Assembly: GCA_034440635.1 (NCBI GenBank)
Contig: JAOTON010000900.1
Span: 1-64,000 of the forward strand
Length of the DNA: 64,000 bases
Source of the DNA: Lepas anatifera
Taxonomy: Eukaryota; Arthropoda; Thecostraca; Lepadidae
Direction: 5' to 3'
The notes below the pieces were generated by a model. It saw nothing but the letters and a program-made list of their open reading frames with translations, was not told where the DNA came from and made no database searches. The translations under genes and the position numbers were made by a program. Positions 1 to 64,000 of the stretch are shown here, piece after piece (position 1 is the first letter of the stretch; each line of letters opens with the position of its first letter).

Positions 1-640
1 CCTGAAGGGGATACCACCGGTGTAAAGGCACGGACATCGTAACCGTGCCTGAACGGCGGTACCACCGGTGTAAAGGCACGGGTATCGTAACCGTGCCTGA
101 AGGAGGGTACCACCGGTGTAAAGGCACGGGTATCGTAACCGTGCCTGAACGAGGGTACCACCAGTTTAAAGGCACAGGCATCGTAACCGTGCCTGAACGG
201 GGGTACCACCGGTTTAAAGGCACGGGCATCGTAACCGTGCCTGAAGGAGAGTACCACCGGTGTAAAGGCACGGATATCGTAACCGTGCCTGAACGGGGGC
301 ACCACCGGTGTAAAGGCACGGACATCGTAACCGTGCCTGAACGGGGATAGGACCGGTTTAAAGGCACGGGTATACGACAGAAATGACCCTGCCTGAACGG
401 GGTTAGGGGCGATTTAAAGGCACGGGTATACGACAGACATAACCGTGCCTGAACGGGGATAGGATCGCTTTTAAAGGCACGGGTATACGATAGACATAAC
501 CGTGCCTGAACGGGGATAGGACCGATTGAAAGGCACGGGTATACGATAGACATAACCGTGCCTGAACGGGGATAGGACCGATTTAAAGGCACGACCATAC
601 AGAAAGCATAACCGTACCTAGCCGGGGGATACGACCCGTC
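1..640. repeat. 48/56-bp hairpin minisatellite
   Basis: About a dozen tandem units run off the left edge of the window. The first seven are spaced 48 bp apart (AAAGGCACG at 24, 72, 120, 168, 216, 264, 312, 360); later ones are 56-57 bp apart (416, 473, 529, 585) because a longer linker replaces the short one. Nearly every unit holds an inverted repeat, GGCACGG then a 9-15 nt loop then CCGTGCC, so each can form a small hairpin. The 48-bp part is open on the plus strand as a 16-residue repeat, which I attribute to the period being divisible by three. Decay begins after about 600. Confidence 0.9.
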
Positions 641-900
641 TAATGGAACGAGCATCCGGCAAATACATTTTCAGAAGAAGTGGTTTTAGATGGCAGACAA
701 AATAAACATCTAACCGGACATACACAGCATCAGATACATTTACATGAGGGTTTCAGATTCCCTTTTGTATACAATAACTTTCCTAATTTGACATTTAAGT
801 TGACAGAAAAGTGACGACCTGCTGTTGACACAGGGGCAAGTTTAGTCCAGCCAAAACATGGTCACAAAAACAAGGTGGATATTAAACAAATCATCCTATA
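641..900. other. no recognised feature
   Basis: AT-richer single-copy-looking sequence between the minisatellite and a GC-rich coding-like block. I see no gene or repeat in it. Confidence 0.5.
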
Positions 901-1201
901 TCATATTTTTACAAGGGACTTAGTGCAAGGAAGGAGGCAAGCCATTGCGATACCGTCCGTTACCCACCGTTCCGGCGGAGTCTTTTGCTGCTGCTGCTGC
1001 TGTTTCTCGGCGTGTTCGGTAGGCTGCTGCTCCTGCTCGCGGTGCGGGGCGTCAGTCGCGGAGAGGATGGCGGCGCTGAGCAGCAGCCGCCGGCCGTGGG
1101 CGGCCAGCAGGCGGCGCACGGATCGCACCATCTCGTGGAGGGCCTCGCGCTCGTACAGCGACGAGTACAGCTCGAACAGCTGCCGGCGCAGGGCGGCGCG
1201 G
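901..1201 (-). CDS. candidate exon, unknown protein
   Basis: On the minus strand an open frame from about 1200 to a stop at 901 reads as an amphipathic helical segment (RRQLFELYSSLYERE, then VRSVRRLLAAHGRRLLL), followed by a Gln run encoded by CAG repeats (about 984-1002) and a hydrophilic tail. High GC and Arg/Leu/Glu-rich composition resemble coding sequence more than the other frames do. An AG at 1203-1202 could be an acceptor, but its phase does not fit the donor of the candidate exon at 1734-1477, so the two are not shown to belong together. I do not recognise the protein. It could be a chance open frame in GC-rich DNA. Confidence 0.25.
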
Positions 1202-1476
1202 CTCCGTCAGTGTCGACGCTGGCCTCCGGCAACCAACAGAGCCGGCAGTTCGGACCAGAGACAGAGCTGGCACTTGGAACAGAGTACACAAACCGCCTAT
1301 TTAACACAATCAGTGATTGAGACGCTTTCTCAGCCGACAAGTACAGGGGTGCCGTACAATTCCATCCTAAAAAAATGCACCTGATCCTGCTTGGTCCCAA
1401 AACTGTAAGGTGCCAGCTTGCCGTGCCGGAGGTACCACTGGTCTGTGTTGGGTGCGTGCAGGGCGCGCTGTCTCAC

Positions 1477-1734
1477 CTGCAGAGAGCGGCGGGTGCGGTA
1501 GATGAGCACGAACTCGCACTGCACCACCGAGAGTCGCAGCAGCGCGCGCGACTGCTGCACCAGCGCGCTCACCAGCCGCCGGTGCAGCGACACCAGCGAG
1601 CGTACCACCGGGCCGCCGCCGCCGCCGCTCAGCAGGCGGCAGGAGGCGGCGCCGGCAGCGCTGGCACGCGCCGCCGCCGCCCGCGCCGCCGGCACCGCCA
1701 CGCAGGAGCGGCCCGACTTCAGCAGCGCCAGCAT
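1477..1734 (-). CDS. candidate first coding exon, possibly mitochondrial presequence
   Basis: From an ATG at 1734 the minus strand is open for exactly 86 codons to a strong donor-like CAG|GTGAGA (GT at 1476-1475). The N-terminus (MLALLKSGRSCVAV, then many Ala and Arg, then RLLSGG) is rich in Arg, Ala and Ser with no acidic residues, as in mitochondrial targeting peptides. It is followed by VRSLVSLHRRLVSALVQQS and LSVVQCEFVLIYRTRRSLQ. An acceptor-like TTACTGAGCAG lies just upstream, so a 5' untranslated exon is possible. I do not recognise the family. Other frames here are also open because of the high GC, so this is tentative. Confidence 0.33.
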
Positions 1735-1740
1735 CGTCAC

Positions 1741-2885
1741 TGCTCAGTAACCAGGCCGACAGACGGCGGTCGCCGCTGCTGTCAGGCGGCCAAGAAGACT
1801 CGGCGGAACAGCAGCACCTCTGGGGATCACCCAAACGGTCCAGTAAGACTTTAGACACAGCAACCACTGCCGTAACGACATTTTTTCTACATCTTGGCAA
1901 ATTGTGGACTGTGCAGTCCAGTGGACAGTTCGGTTATATCTTTACACGAGCTGCACTAAAGGTCTCCTACACCTTATACCGATCACATTCCGGTCCCGAC
2001 AGACGGCACGTCTAAAACGAAGCCATAAGAAGCTGATTCAAGCGCATGACACAAATAGAATCAACGATTGACCACTCACAGTATCGCAGCACATTCAAAT
2101 ATTACTAATAATATAAATAATGTATCCCACTGCCCCACGCCCAACAAAGGCCCCACGCTTAACACGCTTGGCATGTGCGTCGTCACTTCGTCTAAAACGA
2201 ATAGCTGGGCTCAAAATAAGCACAATAGCTAGCGGCAACACCGATTCGCGCCACCATTGGACAACAGCAAACAGAAATAGATCAAAAGACCGAAATATTA
2301 CTCTAAGTTTTGCTGGCTTAGACTGAAAACCTCGGGCCAAGCGTTAACAATGCCTGGTTCAATACACGAGTGCCTATAGGTGGAAACATGTACAGCCAGT
2401 CACCACCATTTTTGGCTGATACTATTGACGTCACACATGCTGTGATGACGTCAGCTTCTAACGACTGAATTCCGAGATCCTTAAAACGCGCGGGTCAGGG
2501 TGAACTACCAGCTTTAGTTTCAAGCTTGAACGCAAAACATATGTTTGGAAGAACCCACGTTAGACAAGACGGATCCATTATTTTAATCAAAATATATTTA
2601 GCCATATTCGTGCCATATCAGTCGGCATTTTGAGTGCAACAATGAAGGTGTTGTTGAATAATTTCAACAAAATTGATATTAGTTGGAAATATTAGAAATG
2701 TCATGGTGTCTTTTGGATCATCAAATCTAAAATCGAAAATTATTTTCTCTGAGTTTGATAGGAGCACAAGATTGGGTACTTGTTCAACCCACATGAATAA
2801 TAACTTTTAGAGATTCGCGACACATGTAATTCTGAGGTCGTATGGCGTCGGACGGGAAAGGGAATGAGCCAGGCTTGAGGTAGGG
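1741..2885. other. intergenic, no gene seen
   Basis: I find no convincing gene or repeat. The only notable sites are two palindromic TGACGTCA boxes at 2426-2433 and 2446-2453. Confidence 0.5.
2426..2453. promoter_or_regulatory. paired CRE/ATF-like TGACGTCA boxes
   Basis: Two exact TGACGTCA palindromes lie 20 bp apart start to start. This is the canonical CREB/ATF binding sequence. There is no convincing transcription start next to them, so a regulatory role is only possible. Confidence 0.25.
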
Positions 2886-2886
2886 C

Positions 2887-2995
2887 AGGGCGCCAAATCC
2901 TGCCTCTGGGTGGGCTCGAACCCACGACACCCTCCACTTACAGAATGGCATAAGCCGAACCGAGCGCGCTAACCGATTAGGACACCATTCACACA
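2887..2995 (-). repeat. tRNA-derived SINE or tRNA pseudogene
   Basis: The minus strand reads TAATCGGTTAGCGCGCTCGG (A-box-like D arm) and then GTGGGTTCGAGCCCACC (B-box-like T arm), spaced as in a tRNA. The anticodon region is too long and unpaired for a working tRNA. I read it as a pol III tRNA-like head of a SINE or a dead tRNA copy. Confidence 0.5.
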
Positions 2996-3466
2996 GGAAA
3001 AATCCTTTAAAGAAGCTCCTAACGGCATATGAAAATTGCACCTCCATACATTTCTCAGAATATCCCCAAAAACCTGCCACGTTGCCCTGGCTACATTGTT
3101 TATAGCTGGACCGAGAAATGATATCTAAAATCGACCAACACAATGCACAAATGTACACAAATATTAATATAAACTGGGACAAACTCTTGCTCACTGTTGC
3201 TGATTCAATTCGCTGTAACGAAAAGAAGCAAATGGTGCCTAAAGTTGATTCTTTCTCAACTCTATCAGACAGTAGAGCCCAGAAAATCTTCTCTAACATG
3301 TCACCTGGTTTGTTTTGTCATGACCTCAATATTGACCTGAGCCAAAAAGTGACTGATGTAGTTTCTTCATAAATTTGCATGAACTATCCACCAGCGTTCA
3401 CGCTTTTTTCGCTATCCCGCAAAGGTGCCAGGTTTGAGGAGGGGGGAGTGTTTGAACACCCCCACA

Positions 3467-3507
3467 ATGACGAAGGTGGCTCGGAGGCTCACTGGGGCGC
3501 GGGTTAA
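3467..3507 (-). mobile_element. terminal fragment of TTAA-flanked MITE
   Basis: The stretch ending GGGGCGCGGGTTAA (TTAA at 3504-3507) matches, with several substitutions, the terminus of the ~1.03 kb TTAA family seen intact at 8641, 36043 and 41517. I could not find a partner end to the left, so it is listed as a solo end. Confidence 0.35.
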
Positions 3508-3679
3508 GAGGGAAAAACTCCTTTGCCACTCTTAAGATCCGTCTTATACTTATATTAATTTTGTTTTTTTCCGTAAGTGGCATAAATTTTGTTTTGAGAG
3601 AGAAGAGACCAGCGATCCTCTTAACTAGTCCATGAAGGAAATCTGTCAGTACTCGAAACACTCACTGTGGATCATTAAG

Positions 3680-4265
3680 CCACAATTCTGAATTTCACTG
3701 ATCAGAGACCTTTGACTTTTGAACTCACCTCCCATGTTTCACGGACAGGTCACATAGGTTTATAGCATATGAGTCAAAGCACAGATTGAGGTTGTTCACT
3801 CTTGCGGCTATTTAAAAACAAATCCTGATCAAAAGCAGCCAGAGTGGCAAAATGGGCCATAACAGGCGTGAATCAGGTCATTGAACTGAACCAGAAGTTG
3901 ACCTGATGACTTGTGATTTTGATAACATAAATATTTGACGTTATTCAAAATCAGCGTCCAGAAGTATCCCTCTGAAAGTAATTATTAGGCATATTGGGCA
4001 ATTCTGTGTTTTACCGGTCAGTGACCTATGACCTCACTTCCTGCATTACCTAGCAAGGTTCCATAAGTGTCTAGCATATGGATCGAGGTGTGAATGTTGC
4101 TTTGCCAACTTAAAGATCATACAAATGTGATTTGTTACAAACAAATTCCAGGCAATAGCAGCCAGAACGGCAAAATCGGACGCCAAAAGGGCGAAATCAG
4201 GTCATTGACCGGACTTAGAAGGTGACCTTGTGACCTAAGGTACAAAAATGTCATCAATCGCGAGT
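3680..4265. repeat. diverged ~0.3 kb tandem duplication
   Basis: About 3680-3960 and 3995-4265 are related direct copies roughly 318 bp apart. Shared landmarks include GACCTNTGAC, TCTAGCATATG versus TATAGCATATG, AGCAGCCAGA(A/G)(C/T)GGCAAAAT and AATCAGGTCATTGA. Both contain several AGGTCA/TGACCT half-sites, as do the TTAA elements elsewhere in the window. Confidence 0.6.
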
Positions 4266-4269
4266 ACTC

Positions 4270-4715
4270 GTGACGACCAGCACGATGGTTTTTATCGACG
4301 AAAATTTCATACTTTGCACACTGGTCTTTAAGGGCTTTGATTCCTCCAGTGTGCAAAGTATGGCACTTTCGCCAAGATCTCGTCGGTGCGAGTGCCCTTG
4401 GAGACAGGAGCGAGTGGTACAAATTTTATAAACCTGGTACGAATTTGTGAGACTGGTGCGAGGAAGGTGGCACTGAAAACCAAACAAATAATGGCTAAAT
4501 GGTTATAAAGACACAGGAGGGGCCTTAAAAAGTCCTCAACTAACTAACTAAGAAGAGAGGTAGCATTGCAGCGTGTGGGTAGGAATGGGTGCGTTTTTCT
4601 CCCTAGTATATGGCAGATTGGTGCAAATTTTTGGTGGCTGGCAGTGCGAGAATTTTAGATGGCTGGTGCGACTCGTCTGGCCTGCTGCCATACTTTGCAG
4701 ACTGGTGATTCCTTA
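4270..4715 (-). repeat. interspersed repeat, family shared with 29930-30735
   Basis: Read as its reverse complement, this block matches 30280-30600 in order: TACCTCTCTT, CTCCTGTGTCTTTATAA, GTGTTGCCTTCC-like and CAAATTCGCACCAG-like motifs, and the core TGCAAAGTATGGCAGCAGGC. Ends are not sharp enough to assign a transposon class. Confidence 0.55.
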
Positions 4716-4719
4716 AGTG

Positions 4720-6890
4720 GGCCGGAGCCCAACACCGTCACCTTCACCTTGAGATTGTCGGAGTTTGGAGGCCGACTACGGCCTGCGGGTTCCGTTCTTG
4801 GCAAGCTCGTGATCTTCGTGCGTGTCTCAGTCTTGGTCAGGTACAGTGTACCTGATATCGGCCCAGTGCGTGTCTAATCTACTCTTGAATTCTGACAGGG
4901 GTTGTGCACCAACAACTGAAGCAGGGAGCCCGCTTCCAATCATTAACAGCTCGACAACCAAGAGCATTGCGTCGAACCCTCGAAACAGCGTCGGGTTTAA
5001 CGAGATTCCAAGCATGACCCCGAGTACGTGAGTTTGGGTCGAAGCGAAAAACTGGACCGGATCTTGGTCTACGCCACCGTGCAGTAGTTGAAATATTTTC
5101 AACATGTCTCCACGACGACGCCTGTAGTACAGGGACGGTAGTCTCAGATTGCACAATCTATCTGTATACTGGGTCTGCCATAGAGTGGGAATCATTCGTG
5201 TAGCACGCCTCTGAACGCGCTCAATCAACTTCTGATCCGCTCTGTTGAATGGGCCCCACACGACATTCCCGTACTCGACGAGAGGACGAACCACTGCCTT
5301 GTATAGTCGAGGGAGAGTGGTCTGGTCCAGGTTGGCAAAAGACCTCCTAATGACTGCCAGCAATCGAGTAGCCTTGGAAACGGCGTTTGCTGCCTGCTCA
5401 CGGAACTTAAGATCCGAGTCTATCACGATACCAAGGTCTTTTTCCTCGTGAGTGCTAGACAGGAGGGCACCACCCAGCGTATATACATGTCTGCTGCTGT
5501 TGTTGCCAATGTGTAACACAGAGCATTTGTCCCTATTAAACGGCAGCTGCCACATGACAGACCATCGGAGAAGCGAGTCAATGTCCCCCTGCAATGATTC
5601 TCGTGCCTTCGGGTTGTTCGCCTGGGTGTAGAGCTTGGTATCGTCAGCGAAGATCTTAACAGTCGATTTCACATGGTCCGGAAGGTCATTAACGTACACT
5701 AAGAATAGAACGGGCCCCAGAACCGACCCCTGCGGAGCGCCACTTCGAACCGTGAGCCAGTCTGACACCGAAGCACCAACCACCACTCGCTGTAATCTGC
5801 CAGTCAAAAAAGCTCGGATCCAGTTGAGAACTTTTCCCTGCACCCCATATGCATGTAGTTTGTGGAGAAGACGGGCATGAGGCACTTAGTCGAAGGCCTT
5901 TCGAAAATCCATGTACACTGTGTCGATTGAGTGTCTAGCCTCCATCAATCTGCTCCCATCATCCAACACCTCCAGTAGTTGCGTGTCACATGAGCGCTTG
6001 GGTCTGAAGCCATGTTGTTCACACAAGAGCAAATTGTGCCTGGTAAGGTGCCCAAGGAGCTCATCATGTATGATGGATTCCATCACCTTACACGGGATGG
6101 CAGTCAGGCTAACTGGGCGGTAATTCCCAGGACTGTGCTTGTCCCCCTTTTTGTAAATCGGTACGATTGATCCCAGCTTCCAGTCCTTCGAATTTCACCA
6201 CTGTCAAGAGAGCTCCTGAAGAGCTTGGCCAATGGGAGGGCCAATGTGTCTCTGGATTTGTATAGAATCCGCGCGTGCATGAGATCAGGTCCAGGTGAGG
6301 AGTTCTTTTTCAGGTTCGTGAGCTTGAGTGCTACCGCCTGAGGCAGAATCGCTAGATCATCCAGGAATGGTCCAGTGCATCGAATACCAGAAAGGAGGGA
6401 TCCAGCTGGTATCCTCCACTGTAAACCCACTAGTGAAGCAATAATTCAAAATCCTAGCTTTCTCCTCATCAGAGGCCTCCAGATCACCATTTGGGGTATG
6501 CAAGTCTTCAACTTTCCCTTTCGTTTTCAGGCGGCTGTTGACATACCTCCAAAAGGCTTTGGGATTTGTTCTGGCGTTCTGTGCAAGTTGGTACTCGTGA
6601 TTTCTCTGGAGCTGGCGGGTAAGCTTATGAAGCTTTGCCGTGCACAATGCAAAACGTCTGTGATCAATGATGTCCCCAGTGCATCGATAAATTATCCACA
6701 GCTGGCTTTTCCTGTCCTTGAGCCTGAGAGCTGCACTGGTCATATATAAATTCTTTCTATTAGTCCTAGGCCTCACTTCCGGGATGCATACTGCAATGAT
6801 GCCTTTGAGAGTGTTCATGAAGAGTTGGTATAAACTATCTGTATTAAGCTCTGGCGAGCCCCAGTCTGCTTCCATCAAATGAGCTCCCAG
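4720..6890 (-). mobile_element. 5'-truncated, mutated non-LTR retrotransposon (CR1/jockey-like)
   Basis: A minus-strand relic of a LINE ORF2. From 6878 downwards come a pre-RT linker region (KAFWRYVNSRLK), the SSPGPD segment, the IVPIYKKGD and NYRPVSL motifs, RT motifs GFRPKRS and FRKAFD, then APQGSVLGP, the catalytic FADDTKLY and a C-terminal region to a stop at 4827. No endonuclease domain is present upstream of 6890, so the copy is 5'-truncated. The 3' tail lies between about 4720 and 4826. The clade is inferred from motif wording only; a phylogeny of the RT domain would fix it. Confidence 0.85.
4827..6878 (-). pseudogene. broken reverse transcriptase ORF
   Basis: The frame is interrupted at least three times. 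There is a shift near 6400 between the linker segment and the SSPGPD segment, another near 6190 just before the KLGSIVPIY segment, and an in-frame TAA at 5888-5886 directly after FRKAFD, where the family has Lys. The last 350 codons (5885-4827) are open and keep the FADD catalytic box. This is a dead copy. It also yields an antisense open frame at 5635-5880, which is a shadow. Confidence 0.85.
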
Positions 6891-7635
6891 GCAGTCAGTG
6901 ACTCAAACTTGATTCTGTACTTAGGCATCAATTGGAAAATTCAGCCAAAGTTTTCAGTCAGTGAGTGGAAAACTCTGGACTTTCCATTCAAATGGTGTTA
7001 AGTTTTACCAACTTTTCCTCTACATATTACATATTACATATTACCTCTACATATTACCTCTTTCATTCATTTTTATTTGCTTTCAATGATAATATTCTAG
7101 TTAAGAAAGACACCATTGGTGGTAAATTTTAATGTCACTCCAAGCAAACCTGTGGAACATGAGTGCAAAATTAAGGAAAAACGAGCAGAATTGGATGAAA
7201 ATTTCATCTCGCCTTGGTGAAGCTCTGCACCCCGCAACCAACATTTCAGGACAATGTACACGTACCACTTTACACGAAATCACTTGACGTACCTTTACCC
7301 AAATCAACACACGCTCCTTTAATATCACCGCTTTACCCAAAGCAATAGAGGCTTTACCCGTGGCAGTTGAAGAACAATTTACCACACCCGAACGTCCACA
7401 CACACACACCACCGGCAAGCGTCGAATATTAGCCGTGTTATCCCGTGTCGAATATTAGCCAGCTTTGTGTTATCCTGCCCAGCAAAACGCATTCTAGTAC
7501 GCCCCAACGCATGCGTAGTACGGTAACATGACTTAAAGATACAGTAACGCGCATGCGTGTGGCACACTATTATGCTTTTTGCCGGCAGAATAACACGGCT
7601 ATTTTTTACACCACCCAATGCTTTGCGGGACAGGC
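6891..7635. other. no recognised feature
   Basis: AT-rich sequence. A short ATATTACAT tandem occurs around 7020-7060. No gene seen. Confidence 0.5.
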
Positions 7636-7639
7636 TAAA

Positions 7640-8075
7640 AGGCCGATGAACCGTACAGATGGACAAATACAGAAAAAAACAGCACATATAGAAACAGTTT
7701 TCACTATACAAAGCAAAACTAAAAATAAGAGATACAGTTTCATTCTAAACCCAAAATTTGACCTATATAGGCAAAAATTTCACCTATACTCCAGATTCTG
7801 GAGGTTTTACTTGCAGATGAACCGTGCAAAGGGACCAATACAGCAAAACCAGACAAGATAGAGAATAATGGTTTTGACCATCAGAATCAGGGGCAAAAAT
7901 AAGGGATACAGTTTTCTTCTCGTCACACTCCGTTACGCCAGTGTGACAAAATCTCACTTTTTATTGGGCTAATTTGCCATGTTGATGGACCAATACAGCC
8001 AAAACCAGGAAAGGTAGAGGAAAACAGTTTTCACCATCAGAATCAGCGCCAAAAATAAGGGATAAAGCATGGTTT
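7640..8075. repeat. three diverged ~168-bp tandem units
   Basis: Three successive blocks share GATG(G/A)AC, ACAATACAG, AAAACCAG, CAGTTTTCACCATCAGAATC and AAAAATAAGGGATA(C/A)AG motifs at a spacing of about 168 bp. The copies have diverged in sequence. Confidence 0.6.
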
Positions 8076-8640
8076 CCGTCACGCCCCGTCACGCCCTTGT
8101 TTACAAAATTGCCTAGACAAAGAAATCTAGAGTTTTTATCCGGTAGACGTCTCCGCTCTCTGGCCTTTTCCCCAATATATCCCAAGATCCAGAACTAGCA
8201 AGAAATAATCCAACTTCCGTTCCAAACAACCCAAGATGGAAATAATCCTCATTCCAGGAGCAAAGGCGTGCTTAGGGAGAATGCTGACAGGGGATGCATT
8301 GTATAGAGGCGTGCTCAGACTGCTGTGGAGGGGGGGTGAAGGTGGGTAAAGACGTAACCAGGAGACTCCTGGCAAGAGGGTGTATAGTACAGAGGCGCAC
8401 TCAGAGTATTGGGAAGGGGATGTATTGTACAGAGGCGTGCTCTGCCTGCCATGGTGGGGAAGTATGGCCAGGAATGACGGGGGAGGGGGAAGAACTCAGC
8501 AAAGGGAGAAAGGGATGTATTGAAGATAGGCGTGCTCAGACTGCCAGGAATGGCGGGGGCGTGAACTCAGCAAAGGGAGAAAGGGATGTATTGAACACAG
8601 GCGTGCTCAAACTTCCAGGACCTGTGAGGGGGTGAAGTTA

Positions 8641-9673
8641 TTAACCCGCGCCCCACCGGGGGTCCGGCGCCACCTTCGCCCCACCGGGGGCCATCGATGG
8701 CCCCCCTCTAACTCCGAAAATATGGGCGTTAGCGCAAATCTGCAAAGTGCAATAGAAAGCTTGCGTGAATTCAGTAAGAAATTACTTCGCATGTTTTAGT
8801 GCTCAGGTCAATGGTTTGACCTCCAGAGGTCAAATTAGGTCAAGATCGGCTATTTTCACTCAAATATGCAATGATTGAGCAAACTGGGCATAACTCTTAT
8901 GTCATTAGAGCTATTGAGGCCTGGTAAAGTACATTTTATAGCAAATTGCCAGTACTTTTTCCGCTATGTGGAACGTAAAGACCTCCCGCCAGTGGTTTGA
9001 CCTCCAGAGGTCACCTCGTGACCTAATATGACCTGAGGTCACGAAAGGTCAGAAAGTGATCTTGCTGTATATCAAATGAAAGCCAGTCACCAGACAAACA
9101 CGATGGTGTTTGTTTCACCGCTCTAGCTTAATTAGGTCAAAAGTTATTGCCAAAATACCGTTTTTGACCTCTGGTGACCTTGGATGACCTTGAAAAAGTC
9201 AAAGGGTAAATATGACCCCTGGGATCCGTGAAAGAGTGTCCAAAAACGCTGTTCTGAGCAGTTTGAGTATTTGCAATCCTTTTGTGGCTTTTATATCATG
9301 AAACAGGTTTTCCCCATGCTTTTCCAATGGGAGAGGTCGCCTCGTGACCTGACCTCAGGGCACGAAATCGAAAAAATCCCGGATATACACCTTGTAGACC
9401 CTGGAGGGGTCATGAAGTGTAGGAAGTTTCAAATCGATCGACTTTGAAATGTAGCTCTTACAGAGCTCTAAAGTTGAATGAGGTGACCTTGGTTGACCTC
9501 GTCTGGTGACCTGACCTTGGGTGACCCGGGGTAAAAAATTTCAGGGATGATGGGAAAATGATGCAGTGAGAGGTAGAGCTCTCAACCGCGGTGCTGCGCC
9601 TCGTCGTTTTTCTGCTATCCCGGAAAAACCTTAGGGGGGCCATCGATGACCCCCCCGGTGGGGCGAGGGTTAA
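8641..9673 (+). mobile_element. TTAA-flanked MITE, family 1, copy 1
   Basis: A 1.03 kb element bounded by TTAA on both sides. Its ends are imperfect inverted repeats: CCCGCGCCCCACCGGGGG at the left and the complement of CCCTCGCCCCACCGGGGG at the right, each next to a palindromic GGCCATCGATGGCC. TTAA target duplications and CCC-starting ends are typical of the piggyBac superfamily. There is no open frame of useful length, so it is non-autonomous. The body is crowded with AGGTCA/TGACCT half-sites. Confidence 0.85.
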
Positions 9674-9911
9674 AGGGAGAAAAGGATCTATTGAACAGAG
9701 GCGTGCTCAGACTGCCAGGAAAGGCGGAGGGGGGCGAAGTTAGCAAAGGAAGAAAGGGATGTATTGAACAGAGGCATGCTCAGGCTGCCAGTATGGGCGG
9801 AAGGCGGTGAAGCTAGCAATGGGAGAAAGGGATGTATTGGACAGAGACGTTCTCAGACTTTTGGGAAGGGCGGGGGTGAAGTTGGCAAAGCGATAAAGGG
9901 ATGTATTGAAC

Positions 9912-10167
9912 CATAGGCGGATCCAAGGGGTAAGGGGCGCGTGCCCTTCCCCGTCGACCCTCGGCGCCCCCTGAAATAGTCATGGCGCCCCCTGAAAGAT
10001 TGATGGAACCCCCTGAAATGTCGCTTCCCAACCCCCTCCCCAGGATGCGTGCAAAAATCGGCGCCCACCGATGGATTTTGCGCCCATCTAATAGGTTTTT
10101 CCGGTCAAAAGTGGCGCCCCCCGGACTGGATGGTGCCCCTCGATCGGCAATCCTGGATCCGCCTATG
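9912..10167 (-). mobile_element. hAT-type MITE, left palindrome arm
   Basis: A 256-bp element with terminal inverted repeats CATAGGCGGATCCA. It is flanked by an 8-bp target duplication, TATTGAAC on the left and TATTGAGC on the right (one mismatch). An 8-bp duplication with GGCGGATCC-type ends is characteristic of hAT elements. The flanking octamer is the reverse complement of the one around the copy in the other arm. Confidence 0.8.
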
Positions 10168-10375
10168 TATTGAGCAGAGGCCTGCTCAGCCTGCCAGGTA
10201 GGGTGGGGGATGAAGGTAGTAACTTCTAGCAACTTCCCTTTCATAACTTCAGCCCCCCCCGCCCACTGCGAGGAAGGGTGGGGGGTGGGGGGTGAAGTTA
10301 TCAAAGGAAGTTGCTAGAAGTTGCTACCTTCATCCCCCACCCATCTTGGCAGTCTGAGCACGCCTCTGTTCAATA

Positions 10376-10641
10376 CATAGGCGGATCCAGGATTGCCGAT
10401 CGGAAGGCACCTTCCCGGTGGGGGGCACCATCCGGTCCGGGGGACGCCACTTCTGATCGGCAAAACCAATAAGATGGGCGCAGAATCCCATCGGTGGGCG
10501 CCGATTTTCGCATCCTGGGGGGCTGGGGAGCGAAATTTCAGGGGTGCCATCGACCTTTCAGGGGACACCATGACCATTTCGAGGGGGGTCGAGGGTCGAC
10601 CGGGGGGGGACGTGGACCCTTGTCCCCTGGATCTGCCTATG
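10376..10641 (+). mobile_element. hAT-type MITE, right palindrome arm
   Basis: Starts CATAGGCGGATCCAGG and ends CTGGATCTGCCTATG, with a perfect 8-bp target duplication GTTCAATA on both sides. It lies in the opposite orientation to the copy at 9912-10167 and at the mirrored target, so insertion preceded formation or homogenisation of the palindrome. Confidence 0.85.
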
Positions 10642-10793
10642 GTTCAATACATCCCTTTATCCCTTTGCTAACTTCACCCCCCCTTCCTGGCAGTCTGAGA
10701 ACGCCTCTGTCCAATACATCCCTTTTTCCCATTGCTAACTTCACCCCCTTCCCACCCTTCCTGGTAGTCTGAGCACGCTCTGTTTAACCCGCG

Positions 10794-12855
10794 CCCCACC
10801 GGGGGTCCGGCGCCACCTTCGCCCCACCGGGGGGCCATCGATGGCCCCCCTCTAACTCCGAAAATATGGGCGTTAGCGTAAATCTGCAAAGTGCAATAGA
10901 AAGCTCGCGTGAATTCAGTAAGAAATTACTTCGCATGTTTTAGTGCTCAGGTCAATGGTTTGACCTCCAGAGGTCAAATTAGGTCAAGATCGGCTATTTT
11001 CACTCAAATATGCAATGATTAACCCTCGCCCCACCGGGGGGGCCATCGATGGCCCCCCTAAGGTTTTTCCGGGATAGCAGAAAAACGACGAGGCGCAGCA
11101 CCGCGGTTGAGGGCTCTACCTCTCACTGCATCATTTTCCCATCATCCCTGAAATTTTTTACCCCGGGTCACCCAAGGTCAGATCACCAGATGAGGTCAAC
11201 CAAGGTCACCTCACTTCACCTTTAGAGCTCTGTAAGAGCTACATTTCGAAGTCGATCGATTTGGAAACTTCCTACACTTCATGACCTCTCTAGGGTCTAC
11301 AAGGTGTATATCCGGGATTTTTTCGATTTCGTGCCCTGAGGTCAGGTCACGAGGCGAACTCTCCCATTGGAAAAGCATGGGGAAAAGCTATTTCATGATA
11401 TAGAAGCCACAAAAATGATTGCAGATACTCAGACTGCTCAGAACAACGTTTTTGGACACCCTTTCACGGATCCCGGGGGTCATATTTGCCCTTTGACTTT
11501 TCCAAGGTCATCCAAGGTCACCAGAGGTCAAAAACAGTATTTTGACAATAACTTTTGACCTAATTCAGCTAGAGCGGTGAAACAAACACCATCGTGTTTG
11601 TCTCGTCACTGGCTTTCATTTGATATACGGCAAGGTCACTTTGTGACCTTTCGTGACCTCAGGTCATATTAGGTCACGAGGTGACCTCTGGCGGTCAAAC
11701 CACTGGCGGGAGGTCTTTACGTTCCACATAGCGGAAAAGTACTGGCAATTTGCTATCAAATTTACTTTACCAGGCCTCAATAGCTCTAATGACATAAGAC
11801 TTATGCCCAGTTTGCTTAATCATTGCATATTTGAGTGAAAATAGCCGATCTTGACCTAATTTGACCTCTGGAGGTCAAACCATTGACCTGAGCACTAAAA
11901 CATGCGAAGTAATTTCTTACTGAATTCACGCGAGCTTTCTATTGCACTTTGCAGATTTGCGCTAACGCCCATATTTTCGGAGTTAGAGGGGGGCCATCGA
12001 TGGCCCCCGGTGGGGCGAAGGTGGCGCCGGACCCCCGGTGGGGCGCGGGTTAAGCCAACTGGGCATAACTCTTATGTCATTAGAGCTATTGAGGCCTGGT
12101 AAAGTACATTTGATAGCAAATTGCCAGTACTTTTTCCGCTATGTGGAACGTAAAGACCTCCCGCCAGTGGTTTGACCGCCAGAGGTCACCTCGTGACCTA
12201 ATATGACCTGAGGTCACGAAAGGTCAAAAAGTGACCTTGCCGTATATCAAATGAAAGCCAGTGACAAGACAAACACGATGGTGTTTGTTTCACCGCTCTA
12301 GCTCAATTAGGTCAAACGTTATTGTCAAAATACTGTTTTTGACCTCTGGTGACCTTGGATGACCTTGGAAAAGTCAAAGGGCAAATATGACCCCTGGGAT
12401 TTGTGAAAGGGTGTCCAAAAACGTTGTTCTGAGCAGTCTGAGTATTTGCAATCATTTTTGTGGCTTTTATATAATGAAATAGCTTTTCCCCATGCTTTTC
12501 CAATGGGAGAGGTCGCCTCGTGACCTGACCTCAGGGCACAAAATCGAAAATCCCGGATATACACCTTGTAGACCCTGGAGGGGGTCATGAAGTGTAGGAA
12601 GTCTCAAATCGATCGACTTTGAAATGTAGCTCTTAGAGTGAAGTGAGCTCTAAAGGTGAAGTGAGGTGACCTTGGTTGACGTCGTCTGGTGACCTGACCT
12701 TGGGTGACCCGGGGTAAAAATTTCAGGGATGATGGGAAAATGATGCAGTGAGAGGTAGAGCCCTCAACCGCGGTGCTGCGCCTCGTCGTTTTTCTGCTAT
12801 CCCGGAAAAACCTTAGGGGGGGCCATCGATGGCCCACCGGTGGGGCGAGGGTTAA
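10794..12855 (+). mobile_element. TTAA MITE, family 1, copy 2, split by a nested copy
   Basis: The left part 10794-11032 and the right part 12054-12855 together form one full-length family 1 element. The break is at an internal TTAA where copy 3 has inserted. Outer TTAA tetramers are at 10794-10797 and 12852-12855. A short local duplication (TCTTAGAGTGAAGTGAGCTC area, about 12632-12665) distinguishes it from the other copies. Confidence 0.85.
11029..12053 (-). mobile_element. TTAA MITE, family 1, copy 3 (nested)
   Basis: A full-length minus-orientation copy inserted in copy 2. The host reads AATGATTAA before the insert and continues TTAAGC(A/C)AACTGGGC after it, so the four bases TTAA are duplicated exactly and nothing else changed. 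This defines the element ends and its target preference. Confidence 0.9.
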
Positions 12856-13504
12856 TACATCCCTTTCTTTCATTGCTAAACTTCACCCCTCCCCCCCGCT
12901 CTTCCTGGCAGTCTGAGCAGACCTCTGTCCAATACATCCCTTTCTCCCATTGCTAACTTCACCGCCCCCCGCCCGTCCTGGCACTCTGAGCATGCCTGTT
13001 TAATACATCCCTTTCTCCCTTTGCTGAGTTCACCCCCTCCCCGCCATTCCTGGCAGTCTGAGCACGCCTATGTTCAATACATCCCTTTCTTTCTTGCTAA
13101 CTTCACCCCCCGCCTCCTGGCAGTCTGAGCACGCCTCTGTTCAATACATCCCTTTCCCAGCACCATGTATGTCTCTGTGCAACACATCCCCACCATGGCA
13201 GTCTCCAGCGCGCCTCGTACAATACTTCCCCACCATGGCAGGCTGAGCACGCCTCTGTACTATACACCATCTTGCCAGCAGTCTCCTGGTTACGTCTTTA
13301 CCCACCTTAACCCCTCCCCCACAACAGTCTGAGCACGCCTCTGTAAAATGCATCGCCTGGCAGCATTCTCCTAAGCATGCCTTTGCTCCTGGAATGAGGA
13401 TTATTTCCATCTTGGGTTATTTGGAACGGAAGTTGGGTTATTTCCTGCTATTTCTAGATCTTGGGATATTTTGGGAAAAGGCCAGAGAGCGGAGACGTCT
13501 ACCA

Positions 13505-14895
13505 GATGATTACCGAAGTTTTTTGGTCTGAAGAGCTACCATTACTAGCCCCCTCAGCAATCAGCAAGCGCAGACCACCGGATGTGACGTCACACATCTT
13601 AGCATATAACGTGAGAAAATTTAATGATTAAATGTCCAATTTTTTTCAAAAAGAGGCCCAGAATTGAAAATAAAATTTTATTAACTGCATTTAGGATCAC
13701 CTTGATTATCGTGGTATTCTCACAAATTCGCAAGCGGGAAGTGTCATTAGCAGCAGTTTAACATACGGCTCAATGGTGAAGGAATTCCTCTACGCTTGTG
13801 TGACGTCACTCGGACGGGGAGAAATCCCTCTTGAATGTACCTTTAAGTAAAGCTATCTTGTACCATTACAGCCAAAACCTGTACCTCATGACCGACCTAT
13901 GGCCTGAGGACTTGAATTGTGTACATATTTCATGTGGGTCATTTGAATATTTATTTAACCTCAACCACATTGAAATATTTGTTCAAGTAGGTATATGCGT
14001 CACATGTGCAGTATATGATGCCCATTTCTGCATGTAAACTGAAATTAAAATCAGTAGCAGGCCAAGTTTGAATGGAATAAACAGTGAAGACAAGTGCAGG
14101 TAAGGGAATATACCTACTTCTGTCTTTTGTGTAATTTTCAGGTAGGTACCTGTGCATTGAGGCTGTTCCCATATCCTTGATGAAAAAACCGTGTGTTATA
14201 GGGGTTATAGGGTATGTATGGTTATAGGGTAAGAAATTATGCTAAACCTTTTAATATCGTTTACTGATAATCTTATCTGTGGACAACAAATTCAATCATT
14301 TCCCCTGCTAAATACTTCACCAAATTCACCTATCCTGCCCATTTTCTTAGCTGTAGAGACCAATTCAGTATTGCTGCATTCTTACTGGGAGTCAAATATA
14401 AAGTAATTTTTGCAGGCTTGTCATGATGGGTAGAGAATGATTTGAGCCCCATAGCCAAATTGCAATATCTATCTGACTGCCGATCCACTTCAAGGGCTAT
14501 TTTCTTAGATTTATAGAAGTGCTGATAAATTAGGTTAATTTACAGAATAAGGTGAGCAATCACTGACAACTAAGAACGTTGTCTCATTCGAATGATTGCA
14601 GCACGCCCTACAAAATTTCCAACAACATTTTTTCCGCCGAGCTACCGTTTCCAAAATATTCAATAATATTTCTTCCATAAGGCACACCACACAACACTGC
14701 GGACCAAGTGCGAATAACTGCTGGAAATGCGTCACAATCGTAGCACGAGCAGGGGCAGGCTGTAGTTATCCAAAAGTCAACCGATGACACTAGTTAATAA
14801 AACCTCTAGAAAACCTTCAAAAAGCTCTGTCACTCGTACAGAAGGAACGGAACAAAACGGAATGAACAAAACAAAGCCGGCGCATCCACTCCAGA
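13505..14895. other. no gene seen
   Basis: AT-rich sequence with no coherent open frame or repeat that I can name. TGACGTCA occurs near 13590 and 13802. Confidence 0.5.
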
Positions 14896-15192
14896 CCTGA
14901 CCTGACCTGACCTGACCTGACCTGACCTGACCTGACCTGACCTAACCTAACCTAACCTAACCTAACCTAACCTAACCTAACCTAACCTAACCTAACCTAA
15001 CCTAACCTAACCTAACCTGACCTGACCTAACCTAACCTAACCTAACCTAACCTAACCTAACCTAACCTAACCTAACCTAACCTAACCTAACCTAACCTAA
15101 CCTAACCTAACCTAACCTAACCTAACCTAACCTAACCTAACCTAACCGAACTTAACCTTACCTAACCTAACTTAACCTTACCTAACTTAACC
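14896..15192. repeat. interstitial telomere-type repeat (CCTAA)n
   Basis: About ten CCTGA pentamers lead into some forty CCTAA pentamers, with a short CCTGA interruption near 15016 and decay (CCTTA, CTTAA) after 15140. TTAGG on the complementary strand is the common arthropod telomere repeat. Position inside the window with unique sequence on both sides makes it interstitial. Confidence 0.9.
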
Positions 15193-18100
15193 TGCTTCGC
15201 TCGCATCAGAAATCGCCTGATAATATTTTATTTCGCAACTATCACATCCATCCGCCATTGTACAAACTGACGAGCGTCGTTGCGTTATGTAGAGGTTTTT
15301 TTTATTTTGGAGTGTTTTATCCCTCTTATCCTGGCATGGTATCTGGCATCTTTAATAAACAGTAGCGTTGCTGTGCTGTGTGGTGTTGGTGTCGTGCGCG
15401 ACATTTCTGTGGTAGTGTAGTGGTAATATAGGAGGGAAATTCGATGGGAGAAAATTATTTGCGGAAGAAATGGTTGCTAAATTCGTTTTCAGCACATAAG
15501 ATTGTGTCTTAAAATGGCCATTAGAATATGGTACGCAATTGCTCACCTTATTCTGTAATTAAACCATAAATTATCACATCAAGGAGTCAATGACTCCATT
15601 ATTATCCTGATTGTCTGTCCCATTCTGATCATATTTTGCTAATGGAGACCAAATTGTTTTGTTTTGACCTGAGCTTGAGGGGTGAATGAATGTGCTCTAA
15701 TTAGCTTTAGAGAGGTAATTAAAGCACATTCCCACCCGCCAGAAAGGCTGACCCTGATAAATCCACCATGTGGTGTGTCAGCCGTGGTGCATGGTCCTCT
15801 CTAATTCACCCCGCGCATATTATCTGTGGTCGCTTATGTGCAGTGCATTGTGGTGACTGGTGTGTTTCTTCAGATTCAAATTTGGGGCCCTGCGCCGGGG
15901 CGCTGGCGGGAGTTGTGGCGTGGTTTTGTGGGGGGGGGGTGAGCTCATGTTTTTGTTGTTTGTGAGTGTATGCTTTATGGATGATCTTACTGTCAATATA
16001 TGTGTATGGTATGAAATGAATAAACATTCATGACTTCAAATTAAGTTGAATAAAGTTATGACATTTCTGCCACTGGACTGCTGTTTTACATATCACAGTG
16101 TAAAAAGCTATCATGAGTTCTGTTCTGTCACCTTGTATGAAAGTGGATATCCAAGAAATTTGTGTTTTGTTGTTAAATAGAAATTTGGGGCTATTATGTG
16201 TGAACAATTTCAAACAGTAAATAATGTTGTCACATGTTCCCTATATGATCAAAGCAATGTAAAAACACTGCTTTCTGCACCAGTCCAGTTTCCCAAAAAG
16301 TGTGCAATGGGAAAAATACTTGCTACATGTCAGTGTGCAGGCCACATGCTGGGACTTCTGAGCAGCAGTGCTGCACTGAATTCAATGGCAGGGATGAATG
16401 AAACTGCTGTTCATCTACTATCTACATCCACTTCTTACATCTAAACTTACACATAATCTTCACTCACTAGGTACTTATTACTTACACCTACACCTACACC
16501 TACTACTTATACTACACACTATTTCCAGTATTTTTCTGGTGTTTGGACCACGGTTCCTATAGATACGGTTCGGACATGACAGCCAGCTGACTGCCTGATT
16601 TGGCAGCACGTTGAGGATATGGCAGTATTTTGAAGGCTTTTGTTCAAGATAACTTTAATTTACTAGCATAAGGTAAAATGCAGCATTTTGATTGGGTAAT
16701 TGAAACGTTTGAAACAGAATTCTGAAGGAATTAGCATGAAGTTCATCGTGGATTTTCCTTGTTATAAAAGCGCTTTAGAGACTAAAAGCTGCACTCAGAA
16801 GATAGCCTGATCAATTTTACATACCAAAAATAAAAAATATACCCTTAAGCACCACTTACATTTTCCCACTGGCCCGTGCCCCAAACCCCTGCAAACAGTC
16901 CCATTGGAATTACATGTTAAATTTTGCTGCCAAAAAACTGTTAGAACCAGAAGTGGAACCTTCAAAACCCCCAGAATTCTAGAGAAGTATCTCATGTCCG
17001 CCCCCTGGTTTGGACAGTATGAGCACAAACATCAACAAAATATTTTTGATGGGTTGAATTAAATTATTCTGCTGTGGTTAATTCTTTTAAATAAACACTC
17101 AGAAGTTCTTAGTGCAGTAATACCATATGGCAACACATTGCACATTGCTCAGCCCGTGCCATTAATTCCAAGTCACTGCTCCAGTTGAGGGCTAAAAGCT
17201 CCTCTCAAGTAGAACATTTTGAAATAAGCTTAGCATGCTTTAGCTCTTAATGTGGAAGTGTCTACATTTTTGTTAATGGGGGAGCCGTGCAGCGCCCGTG
17301 AGGTCTGCCTCTAAGTTAGCAGAGAAATTTACATACGACCCAGCCTGGTCCGGCGGTGCTAACGCTTTTGGCTAGCTTATTACTCTGCGAATAATTGACA
17401 TAGGTAAATGAAATTGACCCCATCAGGTAGCTGCATTAATTCAATTCAATTTGTCGAAATTGTAAGCTAGACCGTTGCAATACATACCAGGGGTGGGCGT
17501 TTCTATGAGGACTTGCAAGACCCTCTGAACAGATATTTTTGAGAGCTTCAATGCTTGAAAAACGAAATATTTGCAGGCGTTTTGGCGTAAGCTTAGTTAA
17601 AAACCCTATATTTCTGAAGAGTTGGTACACTATGCAGTTGCCAATGATAAATCTGAATAATCTGTTGGTTCAGAAAGTCCACGATTCAGTCCCGGGATTA
17701 AGATTCCGGGAATAGTGCATTCCCGGGAGCGGCATCGCGGAATCCCGGGATATACCAATTTCTAGAAATGTATATTTCCCAAGACACATCCGTTAAACTT
17801 CATGTCTTCCCCTCCTGTGGCCTGGGTTTGCACCAATGACAAAACAACGTGGAAGCGTTATCACCGTTTTCCTAGTGTTGCGACTGTATTGACTCTGTAT
17901 TGCTGCCGAATGTTTTGCGTGGTAATGTTGTGGTGTATACCAGCAGTGAGTACTATTTGTGGTTTCTTATTTACCGTGCAAATTGTGCCGCTGGGGTATC
18001 TGTCTGAAGTCTGTGCAGTTAGCAAGGATTATAAGGATTGTCTGATTATATAGACTTTAAAGCAACTCATTGGGAAAAGTTCCTTCGCGGATCAGACGGC

Positions 18101-19270
18101 CAAACGGCGACATGCAGCCTTTGTGATGAAGCTCTCTAGACTGCTGATGGATCTACGAAGGGCCTGCACGCCCATTTGTCATAAAGCATTACAGCCGCGC
18201 GGCTGGCTCCTCCCAAAGCAAAAGTCCCTGAAAGAGAGGTCAAGGGAACCAGAGTGCCTGTGAAAACACTTGACCATTTCTACCGATCGAGTTCTAATGA
18301 AGACCTTGACACAAGATTGAGGAATTTGAAGTTTATAATTTTTTTTATTTTGTTGCATGTTACCGAGTGTCCGTATTGCTTACGTTACTCGTGTTCCTCC
18401 GTTTAAGCAGTAATTTTCGGTATTTAGAAACTGCCGCTGCGCACCTGGCCGGGGTGTCGCGGGCTCCTTACCCTGTAACTTTGCCATAAGCAAAGATTTG
18501 AATGAATATTCACATACCTTGAGAGTAAACGAAACGCTGCCTAGGGCAGACGTGTTAAAAACAATAACCGCTAGGTGTTGAGCTTTCAGCCTGAACCTAG
18601 AAAATGTTGTCTTTTTATCTAATTTGGAACCATACATGTATTTGGACGAGCATCTTAGCTCCTGTCTTTTGTGTTAAACATATTGTTAGGGGCCTTTTCA
18701 ACTTTTACAGGTCTTAAGACAGAAGTTTTCGGATGTGGTTCTAAAATATTTTGTGTTAGCTCTTGACAGCTTACTCTCATAGCTTGTCCTTCAGTGCCTC
18801 CAAATCACTTCTGGGCTTGTGGCAATGGACATTACATCCAAACGTTTGGTGCGTTCGTAGAAACTGTGCTGTGCTGACTAGATACGAGTACGTATATGAT
18901 AGTTGGCAGGATTGTGTTTGATTGGAATTCGAGCAGTAAAGTGACAACGCCAGCAAGACATGATGCATTTCTTCCCAAACTGATGCTTGTCTCGTTCATG
19001 CCAGATTGAAGTACCCAAGGAAGAAGTAAGACTAATTTTACCCAATATGAAAACGTAGTTGGAATAATCCTCGAATCACGTGCGTGCTAGAAAAAAAACT
19101 TAGCTGGTTGTCGCTCTCCAGCCAAAACATCGGACTTCGAGGCGCTGTTATTAGATAAAGTTTACGGCCTCTGAGGTATTTGGCAACGCCTCTTTGTCGT
19201 TGTTTTCTTCATCAAATTTCGACGAAATCATTCAGTGTTGACCGCTTAACATTGGAGTTGAGCCTGTATG
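15193..19270. other. intergenic, nothing recognised
   Basis: I examined both strands and found no conserved protein, RNA gene or well-bounded repeat. A few CCCGGGAT inverted motifs occur at 17690-17755. Several open frames of 60-85 codons lack family features. Confidence 0.5.
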
Positions 19271-19274
19271 CGCT

Positions 19275-21299
19275 CTACTTTCTGGACTGCTTGGAGGCGA
19301 CGGAGGTGATGGAGGCGACGGTGATTTCCTTGTAGAGTGGATTGACCTGTTCCTGCGGCATCTCCACGATCGGCCTGTTGGAGATCTCGGCCAGCACGTC
19401 CAGGAAGCCGAACTCCTTGAGGAACTCCAGGTAGCGCTGGCTACTGGGCGGCGGCTGTCCGTTGGGCCAGGCTCGCTGCAGGTACAGCGCACGCGTCATG
19501 TCGCCCGGAGGAGGCTTTTCCCACTGCTGTTCGTACAGTATGTAGTCGTCGACGCTGAGGAGCTGGCGCGCCGAGCCGGCGATCGTCTTGATGTGCTCCC
19601 AGTCGGTGATGCCCATGCGCGGCAGGTTAGAGGCTGTCACCAGACACAGCGTTCTCCCGCAGATGCCGTTGTTGAGCAGGGCCTCGGCGTACTGCGGCAG
19701 GCCCAGTCCGGTCAGCCAGCCGCGGATCTCACACTGGCCCCAGTCCAGGCAGCGCGCCAGCCGCAGGTCCGGCACGCCCATTCTGATGAGGTCGTCGACG
19801 GTCTTGTTGTGCCAGTCGCCGCGACAGGGTCGGTCGGCCGTCGGCGGCGGCGGCTCTGGCGTGGCCGGCGGCGCGCCGTCGCTCAGCTGCGGGGTCTCTG
19901 AGTAGGGTCGGAACCCCGCACTGGAGGTTCGAGTGGTCGCCCCTGTGAGAGCCACACCGGGCACCGGGACGCTGACCGCCACGTCTCCAGTGTCGGGCTG
20001 CGGGTGCATACCCTGCTCGACTTCAGCCTGTCCAACTGCGATCACCTCCTCTGCGATGAATTTGGCCATGTTGAGAACCTGCTTGTCGAGTACCGCGTCA
20101 TCTGGGGTTCCCTCTGCCATCATCACCACATCAGTGGTGGTACCAGAACCGGCTTGCACCACCATAGCCACTGCCTCGCCAGCCTTTCCGTCCTCCTCTC
20201 GCGTGGAGGACGTTATATGTCCGTCCTCTGCTGTGTCTGACGCTTCAATCACAGCCAGTACCACCTCCGCAGTGACCGTCTTGTCTTCGGCCTCAGTTCC
20301 GCCGGACTCGGCTAGCTGGGTGCTGTGGTCCTTACCCTCGGGTTCTTCTTGGTCCAGAGCCTTCTCCCTGGCTTCCCCATGGACGTCCCCATCGCTTCCT
20401 GGAATCTCTGAATCTCTAACAGATTCAGCGTTTACCTCATTTGTATTTCCATCGCCTTCTGGTTGTTCTTGGTCCTGATTTTCCTTGGATGCCCCATGGA
20501 CGTCTCCATCACTTGCTGGTGTTTCTGAGTCTTGGAGAGGCTTAGCGTTTACCTCATCAGTATTTCCATCGCCTTCTGGTTCTTCTTGATTCTGAGCGTC
20601 CTTGGCTGTCTCGTGGACGTCGGCATCACTTGCTGGTGTTTCTGAGTCTTTGATAGGCTCAGTGGTTGCCTCATTAGCATTTCCACCTCCTTCTGGTTCT
20701 TCTTTGTCCTGATCTTCCTTGGATGCCTCATGGACGTCGCTACCACTTGCTGGTGTTTCTGAGTCTTGGAGAGGCTTAGCGTTTACCTCATCTGTATTTC
20801 CATCGCCTTCTGGTTCTTCAGCGTTTACCTCATCAGTATTTCCACCGCCTTCTGGTGCTTCTTGATTCTGAGCTTCCTTGGCTGTATCGTGGACGTCGGC
20901 ATCACTTGCTGGGGTTTGCGGGTCTTTGATAGGCTCAGTGGTTACCTCATTAGCATTTCCATCGCCTTCTGGTTCCTCTGGTCCCTGAGCCTGTGGTTTG
21001 TCCGCCTCAGGCACGTCTCCGTCACCTCCAGCTGTTGCAGAGTCCTGGGACGGTTCAGCAGTTGTTGCATCCGTAACGTTTTCCTCGTCCTGCGGCGTCG
21101 CCGGGTCGGCGGTCTCCTCACGAGTGTCCTCTGGCGGCGGCTGGGTGTCGGGACCGTCCGCAGGCGGTTGGTCCTCCTTATCGTCGGGCGCTGCGGTCGG
21201 CTCGGCGGGAGGTGCTTCACTCGTCCCGCTGCTTGGTGCCTGTCCTTCTGGAGTCTCCGCTGGTGGAGACTCGCCTTCAGTGGCTTGGTCTTCGTCCAT
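19275..21299 (-). CDS. SAM-domain protein, SAMD15-like
   Basis: A single uninterrupted 674-codon frame starting at ATG 21299 (good context, GAAATGG). Residues 1-105 are acidic and Pro/Thr/Glu-rich. Residues about 107-325 are five 39-residue repeats plus one short 14-residue unit, each starting EEPEG or a variant and containing SETPASD and DVH. A low-complexity linker follows. Residues about 517-583 form a SAM domain: CEIRGWLTGLGLPQY, then NNGICGRTL, then LPRMGITDWEHI. The tail includes YLEFLKEFGFLDV. SAM domain plus this tail arrangement matches the SAMD15 family, which has little characterised function and is often linked to cilia or testis. The family call rests on the C-terminal third; the acidic repeats are species-specific. 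No intron is needed, which is unusual in this intron-rich region. Neighbouring ARF6 is divergently transcribed. Confidence 0.85.
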   Translation of the reverse strand: MDEDQATEGESPPAETPEGQAPSSGTSEAPPAEPTAAPDDKEDQPPADGPDTQPPPEDTREETADPATPQDEENVTDATTAEPSQDSATAGGDGDVPEADKPQAQGPEEPEGDGNANEVTTEPIKDPQTPASDADVHDTAKEAQNQEAPEGGGNTDEVNAEEPEGDGNTDEVNAKPLQDSETPASGSDVHEASKEDQDKEEPEGGGNANEATTEPIKDSETPASDADVHETAKDAQNQEEPEGDGNTDEVNAKPLQDSETPASDGDVHGASKENQDQEQPEGDGNTNEVNAESVRDSEIPGSDGDVHGEAREKALDQEEPEGKDHSTQLAESGGTEAEDKTVTAEVVLAVIEASDTAEDGHITSSTREEDGKAGEAVAMVVQAGSGTTTDVVMMAEGTPDDAVLDKQVLNMAKFIAEEVIAVGQAEVEQGMHPQPDTGDVAVSVPVPGVALTGATTRTSSAGFRPYSETPQLSDGAPPATPEPPPPTADRPCRGDWHNKTVDDLIRMGVPDLRLARCLDWGQCEIRGWLTGLGLPQYAEALLNNGICGRTLCLVTASNLPRMGITDWEHIKTIAGSARQLLSVDDYILYEQQWEKPPPGDMTRALYLQRAWPNGQPPPSSQRYLEFLKEFGFLDVLAEISNRPIVEMPQEQVNPLYKEITVASITSVASKQSRK
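20340..20985 (-). repeat. coding 117-bp tandem repeat in the SAMD15-like gene
   Basis: The DNA encoding residues about 107-325 repeats with a 117-bp (39-codon) period, the period being a multiple of three so the frame is kept. One unit is cut to 14 residues. Copies alternate between two subtypes (NTDEVNAKPLQ and NANEATTEPIK). Confidence 0.8.
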
Positions 21300-21816
21300 T
21301 TCTTATGCCAAACCGAAGAGAATGTATCTGGGGCTTGGTTTCCCTATTTTAAGGACATGCCGAAATGTTAAGGGTGCGCAGTCGGATACTATTTGCCGTT
21401 TTCACCGGTTTGCGGAAGGTACTCTACCACATGCTAGACCTGTATGCCCTAAGTAACTGTATTTTTTGCCAACATATTTATTCTCGGCCAATGAAAACGT
21501 GGCGTTAGCTGTCGGGGTCTCCTTTACGTGCCAAAATCCTGCCGGTGGAAGGCTTTGAAGTCCAGAATATTGGATTATCAACATAAAATGGCAGAAATAT
21601 GATCTGATTGCTAGGAAGTCTCTACTATTGTAGTTAAATATAAGCTTCTGTTAACCTTCGATTCTATGCTGAATGGCAGTCAACATTTTTCAAATGCTGA
21701 CTGCACATTTCATTAGAGCCCAGCTGCAGATTAATCATGCTTATACAATATTTGATGGATTTCGCAGTGCTTCACCGAGGGGCATGATTATAAGTCGATA
21801 AGTATTGTCATTTCTC

Positions 21817-22136
21817 CTCGAATCCTGGGTGGCAAATAAGTGTAATTGTATGTATATTTGGGCTCAACCCTTCATCAGAATCTTCAGGTAAGCAATAGAT
21901 GATCAGAAAAATTATGGTTCTCAGTGTGAGCCGTGACCTCGAATATAGATTGGTTTCTGCCATTTACTGAGGCTAGTGATTGGTTTCTGCCATTGACTGA
22001 GACTATTGATTGGAGGTCGCGGCTCACATTACGACCGTAATGTTCTGATCATCTATTACTTGCGTGAAGATTCTGATTAAGGGCTGCGGGCAGGGCCGAA
22101 TATATAATCAGACTTATTTTGCATCCAGGATTCGAG
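21817..22136. mobile_element. near-palindromic ~320-bp MITE
   Basis: The outer CTCGAATCCTGG at 21817 pairs with CCAGGATTCGAG ending at 22136. Inversion continues through CAAATAAGT, CATCAGAATCTTCA, CAATAGATGATCAGA and GTGAGCC(G)TGACCTC. The centre (about 21960-22010) has a short tandem of GATTGGTTTCTGCCATT. The whole element can fold on itself. I could not define a target duplication. Confidence 0.65.
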
Positions 22137-22500
22137 TATAGTGGTCAATTAAGAACTTATTAACGCTTATAGAGGAACTTCACCCGGTTTTGGGGACATC
22201 ATTTACTCCTTTCTGGAGAAACGGTCAACATTGTCGGCACGAGAAGATGTGAAAAGTATAATTTTATTCACTCGTTTGCATTTCCCGGACTTTGATTTTA
22301 GGTTAATTATCAGGGTCCAGTGAATAAATAATGGCAAGCACAGACTCAGTCTGCTGGACTGTTATTAAATCAGGGCCGGAGATCTTTTCTCGGTCTAGGG
22401 GGATCCTGGATGGGTCAACTTCGCACGGCAATGCAAACTCTGTGGGAGGCCTGAAGTTCAGGGAGGGGTTCTGATCCGTCCCCCTTCCCTCAAATCATCA

Positions 22501-22607
<107 letters not shown>

Positions 22608-23093
22608 TGCCAAAATGTTTTAATGTTCGTCATTCTCAGCTTAGTAATTCAAAGCGTAAAATGAACGTTATAGAATGTCTGCAGCCCGGAGTTTATCTCA
22701 AACCCAGCCAGAAAAATTATCGATCAGTCGTGCCTTGGGCTAATAGAGCAACACTGTAGAAGGGCAACGCGTTTCAGGCTATTTGTACGCACCTAACGAA
22801 CTTCCAAGACCGGATAATGCTTTTCATATACAAATGCTATGGTATGATAAAACCAGCACCATGGAATGTCGGCTTCGCCAACCGATGGGGAGGCCATTTC
22901 AGTGGCTGCACTTATGATAAGTCATAACCAACTCTGAGTAGCACGTGACTCGTGATATTACCTTCTTTGTGTGTTTGTATTTTCCACACTAAAGCCCCAG
23001 CGATGCTTCAAAAGCAAAGATTGTGTTTTGCCTTATATCTTACCGGAATGTTTGAATACATTCAGCGTATTTCCAATCGTTTGCATAGGCGGA

Positions 23094-23338
23094 TCCAGGA
23101 TTGCCGATCGGGGAGGGCACCTTCCCGGGGGGGCCCATCCGGACCAGGGGGCGCCACTTATGACCGGCAAAACCTATCAGGTGGGCGCCGAATCCTGTCG
23201 GTGGGCGCCGACTTTCGTATCCTGGGGGAGTGGGAAGCGACATTTCAGGGGGCGCCAGCGACCCTTCAGGGGGCGCCGAGGGTCGATCGGGGGGCACGTG
23301 CCCCCCCTTGCCCCTGGATCCGCCTATGATCGTTTGCG
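23094..23338 (+). mobile_element. hAT-type MITE upstream of ARF6
   Basis: CATAGGCGGATCCAGG at the left and CCTGGATCCGCCTATG at the right form exact inverted ends. The octamer ATCGTTTG is duplicated perfectly on both sides. The element lies about 0.5 kb upstream of the ARF6 start codon, so it may be in the promoter or 5' region. Confidence 0.9.
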
Positions 23339-23846
23339 GTCTCAAATTGGATCAGTTGAACTGATTTTTAATATGTATGACAACATAAATGACGCGTCGA
23401 TAGTTGCGCGGCATCGGCAGCATGTTATTGTTGACCTTGATGAAGTCGTCTTCAATCAAGATTCTGCCGATGCTGCCCTCCGATCGAGCCATCTCCATCT
23501 CATCTTGTTACGTTATCAAACCGATAGTTTTCATCTCGGTTTTCATTAATGCGGTGATATCGACTCTCCGTACCCAGATGTAGAAACTGACCTGCAAAGC
23601 TCTCGCATTAAATGAATAAATCTGATCTCGATAATGAGCAGGCATGCAGAGGGACGACAGCGGTCCCAGCGTCCATCCCGTTGGAGCGCGGTAACGCGAT
23701 CCGCCGAGTGACACTGACCCAAATACTCGGGCGTGTGGTTTCGCGTGGCGGGAATGCTGTTTTTGCGGACTGTCAGACTCGGCGGCCGGCGAGTGACCGC
23801 GTGACTCACGCTCTGGGTCTGTCCGCAGCGCTGCCGTCGCACAAGC

Positions 23847-27739
<3,893 letters not shown>

Positions 27740-28454
27740 GGCCGCGCACCCCGCGCCCTTGTTATTGTTGATGGAGGTGTGGCAGCAGCCGGCGGCGGCC
27801 ACCAGGAGACGAAGACCGCGCCGACGGCCGGCTGACGGCGGGCCTCGGCGGCCGCGGAGTCTGCGCTCGAGTCCATTCCAGCCTGAGCGGCACGGTGAGG
27901 AGGCCGGACCGGCGGCAGTGTCAGGGGTGCTGGACGAACGTCAGAGGCAGTGGCGCCGGCGCCCTGTGGCGGTCTGCCATTCATATCAAACAAGAGCCGC
28001 CCTGACTGCGTCGCCCTGCATACGCTTAGGGTAAATGATATATTATTTAATTGTAGATGATAGCTTCGATTGGTGTCGTTTGCGTAGACGGTGCCATTGA
28101 CGAATACGATATGTTTCATCCGTTCGACATGTTGCTTTGTACCGTATGTGATAGACGAGCTGGTGCCTGAGACTTGGGTTGTGTCGAGTCCGCGTTGCTT
28201 CTGTGGGAAATGGTGCTTGCCGGTGGTGCGTGCGTTGAACGTGGGGCTGACAGGGTGTGGATCTGAAGCGGTGTAACATCCCGCTGTGTGTGCGCAGCGG
28301 CCCTGATGGCTGGTGTCTCTCCGTACCGATGTTGCCGCCCGGAATACCGAGCTTCCGCCGAACTAACGACCCGGGCCGCGGCCCCGGACGGTCCACGCCG
28401 GCATGCCGGCCGTACCTTACACACGACCCCAGCTCATACCTGACCAGTTCCATT

Positions 28455-28460
28455 AATAAA
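28455..28460 (+). other. ARF6 polyadenylation signal AATAAA
   Basis: AATAAA about 0.7 kb after the ARF6 stop. It is followed within 30 bp by GT-rich sequence (CTGGTGTGGTGTTGG), as expected for a cleavage site. Confidence 0.7.
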
Positions 28461-28515
28461 GTGCTTGGTATATTTCATAACCTGGTGTGGTGTTGGTTCT
28501 GAAATGGCAGCCGTC

Positions 28516-28968
28516 ATAGGCGGACCCAGGGGGACGAGTAGGAGCACGTGCCCCCATCACCCCTCGTCGCCTCTCAACTCGCGCGTAATGGCCCTGAAAA
28601 GTTGAACTGGATGCTTTGTCAGATACGTACGAGTAGCTGATTGGTCCTTGGAGCAGAGTTCCCACGATGACTTGCATACAGGCGTTGCACTATTTTTTTC
28701 GTGGGTTTGAACGCTGATTTCGAAGCGTGACAGCAGAACACATAATTAGGGCGACCGAGAAGTTTGAAAGTAGTCCGTCGACCAGACAGCCAACTGCGTA
28801 GGTCATAGCAGATCTGCACTCACCAGAGATAAAACGGTGGGTATGAAGTGACATTTTAAGGGGGTGCCATATCGACCTTTCAGGGGGGGGGGGCGACGTG
28901 ACCATTTCAGCAGGCGTCGAGGATCGATGGGGGACCTGACTCCTTTTGCCCCCTGGATCCACCTAAGG
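28516..28968. mobile_element. two partial hAT-MITE ends
   Basis: CATAGGCGGACCCAGGGGG at 28516 is a family end. TTTCAGGGGG through CCCCTGGATCCACCTAAG at about 28855-28968 is the other end in the opposite reading sense. About 290 bp of unrelated sequence lies between them and there is no matching target duplication, so these are fragments rather than one clean copy. A further related stretch ends TTGGATCCGCCAGTG near 29228. Confidence 0.5.
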
Positions 28969-29771
28969 TCCCCCAGTCCGAAAGCTGTTGGGGGGGGCAG
29001 CCATTCCTGCTCCCCCGTTCATGCGCCTAAGTCACTTTGACTGCTTTGGCTTCACCCATTGTCCTCAGTCCTCAAGGCAATGCAAATACTTGCATCTGTG
29101 GAGCCGGGAGCAACTGTTGGAGGGGGCCAAACCGACGTTGGGGGAGGGGGTTAAATTGGGAAAATTTTCCTTTGGAGGGGGCCACAGCACTTTGCCCCCC
29201 CCCTCCCCCTTCCCTTGGATCCGCCAGTGAACATTCGAATCAAGGCAGGATATCTTCTCGATTCGGGGGTAATGGAGGGGTTAATGCTGGCGCGACAATA
29301 CAAGCCCTATACAAAGCCTATGGTAGACCCAAAATCCAGGGGCGGTCCGACCCCCCTTCCTCCGAATCTCCCATGACTCAAATATTCTTGGTACCCACTC
29401 AGCAACGCAGAGTGAGTCTCTAAATGCTTCGATACTACCGCGCAGGTGACTTATTTGCTTCACACGTCTTCCTTGAGTTTCCTTTGCCGAAAGTAAAAAT
29501 CCCTGGTACCGAATTCGTCGATATGGCAGCAAAAAATATTGTTCCTTTACTGGCGCAAATAAGACATAAACTGCGTCGTTATTGCAAACAGCGCCAAGGG
29601 GAGGGTCTGCTGACGCGTAATAAAAACTGTACAGGTACAGAAATCACAGAGGGGTTAGGTACAATATACACTTATATTTCCCAGCTCCAAGTCTTGATAT
29701 ATCTTTTCCCGATAGCATTGTCTGTACTAACCGTGCTCGATATCCTGCTTAGCATTAGGGACTTTTTATAG

Positions 29772-30285
29772 GTCTGGTAGATTTAAATTTCTGATTATTT
29801 TAGTACACCTTAGCAGGTGGCATTTGGAACAGACAGTCAGTCTTTTGTTTCAACAAGTTTCAGTTTCCTTATGAACCAAAACTAGGCACCTAATTACTGA
29901 TACCTCACCAATCCCAGCTGTTTAGTTGCAGGAATTGCATAAGCATTGTATTCGGCACATAGGGCATGCCAGCAGTGCCAGCACACCAGTCTGCAAAGTA
30001 TGGCAGCAGGCCAGACAAATTGCACCAGCCATCCAAAGTTCCTGCTCAAATTTGCATTGCCAGTCACCTTAAATCTGCACTAATCCCCAATATACCAGGG
30101 AGAAAAATACACCCATCCCTACCCACATAGTCTGGTAGATTTCAATTTCTGATTATTTCAGTACACCTTAGCAGGTGGCATTTGGAACAGACAGTCATTC
30201 TTTTGTTTCAACAAGTTTCAGTTTCCTTATGAACCAAAACTAGGCACCTAATTACTGATAACTCACTAATCCAAGCTGTTTAGTG
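29772..30285 (+). repeat. 358-bp spaced direct duplication
   Basis: A ~155-bp block starting GTCTGGTAGATTT at 29773 recurs almost unchanged at 30130, both running through CAACAAGTTTCAGTTTCC and ACTAGGCACCTAATTACTG. This suggests a recent tandem duplication within a larger interspersed repeat. Confidence 0.8.
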
Positions 30286-30735
30286 AAATGCTACCTCTCT
30301 TATTAGATAGCTAGGTTTATAATGCCCTCTCCTGTGTCTTTATAAGCATCGTTTGGTTTTCAGTGTTGCCTTCCTTGGAACCAGTCTCACAAATTCGCAC
30401 CAGGTCATCTAATTCACACTATTCACTCCCTGTCTCCAAGGGCACTTGCACAGACAAGATTGCATCAAAAGTGCCATATTTTGCACACTGGCCAGCTCAC
30501 AGGTTAAAAAAGTTACCCAGTCTGCAAAGTATGGCAGCAGGCCAGATGAGTTGCACCAGCAATCTAGAGTGCTTGCAGAAATTTGCACCACCAGCCACCT
30601 AAAATTCACACCAATCCCTGTTGGTGTGAATATCATTAAACCAGGGAAAAATGCACCCATCCCTACATACACAATGCAATACTAACCTGTCTTTACAAAC
30701 TTTCACCCATCCCAAAACCCTGCTAAATGTCACCT
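29930..30735 (+). repeat. interspersed repeat, family shared with 4270-4715
   Basis: Contains two copies of TCTGCAAAGTATGGCAGCAG (about 29991 and 30521) and, between them, CTCCTGTGTCTTTATAAGC and TCACAAATTCGCACCAG. The block matches 4270-4715 in reverse complement. A short related piece is at 31890-31950. Confidence 0.6.
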
Positions 30736-31718
30736 TACCACCACTCCTTACTGTTTTTCAGGTACCCTGCTCCTTACTCAGCCATTCAGGTTCAACCAAC
30801 AACATTCAACAATACCATGTTGTTTTATTTCGCTGGAGCTGCGCCAGAATTGATGATTACTAAGGCTGCATTCTCTGAAATATTCTGACACGGAATCTCA
30901 GGGGTGTGACGTCATGATTTTCCTAGGATTTCGACTGTGGAACGCGCTTGAACAAGGCCAGAATGTGGCGTAAATTTTGAGGTGTGACAGTCTCATTGTT
31001 TATTTTGACTTGTGGGTCCGCAAATTTTTCATTTACATTAATACAGGTTTTATTATAAGGTGCCGATTATCCTTAAAAACATATTGTGGACCTGACAAGC
31101 AGATAAACATTAAAAGTCCACAAACTTACTGATATGAACTCCATCCATGGGCGCTGACATCTTGAGCAGAACAACTTTTTCGTTTCCGAGCATTCCGCGC
31201 AGAATGACGGAAATATTCCGAGCGAAATCACGAGCAAAGTTTCAAAGAATGGCTGTGATGTCACATTTTACGGAATCCCTGGACAGAATATTTCAAAGAA
31301 CACACCCTAAACACCATTTCATCTCTTCAAACAAAGGTTAACTAACAGAGTCTATTGAGTGCTTTTTCCCTCAGTTTTATGGCTAAAGTGCTGGGGAAAT
31401 AACACCAGATGTTATCTAGGCATGTACAATCTATCCTCATTGATGGTCTGAGCCTGTCCACTTTTTGTCATGGAAACTAAGCCACTGCAAATTGCACATG
31501 AGCAGAGGACATACACAAATTTTTCAGTGACATGGCATTTTATCAGAAGCTGATGATAATACTTATATAAAACATATAAGTGCATGAAAGTGATGCTCAT
31601 TGCAATGCTTGCAGGTTCTGGGGAGCATAAGTGAGAAGACTGGTGGCCATGGAATCTTTTTTGCATTTGCATTTGTCTGGAATGGAATACCATACAAATA
31701 TGTAGCCTGGCAGAGAAG
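30736..31718. other. intergenic upstream of SPRING
   Basis: No gene recognised. It presumably includes the SPRING promoter and 5' UTR, but I see no clear core promoter element. Confidence 0.4.
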
Positions 31719-31829
31719 ATGATTGTATGGTTGAGTCAAAAGCTGTGTCGTCTGTTCCGCAAGCCTCCAGTTCTTGCTCTTATCCTGGTTGTGTCTTTTA
31801 TTTACTGTCTGGTGAATTTGTTTGATCAG
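31719..31829 (+). CDS. SPRING1: SPRING exon 1 (coding part): signal anchor
   Basis: 37 codons from ATG 31719 (A at -3) to CAG|GTAAGC. Basic residues lie before the hydrophobic stretch, giving a type II signal-anchor topology. Confidence 0.9.
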
Positions 31830-32908
31830 GTAAGCACTATATATCAATATTTTTGATATACAATACAATACAATATAGTTCTCCTCTAGCTATTTTTATA
31901 AGGGTCTCTCCTGTGTCTTTACAACTATAGTTTAGTTTTTAGTGTCAAAAGCTGTGTTGTCGAACATTTAGTGGGTTATGGCTGATTCTTAAAGGAATAT
32001 ATAAGAGTATTTGAACCCGGTAGTTTGGATTAAAATATTGCAATGCCAGCCTGCATCGAGTCATGAATGTTGGTCTTTGTTGAACATGCTTCCACTTCGT
32101 GAGCTAATGTCGACTTGAATATCTACCGACCATTACATTCACACCAATTGACATCACAAAATGTTCATAATATCGCAGCAAGGTCATGCCTCAGCACTAT
32201 ATGCGAGCCCCGGTACCCTGGCGCGGCCTTCCTCGCCGGGGCAGCGGTGCTGATGGTGTTCCACTTGGCTGACAGTGTGTTGTCCATTGCAGAAGATGCT
32301 GGGGCTGTCGACGGACGCCGACGACGCGGCGCCGGCGCCCATCGACCCATCGCTGATCCTGCAGCCGGAGACGGCGGCCAACGCCTCCGACGCCGACCCG
32401 CACGGCCTCAGCTGCCGCAACTCGGTCCAGGGCATCGCCCTCATCGCCGACGACAGGGGTAGGTGCTGACGCAGGCTTGGTGCCGTGGCTGCAGCTGCTG
32501 CTTGTGTGTCGGAAAGGATCTGGGTAACGGGTGCCTCGTGCTTTGTGGGTAGCCACAGTAACAGGGGTCAGCTGTTTCAAAGGTTATGCAGGCATTACAG
32601 TGATGTCTGAATTAACTCGATGTTGTCCTAGACTCCGTACCAGGTGGCTGTTTGTATCAATATATTATTTTTATCCTATGCGTGTGTGTGCACATCCTTC
32701 GTACTTGTATGTTTTACTTTAGTGGGCAATTAACCTAGTGAATGAATGAAAGCGAGAGAAAATGTTTCTTCTTTACAAAGAAAAACGCCAGAGTGGACAT
32801 AGTTTCCACAGCTTAACTTCAGGAAGGAAGTTTCCCATCGCATCCTCAGTGCATGGTCTCAGTCATCTGTTCACATGATGGAGAGCTCAGTTGTTACATT
32901 GCAGGTTA

Positions 32909-32969
<61 letters not shown>

Positions 32970-35900
32970 GCTGGTAAGAAATATATTCTGTTGGTGGGAT
33001 ATGGTGTATTTTCCCACTTTTGATGTTCCAAGGGGGATAGATTTGTCGGTATTTCGTGATCTGAACTTCTTGGTGTTTTTTATACATAATGATGAAGAAA
33101 AAATTATTCGTGGAATTTAACGTAAAAAAATCGGGACGTGTATTGGATATTGTTTGGCTTATTTACTTAGATCCAAGGTAGAAAGTTGGGTTAAATCTAT
33201 GGTTATGCAATCACACTGCTGTGATGTTTGTCACAACTGCACAGTACTACACAATATATCAACTTATAAAAGATGGATAAGGTCTGGTGTGTTGTGGTGT
33301 GGTCTGGTGTGTTGTGGTGTGGTCTGGTGTGGTGTGCTTTGTTGTGTGGTGTGGTGTGGTGTGTTGTGTGGTGTGGTGTGTCGTGTGGTGTGGCGTGGCG
33401 TGGTGTGTGGTCTGGTATGGTGTGCTGTGGTGAGCTCTGGTGTGTTGTGTGGTATGATGTGGTGTGCTTTGGTGTGGTCTGGTGTGCTGTGGTGTGGTCT
33501 GGTGTGCTGTGGTGTAGTGTGGTGTGCTGTGGTGAGGTGTGCTGGAGCCCACCTCTGAGCCTGCTGCCGCTGTACCAGGCCACGTCTGCGAGCGGAAACA
33601 CCTGGAGACCACCGGCTGCTGTGATCCGGAGGCAGCCAGCACGCGGCGCTACCTCTGCGAGTCGTGCTCCCAGGAGGGCTGCTGCAGCGTCTACGAACAC
33701 TGCATCTCCTGCTGTCTGGACCCCGACAAGGTCAGACCAGTCCGGGGAGGTCGGCGCGAAGGGCTGTCACGAGACGTAATTATTTTTGTCATATATTGTA
33801 GGGTGGATTATGCGCAGAGAAATGCGTCATGCCCTTCTCTGTCGTCAGCTGTGTTCCATGAAAAATACGAAAATGTTGTTAAAGAAATGCATAGTGGATC
33901 ATTATTTGAACAAAATCCGTCGCAGTCTAGGTCTAAAGTAAAGCAGAGTCCAAAAGAGTCTACTAAGAAAAACAGACAGTGTTTGCATATGCGTGAGCCA
34001 GCATGTCTGTGTTGGTCATGTGCCGTTATATTGATACTTTGTGTATGATTTCTGTATTTCAACCTCTTAAACAGCAAAAACGAAGTTCAAGTTCTGCTAG
34101 GCTGCGCTCTTCGAGGCTCCAAACTTTCACTTTTCCGCGGGTCCGGTCGTAGCGCCGCCTTTCGTCAAGCTGTGCAACTATGCATGGCTGTGGCAGACAA
34201 CATTTCCGTTCAAAAATAAGTTCGAGCACGAGGGACTGAAAGGGAGGAGGCAAAGGCACGGCTGTTCGTTCTCAGCCGTCAGACTATCCTCTGGGCCAGT
34301 TTAAGTGGAGCAGCGCGGGACCATTCTGTGAGCTGATCCCGATGCGAGACGGTAGACTCGACAAGTGAGAAATTCGGGGACCTTAAGTGGTTTTCGCTAT
34401 CATTGCACTAAAATGCAACAGAAATCATTGCTGAAGCATAGCTTTAGCGAGGCCTACGATAATATTTATGACCAGGGCTGCGCTACGAAGTCGAAAGTGT
34501 TGACCGGGTCGGAGTCGATGAAATTCAGCCAGCTTCGACTCCAGCCGGGAGTCGAGGTCCAAACTTGCCACGGGTGATCATGATGTTCCCCAGCCATGAC
34601 AGAGCCGGGCATGAATGGCGCATGATTCTAGAGGATGCAGCACTAATTTTAGCCTCTCCATTACATTTGTTTGGACTCCGATGCGTTCGAACAGGCCCCA
34701 ATCGTTCCTAGCTCACGTCAGCACTGGGTTCTACCAGAGTCGACAACGACTATTTTTGGCTGACTGCGTAACAGAAATTGAGGCGTGGTTTCTGATCCAA
34801 GTTATTCCAGGAAGTGATTTTCAAACAATGCGGATGACTGAATTCACCCACGTTTTGGGCGATTTACATCTTTTGTGTTTTGCTAGCAATGGAGGGAAAG
34901 TGCGAGGCCCACACACATTTTGAAGACGGTGTCGATGGATAACGTGCGCCTCAATGGAAATGCACTGGAGTCCAATGAAACAATTCACTGCTTCTTGTAG
35001 GGCAGTGGTGTTAAATCAGTGAGTCAGGACCTAATATGGGTAACGAAGCCCTTGCGTGGGGGGTTAGGCAGACCTGTGAATTTGAACCGCGAATGTTAAG
35101 AATAGTAGATTTGATGCTAGCAATTGTTTATTTGTTTATTAGTGCTATATGAGCAACAGGGTCATACCCCAATAAGAGCTCAAGTCAGGAATCATGAAAA
35201 ATTGCCACCGTTTCAAGCCCAACAGATTCATGGCACTGTTTTTTAAAGAAAGTTTTCGGGACCTGAATACATTTTGAATGCCAGAGATATTGCCGCGAAG
35301 AAAGTTTCAGCTGTCGGGTGTGTTGCTCTGGATGCAAATTTTGAAGAAAAAAACGGTGTTTTTGGAAATATTTTTAACGGTTGTCAATAAAACATGCCGT
35401 GAGGGTTAGGAACCACTGTTTTAGGGGAAATAGAAAAAAAGGTTTATTTCTTTTTTTGTTCGAAATGTACTCAGGTTGAAAATATTTGTTTACACATGTG
35501 CACTTTAAGAACAAGCGTTCGCTGGATTCTTCATTTACCATCGCTGACGAAGATAGTTGCATGACGTTCGAAAGCTTCGAAAAAGGAAAGAGATTTCACA
35601 TTTCCGCCAGATACACTGAAAGGAGAATCTGGCCGCAATTGAGAATTGAAGAGCCGCGTGCTACAGAGGTTCAGCTTGATTTGACAGTGTGCCTTCACTA
35701 CTGTGGCAGATGGGTTGTAAGGTGTTGCAGTTTGAGTCAGAGTCGGGAGTAGCAGCTTCGAGTCAGCTGGCAGCTCAAACCGTTCAGGATCGTGGGGAAA
35801 AGTCGACTTGTGTATAATGTAGAAGGGAGAGACAAATCATTTTTTTAATAGTTTTTAGAGACAAATCAAATAGAGACAAATCATTTTTAATCAACATTTT

Positions 35901-37373
35901 TTTAATAGTTTCATGTAACGCACTAAATCCTGGTCACTTACCCGATCATCGATCACTGAATTTACTTCTCTCTTTGCCTCTCTCCGAGAAAAAAACTGGT
36001 TGACTTTTATTGCAGCAGGAGAACGCTAGGAGTGCATCTGCATTAACCCGCGCCCCACCGGGGGTCCGGCGCCACCTTCGCCCCACGGGGGGCCATCGAT
36101 GGCCCCCCTCTAACTCCGAAAATATGGGCGTTAGCGCAAATCTGCAAAGTGCAATAGAAAGCTCGCGTGAATTCAGTAAGAAATTACTTCGCATGTTTTA
36201 GTGCTCAGGTCAATGGTTTGACCTCCAGAGGTCAAATTAGGTCAAGATCGGCTATTTTCACTGAAAAATGCAATGATTAAGCAAACTGGGCATAACTCTT
36301 ATGTCATTAGAGCTATTGAGGCCTGGTAAAGTACATTTGATAGCAAATTGCCAGTACTTTTTCCGCTATGTGGAACGTAAAGACCTCCCGCCAGTGGTTT
36401 GACCGCCAGAGGTCATCTCGTGACCTAATATGACCTGAGGTCACGAAAGGTCAAAAAGTGACCTTGCCGTATATCAAATGAAAGCCAGTGACAAGACAAA
36501 CACGATGGTGTTTGTTTCACCGCTCTAGCTCAATTAGGTCAACAGTTATTGTCAAAATACTGTTTTTGACCTCTGGTGACCTTGGATGACCTTGGAAAAG
36601 TCAAAGGGCAAATATGACCCCAGGGATCCGTGAAAGGGTGTTAAAAAACGTTGTTCTGAGCAGTCTGAGTATTTACAATCATTTTTGTGGCTTTTATATC
36701 ATGAAATAGATTTTCCCCATGCTTTTCCAATGGGAGAGGTCGCCTCGTGACCTGACCTCAGGGCACGAAATCGAAAAATCCCGGATATACACCTTGTAGA
36801 CCCTGGAGGGGTCATGAAGTGTAGGAAGTTTCAAATCAATCGACTTTGAAATGTAGCTCTTACAGAGCTCTAAAGGTGAAGTGAGGTGACCTTGGTTGAC
36901 CTCGTCTGGTGACCTGACCTTGGGTGACCCGGGGTAAAACAATTCAGGGATGATGGGAAAATGATGCAGTGAGAGGTAGAGCCCTCAACCGCGGTGCTGC
37001 GCCTCGTCGTTTTTCTGCTATCCCGGAAAAACCTTAGGGGGGGCCATCGATGCCCCCCGGTGGGGCGAGGGTTAACAGTTGTGAAGGAAAATGTCACTGT
37101 GTGTGTCGCTGTCGGGACTAGATCCACCAGTGTTGAGGTCTGGTCTGACCTGTGTCCTGTAAACTGTCGCAGAAGCCGCTTTTGCACAATGTGCTGGGGA
37201 AGGCGTCGCACCGCTTCAACCTGCTGTTTTCTTCCGTGACGGACCACTTTGAGCTGTGCCTGACTAAGTGCCGGACTAACTCGCAGAGTGTGCGACACCA
37301 GAACGTGTACCGCAACGCCAGGATGAAGTTTTGCTATGGCGAGAGTGCGCCGCCGCTCGATAATGCCCAGTGA
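31719..37373 (+). CDS. SPRING1: SPRING (SREBP-regulating protein, C12orf49 family), complete
   Basis: Spliced frame: 31719-31829, 32293-32458, 33579-33730, 37173-37373; phases agree and the product is 209 aa. SPRING is a Golgi membrane glycoprotein that licenses site-1 protease and is needed for SCAP/SREBP sterol signalling. Visible features: a short cytosolic N-terminus (MIVWLSQKLCRLFRK), one membrane anchor at about residues 16-36 (PVLALILVVSFIYCLVNLF), a variable acidic stalk with an N-glycosylation sequon (NAS), then the conserved cysteine-rich lumenal domain. That domain runs CRNSVQG, then GCC, ESCSQEGCCSVYEHC, ISCCLDP, then FELCLTKCRTNSQSV and FCYGESAPP. The spacing of more than ten cysteines and the NSVQG motif are family signatures. 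Intron 3 (3.4 kb) hosts a family 1 TTAA MITE that ends about 100 bp before the last acceptor. The exon 3 donor AAG|GTCAGA is weak. Confidence 0.95.
32293..32458 (+). CDS. SPRING1: SPRING exon 2: stalk and NSVQG motif
   Basis: The acceptor is CCATTGCAG and the donor GGG|GTAGGT. Encodes an Asp/Ala/Pro-rich stalk with the NAS sequon, then LSCRNSVQGIALIADDR. Confidence 0.92.
32911..32966. repeat. (AT)n microsatellite in SPRING intron 2
   Basis: Twenty-eight uninterrupted AT dinucleotides. Confidence 0.97.
33281..33543 (+). repeat. GT-rich TGGTGTG/TCTGG tandem tract
   Basis: A purine-asymmetric run of TGGTGTGGTCTGGTGTGTTG variants about 260 bp long. It stops about 35 bp before the SPRING exon 3 acceptor. 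The complementary strand is CACCA-rich and gives long but meaningless open frames. Confidence 0.9.
33579..33730 (+). CDS. SPRING1: SPRING exon 3: cysteine-rich core
   Basis: The acceptor is CTGTACCAG and the donor AAG|GTCAGA. Encodes ten cysteines in about 50 residues (VCERKHL to CCLDPDK). Confidence 0.95.
33731..36042 (+). other. SPRING intron 3, first part
   Basis: No gene or well-bounded repeat recognised. The remainder of the intron is the TTAA MITE at 36043-37075. Confidence 0.6.
36043..37075 (+). mobile_element. TTAA MITE, family 1, copy 4, in SPRING intron 3
   Basis: Full-length copy. Flanks read TGCATTAA before and TTAACAGTTG after, so the TTAA duplication is intact. It ends 97 bp upstream of SPRING exon 4, close enough for its half-sites or hairpins to affect splicing or transcription. 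Confidence 0.92.
37173..37373 (+). CDS. SPRING1: SPRING exon 4 and stop
   Basis: The acceptor is AACTGTCGCAG. Encodes KPLLHNVLGKA to FCYGESAPPLDNAQ, then TGA. Confidence 0.95.
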   Translation, partial: KPLLHNVLGKASHRFNLLFSSVTDHFELCLTKCRTNSQSVRHQNVYRNARMKFCYGESAPPLDNAQ

Positions 37374-37720
37374 CGTCACCGGGGTGAGTCTGTGTAACGT
37401 CACTGTGGCGTCTAGTGTTCACAATGCTAGTATATGTGGGAGCGGCATCTCTGAAGAGGCTATACAAGGAGCTGAGTGGCCCGGGGTGGCCCATATCTCG
37501 TTCAGCACGGTTGCGATGGTTTGGAAGACTACCAGCCGCAACCACACACGGCGAAAGTGGGTCTTTGACCGAGATGACGCGTTGATTGGTGAAGTCAGGT
37601 GTTAGTGACTGTGTTATTGTGGTGGGAGGTACGATAACCGAGGTCTCAAATGTATATGTGCATTCAAATACATGTATGCATATGTGCACATATGCATCAT
37701 ATTAATAATGCATATATGCA

Positions 37721-37777
37721 TATCAAAACATGTCCCCGGACAACCCACATGTGGGGTGTCCGGGACATGTTTTGATA
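37721..37777. repeat. strong imperfect hairpin downstream of SPRING
   Basis: TATCAAAACATGTCCC at 37721 pairs with GGGACATGTTTTGATA ending at 37777. The inner arms (CGGACAACCCACA / TGTGGGGTGTCCG) pair with a few mismatches and almost no loop. It lies about 350 bp after the SPRING stop, so it could be in the 3' UTR. The preceding 90 bp is rich in ATGCATAT palindromes. Confidence 0.8.
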
Positions 37778-39314
37778 CGCCCGCAGTGACCGGCGAGCTC
37801 TGCGGAGATTGGTGTAGGTGTTTGTTCACGAAACGGAGATTTTCGTGAGAGGCTGTTGACGGAATGCCTGTGAGCCGAGTTAGAGGCGAGGCGTGCCTTC
37901 CCGTGCCGCCCCTGGTGTCGCGTGCCAAATGTTTCACGCTTGCGACTTATTATGCACTGTTTGCCAGACATTGTATGTACTGAACACTCTGTTCAGGTCA
38001 TACTTTTATTTCAGATGACTGTTCGGGCTTATCTGTCAGAATTCCGTGACTGTCTGTCAGACCGTGGATGTTGATTAGCGGATGACCGTGGAAGACCGCC
38101 TGCAAGGTCGGCTTTTAGCGCGCGTATCGTTGGAAGTCTTAATTGCACTGCTGTGCTAGTTTTATTGTATTTGCTGACTTATCGTGTTTCGATAATGATT
38201 CATTTGCAGCAGTCTATTGTTTGGATGGCAATATTCGCGTATTTAAGTGTCACTTCGTAGCGGTACATGTACGTCTCTGCGTCGCCTTGGTTTGATAACG
38301 CGCTCCCTGGCCCTTCGGCAGACGTGCTGAGGCTCAGTCTGTTAGGCTGGTGTCTATTTAGGCAGTCATCTCGCGTTAGGAGCGATTTTTACTACCACAA
38401 TACAAGGCTTTCGTTTGCAGCGCTAGTGTTTGTAAATTGTGTAGAAATATCGCTTGCTTTGCACTCGGACTTACTGTACTCCATGTGTCAGACTTACCGA
38501 AGGTGCACCTTCTACCCAGGGCGGTCCCCCAGTGAAACATGTGTCGGGTGTACTTGGTGCCGGGGCATGGCTTGAAACCCGTGGTGTCAACTTTTATGTT
38601 TGTTGTCTAACGATAACCAGCACGGACTGCTGCCTTAAGTCTGGCGATTTTATATCGGTCGTTGTGACAGTTCTCCTTGCTCTGCCTGACATGTGTAAGA
38701 CAGCCGCCTATGTCCTCGCGCTCCGGGCGTCCCTGTCTCACTCTCAGGCCTAATGTCAGAGCCTCGGCTAAAACCCGCATGACTTGTGTTATGAGCTGTC
38801 CGTTGTGTATCATGTCGCTTCAAAAGTGGGAACTTGCTGCAAAAGTCAATATAGTGAATAACAGGAATACATGGACGTCGGGTGCCTTCCGCCGAGTGAC
38901 ACCCTGCTGTTACCTGATATTTTCCCAACGTATATCGGGGGCTGGGACATACGGTATCAAATGTCGATGGCCGTCATCAAACCTGGTGATGCCAGTTATT
39001 GAGATTGTCACGCTGTTTAGATAAATCCACGCATGAAACGCAAGTTGGGACAAGAAAACCCGTTCATTTTCCGACTCTGTGAAGCTTTCTGTACCAGAGT
39101 TTGATTTTGAAAAACCTTTTTGTTATTTGTTGAGTCATAAGGGCTCGGTCGTTTTCCTGTCGCTGCCAATCGTTTGTAACACGTGAATTCGCATATATAT
39201 CACGCACAAATACTGATTTGTGCAAGGGCGAGGGGGAAGGATGCCGAGCGAAGCAGTAACGCAGGCAAGTGCGATAGACACACGTTAAGATTGGTAAACG
39301 TCTGATTGTAGTTA
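37778..39314. other. intergenic, no gene seen
   Basis: No conserved frame or repeat recognised, and no canonical AATAAA found soon after SPRING. Confidence 0.5.
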
Positions 39315-40225
39315 TTAACACCCGCACTGGAGGGGGTCTGGCACTAACGCGCACTGGAGAGGGGGGCCTGGTAGCCCCCCTAAGATCTCGGAAACTAAGA
39401 GGGTTAGAAAAACGCCACTTGGTAGGTGGGTGGGGGCTATGGTGGTCTACGTGATGACCAATTTTCATTGACCTAGGTCAATATCTTCAAGGTCAAACAA
39501 GGTCGTAAAGGTCAAATATTGGCCATGCTGGGATCGATTGGTAAATGCTGTGATTATGCAGGAAAATGGCGGGAATAAGCTAAAGGCGGACAAGGTTCAT
39601 AGAGAAGAGGTCTCAAAGATGCTTCCCCACAACTTTTGGGTCAAGGTCATTCAAGGTCATTGACCTTTAAGGTCACCATATGGTATACTACTTATTATTT
39701 ACACTTTGACTAAAACTGTAGCCACTGTTTGGCGGGAAATGAGGATTGACCTTTCCCAATGACCTTTGACCTTGACCTTTGTATTGGGGTACCCTACCGA
39801 TGACGTCATAGCATAATATATGTCAGACGGGGTAACGTCATTTGGCCGGACGCACAGTGGTCAGTGACCTTGAAAGTGCAGATATGACCTTGACCTGTGA
39901 CCTTTGACCTTGACCTTGACTTTAATGTGAAGTGACCTTGACACATAGTCCCGCTTATATGACGTTATGACGTCACCACTCGGTCTTCAATGCAAGCTAA
40001 CTGGTCCGACCGCGCGTTTACGGCGATCTCAAAATGCAGGTCTGACTTTGAAAGCCTATAAGTCAAAAAATTTTTGGCCGATTTTCAAAAAGTCTTCACC
40101 AATCGACGCGCTATTAAATTCTGTTAAATGTGGCCACGTGTTGTGTTTCGGCTACAAGCGGTTCTCCGGCCACCTCGGAAAAACAGGTGGGGGGCCTCCG
40201 AGGCCCCCTCCAGTGCGCGTGTTAA
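39315..40225 (+). mobile_element. TTAA-flanked MITE, family 2
   Basis: Bounded by TTAA at 39315-39318 and 40222-40225. The ends are inverted repeats: CACCCGCACTGGAGGGGG and the complement of CACGCGCACTGGAGGGGG. It has no coding capacity. The body is dense in AGGTCA half-sites, including two adjacent TCAAGGTCAT at 39641-39660. It shares its right TTAA with the next element. Confidence 0.85.
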
Positions 40226-41256
40226 CCCTCGCCCCACCGGGGGGCCATCGATGGCCCCCTAAGGTTTTTCCGGGATAGCAGAAAAACGACGAGGCGCAGC
40301 ACCGCGGTTGAGGGCTCTACCTCTCACTGCATCATTTTCCCATCATCCCTGAAATTTTTACCCCGGGTCACCCAAGGTCAGGTCACAAGACGAGGTCAAC
40401 CAAGGTCACCTCACTTCACCTTTAGAGCTCTGTAAGAGCTACATTTCAAAGTCGATCGATTTGAAACTTCCTACACTTCATGACCTCTCCAGGGTCTACA
40501 AGGAGTATATCCGGGATTTTTCGATTTCGTGCCCTGAGGTCAGGTCACGAGGCGACCTCTCCCATTGACAAAGCATGGGGAAAAGCTATTTCATGATATA
40601 AAAGCCACAAAAATGATTGCAAATACTCAGACTGCTCAGAACAACGTTTTTGGACACCCTTTCACGGATCCCAGGGGGTCATATTTGCCCTTTGACTTTT
40701 CCAAGGTCATCCAAGGTCACCAGAGGTCAAAAACAGTATTTTGACAATAACTTTTGACCTAATTGAGCTAGAGCGGTGAAACAAACACCATCGTGTTTGT
40801 CTCGTCACTGGCTTTCATTTGATATACGGCAAGGTCACTTTTTGACCTTTCGTGACCTCAGGTCATATTAGGTCACGAGGTGACCTCTGGCGGTCAAACC
40901 ACTGGCGGGAGGTCTTTACGTTCCACATAGCGGAAAAAGTACTGGCAATTTGCTATCAAATGTACTTTACCAGGCCTCAATAGCTCTTATGACATAAGAG
41001 TTATGCCCAGTTGGCTTAATCATTGCATATTTGAGTGAAAATAGCCGATCTTGACCTAATTTGACCTCTGGAGGTCAAGCCATTGACCTGAGCACTAAAA
41101 CATGCGAAGTAATTTCTTACTGAATTCACGCGAGCTTTCTATTGCACTTTGCAGATTTGCGCTAACGCCCATATTTTCGGAGTTAGAGGGGGGCCATCGA
41201 TGGCCCCCCCCGGTGGGGCGAAGGTGGCGCCGGACCCCCGGTGGGGCGCGGGTTAA
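40222..41256 (-). mobile_element. TTAA MITE, family 1, copy 5
   Basis: Full-length, minus orientation. Left TTAA at 40222-40225 is also the right boundary of the family 2 element; right TTAA is at 41253-41256. Confidence 0.9.
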
Positions 41257-41516
41257 GCGCCGTCTTTATTTTTGCATCCAGTAATAATTATATGTCTTAC
41301 TAGTAAATTCTTTGATCGAAGTGGAAGCAGTTCAGACGTTTTTGCGTAAAAAAGCAGGCTATTTTTGGCAATCAGTCCGGAATAGCGGGGCCAAGGAGGC
41401 CGACGTCCTACGCAGGGTAATAGAGGAGGTCCCACGCACTTTTCATCCGAACATCTTATATTAGGAAAATTGGGAAGAAATGGACAACTTTTATAGCCCG
41501 TGCGGAAGACAACCAA
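41257..41516. other. 260-bp spacer between opposed TTAA MITEs
   Basis: Unique-looking spacer. Copies 5 and 6 face away from each other around it, so the trio could form a 1-kb stem. Confidence 0.6.
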
Positions 41517-42550
41517 TTAACCCCCGCCCCACCGGGGGTCCGGCGCCACCTTCGCCCCACCGGGGGGCCATCGATGGCCCTTCTCTAACTCCGAAAATAT
41601 GGGAGTTAGCGCAAATCTGCAAAGTGCAATAGAAAGCTCGCGTGAATTCAGTAAGAAATTACTTCGCATGTTTTAGTGCTCAGGTCAATGGTTTGACCTC
41701 CAGAGGTCAAATTAGGTCAAGATCGGCTATTTTCACTCAAATATGCAATGATTAAGCAAACTGGGCATAACTCTTATGTCATTAGAGCTATTGAGGCCTG
41801 GTAAAGTACATTTGATAGCAAATTGCCAGTACTTTTTCCGCTATGTGGAACGTAAAGACCTCCCGCCAGTGGTTTGACCTCCAGAGGTCACCTCGTGACC
41901 TAATATGACCTGAGGTCACGAAAGGTCAAAAAGTGACCTTGCCGTATATCAAATGAAAGCCAGTGACAAGACAAACACGATGGTGTTTGTTTCACTGCTC
42001 TAGCTTAATTAGGTCAAAAGTTATTGCCAAAATACTGTTTTTGACCTCTGGTGACCTTGGATGACCTTGGAAAAGTCAAAGGGCAAATATGACCCCTGGG
42101 ATCCGTGAAAGGGTGTCCAAAAACGTTGTTCTGAGCAGTCTGAGTATTTGCAATCATTTTTGTGGCTTTTATATCATGAAACAACTTTTCCCTATGCTTT
42201 TCCAATGGGAGAGGTCGCCTCGTGACCTGACCTCAGGGCACGAAATCGAAAAATCCCGGATATACACCTTGTAGACCCTGGAGGGGTTATGAAGTGTAGG
42301 AAGTTTCAAATCGATTGACTTTGAAATGTAGCTCTTACAGAGCTCTAAAGGTGAAGTGAGGTGACCTTGGTTGACCTCGTCTGGTGACCTGACCTTGGGT
42401 GACCCGGGGTAAAAAATTTCAGGGATGATGGGAAAATGATGCAGTGAGAGGTAGAGCCCTCAACCGCGGTGCTGCGCCTCGTCGTTTTTCTGCTATCCCG
42501 GAAAAACCTTAGGGGGGCCATCGATGGCCCCCCGGTGGGGCGAGGGTTAA
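41517..42550 (+). mobile_element. TTAA MITE, family 1, copy 6
   Basis: Full-length, plus orientation, TTAA at 41517-41520 and 42547-42550. Its first bases (CCCCCGCCCC) differ slightly from the other copies. Confidence 0.9.
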
Positions 42551-42565
42551 CAAATACGAATAGTT

Positions 42566-42789
42566 CATAGGCGAATCCAAAAAGGAGGGGTACGTGCCCC
42601 CCCGATCGACCCCCGGCGCCCCCTGAAACGGTCACGGCGCCCCCCCCCTGAAAGGTTGATGGCGCCCCCTAGGATCCGAAAATGGGCGCCCACCGATAGG
42701 ATTTGCCGGTTAAAAGTGGCGTCCCCTGGTCCGGATGGCGTCCCCCGGGAAGGTACCCCCACTGATCGGCAATCCTGGATCTGCTTATG
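42566..42789 (-). mobile_element. hAT-type MITE
   Basis: Ends CATAGGCGAATCCA and TGGATCTGCTTATG. Octamer duplication GAATAGTT / GATTAGTT with one mismatch. Slightly older than the copy at 23094 judging by the mutated ends. Confidence 0.8.
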
Positions 42790-43039
42790 GATTAGTTGAT
42801 GGCTTTAGAAAGGAATTTTTGTCAGTACCAATTTGAATAGTGGCTGCGCCATCACTTTTTTACATGTAATGATACTGGTCCCCATCGGTCCCTAAGCTCC
42901 GGCCCACCGCTCAGGAAAATGGTGCGTCGAGGTCTCTGTAACAAGTCTCTTGATGACTTTAGTGAGGCTCTGAGTCCAAAAAGTGAGCTGTGATAACTTG
43001 GAAAAATAAAAAAAAACTCGCAGGGCACCAGTGCTCACA

Positions 43040-43097
43040 TCCTGCGGTAGGAGGGATGGAAAAAGGCATTTCAGGGGGTCCCCTGGATCTACCTATG
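43040..43097 (+). mobile_element. hAT-MITE end fragment
   Basis: GCATTTCAGGGGGT through CCCCTGGATCTACCTATG matches one terminus of the family. The rest of the element is missing. Confidence 0.45.
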
Positions 43098-43457
43098 CCT
43101 TATATTGACGAAAAGTTCGAAAAAGGGGCTGAAGGAGGGTAAGACCTGAGGGTATCTTGCGTACGATCCGCGCATATCTCCTATTTCAGAGGTTTCTTAA
43201 AATACTTGCCTGTTCTGACAATGCCAGATCATGCTGTATTTGCCTGGGATCACATGTGCTTTTGAATGAGTGGATGCAGTATGTGTTTTCAGTACAACAA
43301 TAATCACGACGCTGCCCAATTTCCTCTTCTCGGACAGGGCTGGCTTGGACGTTTATATCTTTTAACTGGATTAATTAGGAATAGTAGCTGGTGGCTGTGA
43401 AATATTCATTTAACACATTGGTTACCACTTTTTCGGGAAGACGCTCATTCTCCCATC

Positions 43458-43629
43458 ATGTCTGACGACGAGGACTGTGTGCCAGAGCTGGTTCCAGCAG
43501 TGTATGCACCGATTCCAGTTCTAATAATCACTGGATGCTTGGGGGCTGGTAAAACTACGCTGCTGAACTATATTCTAACAGAACAGCACAACAAGAGGAT
43601 TGCTGTCATTCTTAATGAATTTGGAGAAG
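43458..43629 (+). CDS. ZNG1: ZNG1 exon 1 (coding part)
   Basis: 57 codons plus one base from ATG 43458 (A at -3) to AAG|GTAATT. Contains PELVP and the P-loop. Confidence 0.95.
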
Positions 43630-46600
43630 GTAATTTACCATCTTTTGCCTGCTCACCGCCTGCTTTGCATGTGTTGATCAAATTATGAGTCAAATTCATG
43701 TATGTGATGTAATTATTTATCAAGCCTAGGCTAAGTTGCATGCTTTCTTCCCTTCAGATATCTTAGGAAAGCCTGGCAGGGTTGAAGAAGTTAATAATGC
43801 TGGTTTTGCCCAGTCTTATTGAGCCGATGTGGTGATCGGATGAACTCAACCTGTTAGGGCCTGGCCTGTTATTTTCAAGTACACAGGTCAAGATTCCTTT
43901 TTATTACATTGACCTGTGTTTTTAAAATGTGCCTACACCCCTGTTACTCACATGCTATTCTCTTTTCAATTCTTTAAGCATTTTCTGGCTCAGTTTTATA
44001 ACTATTGCAGAAGGTACACATTTTGTCTTGTTTGCTCTGGAATTGCTCAGCTTATATTGTGTGCTCATTACTTTCAAATTTCCTTTGGGAAATGAGCAAG
44101 TGGGCTCTGATGTGACTTGATATATTACAACATTATACTGTTGCCTTGAAGCTAACCAGTTTTCAGTGCACTTTCATGTTGGAGGGTAAAATGGTGTAGC
44201 AAGTTATGTATATGGGTCATCCCATGCCAACTCAACCAATGGTTACACAGCATGCCCTCAGATCACTATGAAATTAGGTGTTTAGGGGTCTTCATAGCCT
44301 AGAATCCGAATTCTCTGTTGAAACAGCCGCTGCACGCTTAATTCGTAGCAACAGTGACATGAAATTGTGATGTCATTGCATGTTTTGGAACATTTAAAAC
44401 CTTGTATCTCAAAAAGTTACAAAGATATTTGAAATCAGTCAAAAGTTTTAGAAGAAGGACTGTTAATGAATAAAATTGTTAGTAAAATTTTTTGAATATT
44501 TTTTTTACTTATAAAAATTGTGAACAAAAAATATAAATACAAAATATAAAGCGTGAGGTCTTCAATTTTCTTGAAGTTAATTTATATGAAATCTGCAAAT
44601 ATTCTTACCCGGGAACCGTCTAAAAAACATTTGGTATCCGATAGCAGCATATTGTAAAAGCTCACGTTCTTCACGGCCCTCACGCCAAACGAGCCCCGGA
44701 GCCGCCTCGGCGCCGGAGGGTAGGGTGTAGGGACAGGACACGACAGATCAAGTTCATCCATTGATGGATACAAAAAGATGGATTTATGCACAGAGCGTTA
44801 AGAAATTGTGAACATTGATTGTTTATATATAGACATTTGCAGGGGTGTAGCCAGAATTTCGCTCAGGGAGGGGTGGCACGCCGAAAAGGCCCCCTGCGAC
44901 AGCACCAAAAGGGCCCTGGTGGGTAAAAAGGGCTCTGCTTGTTACAGAATACAGTGCTGAAGAGGAATTAAGAGGGCCCTGTCTGGTATGAAATTTCAAA
45001 TCTGGCCACAGAGCATAGTGCGGGTGAGCCATGCTACGCGCGGCCCATTTCCTCAGGGGGCCCTTCAGGCCTTCAAGGGGTGAAGGCCTGAAGGGCCTTC
45101 AAGGGGTGGGGGCGGCTGTCCCTGCCGCCCCCTTTGGCTATGCCCCTGGACATTCACTTCATCTACGTCTCCGAGTGCGACATACCAAAGTGGAAATCCG
45201 GGCCCGTTCGGTCAGCTGCGATAACACGCTAAAATCACCTAGTGAGAAATATAACGGTGGGAATGGTGGGTTTTATTTCGAAGTACATATTTGACGCATT
45301 CATGGAATAAGAAGGAAGGGTAACACGACATGTGTTACTATCAAAGCACTTTTAAATTTTCTTTGCAGCGAATGCGAAAGCTTTAAAAGTGAATGGAAAA
45401 CAGATAGGGTACCAAACTTATTCATTCACATTGGCTTACCTATACTTTTCGTCTAATGTAAGAGTTAAGTAAAATCTGAAACTGCTTTCTTATAGCTGCT
45501 GTCACGCAGACATGGAAAACGAAAACTGAAATTAATTATTGGTGTCTCAATTTTCTGTCATTCTTGGTTTACTGCATTGACAAATATTTATGTTTCTCCT
45601 TTACGGATCTTGTATGTACAGTTCAATACGTTAGCTGCCTGCCGTCATGCTTTAAAATATTGTACTCTGTTTAAAGCAGTACTCGTGGCGACAAAAATTT
45701 TACTGTATTTTTATAACTGTTTGCTTATTGTGGCCTCCCCTGAAAACTGTTGCTTTGTTGGGAGAACGGGAAACTGAGGGCGTGAGTTGTGGCAGGAAGC
45801 CTAACCGTAGCCTATAAAAGCTGCGATGGGATGCATTTGTTTACTTAATTTATCCACGATAATGAAAGGCGAGATAGGTCGAGGAGGTAACTTTATTTGA
45901 CACTTAATATTAATACCAAGTGTTCATACGGCCATTTCATTTAATCTCTTTTAGCCAGTGGCTTCGCTTTTGGAAGGGGTAGGGACCGGACCCCACTGTT
46001 TTGAGGAAATGAACGGCCTTTCACTATTAGCATAAAACCAATAAAACTAATTGTTAAAGGCAGGTTTTAGCCTTTAAATGTGATCTTAACGCTGTGAAAT
46101 CCCCTAAATATCATCTGCCCTTCTGTTGAATACAAATATGAAAAAGAGGGTTCCTGTGCTCCCTAGAAATACGTGAAGACGTTCTTCACTTTGGTAGTGT
46201 ATAAAGTAACATTGCAACATATGACTTCTTTGTCTGCCGCCACCAAATGGAGCAGGGAAGCACACAGGAAAACTTTAAATGATGTTTTAATTTTGAAACA
46301 TTTTCTCTCAGCCTCCTCAAAATTGAGAAGCCATGAGACGGCAAAACATATTGATTGCAATCCCAAACTGCGCAGACATTTCATCCTCCCCACCCGTCCC
46401 GGCTGTGCTGGGCCGGCCGATCACCGGGCATCGCAGCAGACAGCCGTCGGGCACGCCCGCCAGTGCCTTTCATTGTGGGCAGTGGGCTTATTACATTCGA
46501 GTGAGTCTAGCTACTGGGCTTATATCTCCTTTTGTCAGAAACTGTACTTTCTATGTGACCTGATGGGACTCCACGTAACGAGCACAGCCGGAGACCGTAC

Positions 46601-49600
46601 CGGAGCTGGCTCGGGCGCGTTTTAGTGCGGCTGACCGAACCCACTAAGCGAGGTCATCATAGCAAAAGCCTTACTACAGTGTGAAGTGTCGTTTTTTCTA
46701 GCGCAGCTGACCGAACTGAGCCCAGCAGAACTAAAGAAGAGGTTCCACAAGGTCCAAAACATAAAAGGCATCAAGGGTTTCCACTGTTTTAGGCCAGTAG
46801 ACTGCTGAACAGTGGACGTCTACGCAACGTCTGCAATCACTTTAACCCGGAGACTTCAAACCGTGTGATGAAGTAACACACACATGAGATAATGCTACCG
46901 TCAGAGCATGTCTGTGCGGCGCCGACCGCAACATGACAATGTTTTTTTAGTCCATACAGAACTGAAGTGTTGTTTCAATATAGCCGTTATAATTCAGTTA
47001 ATTTTTTAAACATTTCTCAGCAATAAATTCAGCGCGAAGGTCTCGTATAATAAAAAAGAAAGTGTTTGCTTTGTGTCGTAACGACTGACAAGGTAATTTA
47101 ATACAAAAGTTATAAGCACCATTAGGATCCTCTCGCGAAGCACAAAATAATAACGTACCGTATTATCTAGTGAGATTAAAACACGAAACGGTCTTTGATT
47201 TCTTATGTCAGGACAAAATTATTATAGCTGATAATGCCTACAATTGATACTGCAGAGGCATAGGCAACTCAAAAACGATGACGTCAAAATAAGCGTTCTA
47301 TCATCATTGTGAGGGAAGTTAGCAAATATAAACCAGTTTCTCCCAATGCGTTCCCAATCGAGAGCTTAGGACCCTAGACAGACCTCAGGTCATTGATATC
47401 AGAAATCCCGTTACGACACATTGTTGTACTCGGTGGCCTTACTTTCTGAGACGAATGTCAGATTAATAGAGTAAGTCTTTTCTCACCGCATCAGCTAAAA
47501 AAAATTTGGCGGTCTCTCGGCCTGGACTGGTGACCTGACGTGATATTGCCGGGCCCAAAGATTGTGTCAGAAGCTACAATAATGACCACGTAGCACGTAC
47601 ACTGGCGGACGCAGAGGGGGGGGCAAGGGGCAATGGCTGCTCCCTGAATATTTTCTTAAACACTTAAATTTCAGGGAAATCAAAGTCCTCGCTGTTTGAA
47701 ATTGTAAAATTTATATTTTTATTTCAATTTTTTCTATGCATTTTCCAAATTTTCAGAAATTATTTGTGGCAATCATTGGTATCCCCGAAGAATCCTCTCC
47801 CTAAAGACGTTAATCGATTTCAAATATCTTTGCAACTTTTTGAGGTACAAAGCTTTGAATTTTACCAATCACGGAGTGACGTTACAATGTGACGTCACTG
47901 TTGCAACGAAACTAAAACCTGGTGGTCTATTTTTTTTAAAATTTTGTCCAAGTTGTCCCAAGTTCGACTGTTGGAGTCAGAGTCTTACTAAAGTCATCAA
48001 GGGACTTGTCATGGAGACGCCGACCCCACCACCCGAACAAGCAACTCCCACAATGAAGGGTTAATTTAGAAGCCAAAGTTTAACGTCCCACAAAGCACAG
48101 GGACGGCCGCCCCGCTCAGGTCACCCTCTCACCAGTCAGTTGCCAGCCGACCTGTACGTCGGATAAACTATTGAGCGCCGGAGCGTCTCAGGGGAATCGA
48201 TCCCAAGCCTGGACATGTATTGCCACTGCATGCTTCGGAGCAGCGGGCCGGAGCCCAACACTCTACCAACTGAGCTACCGGGGCGGCGTCTACCTTCATA
48301 TTATTTCGACCACATACTTGGATTTTAGACTATGAAGAACCCCTACACCCCTCATTTCATAGAGATCTGACGGGGTACCGTGTAAAATCGCGCTTTTACT
48401 GGTTGAGTTGGCATAGAACGACCCATATGCATTTGATGCCTTCATATTTTTGCTTTAATTGGTTGTTCATTTTGGATCAACCTCATTTTTTCTGACGTAT
48501 CCTCCCATGAATTTTGTTGTGCCACTGTTGGAGCATGTAGCATGTAGCAAAATTGGTTTTGTGTATGGTTAATGTGTGCAGCTACCTGCATTTCATTTTT
48601 GGTTACTGCATGTTTCTTTTCTTTTCAATTTTTGTGTTTATCATATTCAGTTTTGTCCTTTTTTATGACAATCTGTTCTTATGTTTTTAAATGACAAAAT
48701 GATAAATATTAAATCACATTAAAACCTTATCTTACTGTCTATGTACATTTATATACTTATTTTTTGTTTTCTTATCAACTTGACTCAGAAGCCTTTCTGT
48801 GATGAATTTTTAATTGAATGATTTTTTTCAGGAAGTGCTATGGAAAAAAGTCTTTCAATAGGTGAACAAGGCCAACAATATGAGGAGTGGCTTGAACTGA
48901 GGAATGGATGTCTCTGCTGCTCTGTCAAGTAAGGTGAAATCTGCTGTTGAAGCTGCTGTTTTGTGCTGTCAATTGTTTTCTATGGGTGAAACTTGGCATT
49001 AGTAATCACACAAAATTGAAAGAATAAGAATGAAGTCTTTGGCATCTCATTGGTCAATGACATTTAGGTGAAGATCACAATACCTGTAGTTAAGTGCTGA
49101 TCACCAGGCTGATTAAATAAGCATGGTGTCTCTTATGTCATGAATTTTAGCTGTACATTTAGCATGTTTTGGCAAGGCTGTAATTTGCTTTTTTGGAGAT
49201 TTGATCTTGAGAACAACTATTTCAATAAACAAATTGTTCTCATGTTCATTGAGGAACCCTGTGTTTTCATTCAATCAGAGCTTTGCCATGATTTTATGGT
49301 TATTTGGGCATAATAACTGCATTGGGATCCCTTACCCAGTTTGTTTTCTGGCAGGGACAATGGTGTGAAGGCAATCGAGCTACTGATGCAGAAGCGAGGT
49401 CGCTTTGACTACATCCTGCTGGAGACCACAGGTCTCGCCGATCCTGGTGTGTACGGGGAGTCAGGCTCCCACAGCTGCCTCAGTCAGAGTGGTAACATGG
49501 TCAAGGTGGTGCTGAACCCAGTTGGCAAGGTAACCTGTATTCTGCATTCCTTTTGTTGTGGTAAATGTTCACAATGCTTTTCATTGTCATGCTAGAATTT

Positions 49601-52600
49601 GGTTGTTTCGTGATGCTTGCTCTTTCTTCTTCACAATTGCGGTTAAAAAATATATGCAGCTTTTTGTTGGGCTGTAATTTTTTGTGTCCATGGTTAATAC
49701 AAGTAGCTGCCGGCGTTGCAGGTCCTGTGGCCTCCATTTTCTGGCTAGACAAGGAGCTGGGCAGTGACGTTTACCTGGACGGTAAGTTTGTTTTTTATCT
49801 CACTCTTTAGTCAGTTTCTCATCTCGTATTTTTACACGCTCCTTTTAGTTTATGGTTCTGCCGCTAATATGACGAGGGTTAAGATTTTCTACCATTATTC
49901 CTGGGCAAACTTCAACTTTGCTCATGGATTCGGCTTCTTAGACTAGATTTGCGGATGTTTTTGGCGGACGACGTATAAAAAGAATAATTGTTTGGGTTTA
50001 ACGACGCACTGTCTGCCAAGGTTAAACGGCGTAGTCGACTCCATCCTTTTGAAAGGGTTTTGGGGATCAGGTTCTTATTCAGAGAACCTGCGATGTTTCG
50101 AAACTGCGACGTGTGCCTCAAGGGGCAGGTATTCTACCTTTTCTACCCTATCCGCAAAGAAACTCGGATTCCATCTTCCTTTTTGTAGTCTTGTTTTGCA
50201 ATACATAGTTATTGCTTTATTTGCCTTGTTATGGACTTGATGCGTTTCGATGTTGGCTTTGTTTCCACAGTGTAAGGGAATTTTATCGTGATGACATTGA
50301 GCAGGAGTGGTTGAAGTGTTTGAGCGGTGCAGTACATCGGGGCTCGACGTGTGGACTCGAGACCGGTCGTTGGGGCTGCCCACAAATTAACTAAAGTATA
50401 TTTCTGTGATGTGCCCCCCGATGTAACGCGTTTTGACGCCCATATGTAACGTTAGATAATGCTGTGACTGACCTTACCACATCCCTCCCCCTTACGTTAC
50501 GTAATTTATCACCCTTTATCAGTCAATTCAGCCGCGCCTGACGCCAACGCGAACCACTCGTAACCTAACGCTAACCCGAACCACTCATAGCCTGACGCTA
50601 ACCCGAACCACTCGTAACCTGACGCTAACCCGAACCACTCGTAACCTGACGCTAACCTGAACCACTCATTTGCAGGTATCGTGACCGTCGCAGATGCCAA
50701 AAACATAATGCAGGTGAGGCCGCGCACCGACCTTCCTTCTTCTTGCTGTTTAGGAGCATCTGCTGGGACATTTCACGAAAATTGACTCGCAGAGTGGGCA
50801 TTTAGGCACTCTTTGTGAAGAAAGTGTGCAGTACCAAATGTAGCTGTATGAGCTCCAAAAGTATGTTTTTGCAATAATTAAAATAGGAATGAAGGCCCAT
50901 TTTTGTGTTTTTATTCTCACACATGGCCACAGAAACTTGCTCATTTGAAAATTTTGTCTTGATTTTCGAATAGCTCACAAGAGTATTGGCTATCAGCGGA
51001 AATTACGAAGTGCTAGAACAAAGGAAGTATCTGAAAACCGCCGGCGCGGCGCCGCTCCACCCACTGACTTAGCGCGACTAACCGCTTGGGGGGCGACCTG
51101 GTTAGTGGTTATAATCACGTTAAAGCGTTTTACCCTCCCCCTAGATCCGCCTCTCGGCTACCGTAAAGGTTCTACCGCCGTGTTTTCAGTTGCCTGCTAA
51201 GTTTCTGGCCTTTAGACATTTTCTGTAATGTTTTACTGTGCTTCATTTAAAGGGAGTGTCCCACTTTTATAGTGGGCTTTGAACTGAGATAGCAGTTTTG
51301 TAGAGCGTGTTGAGAAACCACTATTTGCATATTTGGTTTCACCCAAAGCTCTCGGTATAAAATTTACGCCAGCTTTAAAGTTCAAAGTAAAGGTTTATAT
51401 TGGCTTATTTCAAACCCTGAAGGAATACCTTCCATATGGTTGCAGTAATCTGATTGGTCGTTAGCTCTTCGTCTCGCCCACGCGCTGAAAATACCATGCT
51501 AGCGAGTGGACCAGCATGCAACTGCCTGTCGACCGGCAACTTAGGCAGAAAGTTGTCCAGTTTAGAGCGTTATTGGGCCAAAATTAGTCCAATAACCGCA
51601 ATACACATCATTTCCTCTCTCCCCCATACTTGCCCAAACGAGTTTCAAATGTTTTTGTCAAAATCCAACTCTGAAATTGTTTCCTTACATCAGACATATG
51701 AATAATCTTTCCACCACTGAAACAAACTTGTCCGCCGTAGTGGCATCTGGCGTTCAGTTCCTGCACCAGTGCTTCTTGTATTGCATGCTATTTTCTCCGT
51801 GCGGAAATGCTCTGAATGGAGCTTTATAGCGAGTCTATGATCAACGTTTGGAATTTCACTGATTATCAGCAGCGTTATTTTGATGACGTCACATATTGTT
51901 AGAAAAGGGGATATGTTTAAGTTTTTAGCGTATGAAAGTGGAAAAAATGCTGTTCCCTGGGTTTCAGACCTCTCCTGTTCTTAAAATGTTCTTTTTAGGA
52001 TTTTCACAAAGTGGTCCACTACCTTTAATGCGGGTAAGCTAATAATGGGAAAAATGAACCAACACAGAAATTCACCATGCGCGAAAACCTGTGCGAAATA
52101 TCAAGCTCCAAACAATATTCAACGGATGGAAAAGTTTTTGTAGCACGTTTCCCAGTCCAAAACCGCAGATATTGACCCGCTACACGTTCGCCCATATCGC
52201 ACCACAAATAGAGGCGTGGTACTTGTCTCGTGTTGCCTAGTGCAGGGAGGAGGAACACATATCTGAAATGTACAAACTGGCCTATCTGGGTTGGATGAGA
52301 GTTCGGAGCAGCCGCCCTGCTGAGACGACGTGCCGTGCTGCCCCCCGGCGGGCGCCGCGACTGTAGTCACAGCGTGACTCAGCACCCGTCACATAGTGCC
52401 GTGACGGGGCGCCCTGCACTTCACTGTTCTCCCCTGTTGCCAAATCAAATAGGCGCGACCGTTCATCTCTGCGTGGTGTGTTTATCCTGCAGCTGCAATG
52501 TCGGCCGCGAGCAATATACGACGGCCGGGGATGGGGACCATCAACACTCACTGTTATAGTTTACGACGGTACCCGGCACTTACACGAGATTTTTACTACC

Positions 52601-55600
52601 TGAAAATTAAAACGCTCTCCGCGAGGTATTTAGTTGTTCCAGTATGATCAAACGGGGTTGAAATGTTTTCCGGACTTGTCTTCAGCTGTTCATGCTCCAA
52701 CAGTAAATGTGCTCGCTATAGAGGATAATTGAGAAAACCCCTGATTTTGAACTCACTGTCTGTGACAATTTTTCTCCTTGCGATGGTTATTACGCACACA
52801 CCCACTATGTTGATTTATTGAACTACCCAGCTATGTCTCACTGAGCCTTGCGGCTTTGTTCTGATTTGAGAGGCAATCGTTAGTGTTCTGGTCTTAGCAT
52901 GATAAAGCTAGTACAAAACACCATCAAGCTATTTGTTTGCGAGCAGCCTTGATTTTTAATCTCATTGTGAGTAGTTAAAGCCTCATTGGCAGCAACACTA
53001 CAGTTGGAGCTCTGTGTCGCTGTGCTGTTGCTTAAGCTATATCTGAAGTTACGTGAGCCGATGCCGATGTCGTCCTTGACTGATGTCGATTGTTGCAGGC
53101 TCTGGACGGTGCTGACGGCGGGAGGGCGAGCAACAGACTCCCGCCAGGTAAGCATCAGGTGGGTACACCCTGTCATATAGGCTCTGGATGGGGTGGGGAG
53201 GGCGAGCAACAGACACCCGCCAGGTAAGCATCAGGTGGGTACACCCTGTCATATAGGCTCTGGATGGGGTGGGGAGGGCGAGCAACAGACACCCGCCAGG
53301 TAAGCATCAGGTGGGTACACCCTGTCATATAGGCTCTGGATGGGGTGGGGAGGGCGAGCAAGACTCCCGCCAGGTAAGCATCAGGTGGGTACACCCTGAC
53401 TGTCATATAGGCTCTGGATGGGGTGGGGAGGGCGAGCAACAGACACCCGCCAGGTAAGCATCAGGTGGGTACATCCTGACTGTCATATAGGCTCTGGATG
53501 GGGTGGGGAGGGCGAGCTACAGACACCCGCCAGGTAAGCATCAGGTGGGTACATCCTGTCATATAGGCTCTGGATGGGGTGGGGAGGGCGAGCAACAGAC
53601 ACCCGCCAGGTAAGCATCAGGTGGGTACACCCTGTCATATAGGCTCTGGATGGAGTGGGGAGGGCGAGCAACAGACTCCCGCCAGGTAAGCATCAGGTGG
53701 GTACACCCTGTCATATAGGCTCTGGATGGGGTGGGGAGGGCGAGCAACAGACACCCGCCAGGTAAGCATCAGGTGGGTACACCCTGTCATATAGGCTCTG
53801 GATGGGGTGGGGAGGGCGAGCAACAGACACCCGCCAGGTAAGCATCAGGTGGGTACACCCTGTCATATAGGCTCTGGATGGGGTGGGGAGGGCGAGCAAC
53901 AGACTCCCGCCAGGTAAGCATCAGGTGGGTACACCCTGTCATATAGGCTCTGGATGGGGTGGGGAGGGCGAGCAACAGACCCCGCCAGGTAAGCATCAGG
54001 TGGGTACACCCTGTCATATAGGCTCTGGATGGGGTGGGGAGGGCGAGCAACAGACTCCCGCCAGGTAAGCATCAGGTGGGTACACCCTGTCATATAGGCT
54101 CTGGATGGGGTGGGGAGGGCGAGCAACAGACTCCCGCCAGGTAAGCATCAGGTGGGTACACCCTGTCATATAGGCTCTGGATGGGGTGGGGAGGGCGAGC
54201 AACAGACACCCGCCAGGTAAGCATCAGGTGGGTACATCCTGTCATATAGGCTCTGGATGGGGTGGGGAGGGCGAGCAACAGACACCCGCCAGGTAAGCAT
54301 CAGGTGGGTACACCCTGACTGTCATATAGGCTCTGGATGGGGTGGGGAGGGCGAGAAACAGACTCCCGCCAGGTAAGCATCAGGTGGGTACACCCTGACT
54401 GTCATATAGGCTCTGGATGGGGTGGGGAGGGCGAGCAACAGACTCCCGCCAGGTAAGCATCAGGTGGGTACATCCTGTCATATAGGCTCTGGATGGGGTG
54501 GGGAGGGCGAGCAACAGACACCCGCCAGGTAAGCATCAGGTGGGTACACCCTGTCATATAGGCTCTGGATGGGGTGGGGAGGGCGAGCAACAGACTCCCG
54601 CCAGGTAAGCATCAGGTGGGTACACCCTGTCATATAGGCTCTGGATGGAGTGGGGAGGGCGAGCAACAGACACCCGCCAGGTAAGCATCAGGTGGGTACA
54701 CCCTGTCATATAGGCTCTGGATGGGGTGGGGAGGGCGAGCAACAGACTCCCGCCAGGTAAGCATCAGGTGGGTACATCCTGTCATGTAGGCTCTGGATGG
54801 GGTGGGGAGGGCGAGCAACAGACTCCCGCCAGGTAAGCATCAGGTGGGTACACCCTGTCATATAGGCTCTGGATGGGGTGGGGAGGGCGAGCAACAGACA
54901 CCCGCCAGGTAAGCATCAGGTGGGTACACCCTGACTGTCATATAGGCTCTGGATGGGGTGGGGAGGGCGAGCAACAGACTCCCGCCAGGTAAGCATCAGG
55001 TGGGTACACCCTGTCATATAGGCTCTGGATGGGGTGGGGAGGGCGAGCAACAGACACCCGCCAGGTAAGCATCAGGTGGGTACACCCTGTCATATAGGCT
55101 CTGGATGGGGTGGGGAGGGCGAGCAACAGACTCCCGCCAGGTAAGCATCAGGTGGGTACATCCTGTCATATAGGCTCTGGATGGGGTGGGGAGGGCGAGC
55201 AACAGACACCCGCCAGGTAAGCATCAGGTGGGTACCCTGTCATATAGGCTCTGGATGGGGTGGGAGGGCGACACCGCCGGTATCGGTGGGTTGTTTGGCC
55301 TGGATGGGGTGGGGGGGCGGCCGACGCCGGTGATGGTGGCTGTCATATAGGCTCTGGATGGGGTGGGAGGGCGAGCAACAGACCCCGCCAGGTAAGCATC
55401 AGGTGGGTACATCCTGTCATATAGGCTCTGGATGGGGTGGGGAGGGCGAGCAACAGACACCCGCCAGGTAAGCATCAGGTGGGTACACCCTGACATATAG
55501 GCTCTGGATGGGGTGGGGAGGGCGAGCTACAGACACCCGCCAGGTAAGCATCAGGTGGGTACACCCTGACTGTCATGTAGGCTCTGGATGGGGTGGGGAG

Positions 55601-58600
55601 GGTGAGCAACAGACACCCGCCAGGTAAGCATCAGGTGGGTACACCCTGTCATATAGGCTCTGGATGGGGTGGGGAGGGCGAGCTACAGACACCCGCCAGG
55701 TAAGCATCAGGTGGGTACACCCTGACTGTCATGTAGGCTCTGGATGGGGTGGGGAGGGTGAGCAACAGACACCCGCCAGGTAAGCATCAGGTGGGTACAC
55801 CCTGTCATATAGGCTCTGGATGGGGTGGGGAGGGCGAGCAACAGACTCCCGCCAGGTAAGCATCAGGTGGGTACATCCTGTCATATAGGCCCTGGATGGG
55901 GTGGGGAGGGCGAGCAACAGACTCCCGCCAGGTAAGCATCAGGTGGGTACACCCCTGTCATATAGGCTCTGGATGGGGTGGGGAGGGCGAGCTACAGACA
56001 CCCGCCAGGTAAGCATCAGGTGGGTACACCCTGACTGTCATATAGGCCCTGGATGGGGTGGGGAGGGCGAGCAACAGACTCCCGCCAGGTAAGCATCAGG
56101 TGGGTACACCCTGACTGACATATAGGCTCTGGATGGGGTGGGGAGGGCGAGCAACAGACTCCCGCCAGGTAAGCATCAGGTGGGTACACCCTGACTGACA
56201 TATAGGCCCTGGATGGGGTGGGGAGGGCGAGCAACAGACAACAGCCAGGTAAGCATCAGGTGGGTACACCCTGACTGTCATATAGGCTCTGGATGGGGTG
56301 GGGAGGGCGAGCTACAGACTCCCGCCAGGTAAGCATCAGGTGGGTACACCCTGTCATATAGGCTCTGGATGGGGTGGGGAGGGTGAGCTACAGACACCCG
56401 CCAGGTAAGCATCAGGTGGGTACACCCTGACTGACATATAGGCTCTGGATGGGGTGGGGAGGGCGAGCTACAGACTCCCGCCAGGTAAGCATCAGGTGGG
56501 TACATCCTGTCATATAGGCTCTGGATGGGGTGGGGAGGGTGAGCTACAGACACCCGCCAGGTAAGCATCAGGTGGGTACACCCTGACTCTCATATAGGCT
56601 CTGGATGGGGTGGGGAGGGCGAGCAACAGACTCCCGCCAGGTAAGCATCAGGTGGGTACACCCTGTCATATAGGCTCTGGATGGGGTGGGGAGGGCGAGC
56701 TACAGACACCCGCCAGGTAAGCATCAGGTGGGTACACCCTGTCATATAGGCTCTGGATGGGGTGGGGAGGGCGAGCAACAGACACCCGCCAGGTAAGCAT
56801 CAGGTGGGTACACACTGTCATATAGGCTCTGGATGGGGTGGGGAGGGCGAGCAACAGACACCCGCCAGGTAAGCATCAGGTGGGTACACCCTGACTGTCA
56901 TATAGGCTCTGGATGGGGTGGGGAGGGCGAGCTACAGACACCCGCCAGGTAAGCATCAGGTGGGTACACCCTGTCATATAGGCTCTGGATGGGGTGGGGA
57001 GGGCGAACAACAGACTCCCGCCAGGTAAGCATCAGGTGGGTACACCCTGTCATATAGGCTCTGGATGGGGTGGGGAGGGCGAGCAACAGACACCCGCCAG
57101 GTAAGCATCAGGTGGGTACACCCTGTCATATAGGCTCTGGATGGGGTGGGGAGGGCGAGCAACAGACACCCGCCAGGTAAGCATCAGGTGGGTACACACT
57201 GTCATATAGGCTCTGGATGGGGTGGGGAGGGCGAGCAACAGACACCCGCCAGGTAAGCATCAGGTGGGTACACCCTGACTGTCATATAGGCTCTGGATGG
57301 GGTGGGGAGGGCGAGCTACAGACACCCGCCAGGTAAGCATCAGGTGGGTACACCCTGTCATATAGGCTCTGGATGGGGTGGGGAGGGCGAACAACAGACT
57401 CCCGCCAGGTAAGCATCAGGTGGGTACACCCTGACTGTCACATAGGCTCTGGATGGGGTGGGGAGGGCGAGCTACAGACACCCGCCAGGTAAGCATCAGG
57501 TGGGTACACCCTGTCATATAGGCTCTGGATGGGGTGGGGAGGGCGAGCTACAGACACCCGCCAGGTAAGCATCAGGTGGGTACACCCTGACTGTCACATA
57601 GGCTCTGGATGGGGTGGGGAGGGCGAGCTACAGACACCCGCCAGGTAAGCATCAGGTGGGTACACACTGTCATATAGGCTCTGGATGGGGTGGGGAGGGC
57701 GAGCAACAGACACCCGCCAGGTAAGCATCAGGTGGGTACACCCTGACTGTCATATAGGCTCTGGATGGGGTGGGGAGGGCGAGCTACAGACACCCGCCAG
57801 GTAAGCATCAGGTGGGTACACCCTGTCATATAGGCTCTGGATGGGGTGGGGAGGGCGAGCTACAGACACCCGCCAGGTAAGCATCAGGTGGGTACACCCT
57901 GTCATATAGGCTCTGGATGGGGTGGGGAGGGTGAGCTACAGACACCCGCCAGGTAAGCATCAGGTGGGTACACCCTGTCATATAAGCTCTGGATGGGGTG
58001 GGGAGGGCGAACAACAGACTCCCGCCAGGTAAGCATCAGGTGGGTACACCCTGACTGTCATATAGGCTCTGGATGGGGTGGGGAGGGCGAGCAACAGACT
58101 CCCGCCAGGTAAGCATCAGGTGGGTACACCCTGTCATATAAGCTCTGGATGGGGTGGGGAGGGCGAACAACAGACTCCCGCCAGGTAAGCATCAGGTGGG
58201 TACACCCTGACTGTCATATAGGCTCTGGATGGGGTGGGGAGGGTGAGCAACAGACTCCCGCCAGGTAAGCATCAGGTGGGTACACCCTGTCATATAAGCT
58301 CTGGATGGGGTGGGGAGGGCGAGCTACAGACTCCCGCCAGGTAAGCATCAGGTGGGTACACCCTGACTGTCACATAGGCTCTGGATGGGGTGGGGAGGGC
58401 GAGCAACAGACACCCGCCAGGTAAGCATCAGGTGGGTACACCCTGACTGTCACATAGGCTCTGGATGGGGTGGGGAGGGCGAGCAACAGACACCCGCCAG
58501 GTAAGCATCAGGTGGGTACACCCTGTCATATAGGCTCTGGATGGGGTGGGGAGGGCGAGCAATAGACTCCCGCCAGGTAAGCATCAGGTGGGTACACCCT

Positions 58601-61600
58601 GACTGTCACACAGGCTCTGGATGGGGTGGGGAGGGCGAGCAACAGACACCCGCCAGGTAAGCATCAGGTGGGTACACCCTGTCATATAGGCCCTGGATGG
58701 GGTGGGGAGGGCGAGCAACAGACACCCGCCAGGTAAGCATCAGGTGGGTACACCCTGTCATATAAGCTCTGGATGGGGTGGGGAGGGCGAACAACAGACT
58801 CCCGCCAGGTAAGCATCAGGTGGGTACACCCTGACTGTCATATAGGCTCTGGATGGGGTGGGGAGGGCGAGCAACAGACACCCGCCAGGTAAGCATCAGG
58901 TGGGTACACCCTGTCATATAGGCTCTGGATGGGGTGGGGAGGGCGAGCAACAGACTCCCGCCAGGTAAGCATCAGGTGGGTACACCCTGACATATAGGCT
59001 CTGGATGGGGTGGGGAGGGCGAGCTACAGACTCCCGCCAGGTAAGCATCAGGTGGGTACACCCTGTCATATAGGCTCTGGATGGGGTGGGGAGGGCGAGC
59101 AACAGACACCCGCCAGGTAAGCATCAGGTGGGTACACCCTGTCATATAGGCTCTGGATGGGGTGGGGAGGGCGAACAACAGACTCCCGCCAGGTAAGCAT
59201 CAGGTGGGTACACCCTGACTGTCATATAGGCTCTGGATGGGGTGGGGAGGGCGAGCAACAGACTCCCGCCAGGTAAGCATCAGGTGGGTACACCCTGTCA
59301 TATAGGCTCTGGATGGGGTGGGGAGGGCGAGCAACAGACACCCGCCAGGTAAGCATCAGGTGGGTACACCCTGACTGGTATATAGGCTCTGGATGGGGTG
59401 GGGAGGGCGAGCAACAGACTCCCGCCAGGTAAGCATCAGGTGGGTACACCCTGTCATATAGGCTCTGGATGGGGTGGGGAGGGCGAGCAACAGACTCCCG
59501 CCAGGTAAGCATCAGGTGGGTACACCCTGTCATATAGGCTCTGGATGGGGTGGGGAGGGTGAGCTACAGACACCCGCCAGGTAAGCATCAGGTGGGTACA
59601 CCCTGTCATATAGGCTCTGGATGGGGTGGGGAGGGCGAGCAACAGACTCCCGCCAGGTAAGCATCAGGTGGGTACACCCTGTCATATAGGCTCTGGATGG
59701 GGTGGGGAGGGTGAGCTACAGACACCCGCCAGGTAAGCATCAGGTGGGTACACCCTGTCATATAAGCTCTGGATGGGGTGGGGAGGGCGAACAACAGACT
59801 CCCGCCAGGTAAGCATCAGGTGGGTACACCCTGTCATATAGGCTCTGGATGGGGTGGGGAGGGCGAGCAACAGACTCCCGCCAGGTAAGCATCAGGTGGG
59901 TACACCCTGTCATATAGGCTCTGGATGGGGTGGGGAGGGCGAGCTACAGACACCCGCCAGGTAAGCATCAGGTGGGTACACCCTGACTGTCATATAGGCT
60001 CTGGATGGGGTGGGGAGGGCGAGCAACAGACTCCCGCCAGGTAAGCATCAGGTGGGTACACCCTGTCATATAAGCTCTGGATGGGGTGGGGAGGGCGAGC
60101 AACAGACTCCCGCCAGGTAAGCATCAGGTGGGTACATCCTGTCATATAGGCTCTGGATGGGGTGGGGAGGGCGAGCAACAGACACCCGCCAGGTAAGCAT
60201 CAGGTGGGTACACCCTGTCATATAAGCTCTGGATGGGGTGGGGAGGGCGAACAACAGACTCCCGCCAGGTAAGCATCAGGTGGGTACACCCTGACTGTCA
60301 TATAGGCTCTGGATGGGGTGGGGAGGGCGAGCAACAGACTCCCGCCAGGTAAGCATCAGGTGGGTACACCCTGTCATATAGGCCCTGGATGGGGTGGGGA
60401 GGGCGAGCTACAGACACCCGCCAGGTAAGCATCAGGTGGGTACACCCTGTCATATAGGCTCTGGATGGGGTGGGGAGGGCGAGCTACAGACTCCCGCCAG
60501 GTAAGCATCAGGTGGGTACACCCTGTCATATAGGCTCTGGATGGGGTGGGGAGGGCGAGCTACAGACTCCCGCCAGGTAAGCATCAGGTGGGTACACCCT
60601 GACTGTCATATAGGCTCTGGATGGGGTGGGGAGGGCGAGCAACGGACACCCGCCAGGTAAGCATCAGGTGGGTACACCCTGACTGTCATATAGGCTCTGG
60701 ATGGGGTGGGGAGGGCGAGCAACGGACACCCGCCAGGTAAGCATCAGGTGGGTACACCCTGTCATATAGGCTCTGGATGGGGTGGGGAGGGCGAGCTACA
60801 GACTCCCGCCAGGTAAGCATCAGGTGGGTACACCCTGACTGTCATATAGGCTCTGGATGGGGTGGGGAGGGCGAGCTACAGACTCCCGCCAGGTAAGCAT
60901 CAGGTGGGTACACCCTGACTGTCATATAGGCTCTGGATGGGGTGGGGAGGGCGAGCAACGGACACCCGCCAGGTAAGCATCAGGTGGGTACACCCTGACT
61001 GTCATATAGGCTCTGGATGGGGTGGGGAGGGCGAGCAACAGACACCCGCCAGGTAAGCATCAGGTGGGTACACCCTGTCATATAGGCTCTGGATGGGGTG
61101 GGGAGGGCGAGAAACAGACACCCGCCAGGTAAGCATCAGGTGGGTACACCCCGACTGTCGTATAGGCTCTGGATGGGGTGGGGAGGGCGAGCAACAGACT
61201 CCCGCCAGGTAAGCATCAGGTGGGTACACCCTGACTGTCATATAGGCTCTGGATGGGGTGGGGAGGGCGAGCAACAGACTCCCGCCAGGTAAGCATCAGG
61301 TGGGTACACCCCGACTGTCGTATAGGCTCTGGATGGGGTGGGGAGGGCGAGAAACAGACTCCCGCCAGGTAAGCATCAGGTGGGTACACCCTGTCATATA
61401 GGCTCTGGATGGGGTGGGGAGGGCGAGCTACAGACTCCCGCCAGGTAAGCATCAGGTGGGTACTCCCTGTCATATAGGCTCTGGATGGGGTGGGGAGGGC
61501 GAGCTACAGACTCCCGCCAGGTAAGCATCAGGTGGGTACACCCTGTCATATAGGCTCTGGATGGGGTGGGGAGGGCGAGCAAGACTCCCGCCAGGTAAGC

Positions 61601-64000
61601 ATCAGGTGGGTACACACTGTCATATAGGCTCTGGATGGGGTGGGGAGGGCGAGCTACAGACTCCCGCCAGGTAAGCATCAGGTGGGTACACCCTGACTGT
61701 CATATAGGCTCTGGATGGGGTGGGGAGGGCGAGCAACAGACTCCCGCCAGGTAAGCATCAGGTGGGTACACCCTGACTGTCATATAGGCTCTGGATGGGG
61801 TGGGGAGGGCGAGCAACAGACTCCCGCCAGGTAAGCATCAGGTGGGTACACCCCGACTGTCGTATAGGCTCTGGATGGGGTGGGGAGGGCGAGCAACAGA
61901 CTCCCGCCAGGTAAGCATCAGGTGGGTACACCCCGACTGTCGTATAGGCTCTGGATGGGGTGGGGAGGGCGAGAAACAGACTCCCGCCAGGTAAGCATCA
62001 GGTGGGTACACCCTGACTAGTATAGAGGTGTGCAACGTCACAGTTGGTACAACCTGCAAGCTGTTTTTTATATATATCGACTGCCCAGTTTTGTCGGAGA
62101 ATCATTGTTCCAGCCCCAGATCTGGTGATTTCTGGTTTGTTCTGATGCGTGGTCGGTAGCTCTGCGTCTGGCCCGGCCCTCGGCGGCTGATTTGATTTCG
62201 TCGTCTGTTGACGGCCGAGCACCGCCAGCAGCGGATTAGCCCCGCCCGGCGGCGCTGATTTCGTTGTGCCCGGCCGCGCGCGTCTGATCCGTTTTGGCAA
62301 ATTGCCAGATTAATACGCCGCTCTGATGTGATTTGTCAGCGGTTTATGGCGGCTGCTTTCGGCCAATCATATACGCTGCAGGGAGATGTAGTCAGCAACC
62401 GTCGTTAGAAAATCATGGTTTTATTATTGCGGAGGGGTAGGTTTGTTATTTCCTTTTTCTTTTGCGGAAACCACGTAATGCATGTGACTTGTCAACCCCG
62501 CGGTCGTATCTGGAGGATGGGCGAAACAATGTAAAATAAAGATGGGGCCAAACTTTAGTCTTTCGTTTTGTATGGTGAGTGAAACCATTTTTGTCACCTT
62601 GTGCCTCGGAGAAATAAAATAGTTTTTTTCCATTTCCAAACTTCTCACGCTGAGCTGAAAACCCTTCTTTCTTTTCCTCAAGCAACCCGTTTTCTGCGGC
62701 TCCAATATTTCGGCTCTTTTTCCAACGCGAAAAGCTTATGACAATTTTAAACTTCCGTGTCTTTGTCAGTAATCAATTTGCCTCTCAAAATTTTGAAAGG
62801 AAACAGTTTTGTGGAGCTGTCAGAATTTTGAAGATTTACGATGAAATCGGAGCGAGTTTGTTTTTCACCCCTAACACGGGCAGTGAGGAGAAGTCTGGTG
62901 TCAACGCTGGGAACAGGAGTTCTAAGGTGCCCTCCCCAGATCTAAAGAACCAAGAGGGTTAGAAAAACGCCGGTTTGGGCAGTTCGTGGAGGCGATGGTG
63001 ATCTAAATTATAGCTTTTATTTACCTGGGTCAATATCTTCAGGGTCAAACGAGGTGCTGGAAACCTGTTGGGAAATGCTGTTATTATGCGAAAAAAACGG
63101 AATACACTGAGAGCGCACCAAGGCCATATAGGGAAGGCCCCCTCACAATGTTCTCTGAAAGCTTGAGGTCAAGGTCACTGACCTATGACGTAACAATGTA
63201 ACATATTCCCGATAATGTACAACATAACCGGCACTACAGCAGCCTTTGTGCGGGAAATGAAGGTTTAACCCCAAGAAAAGACATTTGACCTTGATTTTGA
63301 CATTGAGAAGTCTTCACTATGAAGTCATTGTGGCACAACACACGTCATACTAAATAATGTCATCTGACCTAAACATTGACCTGTGACCTTTGATCTTGAC
63401 TTGCATGTTGGGTAACCTCCACATATAATCCGGATTATATGACGTTATTACGTCACCAATCGGTCTACAGTGTAAGCTAATTAGTGCGATCGTGCGATTG
63501 CAAAGGTCTCAATATAAGTCGGACTTTGAAAACCTATAAGTCAAAACAATTTTGACCGATTTTTTTAATTCTTCGCCAATCGACGTGCTCATGAATTCTC
63601 TCAAATGTGGCCAATTAACGTTTTTCGGCTGCAAACGATTATCCGCCCACCTCGGAAAGATAGATGTTGAAGGGGAGAGTGGGGCACCTTAGGGCCACCT
63701 CCACTGCGTATGTTGATAATTTCATAGGTACTAAGCGATTATTATGCGACAAATGAACTTGTTCTTACTCCCTTTCTCAGTTGCTATGGCGACAGTGAAC
63801 GTTTGGCCTTGTCTCGTCTTGTCAATATTATCATTTTTCCGATATCTGCCCTCGTTGCGCTGCCTGTGCCCGCTGCACTGGCTTCGCCCGCCTGGTGTGT
63901 ATGTTGTGGGAGTTCTCACTGACTTTGCCCGCCAGCTGTGTATGTTGTGAGAGTTCTCACTGGCTTTGCCCGCCGGGTGTGTATGTTGTGGGAGTTATCA
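43458..64000 (+). CDS. ZNG1: ZNG1 / CBWD zinc-regulated GTPase metallochaperone, 5' part
   Basis: Firm exons 43458-43629, 48832-48928, 49355-49446, 49722-49781 and 50676-50713 encode 153 residues in phase; a sixth candidate exon is at 53099. ZNG1 is a COG0523 G3E GTPase that delivers zinc to methionine aminopeptidase 1. Seen here: the N-terminal METAP1-docking motif as DCVPELVP, Walker [10 protein letters not shown] (residues 26-34), [17 protein letters not shown], the zinc-binding CxCC motif C84-L-C86-C87, the Walker B-like segment [20 protein letters not shown], and [18 protein letters not shown]. The NKxD guanine motif and the C-terminal CobW domain are not in the window, so the gene continues to the right. 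The N-terminus is about 20 residues shorter than in vertebrates. Introns are large (5.2 kb for the first) and repeat-rich. Confidence 0.93.
44561..47640 (+). other. interior of the 4.2 kb element, no gene
   Basis: No transposase or other conserved frame. A local duplication of AAGGCCTGAAGGGCCTTCAAGG-type sequence occurs around 45060-45105. Confidence 0.5.
48075..48295 (-). repeat. tRNA-derived SINE
   Basis: The minus strand begins CCCCGGTAGCTCAGTTGGTA (A box) and then GGGATCGATTCCCC (B box), with an over-long anticodon/variable region. A ~110-bp body follows, ending near AAGTTTAACGTCCCACAAAG. It lies inside the right arm of the 4.2 kb inverted pair, so it inserted later. Confidence 0.7.
48832..48928 (+). 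CDS. ZNG1: ZNG1 exon 2
   Basis: The acceptor is GATTTTTTTCAG and the donor CAA|GTAAGG. Encodes [19 protein letters not shown] to GCLCCSV with the zinc-binding CxCC. Confidence 0.95.
49355..49446 (+). CDS. ZNG1: ZNG1 exon 3
   Basis: The acceptor is TTTTCTGGCAG and the donor CTG|GTGTGT. Encodes [17 protein letters not shown] to TTGLADP. Confidence 0.95.
49722..49781 (+). CDS. ZNG1: ZNG1 exon 4
   Basis: The acceptor is CGGCGTTGCAG and the donor ACG|GTAAGT. Encodes [19 protein letters not shown]. Confidence 0.95.
50534..50675 (+). repeat. 27-bp minisatellite ending in the ZNG1 exon 5 acceptor
   Basis: Units start GAACCACTC at 50551, 50578, 50605, 50632 and 50659. Each full unit contains GCTAACC, a good branch-point sequence. 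The last copy is cut after GAACCACTCATTTGCAG, which is the exon 5 acceptor. A degenerate partial unit precedes 50551. Confidence 0.95.
50676..50713 (+). CDS. ZNG1: ZNG1 exon 5
   Basis: A 38-nt exon encoding [12 protein letters not shown] after the split Gly. The acceptor CTCATTTGCAG is the last partial unit of a 27-bp tandem array; the donor is CAG|GTGAGG. Confidence 0.9.
50714..51246 (+). other. ZNG1 intron 5, first part
   Basis: No repeat or gene recognised. A CCTCCCCCTAGATCCGCCT fragment near 51134 resembles a hAT-MITE end. Confidence 0.4.
51247..52025 (+). repeat. ~0.78 kb interspersed repeat in ZNG1 intron 5
   Basis: Second copy of the repeat found in ARF6 intron 2 at 24966-25750, same orientation, with substitutions and small indels throughout. 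Confidence 0.8.
52026..53098 (+). other. ZNG1 intron 5, last part
   Basis: No recognised gene or repeat up to the acceptor at 53098. Confidence 0.5.
53099..53147 (+). CDS. ZNG1: candidate ZNG1 exon 6 / founder of the 76-bp array
   Basis: Preceded by a good acceptor (GATTGTTGCAG) and followed by CAG|GTAAGC. It is 49 nt long. Exon 5 ends in phase 0, so the expected reading is [16 protein letters not shown]. In human ZNG1 the segment after the KYGLK that matches KNIMQ is 17 residues ending in NEATRQ, and here 16 codons plus one base are available. The position and size therefore fit, but NEATRQ is not readable. A net loss of two bases near AACAGACTCCCGCCAG would explain this. It could be a consensus error, a decayed exon, or not an exon. 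Everything downstream to 62020 is tandem copies of it. Confidence 0.45.
53099..62020 (+). repeat. 8.9 kb minisatellite of 76/80-bp units carrying splice sites
   Basis: Roughly 115 units (estimated from length). Each reads GCTCTGGATGGGGTGGGGAG, GGCGAGCAACAGACACCCGC, CAG|GTAAGCATCAGGTGGGT, then ACACCCTG(ACT)GTCATATAG. The four-base ACTG-type indel makes units 76 or 80 bp. In almost every unit ATATAG precedes a ~43-nt block that ends in the consensus donor CAG|GTAAGC. Binary variants (AGCAAC/AGCTAC, ACCCGCC/TCCCGCC, CACCC/CATCC, GGCTCT/GGCCCT, AGGGCG/AGGGTG) mark individual units. The donor core is essentially invariant. The unit length is not a multiple of three, so the short open frames within it are not genes. 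Confidence 0.97.
62021..62870. other. no gene recognised
   Basis: Sequence after the array. I looked for the next ZNG1 exon (NKxD-containing) and did not find it here, nor further to 64000. Confidence 0.5.
62871..63716 (+). mobile_element. TTAA-type MITE, family 2, old copy
   Basis: Collinear with 39315-40225: AAGAGGGTTAGAAAAACGCC, GGTCAATATCTTCA, CGTCACCA(A/C)TCGGTCT, CCAATCGACG and CAAATGTGGCC. The boundary tetramers have decayed to CTAA (62871) and TTGA (63713-63716). It retains AGGTCA half-sites. Confidence 0.75.
63885..64000 (+). repeat. 41-bp minisatellite at the right edge
   Basis: Units CTTTGCCCGCC, then TGTGTATGTTGTGGGAGTTC, then TCACTGG recur about every 41 bp from 63892. Nearly three copies are visible before the window ends. 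Confidence 0.85.

Follow-up and report, generated by a model that had tools for sequence, protein, structure and literature searches.

How is one 5′ splice site chosen when identical copies of it stand side by side? Such a choice is usually studied with a few engineered copies, whereas in the Lepas anatifera sequence analysed here (a single stretch of 64,000 nucleotides, hereafter the window) 114 of them lie behind one acceptor, in a minisatellite inside a gene. If RNA uses exactly one copy, strong limits would be set on competition models; otherwise the array would supply new exons and introns. Its length probably varies between individuals, and the copy number given here comes from one assembled sequence. 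The same 64 kb also contain an 11-copy array of a 3′ splice site in ARF6, in which the true site is fixed by protein homology.

The host gene

The preliminary description of the locus had named the surrounding gene ZNG1, and our analysis agrees. A tblastn search with a human ZNG1 sequence as query placed four exons, while a fifth, which has no separate tblastn match to human ZNG1, falls within the matches to YjiA (query 18-151) and to Pfam cobW (query 20-152). When joined, exons 1-5 give 459 nt, or 153 open codons, on the same strand as the array, and they encode the CobW nucleotide-binding domain (PF02492, E 1.7e-40) with its P-loop and CxCC motif. Judged by these sequence features, the host gene is a ZNG1/CobW GTPase. 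Neither tblastn nor an ungapped scan, both run with the human protein, found a later ZNG1 exon up to position 64000. The features of the gene and the array are as follows.

43458..43629, plus strand: ZNG1 exon 1, coding part, with the P-loop GCLGAGKT (tblastn E 6e-19; joined frame intact)
48832..48928, plus strand: ZNG1 exon 2, with the CLCC motif (tblastn E 7e-13; frame intact)
49355..49446, plus strand: ZNG1 exon 3 (tblastn E 5e-12; frame intact)
49722..49781, plus strand: ZNG1 exon 4 (tblastn E 4e-6; frame intact)
50676..50713, plus strand: ZNG1 exon 5, leaving phase 0 (within the YjiA and Pfam cobW matches; frame intact)
53099..53147 (to 53158 with the second donor), plus strand: candidate ZNG1 exon 6, the exon-like part of unit 1, open in phase 0
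53099..62020, plus strand: donor-bearing minisatellite of 8.9 kb, 116 blocks of a unit made up of exon end, donor and intron start
53143..53165, plus strand: invariant 23-nt core of unit 1, GCCAG|GTAAGCATCAG|GTGGGTA, with both donor-like sites (114 copies in the array)
55248..55350, plus strand: two adjacent rearranged blocks (starting at 55248 and 55297) that lack the donor, from the segmentation

Structure of the array

Tandem Repeats Finder called the array at 53120-62015 with a period of 76/156. Segmentation from 53099 divides it into 116 head-to-tail blocks, comprising 67 of 76 bp, 39 of 80 bp and 10 of other lengths. About 115 consensus donors had been reported in these 8.9 kb, and the count of exact CAG|GTAAGC sites comes to 114, one in each of 114 of the 116 blocks, between the exon-like and the intron-like part. 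On the plus strand the donor word CAGGTAAGC occurs 114 times inside the array and twice in the remainder of the 64 kb. In the two blocks at 55248-55350, GCCGGTATCGGTGGGT and GCCGGTGATGGTGG replace the core, and these blocks are possibly older or recombined forms of the unit.

Nearly every unit had also been described as carrying ATATAG and a block of about 43 nt. The block length stands, with 43 nt from unit start to donor in 108 of the 113 units counted (unit-length counts omit the final unit), and ATATAG ends 95 of the 116 blocks. ATATAA is found at seven joins, and an AG is present at 107 of the 115 joins. From the GT of the donor to the next unit the distance is 33 nt in 71 units and 37 nt in 40, and 106 of the 113 such stretches end in AG. 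The 80-bp form is the 76-bp form with four extra bases, which read CTGA in 36 units and CCGA in four, and because of the CTGA insertion 36 of the 40 gaps of 37 nt contain CTGAC. This motif begins 15 nt ahead of the next block in the consensus, and the 36 gaps that carry it also end in AG.

The 114 donor-bearing units comprise 57 distinct sequences, and like variants do not cluster along the array (509 of 2000 shuffled orders were equally good). Inside the array we found no minus-strand donor of the form CAGGT[AG]AG and no four G-triplet runs with loops of 1-7 nt, and a scan of the window for Rfam families (at the gathering score) and tRNAs returned none. Coding read-through of the array was considered and rejected, as stop codons interrupt all frames on both strands and the longest open run, on the minus strand, is 113 aa.

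The invariant core

The donor had been said to stay constant while other positions of the unit vary, and a per-position table bears this out. In the 76-nt consensus, positions 39-61 are unchanged across all 114 aligned units, while 25 of the 76 positions vary outside this core (unit 1 not counted), in the exon-like body and on the acceptor side. These tables cover 114 of the 116 blocks, the two rearranged ones being left out, and the count of events excludes unit 1 as well (113 units). The earlier claim was in fact understated, because the invariant 23-nt core holds two donor-like sites: CAG|GTGGGT follows CAG|GTAAGC 11 nt downstream in each of the 114 units. When the variable sites were distributed by chance, 0.04% of trials gave an unchanged stretch of at least 23 positions on the circular unit (P about 0.0004), and the nine donor bases alone were spared with P 0.021, both under a null of equal mutation rate at every site. 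The core invariance could be explained without selection, by homogenisation of a young array or by uneven mutation.

Both sites pair well with U1. The computed pairing energies with the U1 5′ end are -11.0 kcal/mol for CAG|GTAAGC and -12.8 kcal/mol for CAG|GTGGGT. Among the 3420 plus-strand GT sites outside the array, ten are as strong as the former and one is as strong as the latter, and for the seven donors that homology places in the ARF6 and ZNG1 genes of the window the values lie between -5.0 and -12.2. The two donor-like sites resemble an 11-nt micro-duplication (CAGGTAAGCAT and CAGGTGGGTAC) with four differences, all of them transitions.

The candidate exon at the 5′ edge

An AG at 53097-53098 immediately precedes the array, and unit 1 is open in the phase of exon 5 for 49 nt to CAG|GTAAGC or 60 nt to CAG|GTGGGT. 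Spliced at the former donor (53148) the candidate exon would leave phase 1, and at the latter (53159) phase 0. Its peptide has no homology to the matching stretch of the human ZNG1 sequence. Since it lacks this resemblance and no later exon precedes position 64000, we treat unit 1 as a candidate exon, and for the same reasons the array may not begin at an authentic boundary of coding sequence. Unit 1 had been taken for a real or former exon and the other units for copies of exon end, donor and intron start. The copy structure and the edge position agree with this, and the exon itself is better called a candidate, given the missing homology.

The array had further been said to begin at a good acceptor. 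The AG does sit at the edge, but "good" was generous: on a rough matrix the acceptor at 53098 ranks 431st of the 3102 AGs scored, where the five homology-supported acceptors rank from 61 to 613, and later AGs in the array score higher (median 2.14 between units against 0.07 for unit 1). The idea that acceptors of later units are plainly weaker than that of unit 1 was thus rejected on the matrix scores. We likewise rejected the idea that the unit includes a copy of the acceptor region that precedes unit 1, as the alignment was matched by 116 of 591 control AG sites for the 80-bp form and by 455 of 591 for the 76-bp form. The acceptor itself therefore bears no sign of copying, the homology between it and the unit tail not exceeding background.

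Unit 1 is the most divergent of the aligned units. It departs from the consensus in 10 columns, six of which belong to a single insertion. No other unit departs in more than 8 columns, the median is 2, and the last unit has 5. This divergence at the 5′ edge is as it should be for an edge copy; at the 3′ edge such a departure is not distinct. Use of the donor of unit 3, 4, 5 or 6 would place a stop codon inside the exon, while the donor of unit 2 would not.

A splice-site array in ARF6 and other junctions

Two further minisatellites of the window lie at splice junctions.

26060..26458, plus strand: array with a 35-bp unit in which an acceptor motif (CATTGAC...GGGCAG) is complete in 11 copies, the final one serving as the acceptor for an exon of ARF6
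50537..50667, plus strand: 27-bp array of 4.9 copies that repeats branch-point-like CTGAC/CTAAC (CTGACGCTAAC) and does not repeat the AG (Tandem Repeats Finder)

The 26-nt motif of the former combines a TTGAC that resembles a branch point with a run of pyrimidines and a CAG. The joined protein is identified as ARF6 by its best solved match (E 1e-94), and in the ten other full copies the AG is followed by T rather than G, together with further changes, and their acceptor scores are lower. On this homology evidence, 26060-26458 is a 3′-splice-site mirage with a homology-supported authentic edge. The 27-bp array stops 9 nt short of where ZNG1 exon 5 starts. Of 12 arrays chosen from 41 Tandem Repeats Finder rows, two lie within 12 nt of one of 12 listed junctions (P 0.006 under random placement), the array at 53099-62020 not being one of them; rows with short periods, rows that overlap and several with two to three copies of 20-25 bp were excluded from the choice, with one of the last kind (42619) retained.

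Relation to mirages

Tandem repeats that span an exon/intron boundary have been called mirages. In PMC3087553 and PMC3902484 they are described from the amphioxus genes for Adh, troponin C, globin (BflGb6 and BflGb9) and PGBD5, the PGBD5 case being added and troponin C cited in PMC3902484. They copy both 5′ and 3′ boundaries and bear the AG and GT signals, and the arrays apparently leave splicing normal and yield normal mRNA (PMC3087553, PMC3902484). In the globin gene BflGb6, copies at the cluster edge escape homogenisation, and mirages were proposed as raw material for new introns via tandem duplication (both in PMC3087553). As for size, the two haplotypes of BflGb6 have 6 and 3 units, each of 150-160 bp, two assemblies of PGBD5 have 2 or 7 units of 60 bp and 3 or 6 of 108 bp, and the units of Adh3 measure 10-72 bp (PMC3087553, PMC3902484).

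By its repeat structure the ZNG1 array falls under the structural definition of a mirage, with the authentic edge site as a candidate. It appears to be an uncommonly big example of an already known curiosity. The amphioxus arrays of BflGb6 and PGBD5 are small, whereas here 114 donor units extend over 8.9 kb with two donor-like sites each and an invariant 23-nt core, and the exon of unit 1 is a candidate. As in intron gain through tandem duplication of AG|GT, splice signals have been duplicated inside a gene, but the ZNG1 copies sit in what reads as a single intron. Internal tandem repeats in human segmental duplications offer another comparison: according to PMC2812944, minisatellite expansion alters exon/intron structure there, in some cases via cryptic splice sites. 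Those repeats average 30 bp and 4 copies, and a splice signal in each of more than 100 units is the feature of the ZNG1 array. Among the matches listed from the open-licence literature, covered by titles and abstract openings, we found no array of this size and no mention of this locus. The prior description of mirages and the second donor-like site CAG|GTGGGT are additions to the preliminary description, whose interpretation as a whole is partly supported; silencing by a repressor, which it also raised, is conjectural.

A model for the array and its alternatives

We then propose, with moderate confidence, that the array is a very large donor-type mirage at an intron start, in which the donor of unit 1 is used and the other copies are removed with the intron. 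Tandem duplication would have copied the last part of a short ZNG1 exon together with its donor and the initial 33-37 nt of the following intron, and unequal exchange or conversion would have expanded the copies until they filled 8.9 kb at the beginning of that intron. The acceptor at 53098 and the unit 1 donor would define one short exon of 49 or 60 nt. The remaining 113 donor copies would be intronic, bind U1 briefly and depart with the lariat. According to the title of Hodson 2012 (cited in PMC8724738), alternative sites are cleared of excess U1 between complexes E and A, and surplus downstream U1 would probably be shed here too. Sequestration of U1 from one gene to an extent relevant to the cell is unlikely.

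The mirage reading is supported because the array begins at an AG and its first block is open in phase 0, because 114 of the 116 blocks hold the donor, and because unit 1 is the most divergent, like the BflGb6 edge copies outside homogenisation. It gains further from the recurrence of minisatellites at splice junctions in the window, the ARF6 array being one, and from the stop codon that the donors of units 3-6 would bring. It is weakened by the peptide of unit 1, which does not resemble human ZNG1, by the failure to find a later ZNG1 exon up to 64000, by an acceptor region that bears no sign of copying, and by the AGs of later units, which outscore that of unit 1 on the rough matrix.

An alternative, which we consider unlikely, is that this is an ordinary intronic minisatellite with donor-like words by chance, whose unit 1 is no exon and which is never spliced. 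The candidate exon has no homology, 16 stop-free codons would be common by chance, the acceptor of unit 1 is moderate, and homogenisation alone spreads donor words along with the unit. Against this, few GT sites of the window match U1 as well as either donor-like site does, an AG stands exactly at the array edge with the following block open in the right phase, and the ARF6 array occupies a homology-supported junction in the same window. The invariance of the core also invites a functional reading. One such reading, quite improbable in our view, is that the double core, with two U1-binding sites per unit and 228 in total, is actively held identical, and forms a dense U1-recruiting platform that shapes ZNG1 expression, neighbouring minisatellites also copying splice signals. 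Another, which we rate as very improbable, has selection or biased conversion keep the double core so that U1 guards the long intron from premature polyadenylation or tunes ZNG1 output. The excess of unchanged positions in the core over the variable remainder of the unit is consistent with this, and the polyadenylation signals AATAAA and ATTAAA are both absent from the array. But the title of Hodson 2012 speaks of surplus U1 being shed on the way from complex E to complex A, the null behind the excess takes equal mutation rates and omits the two rearranged core-less blocks, and selection on single copies out of 114 is hard to imagine.

A recursive splice site has a strong polypyrimidine tract followed by CAG|GTAAG, which acts as a ratchet. 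Each CAG|GTAAGC of the array could in principle serve as both acceptor and donor in a stepwise removal of the intron, and CTCCCGCCAG|GTAAGC does look like such a ratchet point. But the AG of the donor site, scored as an acceptor on the rough matrix, has a median rank of 502nd of 3102, and steps of 76-80 nt are far below known recursive segments, which makes this reading extremely improbable. The 43-nt blocks might instead be mini-exons, spliced singly or in chains into variable, mostly frame-shifted transcripts or circular RNAs. The constant block length, the AG at most joins with its good score on the rough matrix, and the CTGAC and terminal AG in nearly all of the 37-nt gaps would suit such use. 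But gaps of 33 or 37 nt are shorter than usual animal introns, so that splicing from one unit to the next is unlikely. A length of 43 nt also disrupts the reading frame, the acceptor side varies (with ATATAA at some joins) where the donor does not, and published mirages are said to yield normal mRNA (PMC3087553, PMC3902484). We thus hold mini-exons to be highly improbable.

Additional repeats in the window

Past the ZNG1 array, a 41-bp array at 63876-64000 runs off the end of the window, and its consensus contains the donor-like word CCGCCAGGTGTGT. It was rejected as a second donor array, the word not being retained in the three visible copies. At 33281-33541, about 50 GGTGT units lie directly ahead of, or overlap, the beginning of an open frame that encodes a SPRING1-like domain (PF10218, E 5e-17). 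On the minus strand, a large open frame at 19275-21302 encodes a SAM domain, and also an acidic region with internal repeats (of 117 bp, at 20341-20819).
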